A DNA stretch of 64,000 bases from Oscillospiraceae bacterium (GTDB taxonomy: Bacteria > Bacillota > Clostridia > Oscillospirales > Acutalibacteraceae): assembly GCA_902769255.1 (NCBI GenBank), contig CACXOM010000003.1:1-64000 (forward strand), given 5' to 3'. The notes beneath the pieces were generated by a model. That model searched no databases and was not told the origin of the DNA. It saw only the letters and a list, made by a program, of their open reading frames with translations. The translations under genes and the position numbers were made by a program. Of this stretch, positions 1-64,000 are shown piece by piece. Numbering within the stretch: the stretch's first letter is position 1; every line of letters begins with the position of its first letter.

Positions 1-177
1 TTTGTATAGTTGCACAAACACAAAAGTGAAAATACGCCACATATTAGTGAGAATGACTGTAAAATTTTGTCGAATTGTCATAACTTGTCAAATTTTGACG
101 AGAGGGAATTTTAGGATTTATTAATTAGAAAACATAAAAATTTGTTTAATGTTTTTTCAAATGATATAACGAGGTAA

Positions 178-706
178 AGCCATTTACTTGACAAATACAA
201 TAGCAAAACTTATAATAATTATGGGTGGGTTGTTGTTAATAAAGTGTTGACACAAAACGAGTGGTCGCAATATAACAACAAACTAAACGAAGAGTTAAAA
301 AACAAATCAAACAAAAACTTAAAAGGCGAAACTATTATAAGTGTAGGCGAACATTCATCTGATATTACCGCATTGGTATATGTAAAAGGAACGGCAGGCA
401 ACCCTGTTATTACAAAGGTAGTTAGGGTGAATGAGGGCATAAAAGAACAGTATAATATTTCAGTAATTTTAGAGGAGTTGAACGATTATGACCGACAAGG
501 ATATAGAAAAGCGAACGAATATGTCGAGGGCATATATGGACAAAAAATATTCAATGTCTACACGAGCGATAATTTCAAAAATTTTCAAGAATTGCAAAGA
601 GAACAAAAAAGAGGAGTTAGCAGAAAAGATAACGCAAATAATCAATCAAAGCAAGACAGAACAAGAGGCATTGAAGAAAATTCAAGAGTTAGCGAAGCAG
701 GGTTAA
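178..706 (+). pseudogene. Frameshifted C-terminal remnant of a large mobile-element protein
   Basis: No intact start is visible. An open frame begins after the stop at 175-177 and reads HLLDKYNSK, NYGWVVVNK and NPVITKVVRVNE, which resembles the C-terminal tail of the large polyvalent proteins carried by Clostridial conjugative elements and phages (family recognition from memory). From about 488 the natural-looking protein hops frames: MTDKDIEK in the 488 frame, then ANEYVEGIYGQKIFNVYTS in the first frame, then RAIISKIF to the stop at 704-706 in the 488 frame again. Two compensating indels explain this better than two overlapping genes. An ATG at 488 does have an AGAGGAG site at 471-477, so a 72-residue helical peptide from there cannot be excluded. 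The first frame also runs on to 924, but through a terminator and repeat DNA. I infer a dead fragment of an integrated element. Confidence 0.5.
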
Positions 707-725
707 ATAACTCTGCTTTTTCTAT

Positions 726-785
726 TGATATAAAAAACAAAAAGCCAACCTATTTAGGTTGGCTTTTTTGGCAGCGGAATAGGGA
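726..785. repeat. 60-bp direct repeat, copy 1 (terminator plus tRNA-Gln 3' end)
   Basis: This 60-bp stretch is identical to 917-976. It holds the hairpin terminator that follows the tRNA on the minus strand and the last 17 nt or so of tRNA-Gln including CCA. Copy 2 is joined to the whole tRNA; copy 1 breaks off inside the T-arm at 785. This is the kind of tRNA 3'-end duplication left by integrase-type elements, although the copies are only 131 bp apart. Confidence 0.85.
740..769. terminator. Intrinsic terminator, copy 1
   Basis: Perfect stem with arms AAAAGCCAACC and GGTTGGCTTTT around a TATTTA loop, followed by T residues. It would end transcription from the remnant on the plus strand. It is a duplicate of the terminator behind tRNA-Gln. 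Confidence 0.8.
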
Positions 786-916
786 ACGTGTGCTTTGCAC
801 ACTAATCGCTCGTCGACCAAAATCTGCGATTTTGGTACCCTCCTCACGCTCTTCGCTAAAAACAGTTCACCGAACTGTTTTCTTAACGCTTAAGACCCTC
901 ACAGGTTTCGAATCCC
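786..916. repeat. Short non-coding element rich in palindromes between the two direct repeats
   Basis: The 131 bp between the repeat copies has no credible gene but holds several short inverted repeats: GTGTGC-TTT-GCACAC near 789, CAAAATC-TG-CGATTTTG near 820 and AAAACAGTTC-ACC-GAACTGTTTT near 860. It ends in a T-loop-like TTCGAATCCC at 908. The arrangement suggests a small interspersed palindromic element or decayed tRNA tail. I cannot name a family. Confidence 0.5.
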
Positions 917-976
917 TGATATAAAAAACAAAAAGCCAACCTATTTAGGTTGGCTTTTTTGGCAGCGGAATAGGGA
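917..976. repeat. 60-bp direct repeat, copy 2 (native tRNA-Gln end)
   Basis: Identical to 726-785 and continuous with the intact tRNA-Gln at 960-1033, so this is the native copy. The identity stops at 976, inside the T-arm. Confidence 0.85.
931..959 (-). terminator. Terminator of tRNA-Gln
   Basis: GCCAACC/GGTTGGC stem with A and T tracts on both sides, lying directly downstream of the tRNA CCA end on the minus strand. Confidence 0.8.
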
Positions 977-1033
977 TTCGAACCCCAACAAACAGAGTCA
1001 GAGTCTGTCGTGCTACCGTTACACTATTCCGCT
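960..1033 (-). tRNA. tRNA-Gln (anticodon CUG)
   Basis: A 74-nt cloverleaf can be folded by eye on the minus strand. The acceptor stem AGCGGAA/TTCCGCT has 7 pairs, followed by G73 and an encoded CCA. The D-arm is GTGTAACGGTAGCAC. The anticodon stem ACAGA/TCTGT has 5 pairs around the loop CTCTGAC, giving anticodon CTG (Gln, codon CAG). The T-arm TGGGG-TTCGAAT-CCCTA has one G-T pair. It is preceded by a consensus promoter and followed by a hairpin terminator. Part of its 3' end is duplicated at 770-785. Confidence 0.92.
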
Positions 1034-1050
1034 ATATGTGCAACAATACT

Positions 1051-1078
1051 ATTATAACCGATTATTTCAATTTGTCAA
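1051..1078 (-). promoter_or_regulatory. Sigma-A type promoter of tRNA-Gln
   Basis: On the minus strand TTGACA, 16 nt, TATAAT, ending 17 nt before the first base of the tRNA. Near-consensus, as expected for a stable RNA. Confidence 0.8.
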
Positions 1079-1085
1079 GGTTTTT

Positions 1086-1304
1086 TTAGTCGATTTTAAA
1101 ATCATCAGCCGAAAATTTTTCAAGCTCTTTCGGCAATTTCGGCACTCGGCGAAGCGGGTCATATTTAAACCTTCTGCAAGAATATTCGGGCTTAACAATG
1201 CCTTTTCTTTTGCAAAAAATATTCACACCGTCAACCGCTGGTGTGCCTTTTAAGCAATAAGCGCAATTCGGCGTAATATCTTTATTAAACAGTTTTTTAC
1301 CCAT
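1086..1304 (-). CDS. Small conserved cysteine-rich protein, unknown function
   Basis: 72 residues from ATG, with AGGAG a few bases upstream. Four cysteines lie in a CAYC, FCKRKG, YSCRRF pattern (CxxC plus two single Cys), which suggests a small zinc-binding or structural fold. The tail is basic, then acidic (PKELEKFSADDFKID). The type recurs in Clostridia as a hypothetical protein, to my recollection. It stands alone between tRNA-Gln and ylbJ on the same strand. No function can be assigned. Confidence 0.7.
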   Translation of the reverse strand: MGKKLFNKDITPNCAYCLKGTPAVDGVNIFCKRKGIVKPEYSCRRFKYDPLRRVPKLPKELEKFSADDFKID

Positions 1305-1363
1305 TTTTTCCGCTCCTTTTTAGCTTTTTACAAAACAATTTTATCACAAATTTTTATAAAAAT

Positions 1364-2422
1364 CTACATTAATTTTGATTTTGCCGAATGTTTTTGCAAA
1401 AATGAGAGAAAAACTATCGCCAAAAACCAAAGCAATAAAGAAAAATAATAGTTTTGCGATGTGGTTTTTAAACTGACATTAAGGGTGTTTGAAACAGTTG
1501 TCGAAACATTAAAAATTTTGCAGGCTAAAAAGCAGAAAATAAACGAAAAACAAGCACACAAAAACCTTGTTGCGATGATTTTTAAAATCGGCGGGCGATT
1601 GTTTTTTAACAGCGCCGAAATTTGAAAAATCACCGAAAGTCCGCCAAAACCTATAACTGCGCAAACAAAAGGCAGGGCGACTTTTGCGCAAAAAAGCTCA
1701 AAAACGCCGTTTGTAACCTCTAAAAATCCAACAATTGCTAAAAATGCCGTTTTATTGGCGCAAACAAGCGTTAAAACATTAACTATCGCCGAAAAAATAA
1801 TTGTAAAAGCGCAAATTGAAATTACAGAAGAAGTTGCGTTTGAAACGGCAAAAACAGTACTGTCAGACAATGCGTTTAATCGTGAATTATATTTCGTTTT
1901 TTCATTATCGTTTTCAAAAAACCTTGTTACAATCAAGGCGGTTACAATGCAGGCAAAAAGATTTGAAAAAAACAAAATTTTCCCGATTTTGATTGAATTA
2001 AAAATGTTTACGCCGACTGCAAGCAACACAAAAGCGGGCCCTGCCGAACAGCAAATAAGCGCAATTTTGTTGCGCTCGTTTACGCTGATTTTTCCGCTTT
2101 CGTAAATAGAATTTGCGAGTGTCGCGCCGACAGGGTAACCCGAAATCATACTAAGTAGAAAAATTGGAATAAAATAACCGCAAAGGTGAAAATGCTTTTT
2201 TGAAAAATTCTCAAGCCGCTTTGCAAAAACCTCTAAAACACCGCAAAACGACAAAAACGAAGTTAAGCAAAGAATAGGAAAAAGCGACGGAATTATAACC
2301 GCTCCGCAAAGATATAATCCGCTTGAAACGCCTTTTAAAACGCAGTTGTAGCAAGAAAAAATTGTTATTAAACAGATTAAAAATATTAGGAAAATTGACG
2401 CTATTTTTACTCTTTTTTTCAA
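1364..2422 (-). CDS. ylbJ: Sporulation integral membrane protein YlbJ
   Basis: A 352-residue polytopic membrane protein with 8 or more hydrophobic segments. The N-terminal lysines followed by a helix, the SGYPVGA motif about 100 residues in, and the ALICCSAGPAF segment match the nucleoside-recognition (Gate) fold of YlbJ, a mother-cell protein needed for spore cortex formation in Bacillus. The frame is open for another 96 codons upstream, but AAAGGAG lies 8 nt before a TTG at 2420-2422, and the upstream part overlaps the divergent yqfC gene, so I start at TTG. B. subtilis YlbJ is slightly longer (about 408 residues). The divergent neighbour yqfC is also a sporulation gene. Confidence 0.83.
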   Translation of the reverse strand: MKKRVKIASIFLIFLICLITIFSCYNCVLKGVSSGLYLCGAVIIPSLFPILCLTSFLSFCGVLEVFAKRLENFSKKHFHLCGYFIPIFLLSMISGYPVGATLANSIYESGKISVNERNKIALICCSAGPAFVLLAVGVNIFNSIKIGKILFFSNLFACIVTALIVTRFFENDNEKTKYNSRLNALSDSTVFAVSNATSSVISICAFTIIFSAIVNVLTLVCANKTAFLAIVGFLEVTNGVFELFCAKVALPFVCAVIGFGGLSVIFQISALLKNNRPPILKIIATRFLCACFSFIFCFLACKIFNVSTTVSNTLNVSLKTTSQNYYFSLLLWFLAIVFLSFLQKHSAKSKLM

Positions 2423-2495
2423 AATTAAAACTCCTTTTTGCATTAAAACAAGCCAAATTTGCATAAATTTTATTAAAATTAAAGAGGGTGAGAAT

Positions 2496-2768
2496 TTGGC
2501 TAATGTTAAAAACAAACTGAACAAAATTAACAAATATTTTGAACTGCCCGAAGGCCTTGCCACAGGCGGAATTTGTATTGAACTTATGTCGAACAAACAG
2601 GCGATTTTAGACGGCAAATGCAGCGTTTTGCAGTACAGCGATACGCAAATTAAAATCAACACAGGTAACTCAACTGTTGAATTTTTTGGCAAAAATTTAT
2701 GTCTTGACACGCTTAATAAAGAGGGGGCGCAAATCGGCGGAACAATTCAAAAAATCGAATTTTTATAA
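2496..2768 (+). CDS. yqfC: YqfC-family sporulation protein
   Basis: 90 residues. The body, with GGICIELMSNKQAIL early and a V/I-rich beta pattern ending GGTIQKIEFL, fits YqfC, a small YabP/YqfC-family protein expressed in the mother cell under sigma-E in Bacillus. The start is TTG at 2496, behind AGAGGGTGAG. yqfD follows after 2 nt (or 14 nt from its likely ATG), and the yqfC-yqfD-phoH order is the classical one. I found no strong sigma-A promoter in the 70-bp gap shared with ylbJ, which would suit sporulation-specific control. Confidence 0.83.
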   Translation: MANVKNKLNKINKYFELPEGLATGGICIELMSNKQAILDGKCSVLQYSDTQIKINTGNSTVEFFGKNLCLDTLNKEGAQIGGTIQKIEFL

Positions 2769-2782
2769 AGGTGGTACAATAT

Positions 2783-3952
2783 ATGTTTATGCTGAAAAGT
2801 TTCAGATACATAACCGGTTATGTGAAATTTTCGGGAAAAGGCACATTTCCTGAAAGATTTTTAAATCTTTGCGCTAATAACAATATTTTGGTTTGGTCGC
2901 CAAAGGTAAAATACGGCGAAATAAGCGGTTTTATGCACATTAACGACTACAAAAACATAAGAAAAATTGCAAAAAAATCTTGTATGCGACTAAAAATTGA
3001 AAAGCGCAGGGGAGCGCCTTTTTTGATAAATCGCTATAAAAAGCGTTACGGAATACCAATAGGCTTTGCGCTGTTTTTCTTTGTTTTAGTATATTTATCG
3101 GGCTTTTGCCTTAACATTACAGTTACGGGAGATGTTGTAAAAACCGAAAAAGTTGAAAATGCGCTTGCCGATTCGGGCATATATTTGGGCAGGCGAATAA
3201 GTGATATTGATTCAGATGTTGCAAGACAGCGTTTTTTGATAAAAAATAAAGATTTTTCTTATGCTGCGATTAATATAAAAGGCTCACACATTGCGGTTGA
3301 ACTTGTAAAAACCGATAAAAAGAAAATGAAAAACACTTCAAAATTTCCTTGCAATGTTACAGCGAAAACCGCAGGCGAAATTTTGAAAATTAAAGCATAT
3401 GAGGGTAAAATTTCGGTAAAGATAGGCGAGGCGGTAGCGCCGGGTGATTTGCTGGTTTCGGGAGTGATTGAACTTACCGATAAAACGACAAAATTTGTTC
3501 ACGCCGAAGCCGAGGTTATAGCGCTGACAAGGCATAAGTTAGAGGTTTTTGCGCCGTTTAAATCTAAACAAAGGTTAAAAGAGGGCAAAAAAATTTCTCG
3601 TTCGGTTTTAAAAATCGCAAACATTAATATTCCGCTTTTTTTAGGCGAAGTTAAAAAGCCTTATGAAACTAAAAAAAGCGTAAAAAAATACAAAATCGGC
3701 TCTTGCGAGATGCCTTTGAAGATTATTAAAGTTGATTTTACAAAGGTAAAATATAAAAAAGTTTTGCTAAATAAAAACAGCGCAAAAATTCTCGCTAAAC
3801 AAAAAATGAACGAATTAAAGAAGAAAAAACTGAAAAATAGCGTAAAATCATCGCAAAAAGGCAAGTTTAGGGTTACAAAAAAGGGCGTTTTTTACTCAAA
3901 AGTATATTTTTGCGAAGAAAATATCGCAAAATCAAAAAAAATCTTAAAATGA
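2783..3952 (+). CDS. yqfD: Sporulation protein YqfD
   Basis: About 389 residues. Residues 1-90 form a basic soluble region, one strong transmembrane helix follows (GIPIGFALFFFVLVYLSGF), and then comes a long lysine-rich extracytoplasmic domain with a barrel-sandwich-like stretch (EGKISVKIGEAVAPGDLLVSG). This is the layout of YqfD, a sigma-E dependent stage IV protein in Bacillus. GTG at 2771 is in frame but sits inside the AAGGTGG ribosome site, so ATG 2783 is the better start. The C-terminal third is unusually Lys-rich. Confidence 0.83.
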   Translation: MFMLKSFRYITGYVKFSGKGTFPERFLNLCANNNILVWSPKVKYGEISGFMHINDYKNIRKIAKKSCMRLKIEKRRGAPFLINRYKKRYGIPIGFALFFFVLVYLSGFCLNITVTGDVVKTEKVENALADSGIYLGRRISDIDSDVARQRFLIKNKDFSYAAINIKGSHIAVELVKTDKKKMKNTSKFPCNVTAKTAGEILKIKAYEGKISVKIGEAVAPGDLLVSGVIELTDKTTKFVHAEAEVIALTRHKLEVFAPFKSKQRLKEGKKISRSVLKIANINIPLFLGEVKKPYETKKSVKKYKIGSCEMPLKIIKVDFTKVKYKKVLLNKNSAKILAKQKMNELKKKKLKNSVKSSQKGKFRVTKKGVFYSKVYFCEENIAKSKKILK

Positions 3953-3954
3953 TG

Positions 3955-3983
3955 ATGACAAATTAAAAAAAATATGTTATACT
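3955..3983 (+). promoter_or_regulatory. Putative sigma-A promoter before phoH
   Basis: ATGACA, 17 nt, TATACT, about 36 nt upstream of the phoH start and just after yqfD ends. It would let phoH and downstream genes be expressed in vegetative cells independently of yqfCD. Confidence 0.5.
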
Positions 3984-4018
3984 ATAACTGTAATTATAAT
4001 ATTAATTGAGGTAAAAAA

Positions 4019-4999
4019 TTGACTGAAAAAACATTAACTTTAACGCAATTGGAACTTGTAAGCCAACTTTTCGGCAGTTACGATGAAAATATAAGAATTA
4101 TTGAAAAAGAATACAATGTCGGTGTGTCTTACCGTGACTCGAAATTGAAAATTTCGGGTGAGCAAAAAGATACCGCCAACGCCGAAAAAGCGATAAAATC
4201 TATGCTTGTTTTGCTTTCAAAAGGCGAAACGCTAAACGAACAAAATATTGCTTATGTAATTTCGCTTGTAAATGACGGCGAGGATTCGTTTGTAGAAGAA
4301 CTTACCGATTCCGATTTAATTGCAGTTACCGTTAGCGGTAAACCTGTTAAGCCGAAAACGCTCGGTCAGAAGAAATATGTCAAAGCAATTGAGGAAAACA
4401 CAATTGTAATTGGTGTAGGACCTGCTGGAACAGGTAAAACCTATCTTGCAGTTGCCGAAGCGGTAAAAGCGTTTAAAGCGAAAGAGATTACAAGAATAAT
4501 TTTAACTCGCCCCGCTGTTGAAGCAGGCGAAAAGTTAGGCTTTTTGCCGGGTGATTTACAACAAAAAGTTGACCCTTATTTGCGACCGCTTTATGATGCG
4601 CTGTTTGATATGTTCGGCGCTGAAACATTTACAAAACTTCACGAAAAAGGCGCAATTGAGGTAGCCCCCCTCGCATACATGCGCGGAAGAACTCTTGACG
4701 ATTCGTTTATTATTCTTGATGAGGCTCAAAACACAACAAAAGAGCAAATGAAAATGTTTTTAACAAGACTCGGTTTTAACTCAAAAATGATTGTAACAGG
4801 CGATAACACTCAGGTTGACTTGCCTGACGGCAAAACTTCGGGCTTGTCTGACGCAATCAGAGTTTTAAAGAATCTTGATGATATAAAAGTTATCAAACTC
4901 AGCGAAAAAGATGTTGTAAGGCACAAACTGGTTCAATCAATCGTAAAGGCATACGAAAAATCCGAAAATGAAAAATTAAAGAGAAATTATAAAAAATAA
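4019..4999 (+). CDS. phoH: PhoH-like ATPase
   Basis: 326 residues. An N-terminal small RNA-binding-type region (1-110) precedes an ATPase domain with Walker A GPAGTGKT at about 134-141, FIILDEAQN as Walker B, and MIVTGDNTQVDLP (sensor-like). This is the usual PhoH/YbeZ size. The cytoplasmic family is linked to RNA metabolism and is a partner of YbeY, whose gene follows after 18 nt. The start is TTG at 4019 behind TTGAGGT, with no better ATG. Confidence 0.92.
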   Translation: MTEKTLTLTQLELVSQLFGSYDENIRIIEKEYNVGVSYRDSKLKISGEQKDTANAEKAIKSMLVLLSKGETLNEQNIAYVISLVNDGEDSFVEELTDSDLIAVTVSGKPVKPKTLGQKKYVKAIEENTIVIGVGPAGTGKTYLAVAEAVKAFKAKEITRIILTRPAVEAGEKLGFLPGDLQQKVDPYLRPLYDALFDMFGAETFTKLHEKGAIEVAPLAYMRGRTLDDSFIILDEAQNTTKEQMKMFLTRLGFNSKMIVTGDNTQVDLPDGKTSGLSDAIRVLKNLDDIKVIKLSEKDVVRHKLVQSIVKAYEKSENEKLKRNYKK

Positions 5000-5017
5000 G
5001 AAAGGAAGATTTTAAAA

Positions 5018-5503
5018 ATGGATAAAGTAAAAGTGGTAATCATTAACGACCAGAAAGCAGTAAAAATCCCTACGGGTATCAGAATTTTATTGCGCAGATG
5101 TTGCAATGCCGTTATTAAACTTGAGCAACTTAACGGTGAATACGAGGTAAACATTACTTTTGTTGATAATGAAAAAATCAAAGAGTTGAATAAAAAATAT
5201 AGAAATATCGATAAGGTAACTGATGTTTTGTCTTTCCCAATGGGCAATAACGGCGAATACCCGACTAATCCCGAAACAGGTTATAAAATTCTCGGTGATG
5301 TTGTTATTTCAGTTGAAAGAGCAGTTTTTCAGGCTGAAGAATATGACCACACCCTTCGCAGGGAGTTAGGTTTCCTTACCGCTCATTCTGTTTTGCACCT
5401 GCTCGGTTATGACCATGTAAACGGCGGAATTGAGGCTTCAAAAATGAGAGAGCGTGAAGAAGAGGTTATGACTTTAATCGGACAACCTCGTGATTTAAAA
5501 TAA
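5018..5503 (+). CDS. ybeY: Endoribonuclease YbeY
   Basis: 161 residues. The metal-binding signature HSVLHLLGYDH (H-x3-H-x5-H) near the C-terminus defines the YbeY family, a single-strand endoribonuclease acting in 16S rRNA 3' maturation and ribosome quality control. DVLSFPM in the middle is also typical. ATG start with AGAAAGGAAG upstream. It sits between phoH and era, and its stop is 3 nt before era, so the three are probably co-transcribed. Confidence 0.94.
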   Translation: MDKVKVVIINDQKAVKIPTGIRILLRRCCNAVIKLEQLNGEYEVNITFVDNEKIKELNKKYRNIDKVTDVLSFPMGNNGEYPTNPETGYKILGDVVISVERAVFQAEEYDHTLRRELGFLTAHSVLHLLGYDHVNGGIEASKMREREEEVMTLIGQPRDLK

Positions 5504-5505
5504 TT

Positions 5506-6408
5506 ATGAGCAATAATGTAAAAACAACTTCGGCGTTTATTGCAATTGTAGGCAAGCCGAATGTCGGCAAATCTACAATTTTGAATAAAATTATCGGTCA
5601 AAAAGTGGCAATTGTTTCTGATAAACCGCAAACAACCAGAACCAAAATTTCGGGCATTGTAACCCAAAATGAAATGCAGTTGGTATTTATTGATACACCA
5701 GGCTTACATAAACCTAAAAATAGATTAGGCGAATATATGGTAAAAGCGGTAGGTGACGGCATGGAAGATGTTGACTGCTGTCTTTTGGTTGTTGAAGCTG
5801 ACAAAAAAATTACCCCTGCCGAAATCGATTTAATTGAAAAGTTTAAACAAAGAAAATTAAAAGCGGTTTTGGCAATTAATAAAATTGATTTACTCGAAGA
5901 TAAAGAGGAACTTTTTGAAATTATCAAAAGTTATACCGAACTTTTTGATTTTTCGGCGGTTGTTCCAATAAGCGCAAAATTTAACGAGGGAACGAATGAT
6001 TTGTTTTCTGAACTTAAAAAATTTGCCGTTCCTTCGGTACATTATTTTGACGATAATTCTTTTACCGACCAACCCGAAAGAGTTATTGCCGCCGAAATGA
6101 TAAGAGAAAAACTTTTGCGCTCGCTCGAAAAGGAAATACCTCACGGTATTGCGGTTGATATTGAGCGTTTTGCTGAACGCCAAAACGCCGATATTCTTGA
6201 TATTGATGCAGTTATTTTTTGCGAAAAGCAAAGCCACAAAGGCATTGTAATTGGCAAAGGCGGCGCTATGCTTAAAAAAATAGGCAGTAGTGCAAGGCAT
6301 GACCTTGAAAACTTTTTTGAAATAAAAGTTAATTTAAAACTTTGGGTAAAAGTTAAAGATAATTGGCGAACTCAAAACACGGTTATTCACAGTTTGGGTT
6401 TGGATTAA
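5506..6408 (+). CDS. era: GTPase Era
   Basis: 300 residues. G1 GKPNVGKS, G3 DTPG and G4 NKID define the GTPase domain, followed by a C-terminal KH domain containing VIGKGGAMLKKIG that binds the 3' end of 16S rRNA. This is normal length for Era, which assists 30S subunit assembly. The gene starts 3 nt after ybeY without its own strong ribosome site, implying translational coupling. Confidence 0.95.
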   Translation: MSNNVKTTSAFIAIVGKPNVGKSTILNKIIGQKVAIVSDKPQTTRTKISGIVTQNEMQLVFIDTPGLHKPKNRLGEYMVKAVGDGMEDVDCCLLVVEADKKITPAEIDLIEKFKQRKLKAVLAINKIDLLEDKEELFEIIKSYTELFDFSAVVPISAKFNEGTNDLFSELKKFAVPSVHYFDDNSFTDQPERVIAAEMIREKLLRSLEKEIPHGIAVDIERFAERQNADILDIDAVIFCEKQSHKGIVIGKGGAMLKKIGSSARHDLENFFEIKVNLKLWVKVKDNWRTQNTVIHSLGLD

Positions 6409-6463
6409 TTTACTACTTATTTTTTTGATAATCGCTTCGTAAAATAATAACGGAGTGATTAAA

Positions 6464-6616
6464 ATGCAAGATTATTGGAATTTGTTTTCAAAAAGCGGAA
6501 AAGTTGAAGATTATTTAAAATTCAAAGGCGTTTTAGGAGAGGAGCGAAAAAACTCAAATGAGCCTGAACAATACTACGGGGTTGATAATAAAGGAACAGA
6601 AAGTCGGCGAGAATGA
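6464..6616 (+). CDS. YqzL-like small protein
   Basis: 50 residues from ATG with CGGAGTG upstream. It begins MQDYWNLFSKSGKVEDYLKF, which fits the YqzL family (about 47 residues), found next to era/recO in Firmicutes. The function is unknown. Its 3' end overlaps the start of recO by 59 nt, and the ribosome site of recO (AGGAGAGGAG, 6537-6546) lies within this gene, so the two are probably coupled. Confidence 0.72.
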   Translation: MQDYWNLFSKSGKVEDYLKFKGVLGEERKNSNEPEQYYGVDNKGTESRRE

Positions 6617-7298
6617 CCGACTTGTTACAATCCTGACTGCTGATTTAGGGCTTATTCGTGCTTTTGTTCCGGGCGCTTTGAAATTAAAGTCAAAAAACAT
6701 TGCCGCAACTTCTTTGCTTTCTTTTTCCGATTTGGAAATTTACCAGTCGAGAGATACATATAAAGTGAATTCTGCCCGTTCAAAAGAGATTTTTTTCGGG
6801 CTTAGAAATGATATTGCTTCGCTTTCGCTTGCAGGCTATTTTTGCGAATTATTGCTTAATTTAGCGCCTGTTTTCGAGCCTGCTGAAGAATATCTTAAAT
6901 TAACATTAAACTGCCTTTATCTTTTGTGTGAGAACAAGAAATCAAAAGAGTTTATAAAGGCGGTTTTTGAACTTAAAATCGCAAAATTTTCGGGTTATTG
7001 TCCTGATTTAATTGCTTGCGCTAAATGCAAAGAAGAGAATTTAGAAAATGTCGGTTTTGATGTTTTAAACGGCGTTGTTTTTTGCGAAAAGTGTAAAAAT
7101 GACAGCCATATTTCTCTTACAAACAGCGTTTTTGCCGCAATGCGACATATAATTTATTCTGACAATAAAAAGGCGTTTTCGTTTAAAATAAACGAGCAAA
7201 GCGAGCATTTGTTGGCAGAAATAAGCGAAAAATTTATTATTTCGCAAACCGAAAAAAACTATAAAACACTTGATTTTTACAAACAAATGAGGAATTAA
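6558..7298 (+). CDS. recO: DNA repair protein RecO
   Basis: 246 residues. An N-terminal OB-fold (TTGLIIKEQKVGENDRLVTI) is followed by a helical region and a zinc-binding CAKCK...FCEKC cluster near residue 155. This is the typical RecO layout; the protein loads RecA with RecR in gap repair and anneals single strands. The ATG at 6558 is preceded by a strong ribosome site within yqzL. mutS2 begins 8 nt after the stop. Confidence 0.92.
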   Translation: MSLNNTTGLIIKEQKVGENDRLVTILTADLGLIRAFVPGALKLKSKNIAATSLLSFSDLEIYQSRDTYKVNSARSKEIFFGLRNDIASLSLAGYFCELLLNLAPVFEPAEEYLKLTLNCLYLLCENKKSKEFIKAVFELKIAKFSGYCPDLIACAKCKEENLENVGFDVLNGVVFCEKCKNDSHISLTNSVFAAMRHIIYSDNKKAFSFKINEQSEHLLAEISEKFIISQTEKNYKTLDFYKQMRN

Positions 7299-7306
7299 AT
7301 TTAGCA

Positions 7307-9661
7307 ATGAACAAACATTTTAAGTCATTGGAATTTGATAAAATTCTTTTGCTTTTAAAAGATTCGGCGGTAAGCGAGGGCGCAAAGCAAAAAGCACTTG
7401 AAACCGAGCCTGAAACTTCGCTTGAAAAAGCAAAAAAACTATCAGAGCGAACTGATGACGCTTTTAAACTGATTTCGGGTTATTCTTCACCGCCTTTTTC
7501 AGGCGCAAAAGATGTCGGCGAATCGTTAGAGCGTGCACATTCGGGCGGAATGTTAAACAACCGTGAACTTTTGCAAATTGCGGGCGTTTTAAAAAATGTT
7601 ACCGAAATTAAAGATTGGCGTTCACATTCCGAAAGCATTAAAACTTCGCTTGACGGTTTTTTTGAAAATCTTTATGAAAACAAAAGACTTTCTGACAAAA
7701 TTTTCACCTGCATTGTAAATGATGAGGAGATAAGCGATAATGCTTCTCCCGAACTTTTTTCAATAAGGCGAAAAATTATTAGCATTAGCAACGGAATAAG
7801 AGAAAAATTAGAAAAAATCACCCGTTCGCAAACCACTCAAAAATATTTGCAAGACGCTATTGTAACACAGCGAAACGGCAGATTTGTAGTACCGGTTAAA
7901 ACCGAATTCAAATCAGAAATAGCAGGTCTTGTTCACGACACTTCTTCAACAGGTTCAACTGTTTTTGTAGAGCCAATGGCGGTTGTTGAAGCGAATAATG
8001 AAATTAAAATCTTACGCTCAAAAGAGCAAGATGAAATTGAAAGAATTTTGTTTGAACTTTCGGCACAGGTTGCCGAAATTAAAGACAGCATTTTAAACTC
8101 GCTTTCAATTTTAATAGAACTTGATTATATTTTTGCAAAAGCAAAATTAGCAATAAAAATGGACGCTATAACGCCGAAATTAAACGATAATTGCTTTATT
8201 GATTTTATAAATGCACGCCACCCTTTGCTTGACAAGCAAAAGGTTGTGCCTATAAGCGTAACACTCGGAAAAGACTATAAAATGCTGGTTATTACAGGTC
8301 CTAACACCGGCGGTAAAACCGTTACAATTAAAACAATTGGGCTACTGACACTTATGGCTTCAAGCGGTATGATGATACCTTGCTCAGCTGGCTCAAGCGC
8401 AGCGGTTTTTAGCAATGTTTTTTCTGATATTGGCGATGAACAGAGCATTGAACAATCGCTTTCAACTTTTTCTTCGCACATTAAAAATATTGTTGACATT
8501 TTGGAAAAGGTTGATAATAATTCGCTTGTTTTACTTGATGAGTTGTGCTCGGGTACCGACCCTGTCGAAGGTGCGGCGCTTGCAACTTCAATTTTAGAAA
8601 CATTCCGACGTTTTGGCGCAACGCTCGGAGCTACAACTCACTATGCCGAACTTAAAACTTATGCGCTTGATACTAAGGGCGTTGAAAACGCAAGTTGCGA
8701 GTTTGATGTAAAAACTTTAGCGCCTGCTTACAGGCTTTTGGTAGGCGTTCCGGGTCGTTCAAACGCTTTCGCTATTTCAAAAAAACTCGGAATGGACGAA
8801 ACTGTTATTTCTCGTGCGTCAACCTTAATTTCGGCAGATGACAACCGATTAGAGCGTGTTATTGCCGAACTTGAAAAAAGGCAAAAAACGCTTGACGATA
8901 AGTTAAAAACGGCTGAAGAAAATTTAAAAAATGCCGAAGAACAGGTAAAAACTCTCACTCAAAAAAGCGAGAATATGCGCAAAGAATATAACGAAAAAAT
9001 CGAAAACGCAAAAGCGCAGGCAAGAGTTATTACTGATAATGCGAGAATTGAGGCAAACAGGCTTTTAGATGAGTTAAAACAACTTAAAAAGCAGAAAAAA
9101 ACTGATGTTGACGCTGAAAGACTCGCTAAAAAAAGTTTTGAAAAGTTAGATAAAATTTCATCTTCGGGTGAAAGATTTAAAGATGACTATAAATTGCCCC
9201 GACCGCTTAAAATAGGCGATACTGTGTTGTTGCCTGATACAAATACAAAAGCGGTTGTGCTTAATTTGCCTGATAACAAGGGTAAAATTCAGGTGCAGGC
9301 TGGCATTATGAAAATGAAAATTGATTTAAACGGCGTAAGACTCGTTGAAGAAAAACAGGTTAATATTCCAAAGTCTGTTATAAGAAGAACAGGCGTTGAC
9401 AGCAGTACAACCCGTAGCGCTATGTTGGAAATTGATGTCAGGGGTATGAATGTTGATGAAGCGAGCCTTGAAATTGACCGTTTTATCGATAATGCGCTGT
9501 TAAGTTCGGTTGTTTCTTTTACAATTATTCACGGCAAGGGAACAGGGGCACTTAGAAAAGGAATTCACACCTATTTACGCAAACACCCGAGTGTAAGAAC
9601 ATTTCGTGTCGGCACATTCGGCGAGGGTGAAAACGGCGTTACAATTGTTGAACTAAAATAA
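7307..9661 (+). CDS. mutS2: Endonuclease MutS2
   Basis: 784 residues, normal for MutS2. The order is a core and clamp region (1-300), Walker A GPNTGGKT at 331-338, Walker B with LDELCSGTDP near 410, a long coiled coil of E/K/Q (about 520-620), then a C-terminal Smr nuclease domain with DVRG and IHGKGTG. There is no MutS1 mismatch-binding domain I. Known roles include suppression of recombination and rescue of collided ribosomes in Firmicutes. It lies between recO and a SEDS gene on the same strand. Confidence 0.95.
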   Translation: MNKHFKSLEFDKILLLLKDSAVSEGAKQKALETEPETSLEKAKKLSERTDDAFKLISGYSSPPFSGAKDVGESLERAHSGGMLNNRELLQIAGVLKNVTEIKDWRSHSESIKTSLDGFFENLYENKRLSDKIFTCIVNDEEISDNASPELFSIRRKIISISNGIREKLEKITRSQTTQKYLQDAIVTQRNGRFVVPVKTEFKSEIAGLVHDTSSTGSTVFVEPMAVVEANNEIKILRSKEQDEIERILFELSAQVAEIKDSILNSLSILIELDYIFAKAKLAIKMDAITPKLNDNCFIDFINARHPLLDKQKVVPISVTLGKDYKMLVITGPNTGGKTVTIKTIGLLTLMASSGMMIPCSAGSSAAVFSNVFSDIGDEQSIEQSLSTFSSHIKNIVDILEKVDNNSLVLLDELCSGTDPVEGAALATSILETFRRFGATLGATTHYAELKTYALDTKGVENASCEFDVKTLAPAYRLLVGVPGRSNAFAISKKLGMDETVISRASTLISADDNRLERVIAELEKRQKTLDDKLKTAEENLKNAEEQVKTLTQKSENMRKEYNEKIENAKAQARVITDNARIEANRLLDELKQLKKQKKTDVDAERLAKKSFEKLDKISSSGERFKDDYKLPRPLKIGDTVLLPDTNTKAVVLNLPDNKGKIQVQAGIMKMKIDLNGVRLVEEKQVNIPKSVIRRTGVDSSTTRSAMLEIDVRGMNVDEASLEIDRFIDNALLSSVVSFTIIHGKGTGALRKGIHTYLRKHPSVRTFRVGTFGEGENGVTIVELK

Positions 9662-9676
9662 GAAAGGAAAATTGTT

Positions 9677-10810
9677 TTGAAGAAAATTTGGCAAAACATT
9701 GCCGACTACATAAGAGAAACCGATAAATTATTGTTGCTTTTGTGTATTATTGCTTCTCTTTACGGCTCAATGCTTATTTTTTCGCCGACAGGTTTAAAAA
9801 CAGTCGGCGTTCAAATAGTTTCAATGTTAATAGGCGTAAGCGTTGCTATTTTAATTTCGCTTTTCGACTATTCAAAACTAACAAGGTTTTACCCTGTTTA
9901 TATTGTTGCAACTTTGGCGTTGCTTTTTATTACTTATGAAATAGGTTATGCGCCCGAAGGTTCTGACAACAGGGCTTGGATTAGGTTGCCTCTTGATATG
10001 TCTTTGCAAGTCAGCGAACTTATTAAAATCTTTATGATTTTAACCTTTGCAAAACATGTTTCTTCAATTAAACCCGAAAATATAAATAAATTTCACAATG
10101 TTTTATTGCTCGTTCTTCACGGAATGGCGGCACCGGCACTTGTAATGGCGTTTCAGCGTGACCTTGGTACAGTTTCGGTTATGGTTGTAATTTTCCTTGC
10201 AATGCTTTATATGTCGGGCGTAAAACTTCGCTATTTTGTTATGGGCTTTGCAGGACTTGTTGCGGTGTCACCGCTTGTTTGGTTTTACGGACTTTCCGAT
10301 TTCCAAAGAAAGCGTTTCGCAATTATTTTTGATTTGGAATCCGACCCGCTTGACCTTGGCTATCAGCAGTTGCAATCTATTAAAGCAATAGGCTCGGGCG
10401 GAATTTTCGGACAAGGCTATTTAAACGGCGCAAAAACGCAGGCAAACGCTGTGCCAAAAGCGCATAACGACTTTATTTTAACTGTTGCTGGCGAGGAATT
10501 AGGGCTTATAGGCTGTTTGCTGGTTTTTGCAATTATTATTGCGATTTTAGCGAGAATTCTTTATGTTAGCACGGTCTCAAAAGATATTACAGGCAAAATT
10601 ATTTGTGCAGGCGCATTCGGAATGTTAGCGGCGCAGTTGCTTATTAATACGGGAATGGTTTTGTCGCTTTTACCCGTTATCGGTGTAACTTTGCCGTTTT
10701 TCTCGGCAGGCGGTTCTTCGCTTATGTGCTTGTTTATAAGTATCGGGCTTGTGGTTTCGGTTTACAAAAACCGCCATATGCGAACTATGTATTTGAGGGA
10801 TAATATTTAA
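9677..10810 (+). CDS. rodA: SEDS-family peptidoglycan polymerase (RodA/FtsW type)
   Basis: 377 residues with about 10 membrane helices. SEDS hallmarks are present: FQRDLGTVSVM, QQLQSIKAIGSGG, AKTQANAVPKAHNDFI and the C-terminal LPFFSAGGSSL. These proteins polymerise lipid II together with a class B PBP. The absence of long tails favours RodA over FtsW or SpoVE, but the subgroup is uncertain. The start is TTG at 9677, behind AGAAAGGAAA. The stop overlaps tsaE by 1 nt. Confidence 0.85.
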   Translation: MKKIWQNIADYIRETDKLLLLLCIIASLYGSMLIFSPTGLKTVGVQIVSMLIGVSVAILISLFDYSKLTRFYPVYIVATLALLFITYEIGYAPEGSDNRAWIRLPLDMSLQVSELIKIFMILTFAKHVSSIKPENINKFHNVLLLVLHGMAAPALVMAFQRDLGTVSVMVVIFLAMLYMSGVKLRYFVMGFAGLVAVSPLVWFYGLSDFQRKRFAIIFDLESDPLDLGYQQLQSIKAIGSGGIFGQGYLNGAKTQANAVPKAHNDFILTVAGEELGLIGCLLVFAIIIAILARILYVSTVSKDITGKIICAGAFGMLAAQLLINTGMVLSLLPVIGVTLPFFSAGGSSLMCLFISIGLVVSVYKNRHMRTMYLRDNI

Positions 10811-11238
10811 TGGCAAAATTTATTTCAAAAAGCGAAAACGATACAAAACTTATTGCCGAAAAACTTGCAAAAAAAGTTAAACCAAACGATTTTTTAGCAT
10901 TCTTCGGCGGTATGGGAATGGGCAAAACAACATTTACAAGATATTTTGCAGCCGCTTTGGGCTATAAAGGCGAAACCTCTTCGCCGACATTCGCAATTGT
11001 TAATGAATACAGGGGCGGTAAATTGCCGATTTTTCATTTCGATATGTACCGAATTGAAACATTTGACGACCTTTATTCTACCAACTTTTTTGAATATTGC
11101 GAAATGGGTGGCGTTGTTATTTGCGAATGGTCGGAAATAATTGAAAATGTTTTGCCCGAAAATTATATTAAAATTGAAATTTCAAAAGGTGAAGATGAAA
11201 ACACAAGAATTTTTGAAATTGAAGGAATTGATTTATGA
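10810..11238 (+). CDS. tsaE: tRNA threonylcarbamoyladenosine biosynthesis ATPase TsaE
   Basis: 142 residues. Walker A GGMGMGKTT at about 37-45, then SSPTFAIVNEY and HFDMYRI, are the TsaE (YjeE) signatures. It is the ATPase that works with TsaB and TsaD to make t6A37 in ANN-decoding tRNAs. Its last 4 nt overlap tsaB (ATGA), a clear translational coupling with its partner. Confidence 0.94.
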   Translation: MAKFISKSENDTKLIAEKLAKKVKPNDFLAFFGGMGMGKTTFTRYFAAALGYKGETSSPTFAIVNEYRGGKLPIFHFDMYRIETFDDLYSTNFFEYCEMGGVVICEWSEIIENVLPENYIKIEISKGEDENTRIFEIEGIDL

Positions 11239-11930
11239 CAATTTTAGGAATTGACTCGGCAAGTGTGAGTTGCTCAGTCGGCGTTTTAAAGGGTGATAGG
11301 GAATACGAGCAATTTGTAAATAACGGGCTTACACATTCGCAAACCCTTTTGCCACTTATTGACGAAGTTACAAAAAACGCAGAAATTTGCGCAAGCGATA
11401 TTGATTTAATCGCAATTACAAAAGGTCCAGGCTCATTTACAGGGCTTAGAATAGGAATGGCGACTGCAAAAGGTATTGCAGCACCGTTTGATATTCCTTG
11501 CGTTTGCATCTCAACTTTAGAGGTGATAGCGGCAACCGCCTCAAATGGCTTTGAGGGCATTTTATGCGCAGTTATGGACGCAAGGTGCAAACAAGTTTAT
11601 AATGCGATTTTTGAGTGCAAAAACGGCGAACTTATAAGACTTTGCGAAGACAGAGCATTATCAATAGCCGATTTAGAAGAGGATTTAAAAAAATACGATA
11701 AACCGATAACGCTTTGCGGTGACGGCTTTAAAGTTTGTGATAGCATTTTCAGCGATTTTGAATACAAAATTGCCGATGAACAGTTTAGATTTCCGCACGG
11801 TAAAGATATTTGCCGTTTAGGTGAAAAATATAAAGATAAGTCTTTGCCAGCCGAAAAAATAACCCCGACTTATCTGCGACTTCCGCAGGCAAGCAGGGAA
11901 CTTATTAAAAAGAGAGGTAGTTTAAAATGA
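11235..11930 (+). CDS. tsaB: tRNA threonylcarbamoyladenosine biosynthesis protein TsaB
   Basis: 231 residues. It begins ILGIDSASVSCSVGVL and contains KGPGSFTGLRIGMATAKGIA, the actin-like ASKHA fold of TsaB, which acts as scaffold for TsaD/TsaE in t6A synthesis. Length is normal. It overlaps tsaE upstream and rpiB downstream by 4 nt each. Confidence 0.93.
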   Translation: MTILGIDSASVSCSVGVLKGDREYEQFVNNGLTHSQTLLPLIDEVTKNAEICASDIDLIAITKGPGSFTGLRIGMATAKGIAAPFDIPCVCISTLEVIAATASNGFEGILCAVMDARCKQVYNAIFECKNGELIRLCEDRALSIADLEEDLKKYDKPITLCGDGFKVCDSIFSDFEYKIADEQFRFPHGKDICRLGEKYKDKSLPAEKITPTYLRLPQASRELIKKRGSLK

Positions 11931-12367
11931 TAGCAATAGGTTGCGACCACGGCGGTTATGAATTAGCACAAAAAATTTGTAAACATTTAGAGGAAAAAGG
12001 GCTTGAATACAAGTATTTCGGCACTTTCAATGGTGAAAAAGTCGATTACCCCGATTTAGCGTTGCCTGTTGCAAAAGCGGTAGCAAACGGCGAGGCTGAA
12101 AAAGGCTTTTTAATTTGCGGAACAGGCATTGGAATGTCGATTGCGGCAAACAAAGTCAAAGGTGTTCGTGCTGCAGTTTGTACCGATCATTTTTCAACCA
12201 AATTCACCCGACTTCATAACGACACAAATATTCTATGTTTAGGCGGCAGAGTGTTAGGCGATTTGTTCGCATTGGAACTTGTTGATATTTTTCTTGAAAC
12301 CGAATATGAGGGCGGTCGCCACCAACCAAGACTTGATAAAATTAAACAAATCGAAGATAACGAATAA
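11927..12367 (+). CDS. rpiB: Ribose-5-phosphate isomerase B
   Basis: 146 residues. AIGCDHGGYELA at the start and LICGTGIGMSIAANK (catalytic Cys in ICGTG) are the RpiB/LacAB signatures. The enzyme interconverts ribose-5-phosphate and ribulose-5-phosphate in the pentose phosphate pathway. ATGA overlap with tsaB. It is the last gene before a strong terminator. Confidence 0.94.
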   Translation: MIAIGCDHGGYELAQKICKHLEEKGLEYKYFGTFNGEKVDYPDLALPVAKAVANGEAEKGFLICGTGIGMSIAANKVKGVRAAVCTDHFSTKFTRLHNDTNILCLGGRVLGDLFALELVDIFLETEYEGGRHQPRLDKIKQIEDNE

Positions 12368-12370
12368 AAC

Positions 12371-12402
12371 AAACCCGTATGTTTTAAAACATACGGGTTT
12401 TT
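12371..12402 (+). terminator. Terminator after rpiB
   Basis: A long perfect palindrome with arms AAACCCGTATGTTTT and AAAACATACGGGTTT followed by TT. It ends the run of genes beginning upstream and separates it from the convergent membrane-protein gene; it may act on both strands. Confidence 0.85.
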
Positions 12403-12420
12403 ATAATCTCTAAATTTTGC

Positions 12421-12828
12421 TTAATCAGCTTTTTTTGCGGTAGTTTTTGCAATAATAATTGTTAAAACGGGTAAAATAATACCGAGAATTGATATTACAA
12501 GACCGAAAGTAACGATAGGTGTTGTTGAATATAATGTGCTTAATTTGTATCCTGTAAACCAAAATGTTGCAATAGCATTAAGACAAGCAACAATAACGCT
12601 TACAGGTATAGAAATTTTAAACATCATAATTATTGATGAAACAAAAACTATTATGAAAGGGATTAAAAACGTAATTACTACAGAATTTGCAATGTTTCCC
12701 GAGGTATATCTAAAAAGGTCAATAAAAGTGTAGTTTGCCTCAACAGGTATAAATAATACAGCTATTATAGAGAATAAAACTATAACTGTAAACCATTTTA
12801 GTATAATGCTAACTGGTGAATATTTCAT
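12421..12828 (-). CDS. Small integral membrane protein, unknown
   Basis: 135 residues, almost entirely hydrophobic, with four predicted helices near residues 10-30, 45-70, 75-95 and 100-128, and a lysine-rich end (AKTTAKKAD). A good AAAGGAG site lies before the ATG. No known family recognised. It follows the truncated acidic gene by 13 nt and probably shared its transcript, so it may once have served the same envelope function. Confidence 0.72.
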   Translation of the reverse strand: MKYSPVSIILKWFTVIVLFSIIAVLFIPVEANYTFIDLFRYTSGNIANSVVITFLIPFIIVFVSSIIMMFKISIPVSVIVACLNAIATFWFTGYKLSTLYSTTPIVTFGLVISILGIILPVLTIIIAKTTAKKAD

Positions 12829-12841
12829 TTTTTATCTCCTT

Positions 12842-13243
12842 TTAAAGTACATCTGTTAATTTTTTTTGAATTCTTGCAAGAGTGTCAATATATTCCTTTA
12901 AATCATCAGAATCTTTAATATCGTCTTTAACATTTTCGGCTTTATCTGATAACTTAGTTGCTTTTGAAGCCATATCTGTATAATCAGATAAAACGCCCAT
13001 ATCGGTAGGATCGTTTTTATACTTTTTGTAAATAACAACATATTCATCTACAAACTCTTCATATTCTTTTAAAAAGTCTTTCCATTTTGTATCTTTTGCA
13101 GATTTTTCTTTTTTTGTTGTTGTTTCTTCTTCCTCGTCTTCTTCGTCTTCGTCTTCGTCAATATTGACATCATCATTGTCATCATCATAACTTGAATAAG
13201 TCGTTTCTTCTTCATCTAATAAAGAATAAGCAGTAATGTAACT
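12842..13243 (-). pseudogene. 5'-truncated gene: acidic linker plus helical C-terminal domain
   Basis: An open stretch of about 133 codons without a usable start. It enters from a TAA (13244-13246) inside a hairpin, then reads SLLDEEETTY, a very acidic Asp/Glu linker (about 30 residues), and a helical domain with KWKDFLKEYEEFVDEY and NDPTDMGVLSDYTDM. The end of the protein resembles Clostridial secreted lipoproteins of the DUF6591 type, which normally begin with a lipobox signal peptide that is missing here. I infer loss of the N-terminus. An unusual start cannot be excluded. Confidence 0.55.
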
Positions 13244-13270
13244 TTATTATACAAAGTACATTACTGCTTT
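13229..13270. repeat. Inverted repeat at the truncated end of the acidic gene
   Basis: Arms AGCAGTAATGTA and TACATTACTGCT around an AT-rich centre of about 16 nt, followed by T residues on the plus strand. It sits exactly where the 5' end of the acidic gene is lost and just downstream of the kinase gene. It may be a terminator of the kinase gene or the edge of a deletion. Confidence 0.6.
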
Positions 13271-13300
13271 TGTTATGCTGTCAGCATAATTTTTAAATTT

Positions 13301-14326
13301 TTATAAAAGTGTAATCTCGCCCATAAGACAAATTCCAATACAAATTAAAACTGAATTAATAAAAACAATAAATATTTTTCTTGATTTTCTTGAATATTTT
13401 TTTATTATAGGCAATTTTTCGGCAATTGAAAATGCATCATATGCAAGCATTAACGGAATAGGGTAAAAAACGATACAAGCACCGATAGTAAGCAATAGAA
13501 TTAAAGTTCTTTTTTGCACAGCCCAATTTATAAAAGTGAATATAGTTACTGCAGAAAGCACAAACCAAATAATACTTACAAACGGATTAGGCATTTTAAT
13601 TCTTTCTACGTTGTTTTTTTCAATTTTTTTGTTGTTTAAAGCATTAATTACTTCATCAACCGAATTAAATCGGTTTTTAGCATCAATTTCAATACATTTG
13701 TCTATTATTTCTTTCATTTTACCATTTGCTTTTTGGTCTCTCGGCATTTTTCCTGTAAGCAAAAAATTCATTAATACGCCTAATGAATAAATATCTGTAC
13801 GGCTGTCGCTTTGGTTAAAGCCAAACTGTTCAGGAGCCGCATAACCCGGTGTTCCCATAATCACAGTATCAGAATTAGTGTTTGGTTTAAATGTTCTTGA
13901 AATTTCAAAATCAATAATTTTTATTGCGCCATCATCAGAAATAACAATATTATTCGGCGTAATATCTCGGTGAATTATTCCGTTTGAATGAAGAGTTTTA
14001 AGACCGCAACAAATTTGTAAAGCTATACTTTTAACTTCTTTTTCATCTAAAAAATGTTTTTCTTTTAAATAATCATTTAAAGTTTTACCGTTTACATATT
14101 CACGAATAACCGATATAGTTAATTCGTTTTCAAAAACATATTTAATTTTTGCAAGGTTAGGGCAGTTTAAACCTTTTAGTTTATTATAAAAATCTTTTTG
14201 CTCTTTATCTATATCTTTATTAATGTAAAAACAGTTTTCAGGCTCAAAATAACAAAGAGAAGTGCTATCGTTATATTTTGTTATAACTTTTAAGTTGCTG
14301 AAAAAATAATTTTTTAATTCATTCAT
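13301..14326 (-). CDS. Membrane-anchored Ser/Thr protein kinase with DFE motif
   Basis: 341 residues. A Hanks-type kinase domain spans about 1-230: HRDITPNNI at 119-127 (catalytic loop), IIDFE at 137-141 and GTPGYAAPEQF around 158-168 (activation segment). The usual DFG is DFE, and I see no glycine-rich loop in the N-lobe; a lysine in FYINKD near 37 could be the ATP-binding one. Three hydrophobic helices follow (about 248-268, 273-294, 317-337), with no PASTA domains. A good AAGAGGA site precedes the ATG. It is divergent from an HTH regulator with overlapping promoters, so the pair may be one signalling unit. Whether it is active is uncertain. Confidence 0.85.
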   Translation of the reverse strand: MNELKNYFFSNLKVITKYNDSTSLCYFEPENCFYINKDIDKEQKDFYNKLKGLNCPNLAKIKYVFENELTISVIREYVNGKTLNDYLKEKHFLDEKEVKSIALQICCGLKTLHSNGIIHRDITPNNIVISDDGAIKIIDFEISRTFKPNTNSDTVIMGTPGYAAPEQFGFNQSDSRTDIYSLGVLMNFLLTGKMPRDQKANGKMKEIIDKCIEIDAKNRFNSVDEVINALNNKKIEKNNVERIKMPNPFVSIIWFVLSAVTIFTFINWAVQKRTLILLLTIGACIVFYPIPLMLAYDAFSIAEKLPIIKKYSRKSRKIFIVFINSVLICIGICLMGEITLL

Positions 14327-14337
14327 AAAAAATCCTC

Positions 14338-14366
14338 TTGAAATTTATTTCAATATAGTTTATATT
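14338..14366 (+). promoter_or_regulatory. Promoter and palindromic operator of the HTH gene
   Basis: TTGAAA (14338-14343), 17 nt, TATATT (14361-14366). The -35 lies inside a palindrome at 14338-14353 with 7-bp arms TTGAAAT and ATTTCAA, a plausible operator for the HTH protein encoded just downstream. Confidence 0.55.
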
Positions 14367-14390
14367 ATAATGGAAAAAATAATTTGTCAA
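14362..14390 (-). promoter_or_regulatory. Promoter of the kinase gene, overlapping the HTH promoter
   Basis: On the minus strand TTGACA (14385-14390), 17 nt, TAATAT (14362-14367). Its -10 covers the same bases as the plus-strand -10, so the two promoters should be mutually exclusive. The TTGACA also overlaps the ribosome site region of the HTH gene. Confidence 0.55.
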
Positions 14391-14399
14391 GGTGGTTTT

Positions 14400-14822
14400 A
14401 TGAAGAAATCAACAAAAGAATTGCTTGAATTATTAAAAAACACAAAAGATTATAAAGATTTTTCAAAAGAAAACTATAACGATTTAATTAAAGCTGATTT
14501 ACCAAGCGAATTAAACAAAATACTTATTGAGAATAATTTAAAAAAATCGTTGGTTATCGAAAAATCAAATTTAGATAAAACATATGCATATCAAATTTTT
14601 TCAGGAGTAAAAAAGCCTTCAAGAGATAAATTATTACAACTTTGCTTTGGAATGGATTTGAGTTTAGATGAGGTTCAAAAGCTTTTAAAAACCACATCTT
14701 ACGCTTTGCTTTATGCTAAAGACAAGCGAGATAGCGTAATAATTTTTGCGCTTTCAAAAAATCTGTCGGTTATCGAAACAAACGAATTGTTATATGAGTT
14801 AAACTATGAATTATTTGAATAA
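14400..14822 (+). CDS. Putative HTH DNA-binding regulator
   Basis: 140 residues from ATG 14400, preceded by CAAGGTGG at 14388-14395; an in-frame ATG at 14370 has no ribosome site. The middle part, with LDKTYAYQIFSGVKKPSRDKL and LSLDEVQKLLK, is a typical XRE/lambda-repressor recognition helix and following helices. The rest is helical and lysine-rich. It probably controls itself and the divergent kinase gene through the shared 73-bp gap. The similarity is from pattern only. Confidence 0.75.
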   Translation: MKKSTKELLELLKNTKDYKDFSKENYNDLIKADLPSELNKILIENNLKKSLVIEKSNLDKTYAYQIFSGVKKPSRDKLLQLCFGMDLSLDEVQKLLKTTSYALLYAKDKRDSVIIFALSKNLSVIETNELLYELNYELFE

Positions 14823-14853
14823 AAGGGAGTAAAAAGGGTTTACTCTCTTTTTT
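14821..14853 (+). terminator. Terminator after the HTH gene
   Basis: Inverted repeat GAGTAAA-AAGGG-TTTACTC extended by AAAAGG/TCTTTT and followed by six T. Confidence 0.75.
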
Positions 14854-14888
14854 ATTTGCGAAAAAATGCTGTTTTTTTGGAAAATATA

Positions 14889-14917
14889 TTGATTTTTTCG
14901 CTTGAATTTGGTAAAAT
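14889..14917 (+). promoter_or_regulatory. Putative promoter of xpt
   Basis: TTGATT, 17 nt, TAAAAT, 38 nt upstream of the xpt start. There is too little room and no conserved core for a purine riboswitch in this 100-bp leader. Confidence 0.5.
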
Positions 14918-14955
14918 TAATCTATTAAATATATTTTTTAAGGGAAATAAAGATA

Positions 14956-15534
14956 ATGAAAGCATTGGAAGAAAAAATTATAAGAGACGGTCATGTTGCA
15001 AAAGGCGATATTTTAAAAGTCGATTCATTCTTAAATCATCAAATTGATGTTAAATTTATGAATGAAATCGGTAAAGAATTTAAAAGATTATATGCTGATA
15101 AACAAATTGATAAAATTCTTACCATTGAGGCTTCGGGTATTGGAATTGCCTGTATCACAGCGCAATATTTTGATGTGCCTGTTGTTTTTGCTAAAAAAAC
15201 AAAGACTAAAAATATCTACGGCGATGTTTATACTTCCAAAGTTGAGTCTTTTACTCACGGAACAACTTATGATATTATTCTTTCAAAAGAGTTTTTGAAA
15301 AAGGGCGAAAAAGTGCTTATTATTGATGATTTTTTGGCAAAAGGCAATGCACTTATCGGTCTTATTGATTTAGTTAAAAATGCTAATGCTGAAATTGTCG
15401 GTGCAGGCATTGTTATTGAAAAAGCGTTTCAAGACGGCGGCAAAAGAGTTCGAGAGGATTATGGAGTAAATGTTGAATCACTGGCGAGAATAAAATCGAT
15501 GAGCTATGAAAAGGGAATAGAATTTACAAATTAA
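14956..15534 (+). CDS. xpt: Xanthine phosphoribosyltransferase
   Basis: 192 residues. The family start [11 protein letters not shown] and [12 protein letters not shown], and the PRPP loop [13 protein letters not shown] (about 128-140), match Xpt, which salvages xanthine to XMP with PRPP. Length equals B. subtilis Xpt (194). AAGGGAAAT lies before ATG. icd follows closely on the same strand. Confidence 0.93.
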
Positions 15535-15559
15535 TTTTTAAATGAAAGGTGTTTTGAAA

Positions 15560-16771
15560 ATGAGCAAAATTGAAATGAAAACTCCACTCGTTGAGATGGA
15601 CGGAGACGAAATGACCAGAATTATCTGGAAAATGATTAAGGATATTCTTATTAATCCTTATGTAAATCTTAAATCAGAATATTATGATTTAGGACTTGTT
15701 CACAGAAACGAAACTGACGATAAAGTTACTTTTGAATCTGCTGAGGCTACTAAAAAATACGGCGTTGCAGTAAAATGCGCTACAATTACACCAAACGCCG
15801 CAAGAATGCCGGAATACAATTTAAAAGAGATGTGGAAATCGCCTAACGGCACAATCCGTGCAATTTTAGACGGAACGGTTTTCAGAACTCCTATTTTGGT
15901 AAAAGGCATTACACCTTTTATTCCTACTTGGACTAAACCTATTACAATCGCTCGTCACGCTTATGGCGATGTTTATAAAAATACCGAAATGCAAGTGCAA
16001 AAGGGTGCAAAATGCGAACTTGTTTGCACCGATGAAAACGGCATTGAAACAAGACAGTTAATTCATCAGTTTGATGATACTTCGGGCATTATTCAAGGTT
16101 TGCACAATACCGATAAATCGATTGCGTCTTTTGCAAGAAGTTGTTTCAACTTTGCATTCGATATGAAAAAAGACCTTTGGTTTGCTACTAAAGACACTAT
16201 TTCTAAAAAATATGACCACAGATTTAAAGATATTTTCGCAGAAATTTTTGAAAAAGAATATAAAGAAAAATTTGAAAAAGCGGGAATTGAATATTTCTAT
16301 ACACTTATTGATGATGCAGTTGCTCGTGTAATTCGTTCTGAGGGTGGTTACATTTGGGCTTGCAAAAACTATGACGGCGATGTTATGAGCGATATGGTAG
16401 CAACCGCTTACGGCTCACTCGCTATGATGACATCTGTTTTAGTATCGCCCGAGGGTGTTTATGAATATGAGGCGGCTCACGGCACCGTTCAACGCCATTA
16501 TTACAAACACTTAAAAGGCGAAGAAACTTCAACAAACTCTGTTGCAACACTTTTTGCTTGGACCGGCGCACTTAGAAAAAGAGGCGAACTTGATAATACA
16601 CCTGATTTGTGCAAGTTTGCTGATAACCTCGAAAAAGCAACCATTCAAACAATTGAAGAGGGTGTTATGACAGGCGACCTTTACTTGCTTTCAACTCTTG
16701 AAAACAAGAAAAAAGTAAATACCGAAGAATTTTTGCTCGCAGTAAACGAGAGATTACAAAAATTAATGTAA
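15560..16771 (+). CDS. icd: NADP-dependent isocitrate dehydrogenase, eukaryote-like type
   Basis: 403 residues from ATG 15560 (AAAGGTG at 15545-15551); an ATG at 15542 is in frame but is part of the ribosome site. [13 protein letters not shown] near the start, [35 protein letters not shown] and the [11 protein letters not shown] segment are diagnostic of the homodimeric eukaryote-like IDH that makes 2-oxoglutarate and NADPH. With ilvE next door it probably supplies 2-oxoglutarate for amino-acid synthesis. Confidence 0.95.
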
Positions 16772-16814
16772 ATTAATTTCCGAAAAAACTATAAATTTTA
16801 AGAAGGTGTAAAAA

Positions 16815-17879
16815 ATGGAAATTATAATAAATAAATCTACAAATTTAAAACAAAAACCTGATGACAGCACTTTGGGATTCGGTCAAATTTTCACCGACCA
16901 TATGTTTATTATGGACTATTCGGTTGAAAAAGGCTGGCACGACGCGAGAATTGAGCCTTTTGGCAATTTATCGCTTCACCCTGCATCTACTGTATTCCAC
17001 TACGGCGCAGAGGTTTTCGAGGGTTTAAAAGCATATCGCAAAGCAGACGGTAGCGTTCAACTTTTCAGACCTGATGAAAACGCTAAAAGAATTAACAGTT
17101 CAGCCGAAAGAATTTGCTTGCCAGAAATTCCTGAAGAAATGTTTTTAGAAGGACTTAAAGCGCTTATTTCGCTCGAAAAAGATTGGGTTCCTCATTCAGA
17201 CGGCACTTCGCTTTATATTCGTCCTTTCTTGTTTGGTAATGATGAAACTTTGGGCGTTCACGGTGTGCATCACGCAAAATTTATGATTATTGCATCGCCT
17301 GTAGGCAGTTATTATAAAGAGGGAATTAACCCTGTTAAAATTATGATTGAAGATGAAGATGTAAGAGCGGTTCGCGGTGGTACAGGTTACACAAAATGCG
17401 GCGGTAATTATGCGGCGTCTACACGAGCAGGCGAAAAAGCCGAGAAGATGGGCTATTCGCAGGTTTTGTGGCTTGACGGCGTTGAGAGAAAATATATCGA
17501 AGAAGTCGGTGCTATGAATGTTATGTTCAAAATCGGCGATGAGATTGTAACGCCTAAATTAACAGGCTCAATTTTGCCGGGCATCACAAGAAAATCTTGC
17601 ATTGAAGTGCTTAAAGACGAGGGCTACAAAGTTAGCGAACGCTTGTTAAGTGTTGATGAATTAGGCTCGGCGCTTGAAAATGGCGACTTAAAAGAGGCTT
17701 GGGGTTGCGGAACTGCCGCAGTTGTTTCACCAATTGGCGAACTTTGCTACAAAGGCAAGAAGTTCATAATTAACGATGGCGAAATCGGCGCAGTTACCCA
17801 AAAACTTTATGATACTTTAACAGGTATTCAATGGGGCAAAATTGAAGATAAATACGGCTGGACCGTACCGATTGATTAA
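16815..17879 (+). CDS. ilvE: Branched-chain amino acid aminotransferase
   Basis: 354 residues, a fold type IV PLP enzyme of the longer BCAT group. VFHYGAEVFEGLKAYR near residue 60, the PLP lysine in GYTKCGGNYAAS near 195, EEVGAMNVMF and LTGSILPGITR are conserved. It transfers amino groups between 2-oxoglutarate/glutamate and Val, Leu and Ile keto acids. The start has AGAAGGTG upstream, 43 nt after icd. I see no T-box or leader peptide in the gap. Confidence 0.94.
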   Translation: MEIIINKSTNLKQKPDDSTLGFGQIFTDHMFIMDYSVEKGWHDARIEPFGNLSLHPASTVFHYGAEVFEGLKAYRKADGSVQLFRPDENAKRINSSAERICLPEIPEEMFLEGLKALISLEKDWVPHSDGTSLYIRPFLFGNDETLGVHGVHHAKFMIIASPVGSYYKEGINPVKIMIEDEDVRAVRGGTGYTKCGGNYAASTRAGEKAEKMGYSQVLWLDGVERKYIEEVGAMNVMFKIGDEIVTPKLTGSILPGITRKSCIEVLKDEGYKVSERLLSVDELGSALENGDLKEAWGCGTAAVVSPIGELCYKGKKFIINDGEIGAVTQKLYDTLTGIQWGKIEDKYGWTVPID

Positions 17880-17914
17880 TTGATGAATATTAATTAAAAA
17901 TAAGACTAATTGAT

Positions 17915-17945
17915 AAAAAACACTCGCAAAAGCGAGTGTTTTTTA
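17915..17945 (+). terminator. Terminator after ilvE
   Basis: AACACTCGC-AAAA-GCGAGTGTT hairpin with a flanking A tract and a T tract, 35 nt after the ilvE stop. Confidence 0.85.
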
Positions 17946-18300
17946 TATGAAGAGAATAAAGCACAAAATAAAAATAAACATTGTAGAGCAGGGGCGTAGC
18001 AATTGCCGTTTGTATAATTATGGTTTTTATCAAACTTCAGCAGGTCGTATAGGAAGCCGACCCCTACATAGTTTGATGAAAATTTAAGTTACAATGTAGG
18101 GGGATGGCATCCTTGACATCCCGATGAGAAAAACCAAATTTTTTATCAAAATTTCAATTAAAGATACAAACCAAAAAAGCCTTCTCCTTGAGGAGAAGGT
18201 GGGTTGCAAAGCAACTCGGATGAGGTGTAAAGTTTGCACAAATTTAAAACGGCGGGAGCAAAGCCCCCGCCCTACAATGTGATTATATGTTTAATCAAAA
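17946..18300. repeat. Cluster of short palindromic intergenic repeats
   Basis: There is no gene in this stretch. It holds hairpins CCTTCTCC-TTGA-GGAGAAGG (18180-18199), GTTGC-AAA-GCAAC (18203-18215) and GGCGGG-AGCAAAG-CCCCCGCC (18251-18271). The core ATTGTAG or its complement CTACAAT occurs three times (about 17979, 18091, 18272). The pieces resemble REP-like elements scattered between genes in Ruminococcus-type genomes, from memory. Local G+C is higher than in neighbouring intergenic DNA. Confidence 0.65.
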
Positions 18301-18307
18301 TTAAAAA

Positions 18308-18336
18308 CAGGAACGCATTTTGCGTTCCTGCTTTTG
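18308..18336 (-). terminator. Terminator of the 47-codon gene
   Basis: CAGGAACGCA-TTT-TGCGTTCCTG hairpin. On the minus strand it is followed by TTTTTAA, placing it just downstream of the small gene. Confidence 0.7.
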
Positions 18337-18354
18337 TGTTTTTGTCAGTTTTAT

Positions 18355-18498
18355 TTAGAATTTGTCATCTTCATAAGGGTCGTTTGCGCCCTCGTTTGAA
18401 TAAGTTGACTGTGTAGGAACCTCAGGGTCTTGGCTCTCTGCGATAATATCGAGAGTAGCGTATTTCTCAAATTCTAATTCAATATCTCTAAATTTCAT
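18355..18498 (-). CDS. 47-residue acidic peptide, unknown
   Basis: ATG at 18498 with a strong GAGGAG ribosome site 9 nt upstream and a terminator directly behind make this a likely real small gene. The product starts MKFRDIELEFEKYATLD and ends with the acidic DPYEDDKF; it is soluble, without Cys and without a signal peptide. It follows the broken gene at 18524-18706 in the same orientation by 25 nt, so the two formed an operon. No family recognised; a peptide precursor or small regulator are only possibilities. Confidence 0.6.
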   Translation of the reverse strand: MKFRDIELEFEKYATLDIIAESQDPEVPTQSTYSNEGANDPYEDDKF

Positions 18499-18523
18499 TG
18501 TAAAATATCTCCTCTCAAAAAAT

Positions 18524-18706
18524 TTATGCGTTTGCCCAAGCAGTTACTTGTGCAGTTTGAGCATCATTTAATCTTGACATAAAGTCTGCATCTTGAAGTG
18601 TAGCAGCAGCAAGTGTTTTTAATGAACGACCTGCGTTTGGTTGAGTTGCATAATAAGTAGTTGAAGTGCTATCTTTAGTAAGAGTTACATAACCACGGGC
18701 TACACT
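18524..18706 (-). pseudogene. C-terminal fragment of an unknown Ala/Thr-rich protein
   Basis: A 60-codon open frame with no start codon, bounded upstream by a TAA at 18707-18709. It reads GYVTLTKDSTSTTYYATQPN and ends LNDAQTAQVTAWANA. The composition (Ala, Thr, Gln) is unlike that of the Lys/Glu-rich neighbours. It breaks exactly where the opposite-strand AraC fragment begins, near 18700, so I read it as the surviving 3' end of a gene cut by a deletion or rearrangement. Confidence 0.5.
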
Positions 18707-18918
18707 TTACAGCAATATGTTGAAAATTTGCGCCTTGACCTTGCGCTTACCATTATGAGAAGGGGAACGATTGATTTTGCCGAAGTCGCCCTTTATGCGG
18801 ATATAACAGTTATTCGGCGTTTTATAAAGTGTTTTTAAAAAGGTTTAATGTAACGCCGAAAAAATATTTTGAACAAAATTATCAAAAGAAAGACAACAGT
18901 CTGCCTTATACCAATTAA
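18695..18918 (+). pseudogene. AraC-type regulator, C-terminal HTH fragment, frameshifted
   Basis: The plus strand reads LQQYVENLRLDLALTIMR, then FAEVALYADITVIRRFIKCF to a TAA at 18836; it continues in another frame as KRFNVTPKKYFEQNY and DNSLPYTN to the stop at 18916-18918. Together these form the end of an AraC/XylS helix-turn-helix domain (the RFNVTPKKY signature). Most of the gene is missing on the left and one frameshift interrupts the rest. Confidence 0.7.
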
Positions 18919-18950
18919 AAAAGTCTGTATTCATTTGAATACAGACTTTT
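18919..18950. terminator. Bidirectional terminator between the AraC remnant and proC
   Basis: AAAAGTCTGTATTC-ATTT-GAATACAGACTTTT, a 14-bp perfect stem with A and T flanks, 4 nt from the proC stop on the minus strand. Confidence 0.85.
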
Positions 18951-18953
18951 GTT

Positions 18954-19751
18954 TTATTTTCCGAGTTCCACAGTTTTTTTGTAAGCCTTTGTTACCGCTT
19001 TCATAACCGCACCGCGAAATGCGCTTTTTTCAAGTGATTTTACGCCCTCAATTGTTGAACCGCCGGGCGAGCAAACCTCATCTTTTAAAAGACCGGGGTG
19101 TTTGCCTGTTTGCTGAACCATCATAGCCGAGCCTTTAACGGTTTGCGATGCGAATTTCAGCGCCTTATCTCTCGGCAAACCGCAATCAACTGCGCCGTCA
19201 GCGAGCGCCTCAATCATCATATAAACAAAAGCAGGACCGCAACCGCTTAAAGCACAACCTGCGTCAATAAGTTTTTCGGGCAACTCGTCCCAAACGCCAG
19301 CGTTTTGCATTGCTTCTAAAAACTCGTTTTTCTCGTTTTCGCTAACATCTTCACTTAATGTGAAAAGCATCATACCTTCGCCTAAAAAAGCGGGGGTATT
19401 CGGCATAATACGAATAACTTTATATTCGCCTTTTGCCATAGTTTGTACTTTTGAAATGCTTACACCTGCGGCAATTGAAACCAAAACAAAATCATCGTTT
19501 CTATCTCTCAAAATATCTGAAATACCGTCAAGCATATCAGCCATAAACTGCGGTTTTACCGCCAAAATAATGTATTTTGCGCTTTTTGCAATTTGCTCGT
19601 TGCTTTCAACTTTACCGCCTATCTCTTCAGCAAGTGTTTGTGCTTTTTTTACATCAACATCAGCCAAAGCAATATCGCTTGTTTTTTTGGAAAGAGCAAC
19701 CGCTAATGCGCCACCCATATTTCCTGCGCCAATAAATCCGAATTTAGCCAT
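18954..19751 (-). CDS. proC: Pyrroline-5-carboxylate reductase
   Basis: 265 residues. It begins KFGFIGAGNMGGALA (Rossmann GxGxxG). RIMPNTPAFLGEG, SGCGPAF and the C-terminal VCSPGGSTIEGV are ProC signatures. It performs the last step of proline synthesis. AAGGAGAAA lies before the ATG, 10 nt after proA. All three glutamate-to-proline genes form one minus-strand operon. Confidence 0.95.
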   Translation of the reverse strand: MAKFGFIGAGNMGGALAVALSKKTSDIALADVDVKKAQTLAEEIGGKVESNEQIAKSAKYIILAVKPQFMADMLDGISDILRDRNDDFVLVSIAAGVSISKVQTMAKGEYKVIRIMPNTPAFLGEGMMLFTLSEDVSENEKNEFLEAMQNAGVWDELPEKLIDAGCALSGCGPAFVYMMIEALADGAVDCGLPRDKALKFASQTVKGSAMMVQQTGKHPGLLKDEVCSPGGSTIEGVKSLEKSAFRGAVMKAVTKAYKKTVELGK

Positions 19752-19761
19752 AATTTTCTCC

Positions 19762-21009
19762 TTATCTTACTTGTCCGTTTCCGTTTATAATGTATTTATA
19801 ACTTGTCATTTCTCTAAGTCCCATAGGACCTCTTGCGTGCATTTTTTGAGTAGAAATACCCATTTCGCAACCCAAGCCGAACTCGCCACCGTCAGTAAAG
19901 CGGGTAGAGGCGTTCACATAAACCGAAGAACTGTCAATACTGTTAGCAAATTTTTCGGCGTTTTGAGCGTTTGCGGTTACAATCGCTTCCGAATGGTTGG
20001 TAGAATGAGCGTTGATATGCTCAATCGCTTCATCAACATTTTCAACGACTTTTACCGCTAAAATGTAATCCAAAAATTCGGTGTCAAAATCGTTTTCGCC
20101 TGCTGGGGTGCCGTCAATTATGCTTTGAGCAATTTTGTCAAGTCGAAGTTCAACAGGGTTAGTTTTTCTTTCATCAACCAATCTTTGTTTAAGTTTTGGC
20201 AAAAACTTTTCAGCAATTTTTTTGTTTACCACCAAAACCTCTTCAGCATTGCAAACAGAGGGGCGAGAAGTTTTTGCATTTTCAACAATATTAAGTGCCA
20301 TATCTAAATCGGCAGAGTCATCAACATAAATGTGGCAAATGCCTGTACCTGTTTGAATACAAGGCACTTTTGCTTGGTTTACACAAGCGTTAATAAGTCC
20401 TGCACCACCACGAGGAATTAGCATATCAACAAGACCGACTGCTGTCATAAGTTCATTTGCACTTTCTCTTGAAGTATCTTCAACAAGGTTAATAAAGTTT
20501 TCGGGTAAATTGTTGCTTTTAAGCGCCTGTTTTAAAGCAGAAACTACCGCTTTGTTGGTGTTAATAGCCTCTTTACCGCCACGAAGTACACAAATGTTAG
20601 AACTTTTAAAGCAAAGTGCCACCGCATCTGAAGTAACATTAGGTCTGCTTTCATAAATAATTGCGATAACGCCCATAGGAACACGCACTTTTTTAATTTT
20701 CAAACCGCCTGCGGTTTCGTGTGTTTCTAAAACCTCGCCCACAGGGTCATCTAAATAGGCAACCGCTTTAATGCCGTCAGCCATACCGATAATTCTGTCT
20801 TTGTCAAGCGACAAGCGGTCAATCATAACGGGTGAAATTTTATCTTTCGCAAAATCAATATCTTTTTTGTTTTCTTCAATAATTGTTTCGGCATTTTCAA
20901 TAAGAGAATTTGCCATATCAAAAAGAACTTTGTTTTTTTGCTGTGTGTTTAATAAATTTATTTTAGAACACGCTTTTTTTGCGTTTGTTAACAATTCGCC
21001 AGTTGTCAT
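19762..21009 (-). CDS. proA: Gamma-glutamyl phosphate reductase
   Basis: 415 residues, standard length. GVIAIIYESRPNVTSDA, VDMLIPRGGAGLI, the catalytic cysteine in RPSVCNAEEV near 245, and FGLGCEMGISTQKMHARGPMG at the C-terminus identify ProA, which reduces glutamyl phosphate to the semialdehyde. It starts 1 nt after the proB stop, so the two are coupled, as expected for enzymes that channel a labile intermediate. Confidence 0.96.
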   Translation of the reverse strand: MTTGELLTNAKKACSKINLLNTQQKNKVLFDMANSLIENAETIIEENKKDIDFAKDKISPVMIDRLSLDKDRIIGMADGIKAVAYLDDPVGEVLETHETAGGLKIKKVRVPMGVIAIIYESRPNVTSDAVALCFKSSNICVLRGGKEAINTNKAVVSALKQALKSNNLPENFINLVEDTSRESANELMTAVGLVDMLIPRGGAGLINACVNQAKVPCIQTGTGICHIYVDDSADLDMALNIVENAKTSRPSVCNAEEVLVVNKKIAEKFLPKLKQRLVDERKTNPVELRLDKIAQSIIDGTPAGENDFDTEFLDYILAVKVVENVDEAIEHINAHSTNHSEAIVTANAQNAEKFANSIDSSSVYVNASTRFTDGGEFGLGCEMGISTQKMHARGPMGLREMTSYKYIINGNGQVR

Positions 21010-21010
21010 T

Positions 21011-21799
21011 TTACTGCTCCTTTTTAGCCAAGAAAATACTGCCTATTTGTTTGCCGTCTGCAAGGTCATATAAAAGTTTCGGCTTTCTGCCGTTAGCAAT
21101 TATCATATCGCAACCTGCGGCGGTTGCAATTTTAGCAGCTGCAATTTTCTTTTGCATACCGCCAGTACCAAGCGCTGTGCCTTTTGTACCTGCAATTGCT
21201 TCAATTTCAGGTGTAATTTCTTCAATAACTTTAATTTGTTTTGCGTTTTTATCTTTTCTCGGGTCAGCGGTATAAAGTCCCTCAATATCTGATAAAATAA
21301 CTAATAAATCAGCGTCAAGACTTGTTGCCGCAATTGCCGCCAAAGTATCGTTATCACCTATAACAATTTCATCGGTGCCGATTGTGTCGTTTTCGTTGAT
21401 AATAGGAATTACCGATAATTCGAGCAATCTGTTCACCGTGTTTTTAAAATTGCCGTATCTTTCTTCGTTATTCAAATCATCGCCTGTTATCAAAAGTTGC
21501 GCAACAGTATGCGAGTATTCACCGAAAAGTTTATCATAAACATACATAAGTTCGCATTGACCTATTGCGGCGGCAGCCTGCTTTGTAGGAATATCGTCAG
21601 GCTTTTTGTTTAAATTAAGTTTGCCGACTCCCATTCCGATTGCGCCCGAAGACACCATAATTATCTCGTTGCCGGCGTTTTTGAGGTCGCTGATAATTCG
21701 GCAAATTTCAGTAACATTGCGAATATTCAATCTTCCTGTTGAGTGCGCAAGGGTAGAAGTGCCGAGTTTTATAACAATTCTCTTATTTTTCAGTTTCAT
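21011..21799 (-). CDS. proB: Glutamate 5-kinase (short form without PUA domain)
   Basis: 262 residues. VIKLGTSTLAH, VSSGAIGMG, NENDTIG and SDIEGLYTADPRKD are the amino-acid kinase signatures of ProB. The protein ends after the kinase domain (TKGTALGTGGMQKKIAAA and about 40 more), so the C-terminal PUA domain of the long form is absent; the short form is common in Firmicutes. First gene of proBAC. Confidence 0.94.
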   Translation of the reverse strand: MKLKNKRIVIKLGTSTLAHSTGRLNIRNVTEICRIISDLKNAGNEIIMVSSGAIGMGVGKLNLNKKPDDIPTKQAAAAIGQCELMYVYDKLFGEYSHTVAQLLITGDDLNNEERYGNFKNTVNRLLELSVIPIINENDTIGTDEIVIGDNDTLAAIAATSLDADLLVILSDIEGLYTADPRKDKNAKQIKVIEEITPEIEAIAGTKGTALGTGGMQKKIAAAKIATAAGCDMIIANGRKPKLLYDLADGKQIGSIFLAKKEQ

Positions 21800-21832
21800 T
21801 TTAAAAAAGTCCTTTTTAAAGTATTATCTAAT

Positions 21833-21861
21833 ATAATAACATATATTTTAGCATTTTTCAA
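21833..21861 (-). promoter_or_regulatory. Putative promoter of proBAC
   Basis: On the minus strand TTGAAA, 17 nt, TATTAT, 34 nt before the proB ATG. It begins right beside the terminator of the GH5 gene. Confidence 0.5.
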
Positions 21862-21867
21862 CAATGA

Positions 21868-21898
21868 AAAAGCCGAATTTGTTAAAAATTCGGCTTAA
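21868..21898 (-). terminator. Terminator after the GH5 gene
   Basis: AAGCCGAATTT-GTTA-AAAATTCGGCTT hairpin with A/T flanks, just behind the GH5 stop on the minus strand. Confidence 0.75.
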
Positions 21899-21901
21899 AA
21901 C

Positions 21902-22921
21902 TTATTTTGATAACGCTTTAATAATATCTTCTCTAACAGGTTTTCTGTTTTCATCGGTAATTTTGGCAAAGCCTCTGTAAGACCAAGCGGCGTGTCCTAT
22001 ACCGTTTTCATTGAAAATATCAATAATATCGTTTAACCAACGAACAGTACTGTCAAGGTCGGCATTTTCAATTACACCGAACTCACCGCAATAAACATCG
22101 CAATTATGCTCATTTTTAAAATCAACTGCCGATTGAACAAAAGTTCTTAATTCCTCTTTACCGACTTTATCAAAATGCTCAAGCATCCAAGGGTCGTTAT
22201 TAAGAAAGAATTTTGCGTGCTCTTTAACATTTAGCGGATAAACTACCGAACAAGGATAAGCCGCCATTCCGGCGTTGAAAGGCGCTCTTTGATGAGTGAA
22301 AAGAAACGGTGCATAACAATGAAAGTTATAAACTATATTAGGTGCATCAATAAATTTCAAATATTTCAATTCATCAGGATTGTTCCAATGGTTTGAACCT
22401 ACAATAATTCGTCTGTTTGGTGAAATTTCTTCAATTGCTTTTACTGCTTTAGGCCAAAGTTCGTTCCAAGGGTCGCTGGTTTCTTGAACTAACTCATTCA
22501 AAAGTTCAAAATATAAGTTGTCGCCCTCATTTTTATATCGCTTAGCAAACATTTGCCAAATTGAAATAAAGAGCTTTTGTTGGTTTTCGTCAAAAAACAA
22601 ACTGTTTTTCTCTTTATCATAAGTGTCGTTGAAAGAATAACCGGGCGTTCTGTGCAAATCGAGAACAACATTTAATCCGTATTTTTTAGCGGTTTTTATT
22701 GCAAAATCAGCATATTTTAAACCTTTTTCGATAAATTCGCCCGTTTTTTCATCGTAAAAAACAGGGTAATCAATCGGCAGACGAATGTGGTCAAAACCCC
22801 AATCGGCAACTTGCTTAAAGTCGCTTTCAATAATATATGTGCTGAAATATTCATCAGAAAAATCTGCATATTGTGAAATCCAATGTCCGAAATTAAGACC
22901 TCTCATATATCCTTTTAACAT
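21902..22921 (-). CDS. Glycoside hydrolase family 5 (cellulase-like), no signal peptide
   Basis: 339 residues, one catalytic TIM barrel. FDHIRLPIDYPVF (GH5 Arg), LNVVLDLHRTPGY, ELLNELV with the acid/base Glu143, NFHCYAPF, and YCGEFGV with the nucleophile Glu280 fit GH5. There is no signal peptide, anchor or CBM, so it probably acts in the cytoplasm on imported oligosaccharides such as cellodextrins or mannosides; the subfamily and substrate cannot be read here. It has its own promoter and terminator. Confidence 0.88.
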   Translation of the reverse strand: MLKGYMRGLNFGHWISQYADFSDEYFSTYIIESDFKQVADWGFDHIRLPIDYPVFYDEKTGEFIEKGLKYADFAIKTAKKYGLNVVLDLHRTPGYSFNDTYDKEKNSLFFDENQQKLFISIWQMFAKRYKNEGDNLYFELLNELVQETSDPWNELWPKAVKAIEEISPNRRIIVGSNHWNNPDELKYLKFIDAPNIVYNFHCYAPFLFTHQRAPFNAGMAAYPCSVVYPLNVKEHAKFFLNNDPWMLEHFDKVGKEELRTFVQSAVDFKNEHNCDVYCGEFGVIENADLDSTVRWLNDIIDIFNENGIGHAAWSYRGFAKITDENRKPVREDIIKALSK

Positions 22922-22954
22922 ATAAGTTTACCTCTTTTTTGTATTTTTTTCTTT

Positions 22955-22983
22955 ATATTATCACAAAAAAATTTAAAAGTCAA
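22955..22983 (-). promoter_or_regulatory. Promoter of the GH5 gene
   Basis: On the minus strand TTGACT, 17 nt, TAATAT, 33 nt before the ATG, followed by AAGAGGTAAA as ribosome site. Confidence 0.6.
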
Positions 22984-23023
22984 TTAATTATAGCGCAAAT
23001 ATTCAAATATTTTGAAAAAAATA

Positions 23024-23051
23024 TTGACAAAACTACTATATATAGTATAAA
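23024..23051 (+). promoter_or_regulatory. Promoter of the topoisomerase pair
   Basis: TTGACA, 16 nt, TATAAA, 44 nt before the ATG of the GyrB/ParE-type gene; AAAAGGAG follows as ribosome site. Confidence 0.65.
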
Positions 23052-23095
23052 ATTAATATGTATATGTATATCAAAAAGGAGAAATTTTTAAAGTT

Positions 23096-25081
23096 ATGGC
23101 TAAAAAGGCTTCTTACGGAAACGAAAGTATTTCATCTTTAAAAGGTGCCGACAGAGTAAGGCTTCGCCCTGCGGTTATTTTCGGTTCTGATGGTATTGAG
23201 GGTTGCGAACACTCTACCTTTGAAATAATTACAAACTCCATTGATGAGGCGAGAGAGGGCTACGGCAAAAAAATAATTATTACAAGATTTCTTGACAACT
23301 CAATTGAGGTGCAGGACTTCGGCAGAGGTTGCCCTGTTGATTATAACCCTAATGAAGATAGATATAACTGGGAATTGCTTTATTGCGAACTTTATGCAGG
23401 CAGTAAATATGCAAACAACGAAAACGGAACTTACCAGTTTTCTTTGGGTACAAACGGACTTGGTCTTTGCTCAACTCAATATGCTTCCAAATATATGGAC
23501 GTTGAAATTAAGCGTGACGGTTATAAATATACCCTTCATTTTGAAAAAGGTGAAAATATCGGCGGTCTTGTTAAAGAGCCTTATGCCGGTAAAGATACAG
23601 GAACAAAAACTCATTGGTTGCCTGACGACGAAGTTTTTACCGATATAAAAATTCCTTATGAATATTTTGAAGACATTTTAACCCGTCAGGCAGTTGTAAA
23701 TGACGGACTTGTTTTTGTGCTCAAAAATCAAGTTTCCGCTTCAAAATTTGAAACCAAAGAATTTACCTATAAAAACGGTATTTTAGATTATATCAACGAA
23801 ACCGTTGGCGAAGATTTAGGCTTTATTGACACGCTTTTGTGGCAAGGCGAGCGCAAGGGTAAAGACAGAGCAGACAAGCCCGAATATCTTGTAAAAATGA
23901 ATGTTGCGCTCAATTTTTCAAACAAAGTGCAAAAAAAGGAATATTACCACAATTCAAGTTATCTTGAATACGGCGGCGCGCCTGACAAAGCGGTGCGTTC
24001 TGCATTTGTTTCACAGTTTGACGCATTTTTCAAACAGAATAATAAATATAACAAAAATGAATCTAAAGTATCTTTTTCCGATATTGAAGAGTCTTTAGTG
24101 CTTGTTATTTCCTCTTTTTCAAACCAAACTTCTTATGAAAACCAAACTAAAAAAGCGATAACAAACAAGTTTATTCAAGAGGCTTTAACAGAATTTTTAA
24201 AGCACAACCTTGAAGTATTCTTTATCGAAAACAAAGAAAAAGCCGAAAAAATCGGCGACCAAATTTTAATTAACAAGCGCTCGAGAGAAAAAAGCGAAAA
24301 AGAACGACTTAACATTAAAAAAACATTGCAAGTCAGCAACGACATGGCTTCTCGTGTGCAAAAATTTGTTGATTGCCGTTCTAAAAACGCAAGCGAGCGA
24401 GAACTTTATATTGTTGAGGGTGACTCGGCGCTCGGTTCGGTAAAACTTGCGCGCGACCCCGAATTTCAAGGCGTTATGCCGGTTAGAGGTAAAATTTTAA
24501 ACTGCTTAAAACCCGAATATTCAAAAATTTTCAAAAGCGAAATTATTGTTGATTTAATGAAAGTGCTCGGTTGCGGTGTTGAAGTTAATTCAAAAACCAA
24601 CAAAGATTTGTCAACATTTGATATTGAAAAATTGCGTTGGAACAAAGTTGTAATTTGTACCGATGCCGATGTTGACGGATTTCATATTAGAACGCTTATT
24701 TTAGCGATGATTTACCGCCTTACACCTACTCTTATAAACGAGGGTTATGTTTATATTGCGGAAACTCCGCTTTATGAAATCACTACTAAAGATAAAACTT
24801 ATTATGTTTATGACGATAAAGAAAAAGGCGAAGTGCTTAACAAAATCGGCGATAAAAAATATACAATTCAGCGTTCAAAAGGACTTGGTGAAAACCAGCC
24901 TGATATGATGAATTTAACTACAATGAACCCTGCCACAAGGCGACTTATTAAGGTTATGCCCGAAGATGTTGAAAAAACAATGCAAATGTTTGATGTATTG
25001 TTGGGCGATAACATTTTAGGCAGAAAAGAGCATATTGCAAAAGAGGGTCATAAATTCCTCGAATTTGCAGATATTAGTTAA
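23096..25081 (+). CDS. parE: Type IIA topoisomerase subunit B (ParE/GyrB-like)
   Basis: 661 residues. A GHKL ATPase with EIITNSIDEAREG, QDFGRGCPVDYNP and FSLGTNGLGLC; then the TOPRIM part with VEGDSALGSVKLARD, PVRGKILN and the metal motif CTDADVDGFHIRTL; ending near QRSKGLGENQPD. Canonical GyrB has EGDSAGGSAKxGRD, so ALGSVKLA is a divergence and points to a topoisomerase IV-type or second gyrase. It pairs with the subunit A gene 28 nt downstream. The name parE rather than gyrB is my inference. Confidence 0.88.
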   Translation: MAKKASYGNESISSLKGADRVRLRPAVIFGSDGIEGCEHSTFEIITNSIDEAREGYGKKIIITRFLDNSIEVQDFGRGCPVDYNPNEDRYNWELLYCELYAGSKYANNENGTYQFSLGTNGLGLCSTQYASKYMDVEIKRDGYKYTLHFEKGENIGGLVKEPYAGKDTGTKTHWLPDDEVFTDIKIPYEYFEDILTRQAVVNDGLVFVLKNQVSASKFETKEFTYKNGILDYINETVGEDLGFIDTLLWQGERKGKDRADKPEYLVKMNVALNFSNKVQKKEYYHNSSYLEYGGAPDKAVRSAFVSQFDAFFKQNNKYNKNESKVSFSDIEESLVLVISSFSNQTSYENQTKKAITNKFIQEALTEFLKHNLEVFFIENKEKAEKIGDQILINKRSREKSEKERLNIKKTLQVSNDMASRVQKFVDCRSKNASERELYIVEGDSALGSVKLARDPEFQGVMPVRGKILNCLKPEYSKIFKSEIIVDLMKVLGCGVEVNSKTNKDLSTFDIEKLRWNKVVICTDADVDGFHIRTLILAMIYRLTPTLINEGYVYIAETPLYEITTKDKTYYVYDDKEKGEVLNKIGDKKYTIQRSKGLGENQPDMMNLTTMNPATRRLIKVMPEDVEKTMQMFDVLLGDNILGRKEHIAKEGHKFLEFADIS

Positions 25082-25118
25082 GATTTTTTAATAAAAACTA
25101 TAATAAAAGGTGATTTTT

Positions 25119-27365
25119 TTGGCAAAATCAAAGAAGAATAAAGACAGAAGAATAACTCTGAATCCTGATAAGGCAAACGCTTATATAGCAGGGTCGGGAA
25201 CAGTTGTAAACCAGCCTATTACCGCAACCCTTGAATCAAACTTTATGCCTTATGCTATGAGTGTAATTGTATCTCGTGCAATTCCGGAAATTGACGGCTT
25301 CAAACCCTCTCACAGAAAGCTTTTGTATACAATGTATACAATGGGTTTGCTCAACGGTCAAACTATAAAATCGGCTAACATTGCGGGTCAAACTATGCAA
25401 CTTAACCCTCATGGTGACGCCGCTATTTACGATACAATGGTGCGTTTATCAGAAGGTTATGAGGCGCTTTTGCACCCTTATGTTAAATCAAAAGGTAACT
25501 TCGGTAAGGCTTATTCGAGAGATATGGTTTGCGCTGCTTCTCGTTACACCGAAGCAAAATTAGCGCCAATTGCAACCGAACTTTTTAAAGATATTGACAA
25601 AGATACTGTTGATTTTGTCGATAACTATGACGCTACCAAAAAAGAGCCGACTTTGTTGCCTGTAACATTTCCTTCGGTACTTGTTAACGCAAACAAAGGT
25701 ATTGCCGTAGGTATGGCGAGCGATATTTGCCCGTTTAATTTAAAAGAAATTTGCGAAACCACTATCGCTTATATTTATGATGAAAATTGCGATTTAACCG
25801 AAACGCTTTTAGCGCCTGATTTTCCGCTTGGCGGACAACTGCTTTACAACAAAGAAGAAATTGAAAACATTTACAAAACAGGCAGAGGCGGTTTTAAGGT
25901 TAGAGCGACTTATGAATACGATAAATCGCAAAACTGTATTGATATTAAACAAATTCCGCCTACAACCACATCTGAGGCGATAATTGAGAAAATAATTGAC
26001 CTTTCAAAACAGAAAAAAGTTACCGAAATTAACGATATTCGTGACGAAACAGGTCTTGAAGGTCTTAGAATTACTATTGATTTAAAACGAGGCGTTGACC
26101 CTGATAAATTAATGCTTAAACTTTTCAAAATGACCACTTTGCAAGACACTTTTTCTTGCAACTTTAACATTTTGATTGATGGTAGTCCAAGGGTAATGGG
26201 CGTTGGCGAAATTATAGCCGAATGGCTTAAATTCCGTATGGAATGTATTAGGCGAAAACTTTCGTTTACGCTTGATAAAGCGCTTAAAAAGCTTCACATT
26301 TTAGAGGGATTGCAAAAAATTCTTTTAGATATTGATAAGGCTATTAAAATTGTAAGAGAAACCGAAGAAGAGGCAGAGGTAGTGCCAAATCTTATGATTG
26401 GTTTTTCAATTGATGAGACTCAGGCTGAATATGTTGCAGAAATTAAACTTCGTCATTTAAACCGCGAATACATTTTAAAAAGACTTGATGAAATCGAAAA
26501 ATTAAAAGAAGAAATTGCAAAGCTTCAAAGCATTTTAAAATCAAATACCAAAATTAAAAAGGTAATTGTAAACGAGTTAAAAGAAGTTATTAAAAAATAC
26601 GGTCAGGAAAGAAGAACCGAAATTGTTTATGCCGCTGATGAGCCTGAATATGTTGAGGTTATTGAAATTCCTGATTATGCTTGCCATCTTTTCTTCACCA
26701 AAGACGGTTATTTCAAAAAAATTACTCCGCAGTCGCTTAGAATGAGCGGTGCTCATAAGCTTAAAGACGGCGATGAAATAATCGAAGAAATCGAAGCAAA
26801 CAATAAAAACGAATTGTTGTTTTTCTCTGATAAATGTCAGGTTTACAAAGCGAAAGCGAACGATTTTTCAGATACCAAAACCAGCGTTTTGGGCGATTAT
26901 ATTCCTGCATCTTTGCAATTTGATAAAGATGAAAACACAAAATATATGGCTGTTACCGATGATTACAGCGGTTTTATGATTTTTGTGTTTGAAAACGGTA
27001 AAGTTGCAAAGGTTGATATGAAACAATATGAAACCAAAACCAACCGCAAAAAACTGCTTAAAGCCTATTCCGATAAATCACCGCTTATTAACGCTTTTTA
27101 TATTAAAGATGAGTCGGAAATTGTTATTGAAAACATTAACAGCAGAAAACTTATTTTAGACACAAAAGCAATTAATGTTAAAACAAGCAAAAATACACAG
27201 GGCGTTGCGGTTATGAAACTGCGAAAAGGTCATAAAGTAATCAACGCTTATCTTTATAAAGAGGGAATGTTTGAAAACCCTTCAAGATACAAATCAAGAA
27301 CTTTGCCGGCAAGCGGAAAATTGCCTGAAGATGACGAAGTAACAGGAAAACAACTTACTTTTTAG
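25119..27365 (+). CDS. parC: Type IIA topoisomerase subunit A (ParC/GyrA-like)
   Basis: About 748 residues from TTG 25119 (AAAAGG just upstream; GTG 25110 overlaps that site). SRAIPEIDGFKPSHRKLLYTM and NPHGDAAIYDTMVRL precede the catalytic AASRYTEAKL with Tyr143. A coiled-coil gate region lies near 420-500, followed by a weakly conserved beta-propeller-type C-terminal domain; I see no clear GyrA box, supporting topoisomerase IV. The residue matching E. coli GyrA Ser83 is Ala101, while the Asp87 equivalent (Asp105) is kept. Confidence 0.88.
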   Translation: MAKSKKNKDRRITLNPDKANAYIAGSGTVVNQPITATLESNFMPYAMSVIVSRAIPEIDGFKPSHRKLLYTMYTMGLLNGQTIKSANIAGQTMQLNPHGDAAIYDTMVRLSEGYEALLHPYVKSKGNFGKAYSRDMVCAASRYTEAKLAPIATELFKDIDKDTVDFVDNYDATKKEPTLLPVTFPSVLVNANKGIAVGMASDICPFNLKEICETTIAYIYDENCDLTETLLAPDFPLGGQLLYNKEEIENIYKTGRGGFKVRATYEYDKSQNCIDIKQIPPTTTSEAIIEKIIDLSKQKKVTEINDIRDETGLEGLRITIDLKRGVDPDKLMLKLFKMTTLQDTFSCNFNILIDGSPRVMGVGEIIAEWLKFRMECIRRKLSFTLDKALKKLHILEGLQKILLDIDKAIKIVRETEEEAEVVPNLMIGFSIDETQAEYVAEIKLRHLNREYILKRLDEIEKLKEEIAKLQSILKSNTKIKKVIVNELKEVIKKYGQERRTEIVYAADEPEYVEVIEIPDYACHLFFTKDGYFKKITPQSLRMSGAHKLKDGDEIIEEIEANNKNELLFFSDKCQVYKAKANDFSDTKTSVLGDYIPASLQFDKDENTKYMAVTDDYSGFMIFVFENGKVAKVDMKQYETKTNRKKLLKAYSDKSPLINAFYIKDESEIVIENINSRKLILDTKAINVKTSKNTQGVAVMKLRKGHKVINAYLYKEGMFENPSRYKSRTLPASGKLPEDDEVTGKQLTF

Positions 27366-27380
27366 CAAAGGAAAATTCTT

Positions 27381-28247
27381 ATGAAAGTAATTGAAACAAT
27401 TAAAAGCGAAAAACCTACTCTTTCTTTTGAGGTTTTTCCGCCGAAAACATCTGATAATTTTGAAAGTGTCAGAACAGCGGCTGAAAAAATAGCCGATTTA
27501 AAGCCTGCTTTTATGAGCGTAACCTACGGTGCAGGCGGTGGCACTTCTGATTTTACGGTAGATTTAGCGGAAGATTTGATTAAGCAAAAAGGCGTAACAC
27601 CGCTTACTCACTTAACCTGCGTTTCTGCCGATGAAAACAAAATTGAAACAGAACTTAACAAGATTAAATCAAAAGGCATTGAGAATATTTTAGCACTTCG
27701 TGGCGATATTCCTGAAGGGTTAGACAAATCTAAAATGAAATATAAATATGCCTATGAACTGATTGAAAAAATTAAAGATTTTGATGAAAGTTTTTGTGTA
27801 GGCGGTGCTTGTTATCCTGAAAGCCACCCCGAAAGCGAAAACGGCGAAAAAGATATTGAAAGTTTAAAAATAAAAGTTGCAAGCGGTTGCGAATTCCTTA
27901 CAACTCAAATGTTTTTTGATAACAATATTCTTTATAATTTTATTATGCGTCTTTTGAAAAAAGGCGTTGATGTGCCTGTTGTTGCAGGTATTATGCCGGT
28001 TACAAACGCAAGGCAAATTAAGCGAATTACCGCTATTTCCAAAAACACTTTGCCACAAAGATTTGTTAGAATTGTTGACAGATTTGCAGATAATGAGCAA
28101 GCGTTAATGCAAGCGGGAATTGCTTATGCTACTGAGCAAATTATAGACCTTTACGCAAACGGAATAAGCGCTGTTCATGTTTATTCAATGAACAACCCAG
28201 AAGTAGCGAAAAGAATTAAAAATAATCTTACGGAAATTTTAAAATGA
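27381..28247 (+). CDS. metF: Methylenetetrahydrofolate reductase
   Basis: 288 residues. LSFEVFPPKT near the start, SVTYGAGGG, HLTCVSADENKIE, ILALRGDIPEG and LTTQMFFDN identify MetF, the flavoprotein that makes 5-methyl-THF. The next gene overlaps by 4 nt (ATGA), so metF, the activation-domain gene and metH form one methionine-methylation operon. A weak AGGAAAA serves as ribosome site 15 nt after parC. Confidence 0.95.
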   Translation: MKVIETIKSEKPTLSFEVFPPKTSDNFESVRTAAEKIADLKPAFMSVTYGAGGGTSDFTVDLAEDLIKQKGVTPLTHLTCVSADENKIETELNKIKSKGIENILALRGDIPEGLDKSKMKYKYAYELIEKIKDFDESFCVGGACYPESHPESENGEKDIESLKIKVASGCEFLTTQMFFDNNILYNFIMRLLKKGVDVPVVAGIMPVTNARQIKRITAISKNTLPQRFVRIVDRFADNEQALMQAGIAYATEQIIDLYANGISAVHVYSMNNPEVAKRIKNNLTEILK

Positions 28248-28831
28248 GCGAACAAATTGTTACTGGGGTTATCCCTGCCGAAAAAATTGAAATTAACAAA
28301 ATTGAATTGGCTCAAAGGCTTAAAACTAAAGTTGATTTTAATTTAGATGAAATCGACTCTTGCAAAGAAGAACTTTTAAAGGTAATTAACTATAAATATG
28401 CCTTTAAAAAAGTGGCGGTTGATTTATCAAATCAAGATTATGTAAACTTGGAATTTTGCGAAGTTAAAAGCAAAAATCTTTATAACAATTTGCAAGGGTG
28501 TTCTTCGGCAATTATTATTGCAGTTACCGCTGGAATAGGCGTTGACCGCTTGCTTGGCAGATTAAATTTGCTTTCGCAGTCAAAGCATTTTATTACCGAT
28601 GCATTGTCAAGTGCGGCTGTTGAAAGTTTTTGTGATTATGTAAACCAAATTATTAATGAACAATATAAAACAAAACCTCGTTTTTCACCGGGCTACGGCG
28701 ATTTACCGCTTGAAATTCAGCCCTCAATTTTAAAACTTTTATCGGCTGATAAAACGCTGGGAATTACGCTGAACAAATCGCTTTTAATGACTCCCGTTAA
28801 ATCAATAACGGCGATAATAGGAGTGCTTTAA
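28244..28831 (+). CDS. Stand-alone MetH activation-domain (AdoMet-binding) protein
   Basis: 195 residues. The segment RFSPGYGDLPLEIQPSI and the ending LTLNKSLLMTPVKSITAIIGV-like (here ITLNKSLLMTPVKS) are hallmarks of the C-terminal activation domain of cobalamin-dependent methionine synthase (RPGYP and tyrosine region), which binds AdoMet for reductive reactivation of cob(II)alamin. Here it is a separate gene overlapping metF by 4 nt and metH by 1 nt. It most likely reactivates the short MetH encoded next. Confidence 0.88.
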   Translation: MSEQIVTGVIPAEKIEINKIELAQRLKTKVDFNLDEIDSCKEELLKVINYKYAFKKVAVDLSNQDYVNLEFCEVKSKNLYNNLQGCSSAIIIAVTAGIGVDRLLGRLNLLSQSKHFITDALSSAAVESFCDYVNQIINEQYKTKPRFSPGYGDLPLEIQPSILKLLSADKTLGITLNKSLLMTPVKSITAIIGVL

Positions 28832-31188
28832 TGGACATTAAAAAAGCAATTAAACAAAAAAGATTATATTTTGACGGCGGCGCAGGAACGCTTTTGCAGG
28901 CTATGGGCCTAAAAGGCGGCGAGCGTGCTGAAAATTGGAATATAAACAGCCCTGAAAAGATTATTAAAATGCATAAAGATTATCTTTTGGCTGGCGCTGA
29001 TATTATTACAACAAACACATTCGGCGCTAATTGCGAAAAGTTTGAAAATTATGAAGAAATAATTATTTCAGGCATTAACTGTGCAAAAGAAGCAGTAAAA
29101 GAATTTGAAAATAAATATATTGCGTTTGACTTAGGACCGAGCGGAAGACTTTTAAAACCACTCGGCGATTTTGAATTTGAAGATGCGGTTGAATTTTTTG
29201 CAAAAAATATTCGTGTTGCCAAAAAATGCGGTGTAGATTTAGTTTTAATTGAAACAATGAGCGATGCTTACGAAACAAAAGCGGCAGTTTTAGCTGCAAA
29301 AGAAAATTGTGACTTGCCGATTTTTGTTACAAATGTTTTTGATGAACAGTCTAAAATGATGACAGGTGCTTCACCGCTCGCTATGGTGGCAATGCTTGAA
29401 AGTTTAGGGGTTGACGCTATCGGAATTAACTGCTCGTTAGGCCCTGATAAAATGATACCTACAATTAAGGAATATTTAAAATATGCAAGCGTTCCTATGA
29501 TTGTAAACCCAAATGCTGGCTTGCCTGAAGTTAAAGACGGCAAAACGATTTTTAACATAAATGCTGATGAATTTTCAGATTATATGAGAGAAATCGCAAA
29601 GAAAGGCGCTTGCATTTTAGGCGGTTGTTGCGGAACAACGCCGGAATATATTAAAAAAACGGTTGAAAAAACAAGAAATATTGAATATAAATATCCTAAA
29701 AACAAGAATTTAACGGTTGTTTCTTCTTATACTCACGGCGTTTTAATCGGCGAAAAACCGCAGTTAATAGGCGAGAGAATTAACCCCACAGGCAAGAAAA
29801 AGTTAAAAGAAGCGTTAAGAAATAACGATTTAAACTATATTTTAAACGAGGGTATTTCTCAAGCTGAAACAGGCGTTGCAATTTTAGATGTAAATGTAGG
29901 TTTACCTGAAATTGACGAAGTTAAAATGATGAAATATGCGGTTTTTGCTTTGCAGTCAGTAACCGATGTGCCTTTACAAATCGACACTTCCGACCCGAAA
30001 GCGTTAGAAGTGGCGCTTAGAATTTACAACGGCAAACCACTTGTAAACTCGGTAAATGGCAAAGTTGAGAGCATGGAAGCGGTTTTCCCGCTTGTTAAAA
30101 AATACGGCGGAACGGTAATTGCCTTAACATTAGATGAAAACGGAATACCCGACAATGCTGACGACAGGGTAAAAATTGCCGAAAAGATAATAAATGAAGC
30201 CAAAAAATATGGTATTGATAAAAAAGATATTGTTGTTGACCCGCTTGCTATGACAGTTTCTTCTGATACAACCAACGCACTAATTACACTTGAATCTATC
30301 AGAAGAATCCGCAAGTTAGGCGTTTACACTTCGCTTGGCGTTTCAAACATTTCATTTGGCTTGCCTAACCGCCCTGCAATAAACTCTACATTTTTTGCAC
30401 TTGCAATGGAAAATGGGCTTAACCTTGCTATTATGAACCCGTTTTCAAAAGAGATGAACGACGCTTATTACGCATTTTGCGCGGTTAAAAATTTAGACAG
30501 CAATTGTGAGCAGTTTATTAAATATTCTACCGAAAACATACAAGAGACAAAACCTTTATCAAATCAAAAAGAAATGAATTTGCGCCGTGCTATTGTAAAA
30601 GGTGTTAAAGAAAGCGCAGTAAGTCAAGCGCAAATTTTGCTTGAAAGCGAAAAACCGCTTGATATAATTAACAATCACATTATACCCGCTTTAAACGAAA
30701 TCGGTGATGATTTTGAAAAGCAAAAAGCGTTTTTACCGCAACTTCTTTTGAGCGCCGAGGCGGCGAGTGCTGCATTTGATTTGCTTAAAACCAAAATGAA
30801 TACTGCTGATAACGACACTTCAAGAACGGTTGTTTTAGCGACTGTTAAGGGCGATATTCACGATATCGGCAAAAACATTGTTAAAGTTTTGCTTGAAAGC
30901 TACGGTTTTAAAGTTTTTGATTTAGGCAGAGATGTACCGCCCGAAGAAATAGTTAAATGTGCAGTTGAAAACAACTGTAAATTAGTAGGTTTAAGCGCTT
31001 TAATGACAACTACCGTGCCTTCAATGGAGGAAACAATTAAACTTTTAAATAAAACCGATAAATCTATAAAAGTTATAGTAGGCGGTGCGGTTTTAACAGA
31101 AGATTATGCTAAAATGATTAATGCCGACTTTTACGGCGCAGACGCTATGGAAAGTGTTAGAATTGCTGAACAGTTTTACGGCAAATAA
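28831..31188 (+). CDS. metH: Cobalamin-dependent methionine synthase lacking the activation domain
   Basis: 785 residues. Homocysteine-binding barrel at about 1-290 with zinc ligands Cys201 (INCSLG) and Cys266-Cys267 (GGCCGTTPEY). Pterin-binding barrel at about 310-560 (LIGERINPTGKKKL, LDVNVGLPEID). Cobalamin cap and binding domains at about 590-785, with the axial His677 in GDIHDIGKN. The protein ends after the B12 domain, about 400 residues shorter than E. coli MetH, because the activation domain is the preceding gene. It transfers methyl from 5-methyl-THF to homocysteine. Confidence 0.95.
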   Translation: MDIKKAIKQKRLYFDGGAGTLLQAMGLKGGERAENWNINSPEKIIKMHKDYLLAGADIITTNTFGANCEKFENYEEIIISGINCAKEAVKEFENKYIAFDLGPSGRLLKPLGDFEFEDAVEFFAKNIRVAKKCGVDLVLIETMSDAYETKAAVLAAKENCDLPIFVTNVFDEQSKMMTGASPLAMVAMLESLGVDAIGINCSLGPDKMIPTIKEYLKYASVPMIVNPNAGLPEVKDGKTIFNINADEFSDYMREIAKKGACILGGCCGTTPEYIKKTVEKTRNIEYKYPKNKNLTVVSSYTHGVLIGEKPQLIGERINPTGKKKLKEALRNNDLNYILNEGISQAETGVAILDVNVGLPEIDEVKMMKYAVFALQSVTDVPLQIDTSDPKALEVALRIYNGKPLVNSVNGKVESMEAVFPLVKKYGGTVIALTLDENGIPDNADDRVKIAEKIINEAKKYGIDKKDIVVDPLAMTVSSDTTNALITLESIRRIRKLGVYTSLGVSNISFGLPNRPAINSTFFALAMENGLNLAIMNPFSKEMNDAYYAFCAVKNLDSNCEQFIKYSTENIQETKPLSNQKEMNLRRAIVKGVKESAVSQAQILLESEKPLDIINNHIIPALNEIGDDFEKQKAFLPQLLLSAEAASAAFDLLKTKMNTADNDTSRTVVLATVKGDIHDIGKNIVKVLLESYGFKVFDLGRDVPPEEIVKCAVENNCKLVGLSALMTTTVPSMEETIKLLNKTDKSIKVIVGGAVLTEDYAKMINADFYGADAMESVRIAEQFYGK

Positions 31189-31192
31189 AAAT

Positions 31193-31213
31193 ACCGTCTG
31201 TTTTACAGACGGC
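31193..31213 (+). terminator. Possible hairpin after metH
   Basis: CCGTCTG-TTTTA-CAGACGG stem 7 nt after the metH stop. No T run follows, so it may be a weak terminator or an mRNA end-stabilising hairpin. Confidence 0.45.
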
Positions 31214-31328
31214 AGACAAAAGAAATTTTTAAATACAAACGCAAAAAATACAATTTCTTTTGACAATATTATTATAAGCGTAATTTTTATTATTATTCAA
31301 AAAATATTAAATTGTGAGGAATTTAATT

Positions 31329-31853
31329 TTGGAATATTGGGACATACTTGATAAAAACGGCAACAAAACAGGAAAAACCATTGTCAGAGGCAGAAAAAGC
31401 CTTGCCAAAGGCGAATACCATTTAGTTGTTCACATTTGGGTAGTAAACGACAAAGGCGAATATTTAATTCAACGCCGTTCTGACGATAAACCGCTAATGG
31501 CAGGCGAATGGGCAGCAACAGGCGGTTCTGCAATTGCAGGCGAGGGGTCAAGACACGCCGCTTTGCGTGAACTTTATGAAGAACTCGGAATTTATATTCC
31601 ACGAAGAAAAATGATGTTAGTTCGCCGTCAGCTTCGCAAATATTCGCTTAATGATATTTATGCGGTGCGTTGCAACATTCCGGCTCACCGTTGCCGGTTG
31701 CAAAAAGAGGAAGTCGCCGAAGTTAAGTGGGTAACGCTTCAAGAACTAAAAAGAATGGTAGATGAGGGCGAGTTTCATAATTACGGCAAATCTTATTTTG
31801 ATATTGTTTATTCGGTAGACGACTTTTTAAAATCTCATTCAAGAAAAAAATAA
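31329..31853 (+). CDS. Nudix hydrolase
   Basis: 174 residues from TTG 31329, behind TGTGAGGAA; GTG 31314 is in frame but lies in that site. The complete Nudix box runs from GSAIAGEG through RELYEELGI (GX5EX7REUXEEXGU) at about 62-84. It begins EYWDILDKNGNKTGKTIVRG, typical of the IDI-like/YfcD Nudix group acting on nucleoside diphosphate derivatives. The substrate cannot be told. Single gene with a terminator shared with the convergent YfhO gene. Confidence 0.88.
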   Translation: MEYWDILDKNGNKTGKTIVRGRKSLAKGEYHLVVHIWVVNDKGEYLIQRRSDDKPLMAGEWAATGGSAIAGEGSRHAALRELYEELGIYIPRRKMMLVRRQLRKYSLNDIYAVRCNIPAHRCRLQKEEVAEVKWVTLQELKRMVDEGEFHNYGKSYFDIVYSVDDFLKSHSRKK

Positions 31854-31885
31854 AAAATACCTATGCTTTTTGCATAGGTATTTTT
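31853..31885. terminator. Bidirectional terminator between the Nudix and YfhO genes
   Basis: AAAATACCTATGC-TTTT-GCATAGGTATTTT stem with A tract on one side and T tract on the other; serves both converging genes. Confidence 0.85.
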
Positions 31886-31888
31886 GTT

Positions 31889-34603
31889 TTATTCATCTTT
31901 GTTTTCAGGTTCTTGAGCATTTTGAGTGACATTCAATGAAATTTTCGGTAAATCTTCATTTTCAATTTGCTCAACAAGAGCCGCTTTGCGCTTTCTGTTT
32001 TTCTCTAAATAATAAAGCGCAACCAACAAAGCAATACTGCCGAATGTTACTACATTACCCAAAATAAATCCGTCCGGAATATATGAGAATTTAATAGTGT
32101 GCTTGCCTTTTTTAACATCAATCGAGCAAAAAGCATCGTTAATAGCATTAACTTTAACTTTTTCGCCGTCAACATAAGCCGACCAGCCTTTTTCATAAGG
32201 AATTGAGGTAAACATTGTTCCGTCTTGCAAAGCGTTTACAGTACCTTCAATTTTTGTATCGCTGTAATCGGTTACATTAAGCATTTCGTTGCTTAATTTT
32301 GCATAAGCCTTTTTCCAAGCTTTAGTATTAAGGCTATAAACATAATTTCTGATTGTTCCGGCTTTATCTTCAGAGAAGTTTACATTTATTTGAATTGTAT
32401 CACCTTTTTTAGCGTTGCCAATACTTGCAATACAACCTCTATTGTTTTCAAAATTCACAGTATCGCCGTTTTCGCCGATTTTTGCATTTACCGACTCAGC
32501 GTTTTCGGCATTTACATAAATATAAATAGGAGCATCATCTTCAGCGGTGTAAACCAAATGAGCAGAAGGTGTTCCGCCGCTTGCGCTTACAACAGCATTG
32601 CTTCCGTCAGAGCTTTCGAGCGTTCCGCCGTCGCAAGTGGAAGCATCTTCATCATAAGTGTCAACCGATTTGAAAATGTCGGCGCTGTATTCTTCGCCAA
32701 TTGCAAGTTTTAAATACATTAACTGATTTTCAAATGTGTTGTTATCAGAATTCAAATGCAATTTTTTAATATCTTCATTTACCATATATCCAATTGAAAG
32801 TGGATATTGGTTTTTGTAAATATTTGAAGTACCGCTTTGATATTTTCCATCGAAAAACGGTTGATTCATTGCAGTATCTCTCGCCATAACATATTTAACA
32901 TTTAAAAGCGAGTTTACAACCGGAGTTTGCACCAAATATCTAAAACTGTTTGAACCGGGGTCTGCCGCAAGTCCAAGATATTTCATCATAGCAGAAAGTT
33001 TACAGTTAAGCTCCGAAGAAAACTGGGTTATACCTCTGTAACCGTAAAGAGCAGGGTCGTTACAAGTCCAGTTGTTATAAACTTCCATTCTGTAAAAGCC
33101 TTTGTCTTCATCTAAAACTTTGTTTTTAACTGCTTGAATATCATCATAATGAGTGTAATAAGTAGTTCTGTTTGAGTGACTTACCGCTTTTACACTTGTT
33201 ACGGTGTAATTTGTCATTTCCGCAAAAACTACAACAAAAAGCATTAAACCGCAAATTGCGTGTTTAACTTTGCCTGCTTTGTAAACAGCAAGGCAAACTG
33301 CATAAAGAGCAACTAAAACAATAGAATAGTAAATTACTGTATAATCAAATTTGTCTTTATAAAGCTTTTCGGCAAGAATTAAATATATTATTGCGCCACC
33401 GGCAACACAGCCGATTTCTCTTGCCGTAATTTCTTTTAAGTGGGTATAAGCTTCGCATGCCATTGTAACCAAAACAAACGAAAATGCGAAAGAAAAACGA
33501 TAAGGAAGTTCGTTAGGGTAGTGGTTGCCGTGCCACAAGAAATTAAGTTTATTCCAGTTAAAACCGAGCATAACAAACGCTAAAATAACACAGTTTAAAA
33601 CTCTCTTTTTAGCTGAAATTTTTCTGCAACACAAGAACAGCAAACCTAAAACAACTGAAGCCAAACCACAATAAATATTCGGCAAACCGCCTCTTACAGT
33701 AAGTTCAACATTTGGTAAAAGATTAGAGAATACATCTAACATCGGGTTTTCAAAAGCATTGTCGGTAGGACCTTGCTGGTCGATATAATAGGTATTTTGC
33801 ATACTCAAATATGTCGGAATTAAAATAACAGCCGCCATACAGCAACCTATTACCGAAAACAAAACAACTTTTCCGGTTGTAACCGCACAACCTTTTGCGC
33901 CTTTTGCTTTTGTTCTCGAAAAATAAAGAATAGGGTAGTAAGCCGCAATAAATATACACATCATAACGCCAATATAATAGTTTGTTACCATCATTAAAGC
34001 GAGCGATACTGTGTATAACCTGAATTTGCCTTCGTCAATAAGCTTGTTCATTCCGAGCATACAAAGCGGTAAAAGTGCCATAACGTCAAGCCACATTAAG
34101 CACCAATAATAGCCCATTGCGTAAGCCGAAAGAGCATATAAAACCGAAAAGGCGACAACGCCCATATCGTCATGCTTAAACATTTCACGAAGATAAATAT
34201 ACATAAACGCCGAGCTAAAAGCTAATTTAAGAATAACTATAAAAGCCATTGCTTCGGTTAAGTATTTAGCTGGAACAAATAAAGTCAAATAATAAAGCGG
34301 AGTTGCAGCGTAATAAGAAATAAGGGCGATAAAGTTTGAGCCACCACCGCCTTCCCAGGTGTAAAGCAGGGAACCGCCGTGCTGAATTTTTTCTTGAAAA
34401 ATCTTCATAAATGGGAAATATTGATGCCACATATCAATAACCATAATCTGATTTTCGCCGAATGGGTAGAACTGTGATTTATAAAAAGCATAAATCATTA
34501 AAAACATCGGCACTAAAAAAGCAACAAACACAAAACGGTGTTTATATAAAAACTTTTCTTTTTTCAGCGGAGATGCTTTTGGGTTTTTAAAGACTGAAAT
34601 CAT
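31889..34603 (-). CDS. YfhO-family multi-pass membrane protein
   Basis: 904 residues. About 12 or more membrane helices occupy residues 25-480, with conserved N-terminal WHQYFPFMK and LYTWEGGGGSNF segments. A large extracytoplasmic beta-rich domain follows (500-830, including YEKGWSAYVDGEKV), then a last helix near 850 and an acidic cytoplasmic tail. This is the YfhO layout (GT-C-like, PF09586). In Bacillus and Listeria YfhO/GtrA/GtrB-type systems move lipid-linked sugars to the outside and glycosylate teichoic acids. It overlaps the GtrA gene by 1 nt. Confidence 0.88.
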   Translation of the reverse strand: MISVFKNPKASPLKKEKFLYKHRFVFVAFLVPMFLMIYAFYKSQFYPFGENQIMVIDMWHQYFPFMKIFQEKIQHGGSLLYTWEGGGGSNFIALISYYAATPLYYLTLFVPAKYLTEAMAFIVILKLAFSSAFMYIYLREMFKHDDMGVVAFSVLYALSAYAMGYYWCLMWLDVMALLPLCMLGMNKLIDEGKFRLYTVSLALMMVTNYYIGVMMCIFIAAYYPILYFSRTKAKGAKGCAVTTGKVVLFSVIGCCMAAVILIPTYLSMQNTYYIDQQGPTDNAFENPMLDVFSNLLPNVELTVRGGLPNIYCGLASVVLGLLFLCCRKISAKKRVLNCVILAFVMLGFNWNKLNFLWHGNHYPNELPYRFSFAFSFVLVTMACEAYTHLKEITAREIGCVAGGAIIYLILAEKLYKDKFDYTVIYYSIVLVALYAVCLAVYKAGKVKHAICGLMLFVVVFAEMTNYTVTSVKAVSHSNRTTYYTHYDDIQAVKNKVLDEDKGFYRMEVYNNWTCNDPALYGYRGITQFSSELNCKLSAMMKYLGLAADPGSNSFRYLVQTPVVNSLLNVKYVMARDTAMNQPFFDGKYQSGTSNIYKNQYPLSIGYMVNEDIKKLHLNSDNNTFENQLMYLKLAIGEEYSADIFKSVDTYDEDASTCDGGTLESSDGSNAVVSASGGTPSAHLVYTAEDDAPIYIYVNAENAESVNAKIGENGDTVNFENNRGCIASIGNAKKGDTIQINVNFSEDKAGTIRNYVYSLNTKAWKKAYAKLSNEMLNVTDYSDTKIEGTVNALQDGTMFTSIPYEKGWSAYVDGEKVKVNAINDAFCSIDVKKGKHTIKFSYIPDGFILGNVVTFGSIALLVALYYLEKNRKRKAALVEQIENEDLPKISLNVTQNAQEPENKDE

Positions 34604-35142
34604 TATTTTGCTCCTTTGTTTTTGAATATAAATAATTTACTGAAAATGTAATTTAAAATTACAACTAAAACATTTGCAAAAATTTTTGCTATTAACAGGT
34701 TGAATTTTAATGCGCCTGCAACAAAAAGAATTAAACTTTCAAGCCCGAAAGTTAAAAGCCTTGCCGTTGTAAAAGAAACAAACTCTTTAATAACGGTTTT
34801 AAAAGAATAATCACGAGAGCCAAACACTATTATTTTGTTTGTAACAAACGCAAAAATTAAAGAAATTATAAAAGCAATTGTGTTTGCTAAAACCGAAAGC
34901 AAGTTTTGTTTGGCAGAAACATTGCTCATAGGAATAGAAAAAGCCAAACACAAAAGCCAATAAGAAATGTAATTTATAACGGTTGTAACAACGCCGAAAA
35001 ATATATAAGTTACCATTTCATAGTTAAAAATCTTTTGAAAAATTGGAATTTGCATTGCTTTTTTAGAAATTTTTAGGTTGCAAAACCATTTTATCGGAAA
35101 AAAGTTTAACAATGCGTTCCAAAAAGGTCTGTTATTTTCCAT
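34603..35142 (-). CDS. GtrA-like flippase protein
   Basis: 179 residues with four transmembrane helices after a short cytoplasmic start. Matches GtrA in YFFGVVTTVINYISYWLL-like first helix (here IFFGVVTTVINY), FVTNKIIVF and the end NYIFSKLFIFK. The family is thought to flip undecaprenyl-phosphate-linked sugars. It overlaps the upstream glycosyltransferase by 11 nt and the YfhO gene by 1 nt, so the three proteins are probably made together. Confidence 0.9.
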   Translation of the reverse strand: MENNRPFWNALLNFFPIKWFCNLKISKKAMQIPIFQKIFNYEMVTYIFFGVVTTVINYISYWLLCLAFSIPMSNVSAKQNLLSVLANTIAFIISLIFAFVTNKIIVFGSRDYSFKTVIKEFVSFTTARLLTFGLESLILFVAGALKFNLLIAKIFANVLVVILNYIFSKLFIFKNKGAK

Positions 35143-36091
35143 TTTTTTCGCTCAATTCTTTAATATTAGTTTCTTTGGTAACAAATATAGGGCGACCTTT
35201 AACCTCAATATACATTTTTGCTAAATATTCGCCGATAATACCAAGCGAAGTAATAATTATTCCGCCTATAAACAGCATTACCATAATAAGCGAGGTGTAA
35301 CCTGCCAAAACCGCTTTACCAAGTATTAATTTCTTTATAAACTCTACAAAAAGATAAAGAAAACTTAAACCGCTTACAAAAATACCGATAAGATTTATTA
35401 TTTTCAGCGGAGCGGTAGTAAAAGCTAAAATGCCGTCAATTGCATATTTAAATAAAGACCAAAACGACCATTTTGATTTGCCGGCAATTCGCTCAATATT
35501 TTTAAACTCAATCCATTTTGTATTAAAGCCAACCCAGCAGAAAATGCCTTTTGAAAAACGTTGTTTTTCAGATAAATCGCAAACAGCGTTTACCATTTCT
35601 CTTCTCATCATACGAAAATCAACTGCGCCGTCAATAATTTCAACTTCAGACATTTTATTAATTAATTTATAAAAAAGCCTTGAAAACATACTGCGAATTT
35701 TCGGCTCGCCTTTTCGTGAAACACGCCTTGCCGAGCAAGAGTCGTAACCCTCTTCAAAAATCGCTTTAAGCATAGTTTCAATTAATTCGGGCGGGTGTTG
35801 CAAGTCAGCATCAATTACAGCAACAGCGTCAGCAACAGAGGCTTTAAGCCCTGCATACATAGCCGCTTCTTTACCAAAATTTCTCGAAAACGAAATATAT
35901 TTTACATTTTGATAATTTTGTGCAAGCCCTCTTATTTTAGCTAAAGTATCGTCTTTACTGCCGTCATCTACAAAAATAAAAGAAAACTCATAACCGTCTA
36001 TTTTTGATACAATATCGGTTGTGGTTTTATAAAAAAGTTCAACCATTTTACCCTCGTTAAAACAAGGAACAACCAATTCAACAGTTTTCAT
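35132..36091 (-). CDS. GtrB/DPM1-like polyprenyl-phosphate glycosyltransferase
   Basis: 319 residues, a GT2 enzyme. VVPCFNEGKMVELFY at the start, FVDDGSKDDTL, the DXD-type AVIDADLQHPPELI, the SFSRNFGKEAAMYAGL segment, and two C-terminal membrane helices (about 235-255 and 265-290) match bactoprenol-phosphate glucosyltransferases. It should load a sugar from a UDP or GDP donor onto undecaprenyl phosphate on the inner face of the membrane. First gene of the GtrB-GtrA-YfhO operon, with its own consensus promoter. Confidence 0.92.
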   Translation of the reverse strand: MKTVELVVPCFNEGKMVELFYKTTTDIVSKIDGYEFSFIFVDDGSKDDTLAKIRGLAQNYQNVKYISFSRNFGKEAAMYAGLKASVADAVAVIDADLQHPPELIETMLKAIFEEGYDSCSARRVSRKGEPKIRSMFSRLFYKLINKMSEVEIIDGAVDFRMMRREMVNAVCDLSEKQRFSKGIFCWVGFNTKWIEFKNIERIAGKSKWSFWSLFKYAIDGILAFTTAPLKIINLIGIFVSGLSFLYLFVEFIKKLILGKAVLAGYTSLIMVMLFIGGIIITSLGIIGEYLAKMYIEVKGRPIFVTKETNIKELSEKNGK

Positions 36092-36129
36092 TACAAACTT
36101 CCTTTCAAATAATAATAAACATTCAATTT

Positions 36130-36158
36130 ATTATACTAATTTTCAAAGGTTATGTCAA
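36130..36158 (-). promoter_or_regulatory. Promoter of the glycosylation operon
   Basis: Perfect consensus on the minus strand: TTGACA, 17 nt, TATAAT, 38 nt before the ATG, with AAAGGAAG as ribosome site. Confidence 0.8.
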
Positions 36159-36204
36159 GTTTATGGGGGAATATTTTTGTTAAATTTTAATATAAAAAAT
36201 AATA

Positions 36205-36228
36205 AAAGGGTCGCTTTTGCGACCCTTT
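36205..36228 (-). terminator. Terminator after the small P-loop gene
   Basis: AAAGGGTCGC-TTTT-GCGACCCTTT hairpin followed on the minus strand by a T-rich tract, 18 nt beyond the stop. Confidence 0.8.
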
Positions 36229-36245
36229 AAAAATTTAGCAGTGAA

Positions 36246-36665
36246 TTAAAGTTTTTTAGCAAATGTGAAAACTTTGCTTGAAATATCTTTCTCATCGCAA
36301 GAAAGAGTAAATGTGAATTTAACATTTGAATCTTCAGCGAGAGCAGAAACTCTTTCTAAAAATTCTGTAATCATATCAAAATCTTTTTCGCCTAAAATTT
36401 TAAATGTTGCATCACAGAAAATATCGGTAACATCATAGTTACCTGCGCAAATACCTGCTAAGAAACCATAATATGTATCATAACCGTTTACGCCGTATTC
36501 GTCAACATCACAAAGTCTTACTGATGATGTAATATCAAATCTTAAAGTGTTACCTTTTTCTATACAAACAACATTACCTTTTGAAGATTTAGCAGTTTCG
36601 TTAACAATTTCAATAAGTTTTTTCGTTTTGCCTGATCCTCTTTTACCGATAATCAAATTAATCAT
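36246..36665 (-). CDS. Small P-loop NTP-binding protein, unknown function
   Basis: 139 residues. It starts with Walker A IIGKRGSGKTKKL (residues 5-17); DIFCDATFKIL near 80 may serve as a Walker B strand. No signal peptide or membrane helix. Too short for a kinase or helicase with all motifs, it is a conserved hypothetical type of Clostridia as far as I recall. GAGAGAAT lies before the ATG. It lies 66 nt after the pgi stop on the same strand, with only a weak hairpin between them, so read-through from pgi is possible. Confidence 0.78.
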   Translation of the reverse strand: MINLIIGKRGSGKTKKLIEIVNETAKSSKGNVVCIEKGNTLRFDITSSVRLCDVDEYGVNGYDTYYGFLAGICAGNYDVTDIFCDATFKILGEKDFDMITEFLERVSALAEDSNVKFTFTLSCDEKDISSKVFTFAKKL

Positions 36666-36731
36666 TTTTATTCTCTCCTTAAAATTTATCTAAACCGCTT
36701 TTATGCGGATTTAGTTGAGTTTATGAGGTTT

Positions 36732-38072
36732 TTATTTGCCGAGTCGAGCTTCAAGTGCTTCTTTTTCGCTTTCGTAACCCGGTTTGCCGAGCAATGCGAA
36801 CATATTTTTCTTGTAACTTTCAACGCCGGGTTGGTTAAACGGATTTACCGCAAGCATATAACCCGAAATTGCACAAGCTTTTTCAAAGAAGTAAATCAAA
36901 TAACCGAGTTCAAATTCATCTGCTTTCGGCACTTCAATTACCAAATTCGGCACATTACCGTCAGTATGAGCGAGAACTGTACCTTCAAATGCTTTTTCGT
37001 TTACAAAAGACATTGGTTTGCCTGCCAAGAAGTTGAGTCCGTCACCGTCGTTTTCTTCTTTTTGAATAATAATTTCTTTTTCAGGCTCTTTTATTGTTAC
37101 AACTGTTTCAAACAAAATTCTCTGACCGTCTTGAACATATTGACCGAGCGAATGCAAGTCAGTTGAGAAAACAGCAGAAGCAGGGAAGATACCCTTGTTG
37201 TCTTTACCCTCTGACTCACCGTAAAGTTGTTTAAACCATTCAGCCATCATAGTAAAGCGAGGCTCATAAGCCACGAGCATTTCAACCTGTTTGCCTTTTC
37301 TTAAAAGAATGTTTCTTGAAGCGGCATATTTGTAACAATCGTTTTTGCAAAGGTCGTCAACCGAATAAGCTTCTCTTGCAGCGGCAGCGCCTTGCATTAA
37401 TTTATCAATATCACAACCTGCAACAGCGATAGGTAAAAGACCTACTGCAGTAAGTACTGAAAATCTTCCGCCAACATCGTCAGGCACTACAAATTCTTCA
37501 TATCCCTCTTCGTCAGCAAGTGCTTTTAAAGTACCTCTTGCCTTATCGGTTGTGCAATAAATTCTTTTTGTTGCTTCTTCTTTGCCGTACTTTTTCTCAA
37601 GGAAGTTTCTGAAAACACGAAAAGCAATAGCCGGCTCGGTTGTTGTTCCTGATTTTGAAATAACATTTACCGAAACATCTTTGCCCTCGCAAATTTCCAA
37701 AAGTTCAGCCAAAGCGGTTGAACTGATTGAATTACCTGCAAAATAAATGTCCGGAGTATCTTTCTTTTTATTGTTGTAGTAGTGAGATTTTAAAAACTCA
37801 ATTGCTGCTCTTGCGCCGAGATAAGAACCGCCGATACCTATAACTACCAAAATGTCGGAATCGGATTTGATTTTTTCTGCAGCGGCTTTAATGCGAGCAA
37901 ACTCTTCTTTGTCGTAATCGACAGGAAGATCAACCCAACCTAAAAAGTCGTTACCCGGACCTTTTTTTGAATTTAAAAGATTGTGAGCTGCAGTAACCTG
38001 CGAGCTTATTGCCGAATATTCATCATCTGAAATGAAAGGTGCGGCAAATTTATTATTAAATTTAATTGCCAT
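36732..38072 (-). CDS. pgi: Glucose-6-phosphate isomerase
   Basis: 446 residues, the shorter Firmicute form. [18 protein letters not shown] (sugar-phosphate loop), [18 protein letters not shown] and the [15 protein letters not shown] end are conserved Pgi signatures. It interconverts glucose-6-P and fructose-6-P in glycolysis. TAGGAGGA lies before the ATG. Own promoter, divergent from the Rrf2-type regulator. Confidence 0.96.
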
Positions 38073-38113
38073 TAATAAATCCTCCTACAAGCAATTTATA
38101 TTATCTTTTTTAT

Positions 38114-38142
38114 ATTCTACTATAAAACCGCTACATTTTCAA
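38114..38142 (-). promoter_or_regulatory. Promoter of pgi
   Basis: On the minus strand TTGAAA, 17 nt, TAGAAT, 42 nt before the pgi ATG. Confidence 0.55.
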
Positions 38143-38170
38143 GCAAAATTATGAAATTTTTAAAAATAGT

Positions 38171-38206
38171 TTGAAAAAAAGTAATAATAGTATTATAATT
38201 CTATTA
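38171..38206 (+). promoter_or_regulatory. Promoter and possible operator of the Rrf2 gene
   Basis: TTGAAA (38171-38176), 17 nt, TATAAT (38194-38199). An inverted repeat with arms TAATAG (38185-38190) and CTATTA (38201-38206) brackets the -10, a fitting place for autorepression by the Rrf2-family product. Confidence 0.6.
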
Positions 38207-38236
38207 TAGAGTTATTAGAAAAGTGAGGAAAATTCA

Positions 38237-38632
38237 ATGAGAATAAGCCTTGAAACCGATTATGCGGTAAGAATTGTTTGGTGTCTTGCTAATTCTGGCG
38301 AACGCTTATCTGCTGCAAAAATAGCCAAAGAAACAAGGGTTACTGAAAAATTTTGTTTAAAAATACTTCGCAAATTGGTAAGCGAAGGCATTGTTAAGTC
38401 TTTTAAAGGAATAGGCGGAGGCTACGAACTTAACAAAAATCCCGAAAATATTACTTTAAAACAGGTAATTGAGGTTATTGAAGGACCGATTGTAATAAGT
38501 CGTTGCCTTGCAGATGACTATAACTGCGAGCATAAAAGCGATTGTGCCTGCTATTTTCATAATGTTTTTTATGAAGTTTCAAAAGAAATGGCTAAAAAGT
38601 TTGATTCGGTAAATTTTTCAAAGAAAAATTGA
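38237..38632 (+). CDS. Rrf2-family transcriptional regulator with cysteine cluster
   Basis: 131 residues. A winged HTH at about 1-75 (ETDYAVRIVWCLA, KFCLKILRKLVSEGIV, GIGGGYELNKNPENITLKQVIEVIEG) is typical of Rrf2. After it, cysteines in SRCLADDYNCEH and DCACYF near 92-110 could ligate an Fe-S cluster as in IscR/NsrR. That would make it a redox, iron or NO sensor. It is not next to isc/suf genes; its targets are unknown. TGAGGA precedes the ATG. Confidence 0.88.
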   Translation: MRISLETDYAVRIVWCLANSGERLSAAKIAKETRVTEKFCLKILRKLVSEGIVKSFKGIGGGYELNKNPENITLKQVIEVIEGPIVISRCLADDYNCEHKSDCACYFHNVFYEVSKEMAKKFDSVNFSKKN

Positions 38633-38634
38633 GC

Positions 38635-39531
38635 TTACTTTTCAGCAAAAGGATAATATTTTTTTACGTTGTCTGTTTTTGTTTCTTTTGAAGGTGGAAT
38701 ACCGTATTTCTTAGAATAGGCCTTATAAAATGCAACATAAGAGGTGAAGCCACATAGTTCCGCTATTTTTACGGCTGATAAATTCCAAGATTTACGAAGC
38801 ATATTTTTTGCGTCTACCAGGCGCAAATCATTTATATAGTTATAAAAGGTCATATTAGTTGCATTTTTAACTATTTTGTTTATTGTAGGCGTTGAAACCG
38901 AAAATTTTTCTTTTAACACATCATAACTTATTTTTTCGGTATAATGCTTTTTAATGTAATGCATTATTTCAACAGAGAGATTTGTAGAAACTTTAATCGT
39001 ACCGAATACTTTGTCATAGGTTAAACACAAATCTGTAATAAGTGATAAACACATCGGTTCCACATGGCATCTTCCGTAATTGTTTGTTATAAGTTCACAC
39101 AAAGTATTAATGCCGTCAACAGTTCTTTTTAAGTATTTATTTCGATTTGTCAATATTATAGAGCTTTTATCTTGTAAATTATCAAACACTCTAAAATAGT
39201 TGCTTTCAGTATTAATTTTTTTAAATAAATTCGGATGAATAGTTATAAAAATAAATCTAAACGGTTTACTTTTTATCGGCTTAAATCTAAACTCTGCACT
39301 TTGATCGGAAACAACCAAAAAATTATCGTCAATAACTGTTGAATAATTGCCGGAGGTAACACGAAATTCACCATTGAAAGCATAAAACAGTTTATATGTA
39401 TTTTGATAGAATTTAAATTTTTGCATAAAAAACCCTTCATAATAAGGGTCTCGTTCGCCTGTTTCAAGATTAGGGGAACGGTCATAATATATGTTTAAAT
39501 CTGATGTGTAAAATCCTTCTTCTGTTCTCAT
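38635..39531 (-). CDS. AraC-family transcriptional regulator
   Basis: 298 residues. N-terminal cupin-like sensor (about 20-150; GEFRVTSGNYSTVIDD and RFIFITIHPNLF) and C-terminal double HTH (about 185-285; VSTPTINKIVKNAT, VKIAELCGFTSYVAFYKAYSKKYGIPPS). Regulators of this form often control sugar-use genes. It is divergent from the secreted GH16 gene across 156 bp, so GH16 is its most likely target. The GTGA in front of the start is a weak ribosome site. Confidence 0.9.
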   Translation of the reverse strand: MRTEEGFYTSDLNIYYDRSPNLETGERDPYYEGFFMQKFKFYQNTYKLFYAFNGEFRVTSGNYSTVIDDNFLVVSDQSAEFRFKPIKSKPFRFIFITIHPNLFKKINTESNYFRVFDNLQDKSSIILTNRNKYLKRTVDGINTLCELITNNYGRCHVEPMCLSLITDLCLTYDKVFGTIKVSTNLSVEIMHYIKKHYTEKISYDVLKEKFSVSTPTINKIVKNATNMTFYNYINDLRLVDAKNMLRKSWNLSAVKIAELCGFTSYVAFYKAYSKKYGIPPSKETKTDNVKKYYPFAEK

Positions 39532-39548
39532 TATATATCACCAATCTA

Positions 39549-39577
39549 ATTTTAATATAAAATAAGAAAAAAATCAA
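39549..39577 (-). promoter_or_regulatory. Putative promoter of the AraC gene
   Basis: On the minus strand TTGATT, 17 nt, TAAAAT, 17 nt before the ATG. Confidence 0.5.
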
Positions 39578-39627
39578 TTGTTTTTATAATTTTTAATATT
39601 TTTAATGATTGTTCTTTATTATATTAA

Positions 39628-39656
39628 TTGTGTTAAATAAAATATTAGGATATAAT
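39628..39656 (+). promoter_or_regulatory. Putative promoter of the GH16 gene
   Basis: TTGTGT, 17 nt, TATAAT, 31 nt before the ATG; the poor -35 would suit a promoter that needs an activator such as the divergent AraC protein. Confidence 0.55.
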
Positions 39657-39687
39657 GAACATAAAATGAAGAAACGGAGGAATTATA

Positions 39688-42279
39688 ATGAAAACTAAAA
39701 AAATACTTTCAACGCTAATGGCAATTGCAATGATATTTTCAATGTTAGGTGTAGTTGCTGCAGTAAATGTTTCGGCAGATGAATACCAACTTGTTTGGTC
39801 TGATGAGTTTGACGGAGCAGGAGTTAACCCTTGGAACTGGACTGCTTTAAAAGGCGGTTATGTACCAAACGGTGAAAGACATACACCTTCACCTGACAAC
39901 GCAACAGTACACGACGGCTCACTTGATATTAAAGGTGAATGTACTGTTATTGATGAAGACGGAAATCCAATGCCGGCAGGTCAAGTTTCAAAGTACACCA
40001 CAAATGTAAAAAGCGCAAGACTTGAAGGCGTAGGAAAACAGGCATTTAAATACGGTAAAGTTGAAATTAAAGCAAAACTTCCTAATGCTTGTTCATCTTG
40101 GCCCGCATTTTGGACCTGCGGTTGGGATAAATGGGGCGAAGACCCTGCAATAGGCGGCTCTAACTGGCCTGCTTGCGGTGAGATTGACTTTATGGAAATG
40201 ATGTGCGTAAACTCTAATAACGAGACAGTTGCGCCATCTGGTAAAAAGAATAAGGATAAAGAATATGAAGTACATCTTCATTGCGGTGCAAAAGATTCTG
40301 CTAACAATAAAATGTACGATCAACCTATTGACCCGGGTAACATTTGGAATTTAAATCCCGCAGGCGAGCAATTAGCAGCAAAATGGCATACATACGGCTT
40401 AATTTGGGAAAAAGACCAAATGCAGTTTACTATGGACGGTCAAGTTCGTATTACTGTTGATACTTCTAACGAACATCTTTTGGAAGTAGCGGCTAATAGA
40501 CTTAAAAACAGAGGTGGCACTAACAGTGATGTATATAAACTGTATAAATCTCAACTTGAAACAAAAGGTAATCCGTTCAACGATTTTGAACATTATTTCA
40601 TTTTAAGTTATGCTATCGGCGGTTTAGGTACAGAAAATCGTTTCTATTCAGATGAGTGGCCACAGCATATGCTTATCGACTACATTCGTGTATATCAGAA
40701 ACCAAATTCCGGTGCAACTCATAATGAAACTCTTTTCAACTATTGTGACAAATCTTATAACTATTGGTACGGCAAAGGTTTAGTAAAAGGTACTGATATG
40801 CCTCAAAACTGGATTGATGATCCAAAATATGGCGGTCAGAAAACAGAAGAAGCAGGAGTAACTTATGCTTCTGCAAGCAATACAACAGCACCATCATCGT
40901 CACAGACTCAACCATCATCATCTAAGACTCAGCCTTCATCCTCTCAATCACAAGGTTCAACAAGTAGCACAAAGGTTATTGATTGGGATGTAAATACCAA
41001 CTACTGGAAAGACGGTAGCACAATCTCAACATCTGTTGCTGACTGTATTACAGTTACAAAAGCAAGCGGTAAAAACTTAATCGGTTCAAGCAATAATAAC
41101 CTTTCCGGTTATGACGGACTTACATTCTCAGTAACACCAAATTCAGGTAATGAAAAAACAACGCTCGAAGTTCAGGTAGGCGATAAGACAGTAACATTCC
41201 CGATCGGCTCCGGAACAACAAATTGCACACTTCCGTTCGCTGATAACGGAATTACACCTACATCGGCTATGGATCTTTATATAAGAGCAACAGGCGGAGA
41301 TGTATCTAATTTAACAATAAGTGATATCTATGCTTACATTGGTAGTTCGATTCAAAAAACAGAATGTACATCAGCTCCTCAAGATACATATAGCCTCACA
41401 AAGTTTATTGACTGGGATGTAAATACAAACTACTGGAAAGAAAATAGTACTATCTCTACGTCCGTTGCTGATTGTATTACAGTTACAAAAGCAAGCGGTA
41501 AAAACTTAATAAGCTCAAATAATAATAACCTTGTAGGTTATAACGGTCTTAAATTCTCAGTAACACCAAATTCGGGCAACGAGAAAACAACACTTGAAAT
41601 TCAAGTGGGGGATGACGGTTCAAAAACAGCAACATTCGCAATCGGCTCCGGAAGAACAAATTGCACACTTAAATTCGCTGATTACGGAATTACCCCAAAT
41701 TCATCTATGCATATTTACATAAGAGCAACAGGCGGAGATGCATCTAATTTAACTATAAGCGATATTTATGCTTATACAGGAACTCTTATTCCTGATTTAA
41801 CACTAACAATGGTGCCGGGCGCATCAATTCGTATAGGAAACGTAAACGGCATTAGATTTACAACAACTGTAGATAAGACTCAACTTTCAAATCTTAAATC
41901 AAAAGGATATACAGTTGAATTAGGAACACTTATTGCACCTGCAGATAAAGTTGACGGATATTTAACTTTTGATTCAGCATTAAAAATAAATGTTCCATAT
42001 AACGCTGATTTGGTAGACGGAACAATCAGAGGCTCAATTATTAATATTCAAGAGTCAAATGATTACAACAGAACAAGCGGAAATATTGCAAGAACATTTA
42101 TCGGTAGAGGATATGCAAAAATTACAAAAGACAATGTAACTACTATCGTTTATTCTACAGAAAATTCTGACGGCCGTTCATTGGCACAAGTTGCAAGTGC
42201 ATTTAAATCAGATTCTGGATATTCTGCTCTTTCTGCTGATAAAAAAGCATTAGTAGATAGATGGGCTTCGTTCCTCTAA
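39688..42279 (+). CDS. Secreted modular beta-glucanase, GH16 family
   Basis: 863 residues. Signal peptide 1-30 (cleavage near VSA). GH16 domain about 33-337 with the catalytic motif EIDFME at 165-170 (nucleophile Glu165, acid/base Glu170) and WPAFWTCGW before it; likely a laminarinase or lichenase. A Ser/Thr/Gln/Pro linker spans 397-427. Two copies of an unassigned beta-rich module follow (about 430-551 and 573-698), about 80 percent alike by eye and each starting IDWDVNTNYW. Then a C-terminal domain (about 703-863; GASIRIGNVNGIRF) of a kind I recall from other Ruminococcal exoproteins. No dockerin or sortase motif. Strong GGAGGA ribosome site. Confidence 0.92.
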   Translation: MKTKKILSTLMAIAMIFSMLGVVAAVNVSADEYQLVWSDEFDGAGVNPWNWTALKGGYVPNGERHTPSPDNATVHDGSLDIKGECTVIDEDGNPMPAGQVSKYTTNVKSARLEGVGKQAFKYGKVEIKAKLPNACSSWPAFWTCGWDKWGEDPAIGGSNWPACGEIDFMEMMCVNSNNETVAPSGKKNKDKEYEVHLHCGAKDSANNKMYDQPIDPGNIWNLNPAGEQLAAKWHTYGLIWEKDQMQFTMDGQVRITVDTSNEHLLEVAANRLKNRGGTNSDVYKLYKSQLETKGNPFNDFEHYFILSYAIGGLGTENRFYSDEWPQHMLIDYIRVYQKPNSGATHNETLFNYCDKSYNYWYGKGLVKGTDMPQNWIDDPKYGGQKTEEAGVTYASASNTTAPSSSQTQPSSSKTQPSSSQSQGSTSSTKVIDWDVNTNYWKDGSTISTSVADCITVTKASGKNLIGSSNNNLSGYDGLTFSVTPNSGNEKTTLEVQVGDKTVTFPIGSGTTNCTLPFADNGITPTSAMDLYIRATGGDVSNLTISDIYAYIGSSIQKTECTSAPQDTYSLTKFIDWDVNTNYWKENSTISTSVADCITVTKASGKNLISSNNNNLVGYNGLKFSVTPNSGNEKTTLEIQVGDDGSKTATFAIGSGRTNCTLKFADYGITPNSSMHIYIRATGGDASNLTISDIYAYTGTLIPDLTLTMVPGASIRIGNVNGIRFTTTVDKTQLSNLKSKGYTVELGTLIAPADKVDGYLTFDSALKINVPYNADLVDGTIRGSIINIQESNDYNRTSGNIARTFIGRGYAKITKDNVTTIVYSTENSDGRSLAQVASAFKSDSGYSALSADKKALVDRWASFL
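40975..41781 (+). repeat. Internal tandem duplication coding for two GH16 accessory modules
   Basis: Segments about 40975-41343 and 41404-41781 are similar at DNA and protein level, including long identical runs around VADCITVTKASGKNL and VTPNSGNEKTTLE. This indicates a fairly recent duplication of one module, separated by a short linker. Confidence 0.85.
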
Positions 42280-42317
42280 AATAATCTAATAATTAAAGTT
42301 TATTACTTTATAAGAGA

Positions 42318-42358
42318 GAATTGCCTTAAACGCAAGTTTAAGGCAATTCTTCTTTTTT
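42318..42358 (+). terminator. Terminator after the GH16 gene
   Basis: GAATTGCCTTAAAC-GCAA-GTTTAAGGCAATTC, a 14-bp perfect stem followed by TTCTTTTTT. Confidence 0.9.
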
Positions 42359-42454
42359 ACAGAAAAAATAATAAAAATTAATAAAAAACCCTTTTAAAAA
42401 CATATAAAATATGGTATTATAAATTGATAGTAAAAAAATAAGGAGGTCAGTAAT

Positions 42455-45400
42455 TTGGTTTTTCGCATATTTATTGAGAAAAAAAAAGGGCAAGACGCAG
42501 AGTCTAAAAACCTGTTAGGTTATATTAAAAATTATCTTTCGCTCGAGCCCGAAACTGATTTACGACTTTTTGACAGATATGATTTTGACGGATTAACCAG
42601 AGAAGAGTTTGAAAAAATCAAACAAAACTTTTTGGTTGATGAAAATGTTGATAACTGTTTTATCGACTATTTGCCACTTACTGCCGAATGGAAAAGCTTT
42701 TCTGTTTCTGACAAAAAAGGCAAATATAGCGAGAGAATAACAAATCTTAAAAGTTTTGCCCGTGCTTACGGTATTTTGGGCAATTATAAGGTCAACTATG
42801 CAAAAGTTATCGCATTGTCCGGCATTTTAACCGAGCATAAATTAAACGAAATTGAAAAATTGCTTGTTGATAAACGACTTTTTGAAGTTGGCGATGATAA
42901 CAAACCGCTCAGCCTTGAAGAAAATTTTGTTGATTTCGGCAGTTATGCGGTTGATGAAGACTTTTTAGATAAAAACGATATAGGCATTTATCAGTATTTA
43001 AACAGAATAAAACTGAAAATGTCTAAAGAAACACTTTGTTTAATTCGTGATTATTTTAAAACTCTTAAAAGAAATCCGACTTTGGTTGAACTTTTTTCAA
43101 TTGATTGTTATTTGGCATCAAAACAGCAGTCTGAGGGTTGCCGTTTTAGCGAAATAAATTTTGAAGATGTTCACAACATTTCACCGCTTAAAATAACTCT
43201 TGAAGAGTTTATTAGTATGCGTGAACAGGCGAGAATTGATAAAACGGGTACCATTTCACCTGCCGATATTGCAATGGCAGGTTATGACTATATGAAACAA
43301 AAAGGTCAAATTCAAGATATTGTTCTTGAAGATAATGTTCCGCTTATTCAGGTTCCTGTTGATGTAAACGGCGTTGTTGAGCAATATTTAATCTCGTTTA
43401 AAGCCGGCAAAACAAACAAAACCGATGAATTTTGTGCCTCGCCGAAAAGCACGTTTAATATGCTTGAAGCGTATCAGTCGGTTGATGTTGATTTACGCCC
43501 TGTAAACGACAAACACGACAGTTTTGCGCCTGCTTTTAACTTTGAAAACTGCGCCGCAGGCGATGCGTTGACACTTTGCAATGCGAAAATGAATAAGCAA
43601 CTCGGAATTCCGACTGCATTTTTGGGGCAGATTATTTCAAATAACATTAAAAAACCGGTTAATTTCGGCGCAACAGTTTTTGCCGGAACAAAGACCGATT
43701 ACATAGCAAAAGTTGAATCGGAAGATGTTATTATTATGATTGGCAGTAAAATGAGGGTCGACGACTTTAACAGCGACAGTTTTACTCAATCAAGAAATAA
43801 TTTAATGCAGGAAAAAATCGCAAGATTTTTCAAAAATGCAAGCAACGGATTTAACTATATTAAAAAAACGCTTGACTTTTCAAATGGCATTATTTCGGGC
43901 GTTTTAAACGAAGTAAACGGTGCCGAAATTGATATTAACCGAATTGTTAAACCGAAAGATTTACCGCTTGCTCATTTTGCGCTCAGCGTTAAAACAAACA
44001 GAGCCGGAATTATTGTTTCAAAAGAGCATATTGATGATATTAAAAATATTTGCGCTAATCTTTCGCTTTCATCTCATATAATCGGTAAAGTTTGTGACGA
44101 TGAAAAACTTGTTGTTTTAAACGGTAAAAAACAGGTTGCGAATATTCCTACCGACTTTATTTATTCGCTAAATTTAGGTGAAAATAAAAAGGTTTTAATT
44201 AAAGATAATTCAAATAAAAAATTTGATTTTGACGCGTATTCTTCTGAATTTGATAAAATTGATAAAAAAGAGGCATTTTTGCTTAATCTTAAAAATGTTT
44301 CGGTTTCCTCTAAAAAGGGAATTGCATCTTACTTTGACTGGTCATCAGGTGCAGGTTGCGTTTTAGCGCCATATGGCGGCAACAACGAACTCACCCCGTC
44401 AGATGCGTTTGTTACTAAAATTCCTACCGATACAGGCAACACCAGCACCGCAACTTCAATTTCTTACGGTTGCTGTCCGAAAATTACGCAAGTAAGCGCT
44501 TATCACGGTGCAGCTTTCGCAATTATGGAAAGTATTTCAAAAATTGTCGCTTCGGGCTCAAACTCGGTAAATGCCAAATTGGGCATTTGTCAAAACATTT
44601 CTGACCCTAAAGGGTTTGAAACAAAATACAGCGACCTGTTTTCGTCTGTTTTTGGTGCGTTTAATACCGAAGCGGGTATGAATATTCCTGCAATTTCTTA
44701 TGATTTAAGCGTTGATAAGAAAAGCGAAAATCAAAATGATTTTGCTTGCTTTGCAATGGCGGTTTCAAAGGTAAACGAGGTAATTTCACCTGAGTTTAAG
44801 TCAGTCGGCTCAACGGTAATTTTAGTTCCAATGCCTATTGTTGAAAAAACAGGTTTGCCTGACTATGATAAAGCGAAGGTAATTTACCGCCAGATTCACT
44901 ATTTATCGCAAAACGGCAAAGTTCTTTCTGCAAGCGTTGTAGGCGAGGGCGGAATAGCCGCAACTGTTGCGAAAATGAGTTTCGGCAATTTAATAGGCGT
45001 TGATTTTGAAGATTTAGATAATAAAATGCTTTTCTCTTTCAAAACCGCTTCAATTGTTATTGAAACCGATAACCCAGGCGCTTTTTCGGGTATGGATACG
45101 GTTATTATCGGTAAAACCACCGCTTCATCGGCGTTTGATTTTGGCAATGAAAGAGTTACTATGCCTGAGGCGCTCTCTGCTTATACCGGTGCAATGCAGG
45201 CTTTTTACCCTACAAGAACAAACAAAAAAACCGCAATGGCGAAAATTACGCCTTTTGTTTCACAAGAAAAAGCAGTTTGCTCAAACAAAGTCGCTAAACC
45301 TAAAATTATTATTCCTGCTTTCACAAGCGTTTCGGGCGCTTATGATTTAGCACGTTCTTTTGAAAACGCAGGCGGTGAAACAGAAGTTTTCTGTGTAAAT

Positions 45401-46069
45401 CCAAAAGATTATCAAAACTCTTTGAAAAAACTTTCTGCTAAAATTGATGAGTCGCAAATAATTTGTTTGCCAAACGGCTCAAACTCCTATTTCTCAAGCG
45501 AATTAGGCTATGCCGTTATGACTAACCCAATTATAAGAGAATCGGTAATAAGACTTTTAAATAAAGACGGTCTTGCAATCGGTTTTGAAGAAGGTTTTGA
45601 TATACTTTTAAAAAGCGGTTTGCTTACCAGCGGTGTTTATAAATCGTTTGAAACAGGCGCTTATCTTGCAAACAGCGTTATCGGTATGCCTTCAAACAAT
45701 TTTGTTAATGTAAAAATTGTTTCAAACAAGTCGCCTTGGCTTGAAGGAATAAAAACAGGCGATGTTTTCAGGCAACCTGTTTGCCACAGCAAAGCAAGAT
45801 TTATTGCAGATGAAGTTACAATGCTTTCGCTTATAAATAACAATCAAATTGCAGCGCAATATGTTGATAAATCGGGCAAACCTGCGGCAAAAATGCCGTT
45901 TAACCCCGATTCGAGCGTTTGCGCAGTTGAAAGTTTAACTTCGCCTGACGGAAAAGTGCTTGGCAAAATTTCTTTGCCTCAAAGAAGAACACTCGGCTGT
46001 TTTAACAATATTATAGGCAATAAAGACCTGCGAATTTTTGAAGCAGGCATAAAATATTTTACTGATTAG
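42455..46069 (+). CDS. PurL-like (FGAM synthase-type) protein with all catalytic motifs altered
   Basis: 1204 residues, the size and domain order of the Clostridial fused FGAM synthase: PurS-like start with FIEKKKGQ and LRLFDRYDFDGLTREEF, two AIRS-type halves, then a class I amidotransferase part. Yet each signature is changed. ETHNHPTE is AGKTNKTDE (317-325). GGRTGRDG is GSKMRVDD (430-437). DFGAGG is DFSNGI (474-479). SESQERMA is SVKTNRAG (511-518). The glutaminase GICNGF is GFEEGF (1043-1048, Cys to Glu) and GKMGHSER is GKISLPQR (1170-1177, His to Leu). The frame is intact with a good AGGAGGT site and TTG start, so it is not a decaying pseudogene. I infer a non-catalytic or repurposed paralog. 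apgM follows after 11 nt. Confidence 0.8.
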   Translation: MVFRIFIEKKKGQDAESKNLLGYIKNYLSLEPETDLRLFDRYDFDGLTREEFEKIKQNFLVDENVDNCFIDYLPLTAEWKSFSVSDKKGKYSERITNLKSFARAYGILGNYKVNYAKVIALSGILTEHKLNEIEKLLVDKRLFEVGDDNKPLSLEENFVDFGSYAVDEDFLDKNDIGIYQYLNRIKLKMSKETLCLIRDYFKTLKRNPTLVELFSIDCYLASKQQSEGCRFSEINFEDVHNISPLKITLEEFISMREQARIDKTGTISPADIAMAGYDYMKQKGQIQDIVLEDNVPLIQVPVDVNGVVEQYLISFKAGKTNKTDEFCASPKSTFNMLEAYQSVDVDLRPVNDKHDSFAPAFNFENCAAGDALTLCNAKMNKQLGIPTAFLGQIISNNIKKPVNFGATVFAGTKTDYIAKVESEDVIIMIGSKMRVDDFNSDSFTQSRNNLMQEKIARFFKNASNGFNYIKKTLDFSNGIISGVLNEVNGAEIDINRIVKPKDLPLAHFALSVKTNRAGIIVSKEHIDDIKNICANLSLSSHIIGKVCDDEKLVVLNGKKQVANIPTDFIYSLNLGENKKVLIKDNSNKKFDFDAYSSEFDKIDKKEAFLLNLKNVSVSSKKGIASYFDWSSGAGCVLAPYGGNNELTPSDAFVTKIPTDTGNTSTATSISYGCCPKITQVSAYHGAAFAIMESISKIVASGSNSVNAKLGICQNISDPKGFETKYSDLFSSVFGAFNTEAGMNIPAISYDLSVDKKSENQNDFACFAMAVSKVNEVISPEFKSVGSTVILVPMPIVEKTGLPDYDKAKVIYRQIHYLSQNGKVLSASVVGEGGIAATVAKMSFGNLIGVDFEDLDNKMLFSFKTASIVIETDNPGAFSGMDTVIIGKTTASSAFDFGNERVTMPEALSAYTGAMQAFYPTRTNKKTAMAKITPFVSQEKAVCSNKVAKPKIIIPAFTSVSGAYDLARSFENAGGETEVFCVNPKDYQNSLKKLSAKIDESQIICLPNGSNSYFSSELGYAVMTNPIIRESVIRLLNKDGLAIGFEEGFDILLKSGLLTSGVYKSFETGAYLANSVIGMPSNNFVNVKIVSNKSPWLEGIKTGDVFRQPVCHSKARFIADEVTMLSLINNNQIAAQYVDKSGKPAAKMPFNPDSSVCAVESLTSPDGKVLGKISLPQRRTLGCFNNIIGNKDLRIFEAGIKYFTD

Positions 46070-46080
46070 AAAGGTAAGTT

Positions 46081-47286
46081 ATGAAATATTTAGTAGTACT
46101 TTGTGACGGAATGGCAGATGTGCCCAATGAAGAATTAAACGGAAAAACACCTATGCAGGTGGCAAATAAACCCTGTATGGACACACTTTGCAAAACAAGC
46201 GAAATCGGAATGTGCAAAACTGTTGCTAACGGCTTAAAACCGGGTAGCGACGTTGCTAATCTTTCGGTTTTGGGTTATGATGCAAAAACCTGTTATTCGG
46301 GTCGTTCACCGCTTGAAGCGGCAAACCTTGGAATTGACCTTAAAGATGATGAAATCGCTATGCGTTGCAACCTTGTAACTCTTTCAGATGAAAAAAATTA
46401 TGAAGACAGAGTTATGGTTGATTATTGCGGTGGCGACATTTCAACCGCCGAGGCAGACGAACTTGTAAAAGCATTGCAAGAGGCTTTTGGCGATGAGAAT
46501 AATCATTTTTACACAGGCGTGCAATACCGTCATTGTTTAGTTTCAAAATTAGGCAAATTAGGGCTTGAATTTACACCGCCTCACGACATTTCAGAAAAAG
46601 TTATAGGCGATTATTTAACAAAAGTACCTGAAGCGGCTCCTTTTGTTGAAATAATGAAAAAATCGGTTGAAGTGCTTGAAAATCACCCTGTTAATTTAAA
46701 GCGTAAAGCCGAGGGCAAACGCCCTGCAAATTCTGCTTGGTTTTGGGGCGAGGGCAAAAAACCGAACTTACCTTATTTTTACGATATGTTTTCGCTCAAA
46801 GGTGCGGTAGTATCAGCGGTTGACCTTATTCGAGGTATCGGCAAACTCGCTAAAATGGAAGTTGCCGAAATTGACGGCGTAACCGGCTATATTGATACTG
46901 ATTTTGATAAAAAAGCAAATACTGCTAAAGATTTGCTTAAGCGAAATGACTTTGTTTTTGTTCACCTTGAAGCGCCCGATGAATGTGGTCACAGAGGCGA
47001 AGTGCAAAACAAAGTTAAAGCAATTGAACTTATTGATGAGAAAATTCTTTCTCCTTTATATGAGGAACTTAAAAATAACTACGGCGAATTTAAAATTCTT
47101 GTAATGCCCGACCACCCAACACCGCTTACTGTGAGAACTCATACGTCTGACCCTGTTCCTTTTATGATTTTTGACTCAAGAAAATCATTTGACGGTGCCG
47201 ACTGCTTTTGCGAACAAACCGCCGAAAAATCAGGCGTTTTCATCGGCAAAAGTATGGATTTAATGCCGAAGTTTTTAGGTGAATAA
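46081..47286 (+). CDS. apgM: Cofactor-independent phosphoglycerate mutase, ApgM type
   Basis: 401 residues. VLCDGMADVP at the start, SDVANLSVLGYD (metal/phosphoserine region), the HLEAPDECGHRGE segment and VMPDHPTPL are typical of the alkaline-phosphatase superfamily 2,3-BPG-independent mutase of archaeal type. It interconverts 3- and 2-phosphoglycerate; some homologs sit with homoserine kinase function, so the substrate is not certain. AAAGGTAAG precedes the ATG. It lies between the PurL-like gene and an SDR gene, the latter overlapping its stop region. Confidence 0.9.
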   Translation: MKYLVVLCDGMADVPNEELNGKTPMQVANKPCMDTLCKTSEIGMCKTVANGLKPGSDVANLSVLGYDAKTCYSGRSPLEAANLGIDLKDDEIAMRCNLVTLSDEKNYEDRVMVDYCGGDISTAEADELVKALQEAFGDENNHFYTGVQYRHCLVSKLGKLGLEFTPPHDISEKVIGDYLTKVPEAAPFVEIMKKSVEVLENHPVNLKRKAEGKRPANSAWFWGEGKKPNLPYFYDMFSLKGAVVSAVDLIRGIGKLAKMEVAEIDGVTGYIDTDFDKKANTAKDLLKRNDFVFVHLEAPDECGHRGEVQNKVKAIELIDEKILSPLYEELKNNYGEFKILVMPDHPTPLTVRTHTSDPVPFMIFDSRKSFDGADCFCEQTAEKSGVFIGKSMDLMPKFLGE

Positions 47287-47287
47287 A

Positions 47288-48001
47288 ATGGCTAAAACAG
47301 TTATTGTTACAGGGGTAACAAGGGGAATAGGCAGGCAAATTACGCTTGATTTGGCTAATGAAGGCTATTTTGTTATAGGTTTTTACAAAAACAGCGAAAC
47401 TGAAGTGAAAGAACTTGAAAAAAACGGAAACATTAAAACTTATAAATGTGATATTACCGATAAAAATCAGGTTTTTACCGTTGCCGAAGAAATTTTAAAA
47501 AATAACAATATCTTTGCTATAATCAACAATGCAGGCGTTGCAAAAACTTCGCTTTTTTGCGATGTCAGCGAGCAAGATTTTGATTTTGTTATGAACACCA
47601 ATGTTAAAGGCGCATTTCTTGTTACAAAGGCGTTTTTGCAGAATATGATTAATAATAAATACGGCAAAATCGTTAATATTTCTTCAATTTGGGGCGTTTG
47701 CGGCGGCTCTTGCGAGGTTGTGTATTCCGCTTCAAAATCTGCTATAATCGGTATGAGCAAAGCACTTTCCCGTGAGCTCGGCCCCTCAAACATTACTGTA
47801 AACTGCATAGCACCGGGCGTAATTGAAACTGATATGATAAGCAATTTATCGCAAGATGATAAAGAATCGCTCGCTTTAGAAACATCTTTACAGCGAAACG
47901 GTAAGCCTAAAGATATAAGTGGCGCCGTATCATTTTTACTAAGCGATAAAGCCGATTTTATTACAGGACAGGTTTTAACTGTTGACGGTGGATTAATTTA
48001 A
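47288..48001 (+). CDS. Short-chain dehydrogenase/reductase (FabG-like)
   Basis: 237 residues from ATG 47288, placed just after the AGGTGA at the end of apgM. TGVTRGIGRQI (NADPH loop), INNAGVAKT, the catalytic set Ser in NISSIWG and YSASKSA (Tyr, Lys), VNCIAPGVIETDM and the final TGQVLTVDGGLI match 3-oxoacyl-ACP reductase-like SDRs. No other fatty-acid genes are close, so its substrate is open. Last gene of the PurL-like/apgM operon, ended by a strong terminator. Confidence 0.88.
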   Translation: MAKTVIVTGVTRGIGRQITLDLANEGYFVIGFYKNSETEVKELEKNGNIKTYKCDITDKNQVFTVAEEILKNNNIFAIINNAGVAKTSLFCDVSEQDFDFVMNTNVKGAFLVTKAFLQNMINNKYGKIVNISSIWGVCGGSCEVVYSASKSAIIGMSKALSRELGPSNITVNCIAPGVIETDMISNLSQDDKESLALETSLQRNGKPKDISGAVSFLLSDKADFITGQVLTVDGGLI

Positions 48002-48004
48002 AGC

Positions 48005-48041
48005 AAAAAGACTGATTTTTCGACAAAATCAGTCTTTTTTT
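48005..48041 (+). terminator. Terminator after the SDR gene
   Basis: AAAAGACTGATTTT-TCGAC-AAAATCAGTCTTTT hairpin with T tract. Confidence 0.85.
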
Positions 48042-48374
48042 GTGTCTTTTTTTCAAAATAATCTTTAACTTAACATAATATCAATGTTGAAAACTATGTG
48101 GAAAATGTGAAAAATTTTTTTCGCTTTATTTAGGCGTTTTTGAGAATTGGTAAAATATTTAATTTACATAATAATATTTTTAAACATTATTTTAACAAAT
48201 TTATGTTTAAAAACTTTAAATTTATTTTAAAAAAGACTTTATTATTTTATTAGTTTATAGTATAATATTAAAGTATATATGCTAATTTTAAAAATATTAA
48301 AAAATAGTTTACAAAGGCAAGTAAAAATAAGTGTATAATTATTTTGTTATTTAAAAGAAAGGATACTGTTTTTA
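48042..48374. other. AT-rich intergenic region before the Gld-type operon
   Basis: 333 bp without an open frame of note and extremely A+T-rich. Candidate -10 elements TATAAT occur at 48261-48266 and 48334-48339; the latter has TTTACA 20 nt upstream, a longer spacing than ideal. AAAGGA at 48358-48363 is the ribosome site of the next gene. I see no riboswitch or further structure. Confidence 0.5.
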
Positions 48375-49361
48375 ATGATAGAAATTAAAAATCTTACAAA
48401 AGATTACGGCGGACATATTGCGGTTGACGATATTTCATTTGTTGTTAATGACTGTGAAATTTTGGGCTTTTTAGGACCAAACGGCGCAGGAAAATCTACC
48501 GCTATGAATATAATTACAGGTTATTTATCAGCTACAAGCGGAAGCGTCAGCGTAAACGGCTATGACGTTTTAGAGCAACCTATTGAGGTGAAAAAAGAAA
48601 TAGGTTATTTGCCTGAGTTACCGCCGTTGTATCTTGATATGACAGTAAAAGAATATCTTAATTTTGTTTTTAATTTAAAAAAGGTAAAACTTCCGAAAGG
48701 TCCTCATATTGAGGAAATTTGTAAACTTGTCGGAATAAAAGACGTTTACCATCGTCTTATCAAAAACTTGTCAAAAGGTTATCGCCAGCGTGTCGGCATT
48801 GCTCAAGCGCTACTCGGCAACCCGAAAGTAATTATTCTTGATGAGCCTACAGTAGGCCTTGACCCGAAACAAATTATTGAAATCAGAAATTTAGTAAGAA
48901 TGTTAGGTAAAAACCATACTGTAATTTTATCATCTCATATTCTTTCTGAAATTCAGGCGGTTTGCGACAGAGTAATTATTATTAACAAAGGCAAAATTGT
49001 TGCTGATGACACACCTGAAAACCTTTCAAATAATCTTTCAAACGACTTGTCGTTATCGGTCGTTTTTGAAGGCGAAAAAGAAAAAATAGTTAAAGAATTA
49101 AAACAGGTAAACGGCATTAAATCTATTGATTTTGTTAAAGAATCAAACGGCGAATGTGAGTTTAACATTGAACCGAGAGCAGGTTATGATATTAGAAAAC
49201 AGCTTTTTGAAACTGCAAGTTTAAACAATTTTGTGATTTTAAAAATGTCTAATAATTCGCTTTCGCTTGAAGATATATTCTTAAAATTGACTGATGAATC
49301 TGTGAGCGCCGATGTTATAAAACGTTCACTAAAAGCTAAAAAAGAAAAGGAGGAAAAATAA
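48375..49361 (+). CDS. ABC transporter ATP-binding protein (GldA/CcmA type)
   Basis: 328 residues. Walker A GPNGAGKST at about 36-44, signature LSKGYRQRVGIAQ near 133, Walker B VIILDEPTVGLDP near 155, H-loop SSHILSE. The C-terminal 100 residues (LSNNLSNDLSLSVVFEGEK onward) form the regulatory extension seen in GldA-like exporters. It drives the permease encoded next, whose ATG overlaps the stop by 1 nt. Confidence 0.92.
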   Translation: MIEIKNLTKDYGGHIAVDDISFVVNDCEILGFLGPNGAGKSTAMNIITGYLSATSGSVSVNGYDVLEQPIEVKKEIGYLPELPPLYLDMTVKEYLNFVFNLKKVKLPKGPHIEEICKLVGIKDVYHRLIKNLSKGYRQRVGIAQALLGNPKVIILDEPTVGLDPKQIIEIRNLVRMLGKNHTVILSSHILSEIQAVCDRVIIINKGKIVADDTPENLSNNLSNDLSLSVVFEGEKEKIVKELKQVNGIKSIDFVKESNGECEFNIEPRAGYDIRKQLFETASLNNFVILKMSNNSLSLEDIFLKLTDESVSADVIKRSLKAKKEKEEK

Positions 49362-50065
49362 TGAGCGCAATAATAAAACGTGAATTAAGAGAATATTTCA
49401 CTCTACCGCTCGGCTATGTCGCTATGGCGGTATTAATCTGTTTTGCAGGCGAATATTATTCGCAAACTTTTTCTTCCGGCGTTTCTAACATTGCTTATGT
49501 GTTTAGTTATTTAATAACGGTTGTTTTGTTTGTTGTTCCGCTTCTTACAATGCGAATGCTCTCTGAAGAAAAACATCAAAAAACCGACCAATTACTTTTC
49601 ACTTCTCCTACAAACATTGCTTCAATTGTTCTTGGTAAATTTTTTGCGGCAATTATTTTCTTTTTGATTTTTGATTTCTTTATGTTAGTTTTGTTTTTAA
49701 ACTATTATATTTTTGGCGCTTCGCCTGATTTTATGGTATTTTTAGGCAATTCAATCGGCTTTATGCTTATTGTAGGTGCATTAATATCAGTCGGCGAATT
49801 TATCAGCGCATTAACCGAAAGTCAGGTTGTAGCCGCTTTGGGCGGTTTCGCCGCTTCGTTTGTATTTTGGGTTATTAACAATGCTTCTCAAAATACCGAT
49901 AATGAAATTTTGTTGAAAATAAGCAATTGGCTCTCTTTTTCACAAAGATACAGCAATTTTGCCGAAGGAATTTTTGATGTTGCAAATTTTGTTTTCTTCT
50001 TAAGCATAACCGCAACATTCCTTTTCTTAACCGTTAGGGTTATAGACAGAAAGCGCTGGGCGTAA
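49361..50065 (+). CDS. ABC-2 type permease (GldF-like)
   Basis: 234 residues, six membrane helices, starting SAIIKRELREYFTLPLGYV with the amphipathic entry helix typical of ABC-2 permeases. TMRMLSEEKHQKTDQLLFTSP after helix 2 is the conserved cytoplasmic loop of the Gld/Nos permease group. Overlaps the ATPase gene by 1 nt. Together with the next two genes it forms a GldA-F-G-like exporter; in non-gliding Clostridia its cargo is unknown. Confidence 0.88.
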   Translation: MSAIIKRELREYFTLPLGYVAMAVLICFAGEYYSQTFSSGVSNIAYVFSYLITVVLFVVPLLTMRMLSEEKHQKTDQLLFTSPTNIASIVLGKFFAAIIFFLIFDFFMLVLFLNYYIFGASPDFMVFLGNSIGFMLIVGALISVGEFISALTESQVVAALGGFAASFVFWVINNASQNTDNEILLKISNWLSFSQRYSNFAEGIFDVANFVFFLSITATFLFLTVRVIDRKRWA

Positions 50066-50082
50066 AAGGGGGAGAAAACAAA

Positions 50083-51672
50083 ATGAAAAAAATGAATTTT
50101 AAAAACTCTTTTTTCAAAAACGAAAAGTTTAAATATAGCGGTCTTTCAACAATAATTGTTGTTGTATTTATTGTTTGCTTAATAGGTGTTAATGTTTTAG
50201 GCTCGTTTTTGTCGGAAAGATTTACAGGCTTTAGTATCGATATGACTTATGATTCGGAATATACCATAAGCGAAAAAAATAAAGAATATATCGAAAAAAT
50301 AGATAAACCGGTTGAAATAGTGGTTACTTGTACCGAAGATTATTATTTAAACGAATATATTTCTTCAATTTCGCAAACTTATACTGATTCTTCAGGTGGT
50401 AAATATTTTAAACAAACAATCGCTCTTTTAAAGAATTATCAAAAAATAAACTCAAATATTACCGTTAAATTTCTTGATTCAAGCAAACCTGACTTTAATA
50501 AATATGCCGACAAGTACTCTGACAGTAACCTCTCTTACGGAGATATTGTTGTCGATTACACTTATAAAACTAAAGACGGAAAAGAAAAAACAAATTATAA
50601 AGTTGTAACTTTTGATGATGTTTATGAAATTGGCACCGATTCTTCGGGCTCTTCAACAGGCGTTATTTCAGGTTCAAACCTTGAAACTTCGGTAACTTCC
50701 GCACTTTATTATGTTATTCAGAAAAACAAAAGTAAAATCGCTTTAATAACCGGTTATGGTAGTGCAGATGTTTCGGATTATGTAAAAACACTTGCAACCG
50801 CAGGTTATGACTATGTTGAAATAAGCGATTTGAATATTGATTCTATTCCTAAAGATGCTACAATGATAATGCTTGCAGCTCCAACAGTTGATTTATCGCA
50901 AAGCGACATTAAAAAGCTCGATGAATTTCTTTTAGGTAAAGCCGGCGATAATAAATTCGACTACGGCACAACCTTTATTTATTTTGCTTCAAGCGTTCAA
51001 AGCAATTTACCTAATCTTGACGCATTCTTAGAAGATTGGGGAATAGGCTTTAAACAAGGCACCGTTTTTGAAACAAATTCAAACAATTGTGGCGAAAGCA
51101 ATACTGACATTCGTTTTGACTTAAATACAGATGATGCTGATAGGTTAGATTTTGTAGATGAGTTAAACTCAAGCTATTATTATATGGCTGATAACAACCG
51201 TCCTATGAAATTACTTTTTGACCAAAAGAGCAAGTTTAATACTTACAGCATTTTAAACACATCTGATTCTTGCGTAATAAGACCTTATAACGTGTCTGAT
51301 AATTGGAGCGCTTCTGATGAAAACACTTCAGTATTCAGCGAAGTTGCACTTTCAAGATACGTTACTGAAGATACCAAGAAAAACACAGCTCGTTTTTCAA
51401 ATGTAATTGCAGTAGCTTCAACCGATTTTATCGGCTCAAACGCATTGTCGGTTGACTACAACGCAAATGTTAGACAGTTGTTGTCGGTAATAAACGGTTG
51501 CGCAGGCAGAGTACAGGAAACTTATGACGTTGAAACAAGAGTAATTGATTATACAAAATTTGAACCAACCGATGTTCAAAGCAATACCGTAAAAATTGTT
51601 TCAAAATATATTGTACCAATTGCTATTGCATTGCTCGGCGTTGTGTTGTTTGTAATTAGAAAAAGAAGATAA
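50083..51672 (+). CDS. GldG-like ABC transporter auxiliary protein
   Basis: 529 residues. One N-terminal helix (about 18-42), a large extracytoplasmic domain (45-500; DMTYDSEYTISEKNKEYIEKIDKPVEIVV, then ALITGYGSADVSDYVKTL), and one C-terminal helix followed by RKRR. This is the layout of the ABC-type uncharacterized transport auxiliary (GldG, PF09822) family. It starts 17 nt after the permease gene, behind GGGGGAGA-like purines. Confidence 0.87.
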   Translation: MKKMNFKNSFFKNEKFKYSGLSTIIVVVFIVCLIGVNVLGSFLSERFTGFSIDMTYDSEYTISEKNKEYIEKIDKPVEIVVTCTEDYYLNEYISSISQTYTDSSGGKYFKQTIALLKNYQKINSNITVKFLDSSKPDFNKYADKYSDSNLSYGDIVVDYTYKTKDGKEKTNYKVVTFDDVYEIGTDSSGSSTGVISGSNLETSVTSALYYVIQKNKSKIALITGYGSADVSDYVKTLATAGYDYVEISDLNIDSIPKDATMIMLAAPTVDLSQSDIKKLDEFLLGKAGDNKFDYGTTFIYFASSVQSNLPNLDAFLEDWGIGFKQGTVFETNSNNCGESNTDIRFDLNTDDADRLDFVDELNSSYYYMADNNRPMKLLFDQKSKFNTYSILNTSDSCVIRPYNVSDNWSASDENTSVFSEVALSRYVTEDTKKNTARFSNVIAVASTDFIGSNALSVDYNANVRQLLSVINGCAGRVQETYDVETRVIDYTKFEPTDVQSNTVKIVSKYIVPIAIALLGVVLFVIRKRR

Positions 51673-51683
51673 GGCGTAATTTT

Positions 51684-53321
51684 ATGGATAAAAATTCATT
51701 TGAAAATTATGAAAAAAGAATTGAAAAAGATTTTGAAAAATCGACTATTTTCAATTCCGAAAAAACAGAAAACAAACCAAATACAAGAAAATCTAATAAC
51801 AGATATATAAAGCTTTTATCTGTTTTGATTTGTATTCTTATAGTTTTTTGCGCTTCAATTTTTGCAATTTCAAAATATTGGCCGGTTGAAACACAAGAGC
51901 AAACCAAAGAGGTTTCTTCTTCGTTTAACTTGACCGATAAAGCGAATGTTGCGCTTGAAAATATGAAAGGTGCAAAAAAAGGTTCAATTTCAAACGTTTC
52001 GAAGATTTATTTCAAAAACGAAAACGGCGAGTTTACTTTAACCCCGTTTAAATCAGGCGAAACGGTAAACTATAAACTTGTAGGTTTTGATAAAGATGTT
52101 CCTGTAAATCAAGATACATTAAACAACTTTTATGACAGCTTGTTCACCGTTTACGCAAACAGTAAATTAGATAGTTCATTTACTGAAAAAGACTGCGGTC
52201 TTGATAAGCCGAGAGTGTTTATTAAAGCTACTTTGGCTGATAATTCTTCGTTTACAATAAAAATCGGTAAATCCTCGCCAATGAGCGACAGATATTATAT
52301 TTCAACTTCGCTAAAGAAAGGAATTTATGTAACCGATTGTGATGTTTACGAAATTTTTTCGGTTAGCAAAAATGATTTAGTCGGAGTAGATTTGTTAAAA
52401 GCCGTTTCGCAAAATGATAATAATTCCGAATATTTTGCAAATGAAAAGCTTAGTTATTTTGACACAATAACTTTAAAAGGTGATAAATTTAAAAACCAAA
52501 CAAAACTTTCTTATAAAGATACTGATAAAGACGTAATGGTTTATTTTATTGATAAACCTATTGAAACTTACGCTTCTGATTCGAGCATTGAAACGCTTTT
52601 AGAGCCACTTGCAAACGGACTTAGCGCAGAATCTGCTTTAAAAATCAAGCCAAATTCGGCAGATAAGAAAAAATACGGTCTTGAAAAACCATATCTTGAA
52701 GTAAATTATAAGCTTGGAAAAAGTTATAAAATAAAATTCGGCAAACCCGGCGGTTTTAAAGCTGATTATGTAACTTGTATGGTTGAAAACGTACCTGTTG
52801 TATATCTTGTTCCTTCAAACTCGGTAGGTTTTATCGACTGGTCGATAGACGATTTAAGATATAACATTCTCTATGCAAAAAATATTGAAAATATTAAGTC
52901 GTTGACTACTGAATACAACGGCAAAACCTATAAATATAATTTAAGTTTTGATAAAGCTACAGAAGAAACAGATGAGCTTTCATCAGGCGAAGAGGTGCTA
53001 ACAGTTCTTCTTGATAATGCACCAGTAAACGCCGATGATTTTAAAACCGACTACCAGCGTCTTTCAATGGCTTCGGCTACTAAATATTTAGGCGAAAACA
53101 AAACATTATCAGTAAAACCAACTTTAAAAATAACAATTAAACTAAAAGGCAATAAAACTGATGTAATAACTTATCAAAAATATAACGACAACTATTATTT
53201 GCATAAGTTAAACGGCATAGGTGACGAGCTTATTCCGGCAAGAACGGTTGATTCGCTTATTAAGAATTATGAAAGACTCAGAAAAGGCGAAAAAGTAGTA
53301 TCGCCTAATAACCAACAATAA
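51684..53321 (+). CDS. DUF4340-containing membrane-anchored protein
   Basis: 545 residues. A charged cytoplasmic start (about 1-45), one helix (about 47-68; YIKLLSVLICILIVFCASIFA), then a long outer domain with two similar units: the segments CGLDKPRVFIKATLADNSSF and YGLEKPYLEVNYKLGKSYKI, each followed by a KFGKP/KIGKSSP turn, match the DUF4340 repeat. DUF4340 proteins regularly accompany GldG-type genes, and it lies 11 nt after one here. Its role is unknown; probably part of the same envelope complex. Confidence 0.82.
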   Translation: MDKNSFENYEKRIEKDFEKSTIFNSEKTENKPNTRKSNNRYIKLLSVLICILIVFCASIFAISKYWPVETQEQTKEVSSSFNLTDKANVALENMKGAKKGSISNVSKIYFKNENGEFTLTPFKSGETVNYKLVGFDKDVPVNQDTLNNFYDSLFTVYANSKLDSSFTEKDCGLDKPRVFIKATLADNSSFTIKIGKSSPMSDRYYISTSLKKGIYVTDCDVYEIFSVSKNDLVGVDLLKAVSQNDNNSEYFANEKLSYFDTITLKGDKFKNQTKLSYKDTDKDVMVYFIDKPIETYASDSSIETLLEPLANGLSAESALKIKPNSADKKKYGLEKPYLEVNYKLGKSYKIKFGKPGGFKADYVTCMVENVPVVYLVPSNSVGFIDWSIDDLRYNILYAKNIENIKSLTTEYNGKTYKYNLSFDKATEETDELSSGEEVLTVLLDNAPVNADDFKTDYQRLSMASATKYLGENKTLSVKPTLKITIKLKGNKTDVITYQKYNDNYYLHKLNGIGDELIPARTVDSLIKNYERLRKGEKVVSPNNQQ

Positions 53322-53344
53322 TTTTGGAGGACTTTAAAGGGAAA

Positions 53345-54619
53345 ATGATAATTTCTGAAATTGCAAACGGCGTTGAAGGTTGTTTTATAAAATCAAACAA
53401 ATTTAAAACATCTTCAATAAGCGTTAATATGTTCATTCCTGCTGATGAAAAGGCAGTCAGCGCATATTCGTTGTTATATTTGATTTTGACCGATTCAACA
53501 AAAGATTATCCCGATTACACTTCGCTTAACAAAGCGTTGAAAAATCTTTATAACGCTTCGCTTTTCGGCGGTGTTCAAAAATTCGGCGATATGCGAATGG
53601 TCAAATTCGGAATTTCTGTTTTAGATGATAATTTCACCCTTTCAGGCGAAAAAATTTCAAATATGGCGGCTGATTTGTTGCTTGGCGCAATATTCAATCC
53701 GCTTTTGGAAAACTCAAAATTCAAACAAGAAGTTTTTGAAAACAGCAAGCGCATTTTAATTGACACAATTAACGCCCAAATTAACGAAAAACGTGGTTAT
53801 GCAATTTCTAAAACCGAAAATGCAATGTTTGAAAACGAGCCTGCGAGTATTCAAAACAACGGTACTGTAAAAACAGTTGAAAGTTTAACTAATGAAGATA
53901 TCGTTGAAGCTCATAAAACGCTTTTGCAAAACTCTTTTGTGCGTATAAATGTTATTTCGCAAAACGAGCCTAAAGCGGTTTTTGAAAGATTTAAAGAATA
54001 TTTTAACTTACTCGAAAGAAAAGTTGAAAAGAAAAATCTTACAACTTTTCATAAAACCGCAGGCGAGATTAAGCATTTAGAAGAAAAAATGAATGTTACA
54101 CAAGGCAAACTTTGCTTAGGCTTTACGCTAAAAACAGGCGAAACAAGGCAAGAAGTTGCAAATTCGGCGGTATTTGTCGACATCTTCGGCGGCGGCCCTT
54201 ATTCAAAGCTTTTTACAAATGTAAGAGAAAAGCAAAGCCTTTGTTACTATTGTGCCGCTCGCCTTAATTCCAAAAAAGGTGCGTTTATTGTCGACAGCGG
54301 TATTTTAGAAGAAAATAAAGATAAAGCCTATAACGGCATTTTAGAGCAGTTAAAAGAAATTCAAAACGGCAATTTGTCTGAAGAAGAGGTTAATTCTTCA
54401 AAAATCGCTTTAGTTGATTCTTTAGGCTCTTATAACGACCAAACCGCAACGCTCGATTCTTGGTATGCGGTATCAACCTTTAATGACGGCGAAACTATTG
54501 AAGATTATGCTAATTTAATTAAAAATGTTACCGTTGACGATGTAATAGCCGTTGCAAATTCGGTAAAACTTGACACAGTTTATTTTTTAGGTAAATCAAA
54601 GGAGGAAAATAATGATTAA
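53345..54619 (+). CDS. M16-family peptidase homolog, non-catalytic partner (YmfF-like)
   Basis: 424 residues from ATG 53345; a TTG at 53324 in frame would add 7 residues, and GGAGG lies at 53328-53332. Two M16 half-domains can be seen, the second with LGFTLKTGETRQEV, FGGGPYSKLFTNVREKQSLCYY. The position where active enzymes have HXXEH reads SLLYLILTD, so zinc ligands are missing. It overlaps the following active-type M16 gene by 8 nt, the usual inactive/active pair of Firmicutes. Confidence 0.85.
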   Translation: MIISEIANGVEGCFIKSNKFKTSSISVNMFIPADEKAVSAYSLLYLILTDSTKDYPDYTSLNKALKNLYNASLFGGVQKFGDMRMVKFGISVLDDNFTLSGEKISNMAADLLLGAIFNPLLENSKFKQEVFENSKRILIDTINAQINEKRGYAISKTENAMFENEPASIQNNGTVKTVESLTNEDIVEAHKTLLQNSFVRINVISQNEPKAVFERFKEYFNLLERKVEKKNLTTFHKTAGEIKHLEEKMNVTQGKLCLGFTLKTGETRQEVANSAVFVDIFGGGPYSKLFTNVREKQSLCYYCAARLNSKKGAFIVDSGILEENKDKAYNGILEQLKEIQNGNLSEEEVNSSKIALVDSLGSYNDQTATLDSWYAVSTFNDGETIEDYANLIKNVTVDDVIAVANSVKLDTVYFLGKSKEENND

Positions 54620-55880
54620 AACATATAAAAACTCCTTAATAAACGAGCAGGTAAAGGTTTACAAACATAAATCAGGACTTGAAGTTTATGTTTGCGAAAA
54701 GCCCGAATTTTCATCGAGTTTTGCTATTTTCGGCACTCGCTACGGCTCAATTGATACTAAATTTTCGGTAAACGGCGGTAAAATAACCGAAGTTCCCGAA
54801 GGCATTGCGCATTATCTCGAACATAAATTATTCGAGTCTGAAGAACTTGACGCTTTTGCTCGCTTTGCAAAAACCGGTGCAAGCGCAAACGCTTTCACCT
54901 CGTTTGACAGAACTTGCTATTTATTCTCTTGTTCAACAAATTTTGAAGAAAACTTTAAAATTTTGCTTGATTTTGTGCAACACCCTTATTTCACCGAAGA
55001 AACGGTTAGAAAAGAGCAGGGAATTATCGGGCAAGAAATTCAAATGTATGATGATTCTGCGCCTTGGCAGGTGCTTATGAATTTGTTAGGCGCTTTATAC
55101 AAAGAGCACCCTATTAGAATTGACATTGCCGGAACGGTAGAATCAATCGCAAAAATCAATGCCGATTTGCTTTATGACTGCTACAACACATTTTACAATT
55201 TAAATAATATGTTCATCTGCGTTGCAGGTAATATAGATGCTCAAAATGTATTTGATTTGTGCGATAAATTGTTGCAAACCAAAGAGCCTGTCGAAATTCA
55301 AAGGTTTATGCCGAAAGAAGAAAATCAGGTTGAAAAAGAAAAAGTCGAAGTAACATTGCCTGTAAGCAAGCCTTTGTTTGCAATAGGTTTTAAAGAAAAA
55401 TGCGAAAACCCTACGAAAACGCTTAAAGAAAAAGTGTTATCCGAAATAATTTTAAAATGTATTTTCGGTAATGATTCTCTTCTTTACAAAGAGTTGTTTG
55501 ATTCAAAATTAATTAACGACTCTTTCGGCGCCGAATATTTTAACGGCTACGGTTACGCTTGCTCGATTATCGAGGGCGAATCCGATTACCCCGAAAAAGT
55601 TAAAGAAGTTATTAACCGCTATTTAAACACTTATCTTGAAAAAGGCATTTTAGAAGAAGATATTAAAAGAGCGGTAAAGGTTTATTATTCAGAAGAAGTT
55701 TGCGGTTTTAACAGCGCAGAAAACATTGTTATGAATATGGTTGAGTGCGCTTTTAATAAAACAGAAGTTTTTGAAGAATTTGATATTATCAAAAACATTA
55801 CACAAGAAGATGTCGCAAAGCGTCTTAAAGAAATGTTTGATATTAGCAATTCTTCAATTTCAATAGTAAACAAAGAATAA
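54612..55880 (+). CDS. M16-family zinc peptidase (YmfH-like)
   Basis: 422 residues. The inverted zinc motif HYLEH in GIAHYLEHKLFES at about residue 62-73, SANAFTSFDRTCY and the later Glu in KEQGIIGQEIQMY match M16 peptidases such as YmfH. It probably works as a dimer with the preceding inactive homolog on short peptides in the cytoplasm. AAAGGAGG precedes the ATG inside the upstream gene. lgt follows after 14 nt. Confidence 0.9.
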   Translation: MIKTYKNSLINEQVKVYKHKSGLEVYVCEKPEFSSSFAIFGTRYGSIDTKFSVNGGKITEVPEGIAHYLEHKLFESEELDAFARFAKTGASANAFTSFDRTCYLFSCSTNFEENFKILLDFVQHPYFTEETVRKEQGIIGQEIQMYDDSAPWQVLMNLLGALYKEHPIRIDIAGTVESIAKINADLLYDCYNTFYNLNNMFICVAGNIDAQNVFDLCDKLLQTKEPVEIQRFMPKEENQVEKEKVEVTLPVSKPLFAIGFKEKCENPTKTLKEKVLSEIILKCIFGNDSLLYKELFDSKLINDSFGAEYFNGYGYACSIIEGESDYPEKVKEVINRYLNTYLEKGILEEDIKRAVKVYYSEEVCGFNSAENIVMNMVECAFNKTEVFEEFDIIKNITQEDVAKRLKEMFDISNSSISIVNKE

Positions 55881-55894
55881 GGAGAAAGCAAAAA

Positions 55895-56779
55895 ATGATG
55901 AATTACAATTTGTTCGGCTGGGAATTTCAGTTTAATCCCGTTGCCTTTTCAATAAAAGGCTGGGGCGTTTATTGGTACGGAATAATTATTACTTTAGGCT
56001 TTGTTCTCGCCGTTATTTACGGCATAAAAAGAGCACCGAAATTTGGCGTTAATCCCGACAGGTTAATCGACTGTATTTTGGTAACCGCACCGCTTTCAAT
56101 TCTCGGCGCAAGACTCTATTATGTAGTTTTCGGCGATATTTCATTTAACCAGTTTTTTAATATTCATCAAGGCGGACTTGCAATTTACGGTGCAACAATT
56201 ACCGCAATTGTAATAGGTGCATTAATGTGCAAACTTCGCAAAGTTAACATTTTGTCAGCGCTTGACTTAACCGCACTTGGCTTTTTGCTTGCACAGTCAA
56301 TCGGCAGATGGGGCAATTTTATCAATCAAGAGGCTTACGGTAGCGTAACAGGAAGCTCATGGTTCGGCATCTCGGGCGATAAAATCATTGAAGAAATGGA
56401 TACTGACCAATTGGTTCACCCTTGCTTTTTATATGAATCGCTTTGGTGCATTATCGGTTTTGTTATTTTGCACTTTATTTCTAAAAAGAGAAAGTTTGTC
56501 GGCGAAATCGGTGTGTTATACTTAATTTGGTACGGTTTAGGCAGATTTTTCATCGAATATTTGCGTACCGACTCGCTTTTCGGCGGCAGCGTAAAAGTTT
56601 CTATGCTTTTATCGGCAATATTGGTTGTTTTAGGCGCAGTATTGCTTGTTATCGGCTTGAAAAAATCAGGCAATACTAACGATGAGAAAAAATATGTTGA
56701 AGTATTCGATAAAGTCGAAGAAACAATAAGTATTGAAAATGAAGAAAAGAGCGGTGAAGAAAATGGCGACAATAATTGA
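55895..56779 (+). CDS. lgt: Prolipoprotein diacylglyceryl transferase
   Basis: 294 residues, seven helices. WGVYWYGIIITLGF, LYYVVFGD, HQGGLAIYGA and the key GRWGNFINQEAYGSVTG (Lgt signature near 140) plus YLIWYGLGRFFIEYLRTDSL identify Lgt, which adds diacylglycerol to the lipobox Cys of lipoproteins. The C-terminal 35 residues are an extra acidic tail. The end overlaps folD by 17 nt. AAGGAGAAA before the start. Confidence 0.95.
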   Translation: MMNYNLFGWEFQFNPVAFSIKGWGVYWYGIIITLGFVLAVIYGIKRAPKFGVNPDRLIDCILVTAPLSILGARLYYVVFGDISFNQFFNIHQGGLAIYGATITAIVIGALMCKLRKVNILSALDLTALGFLLAQSIGRWGNFINQEAYGSVTGSSWFGISGDKIIEEMDTDQLVHPCFLYESLWCIIGFVILHFISKKRKFVGEIGVLYLIWYGLGRFFIEYLRTDSLFGGSVKVSMLLSAILVVLGAVLLVIGLKKSGNTNDEKKYVEVFDKVEETISIENEEKSGEENGDNN

Positions 56780-57617
56780 CGGAAAATTAGTTTCAAAAGC
56801 TGTAAAACAAGGCGTTGCAAACGAGGTTGAAAGTTTAAAACAAAAGGGAATAACACCCGGCCTTGCAGTAATAATCGTTGGTGATGACCCTGCTTCGAGA
56901 GTTTATGTAAATAATAAGAAAAAGGCTTGCGCTGAAGTAGGTTTTTATTCCGAAGAATATGCATTGCCTGCTGAAACCACTATGGAAGAACTCTTGGAAG
57001 TTATTGATGTATTAAACAAAAGAGTTGACATAAATGGTATTTTATGTCAACTTCCTTTGCCAAAGCATTTAGATGAAAAAGCGGTTATTGATTACATAGA
57101 TTCAAAAAAAGATGTTGACGCTTTTTCGCCTGTAAATGTAGGTAAAATTATGATTGGCGACTATGACTTTTTGCCTTGCACACCTGCGGGTGTTATGGAA
57201 TTGCTTAGTTACTACAACATTGAGGTTGAGGGCAAAGAATGTGTTGTAATTGGCAGAAGCAATATTGTAGGCAAACCTATGTCAATGTTGTTGCTTCATA
57301 AAAACGGCACAGTTACAGTTTGCCATTCACGCACCAAAAATTTAAAAGAGGTAACAAAAAGAGCTGATATTTTAGTTGCGGCAGTCGGCGTTGCCGAATT
57401 CGTTACCGCTGATATGGTAAAAGAAGGCGCTGTCGTAATTGATGTCGGAATGAACAGAAAAGAAGGCAAACTTTGTGGCGATGTAAAATTTGACGAGGTA
57501 TCACAAAAAGCGTCTTTCATTACACCTGTTCCGGGTGGAGTAGGTCCTATGACAATAGGAATGTTAATGAAAAACACTTTAAAAGCTGCAAAATTGCACA
57601 ACAATATTCAAGATTAG
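56763..57617 (+). CDS. folD: Methylenetetrahydrofolate dehydrogenase/cyclohydrolase
   Basis: 284 residues from ATG 56763 (an upstream in-frame TTG lies deep in lgt). VGDDPASRVYVNNKKKAC with the catalytic Lys, GILCQLPLPKHL, DVDAFSPVNVG, CTPAGVMELL, VIGRSNIVGKPMSMLL and PGGVGPMTIGML are complete FolD signatures. The enzyme interconverts methylene-, methenyl- and formyl-THF, feeding purine and methionine synthesis. Normal length. Confidence 0.96.
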   Translation: MATIIDGKLVSKAVKQGVANEVESLKQKGITPGLAVIIVGDDPASRVYVNNKKKACAEVGFYSEEYALPAETTMEELLEVIDVLNKRVDINGILCQLPLPKHLDEKAVIDYIDSKKDVDAFSPVNVGKIMIGDYDFLPCTPAGVMELLSYYNIEVEGKECVVIGRSNIVGKPMSMLLLHKNGTVTVCHSRTKNLKEVTKRADILVAAVGVAEFVTADMVKEGAVVIDVGMNRKEGKLCGDVKFDEVSQKASFITPVPGGVGPMTIGMLMKNTLKAAKLHNNIQD

Positions 57618-57630
57618 GAGAAACAAATTT

Positions 57631-57900
57631 ATGAAAGCAGTAATTTCGGTTATCGGTAAAGATACAGTAGGAATTTTAGCAAAAGTTTCGTCAAAATGCG
57701 CTGATTACGGCGTAAATATTGACGATGTTACTCAAACGGTTATGCAAGATATTTTTACAATGATTATGCTTGCTGATGTTTCAAATTGCAAAATTGATTT
57801 TAACAAATTTTCTGATGAAATGCAGTCTTTAGGCGAAGAAATGGGAATGAAAATCCATGTTATGCACGAAGACATTTTCAATTCAATGCACAGAATTTAA
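57631..57900 (+). CDS. ACT-domain protein (UPF0237)
   Basis: 89 residues, a single ACT domain beginning KAVISVIGKDTVGILAKVSS with DDVTQTVMQDIFTMIM in the middle. This matches the UPF0237 family, which is nearly always next to a UPF0210 gene, as here (10 nt downstream). An amino-acid or small-ligand sensing role is likely but unproven. GGAGAAA ribosome site. Confidence 0.92.
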   Translation: MKAVISVIGKDTVGILAKVSSKCADYGVNIDDVTQTVMQDIFTMIMLADVSNCKIDFNKFSDEMQSLGEEMGMKIHVMHEDIFNSMHRI

Positions 57901-57910
57901 GGGGTAAAAT

Positions 57911-59275
57911 ATGCTAAATACAAATGATATTCTTGAAACAATCAATATGATTGAAAATGAAAACCTTGACATTAGAACGGTAACAATGGGTATTTCATTG
58001 CTTGATTGTATTGACAGCGATATTGATAAAGCCTGCGAAAAGGTTTATGATAAGATTACAAGATATGCTTATAATCTTATTCCTGTTTGCGAGGAAATTG
58101 AGAAAAAATACGGTATTCCGATAGTTAATAAAAGAATTTCGGTAACACCTATTGCAATGCTCGCTTCGGCTTGCCAAACATCTAACATTGTAAAGTTTGC
58201 TTTTGCACTTGAAAAAGCAGCAAAAACCGTCGGCGTAAACTTTATAGGCGGTTATTCCGCACTTGTTCAAAAAGGCTTTGCAAACGGCGATTATGCGCTT
58301 ATTGAGTCAATTCCTGAAGCACTCGCTACAACCGACAGAGTTTGCTCTTCGGTAAACATCGGCTCAACCAAAACGGGTATTAATATGAATGCCGTTAAAA
58401 TGATGGGCGAAATAGTAAGAAAATCGGCAGAATTAACCGCCGACCGTGAATCTGTTGGTGCTTCAAAATTAGTTGTGTTCTGCAATGCGCCCGAAGATAA
58501 TCCGTTTATGGCAGGCGCATTTCACGGAGCAGGCGAGCCTGACTGCGTTATAAACGTCGGCGTTTCGGGACCGGGCGTTGTTCGCTCTGCGCTCTCAACA
58601 CCTCAGGCTAAAAAGTTAGATATAACAGGCGTTGCCGACTTGGTAAAACGCACCGCTTTTAAAATAACTCGAATGGGACAATTAGTTGCTATGGAAGCGA
58701 GCGAGCGTTTAGGCGTTCAGTTCGGTATAGTCGATTTATCGCTTGCGCCGACCCCTGCAATTGGCGACTCGGTTGCAAATATTTTAGAAGAAATGGGACT
58801 TGAAACTTGCGGTTGTTGCGGAACCACCGCTTGCCTTGCGCTTTTAAACGATGCCGTTAAAAAAGGTGGCGTTATGGCTTCAAGCCATGTTGGCGGACTT
58901 TCAGGCGCATTTATTCCTGTATCTGAAGATGACGGAATGATAAAAGCCGCCCAAAAAGGCGTTTTAACCATTGAAAAATTAGAGGCTATGACTGCCGTTT
59001 GCTCGGTTGGTCTTGATATGATTGCAATTCCGGGCGATACGCCTGCAGAAGTAATTTCTGCAATCATTGCCGATGAAGCCGCAATTGGTATGGTAAACTT
59101 TAAAACTACCGCTGTTCGCGTTATTCCTGCAATAGGCAAAACAATAGGCGACAGCGTTAACTACGGCGGATTATTCGGCTCTGCGCCGATAATGCGAGTT
59201 AACACAGCGTCGCCTGCTGAGTTTATTAATCGTGGTGGTCAATTGCCTGCGCCTATGCAAGCGTTGAAAAACTAA
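57911..59275 (+). CDS. UPF0210 (DUF711) family protein
   Basis: 454 residues. [25 protein letters not shown] at the start, [63 protein letters not shown] and the final [16 protein letters not shown] fit the UPF0210 family, structurally related to glycyl-radical-like PFL folds but without a defined reaction. Length is normal. Co-transcribed with the ACT protein. Its last 4 nt overlap the 3' end of hisJ on the other strand. Confidence 0.93.
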
Positions 59276-60021
59276 TCAATTAGTTTTTTGATAGACTCAA
59301 AACCAAACAATAATTGGTCTTTATTATGACAATCGGAGGAAAAAATCAGTTTTTTCTTCCGATTTTTTATTTTTTCAATAATTTGTATGTCTGGGTAAGG
59401 CGTTGTTTTATAGCCTCTTGCCATACCGCCTGTGTTAATTTCAAACACCGCGGGGCTTTTATAAAGCTTCTCTAAAGCATTATCAACAGCATTTTTATAT
59501 TTTTCGCTGTTTTCATCAAACAAATCGTTGTTATCATTAAACTTTGTTATCAAATCAAAATGTCCTATAATATCGCATTTTGTTTTGTTATAAACATCGC
59601 TGACTAATGAATAATAATCAGAAATAAGCGCATAAAAATCACCGTTGTAATGCCTATTAACTGCATTTATAAGAATTTCTTTACTCTCATCAATCGGAAT
59701 ATAAATATCGTCTTTTTTTACATAATGAACAGAGCCTATAACAAAGTCATAATCGTTCGTCGGCTCTAAGCAATAATAATCTTGCTCAACTCCGAGCAAG
59801 ATTTTTATTTTTTCTTTATATTTTTCTTTTAAACGGCGAATTTCCTTTTTATACTCTTTTGTATTCTCTTTCGACATACAGTAACTTTCATCAAAAAAAG
59901 TATAAGAGTGTCCCGAAAAACCAAGTTCTGACAGTCCTAATTCAATCGCTTTTAAAACCAATTCTTCAGGCGAATTTTCACCGTCACAAAATAGGGTATG
60001 AGTATGTAAATTACTAATCAT
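59272..60021 (-). CDS. hisJ: Histidinol-phosphatase, PHP family (HisJ/HisK type)
   Basis: 249 residues. The PHP metal motifs [11 protein letters not shown] at the start, [32 protein letters not shown] near 170 and [11 protein letters not shown] near 235 are all present, giving a trinuclear phosphatase. It converts histidinol phosphate to histidinol, eighth step of histidine synthesis. It overlaps hisIE by 4 nt and is the last gene of the his operon. No terminator is visible; the gene converges with UPF0210. Confidence 0.92.
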
Positions 60022-60668
60022 TTTGTCATTTTCTCTTGTTTTACTTTGTGGTCGATAATGTGTCGTGAAGCAAGTTCTTTATGCACATCTTCAACTGAAA
60101 TTCCCATTTGAACCATCAAAACCATTGCGTGATAAGCAAGGTCTGCGAGTTCATAAACAGTTTCTTTTTTATCGTCTGCTTTTGCAGCGATAATAACTTC
60201 GGTACATTCCTCACCGACTTTTTTAAGAATTTTATCAATACCTTTTTCAAAAAGATAGGTCGTATAAGAGTTTTCAGGCTTTTCTTTCATTCTGCCGACC
60301 AATAAATCATAAAGTCCTTGCAAACTGAATTCCTGTAACTCATCGCTTTGCCATAATGTGTTAAAAAAGCAAGAATCGTTGCCTGTGTGGCAAGCAGGCC
60401 CGTCTTTTTCAACCACAACAACCAAAGCATCGTTATCGCAATCGGCGGTAATTGAAACAATATGCTGATAATTTCCGCTTGTTTCACCCTTTAACCAAAG
60501 TTCTTGTCTTGAACGGCTGTAAAAACAGGTAAGCCCTTTTTCCATCGAAATTTCAAGACTTTGCTTGTTCATATAAGCGACAGTAAGCACTTTTTTGGTA
60601 ATCGAGTCAACAACAACTGCCGGAATTAAACCTTTTTCATCAAATTTAAGTTTGCTAATATCTATCAT
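60018..60668 (-). CDS. hisI: Bifunctional PRA-CH/PRA-PH (HisIE)
   Basis: 216 residues. The cyclohydrolase half (about 1-110) has VAYMNKQSLEIS, FYSRSRQELWLKGETSGN and the metal ligands ADCDNDALVVVVE and PACHTGNDSCF. The pyrophosphohydrolase half (about 120-216) has KKVGEECTEVIIAAK and ELADLAYHAMVLM. The fusion carries out steps 2 and 3 of histidine synthesis. It starts 2 nt after hisF. Confidence 0.95.
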   Translation of the reverse strand: MIDISKLKFDEKGLIPAVVVDSITKKVLTVAYMNKQSLEISMEKGLTCFYSRSRQELWLKGETSGNYQHIVSITADCDNDALVVVVEKDGPACHTGNDSCFFNTLWQSDELQEFSLQGLYDLLVGRMKEKPENSYTTYLFEKGIDKILKKVGEECTEVIIAAKADDKKETVYELADLAYHAMVLMVQMGISVEDVHKELASRHIIDHKVKQEKMTK

Positions 60669-60670
60669 TA

Positions 60671-61429
60671 TTATAACCTCACAATAATATCATTTTCTTT
60701 AAGTTCTTGTTTCAAATCGGGAATAGCAATTTCGCCAAAATGAAAAACCGAAGCCGCAAGTCCTGCGTCAATATCGGGAATTGCTTTGAATAAGTCAACA
60801 AAATCCTGCTTGCTTCCTGCACCGCCCGAGGCGATAACCGGCACATTAACCGCATCGCAAACCGCTTTTAACATCTCAATGTCAAAACCTTTTTTCACGC
60901 CGTCTGTGTCAATTGAGTTTACAACAACTTCGCCGGCTCCGTTTGCAACGCATTTTTTAATCCAAGAAATCGCTTCCATTCCCGTGTTTTCTCTTCCGCC
61001 TTTGGCAAAAACTCTAAAAGTGCCGTCAACACGCTTAATATCGGCAGATAAAACAACACATTGATTGCCATATTTTTGCGCTGCTTTGCTAACCAAATCA
61101 GGATTTTTTATTGCACCCGAATTTACGCTAACCTTGTCTGCACCGCATTTTAAAACTCTGTCAAAGTCTTCAACCGTGTTAATCCCTCCGCCGACAGTAA
61201 GAGGAATAAAAACCTTGTTTGCAGTTTCAACCAAAATATCGGTGAAAAGTTTTCGCCCGTCAGAAGAAGCGGTAATATCGTAAAAAACAAGCTCATCTGC
61301 GCCGTTTTCACTGTAAAATTGCGCAAGTTTAACAGGCGAGGAAACATCAGTCAAATTCAAAAAGTTTGTGCCTTTTACCACTCTGCCGTCTTTAACATCA
61401 AGGCAGGGAATAATTCTTTTTGTTATCAT
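60671..61429 (-). CDS. hisF: Imidazole glycerol phosphate synthase subunit HisF
   Basis: 252 residues, a TIM barrel. RIIPCLDVKDGRVVKGTNF (catalytic Asp11), ELVFYDITAS, LTVGGGI, VVLSADIKR (Asp130 region), and VIASGGAGS are the HisF signatures. It uses ammonia from HisH to close the imidazole ring. It overlaps hisA by 4 nt. Confidence 0.96.
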   Translation of the reverse strand: MITKRIIPCLDVKDGRVVKGTNFLNLTDVSSPVKLAQFYSENGADELVFYDITASSDGRKLFTDILVETANKVFIPLTVGGGINTVEDFDRVLKCGADKVSVNSGAIKNPDLVSKAAQKYGNQCVVLSADIKRVDGTFRVFAKGGRENTGMEAISWIKKCVANGAGEVVVNSIDTDGVKKGFDIEMLKAVCDAVNVPVIASGGAGSKQDFVDLFKAIPDIDAGLAASVFHFGEIAIPDLKQELKENDIIVRL

Positions 61430-62139
61430 TTCGCCACCTCCAATGCCTTTGTTAAATCAATTGCGCCCAAATAATAAGCTTTACCTATTATTGCGCCGTA
61501 AATGTTCATTTCTCTAAGCGCTTTTACATCGTCAAGTGTCGAAACACCGCCCGAAGCGGTAATATCAAGCGAATATTTTTCAGATAATTCTTTATAAAGT
61601 TTAAGATTGGTGCCTTTCATTGCGCCGTCTTTTGAAATATCGGTGCAAATAACATTTTTAACGCCTATTTTCTGCATTTTTAAAAGAAATTCATCAAGCG
61701 TGATTTTAGATTTTTCAAGCCAGCCTTTTATTGCAATATAGCCGTCTTTAACGTCGGCGCCAACCGCAATTTTCTCGCCGTATTTTTTCACCGCTTCAAT
61801 TAAAAACTCCTCGTTTTCAACCGCCGCCGTGCCGAGAATTACTCTGCCAACGCCCGAATTTATATATTTTTCGGCAGTTTCAATATCTCTAATACCACCG
61901 CCTATTTCAACAAAAAGCGAGGTTTCGTTTGCAATTTGTTTAACAATTTCAATGTTAGGCGTTGTGCCGTCTTTAGCGCCTTCTAAATCAACCATATGAA
62001 TGAATTTTGCACCGCATTTTTCAAAATCACGCGCAATTTCAATAGGGTTATCGCTGTAAACGGTCATATTTTTATAATCGCCTTTTAAAAGGCGTACCGC
62101 TTTTTTATCAAACAAATCAATTGCAGGAAGAATTATCAT
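61426..62139 (-). CDS. hisA: ProFAR isomerase HisA
   Basis: 237 residues. ILPAIDLFDKKAVRLLKGDY (catalytic Asp8), IHMVDLEGAKDG, FVEIGGGIRD, ICTDISKDGAMKGTN (second catalytic Asp) and ASGGVSTLDD identify HisA, the Amadori-type isomerase of step 4. Standard length. It begins immediately after the hisH stop. Confidence 0.96.
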   Translation of the reverse strand: MIILPAIDLFDKKAVRLLKGDYKNMTVYSDNPIEIARDFEKCGAKFIHMVDLEGAKDGTTPNIEIVKQIANETSLFVEIGGGIRDIETAEKYINSGVGRVILGTAAVENEEFLIEAVKKYGEKIAVGADVKDGYIAIKGWLEKSKITLDEFLLKMQKIGVKNVICTDISKDGAMKGTNLKLYKELSEKYSLDITASGGVSTLDDVKALREMNIYGAIIGKAYYLGAIDLTKALEVAK

Positions 62140-62757
62140 TTAGTTTTCCTCCTTTTCACAAAATGCCTTTAAAATCTTTAATCCGACATTACCGCTTTTT
62201 TCGGGGTGAAATTGGCAACCGAAAACATTGCCTTTTTGCACCGAAGCAGTAAGTTCTTTGCCGTATTCAGCAGTTGCGGTAACGCTTTCTTCGCAATCAG
62301 TCGCATAAAAAGAGTGAACAAAATAAACGCAATCGTTTTCGTTTATATATTTAAAAATTTTGCTGTTATTTTTAAAATGCAAAGCGTTCCAGCCAATATG
62401 CGGAATTTTCAAATTTTGCGGAATACTGTCTTGCATAGGCACAACGCTTCCTTTAATAAGTGAAAGCCCTTTGTGCTCGCCATATTCAAAACTTTTCTCA
62501 AAAAGCATTTGCATACCAAGGCAAATTCCCATAATATCTTTGCCTTTTTGCGCCTCGCTTAAAATAACTTTGTCAAGTCCGCTCGTTCTTAACTTTTCCA
62601 TAGCATCGCCAAATGCGCCAACGCCGGGCAAAATCAACTTATCGGCGCTTTTAATTACTTCAACATCGCTTGTAATAACCGCTTCTTCGCCGATTGCTTT
62701 TAATGAAGAACAAAGCGAAAACAAATTGCCAACGCCGTAATCAATAATCGCTACCAT
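62140..62757 (-). CDS. hisH: Imidazole glycerol phosphate synthase glutaminase HisH
   Basis: 205 residues. VAIIDYGVGNLFSL at the start, LPGVGAFGDAM, the nucleophile Cys in MGICLGMQMLFE near 80, YFVHSFY, and the His-Glu pair in FGCQFHPEKSG near 185 give a complete class I amidotransferase triad. It feeds ammonia to HisF. Its start overlaps the hisB stop by 1 nt. Confidence 0.96.
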   Translation of the reverse strand: MVAIIDYGVGNLFSLCSSLKAIGEEAVITSDVEVIKSADKLILPGVGAFGDAMEKLRTSGLDKVILSEAQKGKDIMGICLGMQMLFEKSFEYGEHKGLSLIKGSVVPMQDSIPQNLKIPHIGWNALHFKNNSKIFKYINENDCVYFVHSFYATDCEESVTATAEYGKELTASVQKGNVFGCQFHPEKSGNVGLKILKAFCEKEEN

Positions 62758-63344
62758 TATAAAACACCTTTTGTTGAGGGGATTTCATCTTTAAATTTTT
62801 CTTGAATTTCAACCGCTTTTTTAAGGGTTACAGCTAAAGATTTAAATGCGCCCTCTGCAATGTGGTGCGAATTTGAGCCGTTTAACTGTTTAATGTGCAA
62901 AGTAATTTCGGCTTTTCTAACAAATGCAGTCAAAAACTCTTCAATAAGCTCGCTGTCAAAATCGCCGATTTTTTCAGTCGGAATATCAAGATTAAATGAA
63001 AGATAACTCCTGCCTGAAATGTCAACTGCGCTTAAAATCAGAGCCTCGTCCATAGGCAAAATAGTATCAGCATAGCGAGTAATACCTTTCATATCGCCAA
63101 GCGCTTTTTTAAAAGCCTCGCCGAGCGTAATGCCGATATCTTCGGCGCTGTGGTGAAAATCTACATTAACATCGCCGTTGCAGTTTAATTCTAAATCAAA
63201 TTTTGAATGTTTAGCAAAAAGAGTCAGCATATGGTCAAAAAAACCGTTACCACTGTTAATTGTCGATTTTCCGCTACCGTCTAAATTAAGTTTTAAAACA
63301 ATATCGGTTTCAGCGGTTTTTCTTGAAATTTCAACTGTTCTCAT
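62757..63344 (-). CDS. hisB: Imidazoleglycerol-phosphate dehydratase
   Basis: 195 residues, the monofunctional HisB. The repeated metal motifs GFFDHML and [10 protein letters not shown], then [13 protein letters not shown] at the C-terminus, are diagnostic. No phosphatase domain is fused, in keeping with the separate hisJ. It overlaps hisC by 4 nt. AAGGAGAAA before the ATG. Confidence 0.96.
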
Positions 63345-64000
63345 AATTGTTTCTCCTTAAAAATTTCTTTTATTTTTTGAATTAGTGTTTCCATTTGTTC
63401 TTTTGTGCCTATTGTAATTCGGTTATAGTTTTTAATTCTTTCCTTTTCAAAATGCCTTACTAAAACGCCTTTTTTCTTTAATTCTTTATAAAGAGTTTCG
63501 CCGTCAATTTTTTCCGACTTTGCAAAAAGGAAATTTGCGCTCGAATTTAAAACTTCAAATCCCAAATTCTCTAATTCTAATTTTGTAAACTCACGATTTT
63601 CAATTATTTTTTTGCAGTTGTTTAAATAATAATCGTTTTCATCTAAAACCGCTTTTCCTGCCGCTGCGGTAAGCCTGTTTACATTATAAGGATTTGTCGA
63701 ATATTTAATAGTGTTTAAATCGTTTATTATTTTTTCATTCGCAATACCAAAACCGAGCCTGCCGCCTGCTAACGAGCGAGATTTTGAAAAAGTACCAGTA
63801 ACAAGCAAATTATCATATTTTTCAGTTAGTTTTATTGCGCTTTCTCCGCCAAAATCAATGTAAGCCTCATCAATTATAACGATGTTTTGTGGATTGCTTG
63901 AAACGATTTTTTCGATTTTTTCAAGCGACAACAAAAGCCCAGTAGGCGCATTAGGATTTGCAATAACAATTGTTTTGTTCTTTCCTAAATAATCGTTAAT
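63341..64000 (-). CDS. hisC: Histidinol-phosphate aminotransferase, partial
   Basis: The frame is open to the window edge, so only the C-terminal 219 codons or so are present. Reading from the edge it contains [10 protein letters not shown], the PLP-contacting [11 protein letters not shown], and [15 protein letters not shown] with the Schiff-base Lys. It transfers the amino group from glutamate to imidazole acetol phosphate. It is the most upstream his gene seen; hisG and hisD may lie beyond 64000. Confidence 0.94.

Follow-up and report, generated by a model that had tools for sequence, protein, structure and literature searches.

The purL-like gene and its neighbours

The analysed stretch of 64,000 nucleotides (the window) contains on its forward strand a full-length gene resembling the fused FGAM synthase PurL (42455–46069, +). 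The frame is open throughout and encodes 1204 amino acids plus a stop codon from a TTG start, as in the initial annotation, which had described an intact frame with the size and domain order of the Clostridial fused enzyme. Every catalytic signature is replaced in the product, which is referred to as pseudo-PurL. An AAGGAGG sequence precedes the gene, its last base lying 8 nt 5′ of the TTG. By eye, a start region was delimited at 42415–42457 (+), comprising a probable −10 hexamer (TATTAT, 42415–42420), the RBS (42440–42447) and the TTG codon; TATTAT, GGAGGTC and TTG are common to the three species G000, G150 and G151. A terminator-like hairpin with a T run (42318–42359, +), likewise assigned by eye, belongs to the upstream gene. 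In the scan of the window, which left loci L052, L054 and L058 outside, no purine riboswitch was found on the altered gene at the Rfam gathering score.

The gene is followed after 11 nt by an apgM-family gene (46081–47286, +), which overlaps by 8 nt with a gene for a FabG-like SDR (47279–48001, +). From this spacing, the three genes are predicted to be co-transcribed. The downstream gene had been called a phosphoglycerate mutase; its assignment to the apgM family (PRK04200) stands, but it also passes the NCBIfam cut-off for the "proposed homoserine kinase" (TIGR02535), and no thrB was found above cut-off in the genome. The best curated match of the SDR is the EF-P 5-aminopentanone reductase YmfI (239 bits against 238). 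The genes flanking the altered copy are common to four assemblies of the genus. Among the type A-like loci (see below) with wide flanks, purL is directly followed by apgM in seven of ten and not adjacent to it in three. In a set of 28 loci whose flanks extend 1.5 kb at most, apgM was found within reach of purL in 12 and not in the other 16. Pseudo-PurL occupies the site that in several related genera is held by an active type A purL linked to apgM. The carrier is a gut bacterium.

Replacement of the catalytic residues

In an alignment of 13 rows, the signatures ETHNHPTE, GGRTGRDG, DFGAGG and SESQERM are replaced at the same positions by GKTNKTDE, GSKMRVDD, DFSNGI and SVKTNRA, respectively. The glutaminase triad, whose identity as Cys-His-Glu we take from the Salmonella enzyme, is lost as well (E. 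coli PurL numbering: Cys1135 to Glu1045, His1260 to Leu1174 and Glu1262 to Gln1176), and LPQR stands at the position of HSER in active relatives. Arg1263 is retained as R1177, and so is the histidine of SHGEGR (H1111), which is presumably distinct from that of the triad. The alignment and the E. coli numbering therefore bear out the earlier observation that each family signature, including the glutaminase Cys and His, is altered in place. The motifs were checked individually in 28 loci of other genera of the family (L007–L034) and in 27 type B sequences: the FGAM synthase patterns are present in all 28 loci, the ATP/FGAR signatures (HNHPTE, GG.TG.DG, DFGAGG, SESQERM) also in all 27 type B sequences, and none occurs anywhere in the frame of the window. 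The open frame and nearly all replacements are repeated in two sister species (85 and 90% identity), and a fourth genome contains an altered copy that is 37–38% identical.

Pseudo-PurL scores 592.4 bits with TIGR01857, which marks it as a PurL relative but lies under the curated equivalog cut-off of 1057.05. Of the Pfam models only GATase_5 exceeds its cut-off (122 bits), AIRS_C and the linker staying below theirs, and in the PDB a sequence search yielded T. maritima PurQ as the sole hit, a weak one (E 9e-5). Compared with TIGR01857 PurL, the protein shares the length, the domain order, the phylogenetic origin and some residues of the N-terminus and the glutaminase shell. It differs by the lack of the catalytic signatures and the triad and by a shift of constraint to the A2/B2 half. 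Due to the loss of the ATP/FGAR signatures and the triad, pseudo-PurL is predicted not to produce FGAM.

Two purL types and selection on the altered copy

The canonical purL of the genome, of type B, is located on another contig (C11:41633–45307; TIGR01857 1902 bits) in a pur operon controlled by a ZTP riboswitch. An altered copy and a type B purL occur together in all four genomes of the genus. A fifth genome, G277, combines a less decayed altered type A copy with a type B purL with intact motifs. G081 and the incomplete genomes G113 and G210 have type A copies whose motifs are intact, and no type B purL was seen in them. In the family, 343 of 398 genomes gave a match at E<=1e-60 and 27 of these carry two; in these 27 (G000 and 26 re-examined genomes), the extra matches beyond the genus and G277 are fragments or split genes. 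When 394 genomes of the order were searched with a profile, none of the further matches listed scored close to the altered copies; independent altered copies as similar to active PurL as to these would escape such a search.

In the tree, the altered copies from the genus cluster together (support 100/100), the G277 copy joins them with weaker support (92/94), and they lie within type A (100/100). Forcing them inside type B was rejected (AU test, p=5e-5). A recent duplicate of the type B copy was ruled out by the tree, the AU test and the synteny. In the trees, the type B copy of G050 does not cluster with that of G000, and the placement of G277 differs between the apgM and the PurL tree; both observations complicate a single displacement event.

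An artefact of assembly or binning, by which purL types of different organisms were put together, is highly improbable. The assemblies are drafts, three of them match MAG records, and G277 consists of 270 contigs with its discordant apgM and PurL trees, but the pair recurs in four separate assemblies from the genus, with common flanking genes at the altered copy, and the genome of the window is 99.7% complete with 0.2% contamination.

No stop codon interrupts the altered copy in any of the four genus genomes. In 100 runs of a simple neutral substitution model at 0.37 per site, a mean of 45 stops was introduced into the frame. The dN/dS of the altered copy is 0.077–0.090, compared with 0.064–0.087 for type B PurL and 0.063–0.072 for apgM, and its 100-aa windows from aa 201 to 600, which take in A1 and B1, give 0.058–0.126. 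Purifying selection on the altered copy is therefore about as strong as on live PurL, and a constraint about as tight as on the working copy suggests another job for the protein. Its long branch and accelerated change could indicate a dying gene with a still unbroken frame (dN between G000 and G050 is 0.67 for the altered copy, with type B at 0.29 and apgM at 0.26), but the unbroken frames, the approximately 45 stops expected, the dN/dS of 0.08–0.09 and the shared promoter-like block and RBS leave this barely credible, and a decaying pseudogene was ruled out by the frames of the four genomes together with the dN/dS.

Judged from these comparisons, pseudo-PurL very probably is a maintained pseudoenzyme derived from a displaced resident purL: the catalytic residues are gone while homology is clear, and frame and sequence are under selection. 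On this reading, the gene is no new duplicate but the ancestral one, which a purL of the other type, carried in an operon, has displaced. The earlier proposal of a maintained non-catalytic or repurposed paralog is supported at the sequence level by the second purL, the low dN/dS, the clade of the altered copies and the conserved synteny to apgM; neither canonical residues elsewhere in the protein, nor the lack of another purL, nor a lone decaying copy under relaxed selection was found.

Inverted domain conservation and putative function

Domain boundaries were placed from the alignment and are approximate. The A1/B1 half (aa 241–590; 43175–44224, +), which forms the FGAM synthase active site in PurL, retains in all four altered copies 13% (A1) and 14% (B1) of the columns invariant in active enzymes. 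For the A2 subdomain (aa 591–777; 44225–44785, +) the value is 31%, including D628, E692 and K696, and for the glutaminase-like domain (aa 945–1204; 45287–46066, +) 43%. The B2 subdomain (aa 778–900; 44786–45154, +) is the best-conserved part and keeps eight of eight invariant columns, a thin footing given that B2 has only eight. Among the five core domains, B2 ranks lowest in conservation in all seven active pairs and highest in five of six altered-copy pairs, and for the same species pair its identity is 0.60 (altered) vs 0.45 (type B). The conservation of the altered copies is inversely correlated with the type A profile (Spearman −0.45, p=0.003); with type B of that species pair as the reference profile, the coefficient is −0.30 and does not reach significance (p=0.054). 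The identity of B2 between altered copies and the active relative G081 is also high (0.59–0.72), so that a new B2 function is not needed. The assumption that losses struck all domains at once was not upheld: B2 is spared, G277 represents a partly decayed stage, and the losses were stepwise. The decay can be traced from intact type A (G081, G113, G210) via the partly decayed copy beside a type B purL (G277) to the fully decayed but constrained copies of the genus.

The half singled out by this conservation pattern is A2/B2. In Salmonella PurL it contains an ADP site whose function is described as unknown (PMC3815217, also the source of the domain roles). Both AlphaFold2 models are of low quality (mean pLDDT 42 and 48); in the second, a partial one, B2 reaches 65–91 in 10-residue blocks and the rest is mostly poor, and a Foldseek search with the second model, giving PurL on top at TM-scores of ~0.2, adds little. 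By the numbering that we assume for the four Mg-ligand positions of the Salmonella ADP site, three are changed in the active clostridial enzymes as well and Glu718 alone is found in all rows, which makes ADP a weak candidate ligand. Position 679 among these ligands is also given in PMC3815217.

Related genera encode a free-standing type A PurL whose signatures are intact, frequently next to apgM, and pseudo-PurL descends from this type. The genus now has a canonical type B purL in addition; the old gene has remained at its site, its frame intact and strongly constrained, and has shed the A1/B1 ATP/FGAR signatures and the glutaminase triad. Its retention may reflect a second, non-catalytic role of PurL in this lineage, residing mainly in A2/B2 and the shell of the glutaminase domain. 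The likeliest action would be that of a regulator or scaffold binding a ligand, at a guess adenylate or a purine intermediate, with the adjacent apgM product or the active PurL as a conceivable partner. The overall explanation, a displaced ancestral PurL kept for binding or regulation without catalysis and built on its A2/B2 half, is slightly favoured; the specific A2/B2 regulator mechanism is put forward tentatively. A broader idea is rather doubtful, namely that type A PurLs, active ones included, have a second non-catalytic A2/B2 function tied to apgM, and that operon PurLs took over FGAM synthesis and thereby stripped the old protein to this function. If true, pseudo-PurLs would reveal that a textbook enzyme of purine synthesis has a hidden function. 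With the catalytic signatures gone and much of A2/B2 kept, the old question of the A2/B2 ADP site becomes testable in isolation.

By analogy, pseudo-PurL might instead form a hetero-oligomer with the active type B PurL, as its subunit or as an allosteric partner, which is considered unlikely. Both copies co-occur in all five genomes with an altered copy, and the retained part of the glutaminase shell (43% of invariant columns) with Arg1263 would fit such a partner. However, large PurLs work as single chains, the two genes are on separate contigs, and, with the type B sequences of G000 and G050 apart in the trees, an interface fixed by co-evolution would need to have outlasted a partner swap. 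Precedents for such a partner are the inactive dihydroorotase homologue pDHO of the Pseudomonas aspartate transcarbamoylase (ATCase; PMC7053772) and herpesviral ORF75C, which recruits host PFAS (PMC5811070, correction PMC6155549). A gain of new enzymatic activity in a rebuilt site is even less probable. The replacement residues are mostly conserved inside the close trio and A1 and B1 are now constrained, but the G000 group and G050 diverge at the replaced positions (A1/B1 identity only 0.24–0.25), which gives no indication of a single new active site common to both.

The favoured reading of a retained non-catalytic PurL resembles known systems in part. HisZ, a HisRS-like regulatory subunit of the short-form ATP phosphoribosyltransferase, is likewise a non-catalytic enzyme homologue, but it belongs to another family, has a known partner and is not expected to be homologous to pseudo-PurL. 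To our knowledge, few bacterial pseudoenzymes of core nucleotide synthesis are known. The pDHO mentioned above is also an inactive homologue of a nucleotide synthesis enzyme retained in a bacterium; in contrast to the guessed partner of pseudo-PurL, its partner and its necessity have been demonstrated (PMC7053772). In the literature searched, PurL-derived pseudoenzymes were found in herpesviruses only. These vFGARATs (MHV68 ORF75A/ORF75C, KSHV ORF75, EBV BNRF1) are described as captured and repurposed PurL homologues in PMC5811070, and the likeness to pseudo-PurL is one of description and not of sequence comparison. They are viral tegument proteins acting on host targets, whereas pseudo-PurL is encoded by a chromosomal bacterial gene at the ancestral purL-apgM locus, which speaks against a viral origin. 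In a search of viral contigs with the altered-copy alignment, none of 73 candidate stretches could be confirmed, and two partial PurL relatives were obtained with active PurL as the query.

Altered and canonical PurL genes

The reading frame at 42455-46069 of the window, described in the initial annotation as an intact PurL-like gene with every family signature altered, starts with TTG and encodes 1204 residues. It is matched by TIGR01857, the NCBIfam model of the clostridial fused FGAM synthase, with 592 bits in two stretches (cut-off 1057), and the alignment verified that each PurL signature is changed in place. In E. coli numbering, Cys1135, His1260 and Glu1262, which we take to be the glutaminase triad, are replaced by Glu, Leu and Gln, and the interdomain residue Arg1263 is retained. 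By our own reading of the sequence context the interdomain Asp657 is retained as D628, a position that the residue alignment does not pair with it. The structure prediction of the altered protein was poor; the part modelled with confidence in the second prediction was mainly the core subdomain B2 (residues 778-900).

The true PurL that had been presumed to exist beside this paralog could be identified in the same genome (G000; 1.79 Mb, 35 contigs, 99.7% complete). One other TIGR01857 protein (C11:41633-45307, 1902 bits) carries the canonical signatures and is encoded by the last gene of the operon purE-C-F-M-N-(241-aa gene)-PRK07106-purD-purL. This operon-borne form is called type B; in a control of 27 type B sequences, the four synthase signatures were found in all, the exact GICNGFQ in 26 and GHSER in 23. 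Because the key residues are lost and another purL is present, the altered protein is probably devoid of FGAM-synthase activity. A ZMP/ZTP riboswitch is located ahead of the type B operon (L059:3915-4011). In the window, the Rfam search revealed no riboswitch at gathering score and a tRNA gene (963-1033, minus strand).

A full-length altered copy without stop is found in all four genomes of the genus, with 90% (G151), 85% (G150) and 38% (G050) identity to that of the window. The same four genomes, all draft assemblies of which three match MAG records, also contain a canonical copy, that of G151 being truncated by a contig end. Two PurL matches at E<=1e-60 were detected in 27 of the 398 family genomes. 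Among the 26 of these that were re-examined, only G277 has a second pair of full-length frames beyond the genus; elsewhere the additional matches come from gene fragments or split genes. In G277 the motifs are present in the type B copy, and the second frame is partly dead (ETSNLPTE, GGKTSGDG, DIGAGG, SESNEQL; glutaminase Cys changed to Gly, GHSER retained). G480, from another family of the order, contains two full-length PurLs (L128 and L129, 58% identical) with all checked motifs in both, possibly an earlier stage of displacement. In the single-contig genome G309, the only purL match listed (C1:536976-540719) spans about 3.7 kb as five segments and contains several stops, reflecting either real decay or assembly errors.

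Genomic locus and descent

In related genera, an intact-motif PurL, called type A, is located directly before apgM in seven of ten type A-like loci with wide flanks (with length as the sole criterion for including G007 and G119), and an SDR gene follows apgM in two of these seven (G081 and G113). In a set of 28 loci with flanks limited to 1.5 kb, apgM was present in 12. The altered genes occupy the type A place with the same neighbours. The apgM-family gene of the window (46081-47286) passes the cut-offs of both the phosphoglycerate mutase and the proposed homoserine kinase models (TIGR02535, 509 bits, cut-off 446). Since no thrB exceeded the cut-off in seven clade genomes, where the highest scores (44-70 bits) may belong to other GHMP kinases, this gene may encode a homoserine kinase. 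Upstream, two genes at 38635-42279 separate the altered purL from an Rrf2-type gene: one for an AraC-type regulator (this and the Rrf2-type gene were named by eye) and one for a possible secreted glucanase, based on a weak match in NCBIfam. In G151 (L052), no frame of at least 120 aa was found between the altered purL and the Rrf2-type gene.

In the PurL tree, which carries a long-branch warning, all altered copies fall within the type A clade, together with G081 and G113 (100/100). Grouping the altered copies of the genus with type B was rejected (AU test, p=5e-5). The rpoB tree has G113/G210 as the sister group of the genus (88/86), with G081 outside both; the active motifs are kept in G113 and G210, whose frames are truncated by contig ends. 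The altered copies of G000 and G050 have 44 residues in common that none of the 33 active sequences shows, among them L, P and Q in place of the lost HSE, and a topology uniting G277 with the G000 group to the exclusion of G050 was rejected (p=2.7e-6). Taken together, this makes one origin of the G000 and G050 copies likely.

The G277 copy stands beside the other altered copies in the PurL tree (92/94) and may have branched off earlier or represent an independent case; its grouping with G113 was not rejected (p=0.087). A simple descent is opposed by the apgM tree, which unites G277 with the G000 group (97/94), by the lack of an rpoB match in G277, and by the type B genes of G050, which are placed apart from those of G000, G150 and G151 in the tree as well as by a quick method. 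G277 (C17, L060) shares its genus assignment with G113, but its apgM, unlike its PurL, clusters with that of the window's genus; a mixed bin or an exchange of the region may be the cause.

Conservation profile and selection

The active set consisted of 27 type A and 6 type B sequences, chosen by us from the best matches and not at random; 448 columns were counted as invariant, with at most one of the 33 sequences deviating. The fraction of these columns retained in all four altered copies of the genus is 13% in A1, 14% in B1, 31% in A2, 43% in the glutaminase domain, 53% in the N-terminal part and 8 of 8 in B2, the domain boundaries being approximate. Between G000 and G050, the identity of the altered pair is 0.60 in B2 and 0.23 in A1, versus 0.45 and 0.75 for the type B pair. 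In 30-residue windows, the profile of the altered copies is negatively correlated with that of type A (Spearman -0.45, p=0.003); the correlation with the type B profile of these two species falls short of significance (-0.30, p=0.054), and the coefficient between the two active profiles is +0.77. Furthermore, 13 pairs, likewise our own non-random choice from the best matches, were compared over A1, B1, A2, B2 and the glutaminase domain. B2 has the lowest identity in all seven active-active pairs and the highest in five of the six pairs with an altered copy, the exception being G081-G277 (A2 0.77, B2 0.72).

The selection on the altered gene that had been postulated is reflected in a low dN/dS among G000, G150 and G151 (Nei-Gojobori, 0.077-0.090). 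The corresponding ranges are 0.064-0.087 (type B purL), 0.063-0.072 (apgM) and 0.092-0.142 (SDR gene); these ratios are only approximate due to dS values of 0.68-1.18. Between G000 and G050, where dS is saturated, the altered gene has a dN of 0.67, compared to 0.29 in type B and 0.26 in apgM. Both results point to a fast change after the loss and a tight constraint now. A probable -10 element, GGAGGTC and the TTG start are common to three species (read by eye).

Putative role of the altered protein

The altered gene is a displaced, altered and strongly maintained PurL. The conservation map points to A2/B2 together with the glutaminase shell as the putative seat of function, and the neighbourhood points to apgM. 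For these reasons, a function in binding or regulation that was already present in the active ancestor is favoured over two other explanations, in which the protein would act as a partner of the type B PurL or would have gained a new enzymatic activity. In Salmonella PurL, the active site is located in the A1/B1 half and an ADP site of unknown function in the A2/B2 half (PMC3815217).

No bacterial PurL pseudoenzyme was found in the titles and abstract starts among the matches listed from a mostly open-access literature. The viral FGARATs are a PurL-related precedent (PMC5811070; PMC5691659), and the inactive dihydroorotase of the Pseudomonas ATCase is an analogue in terms of the pathway (PMC7053772).
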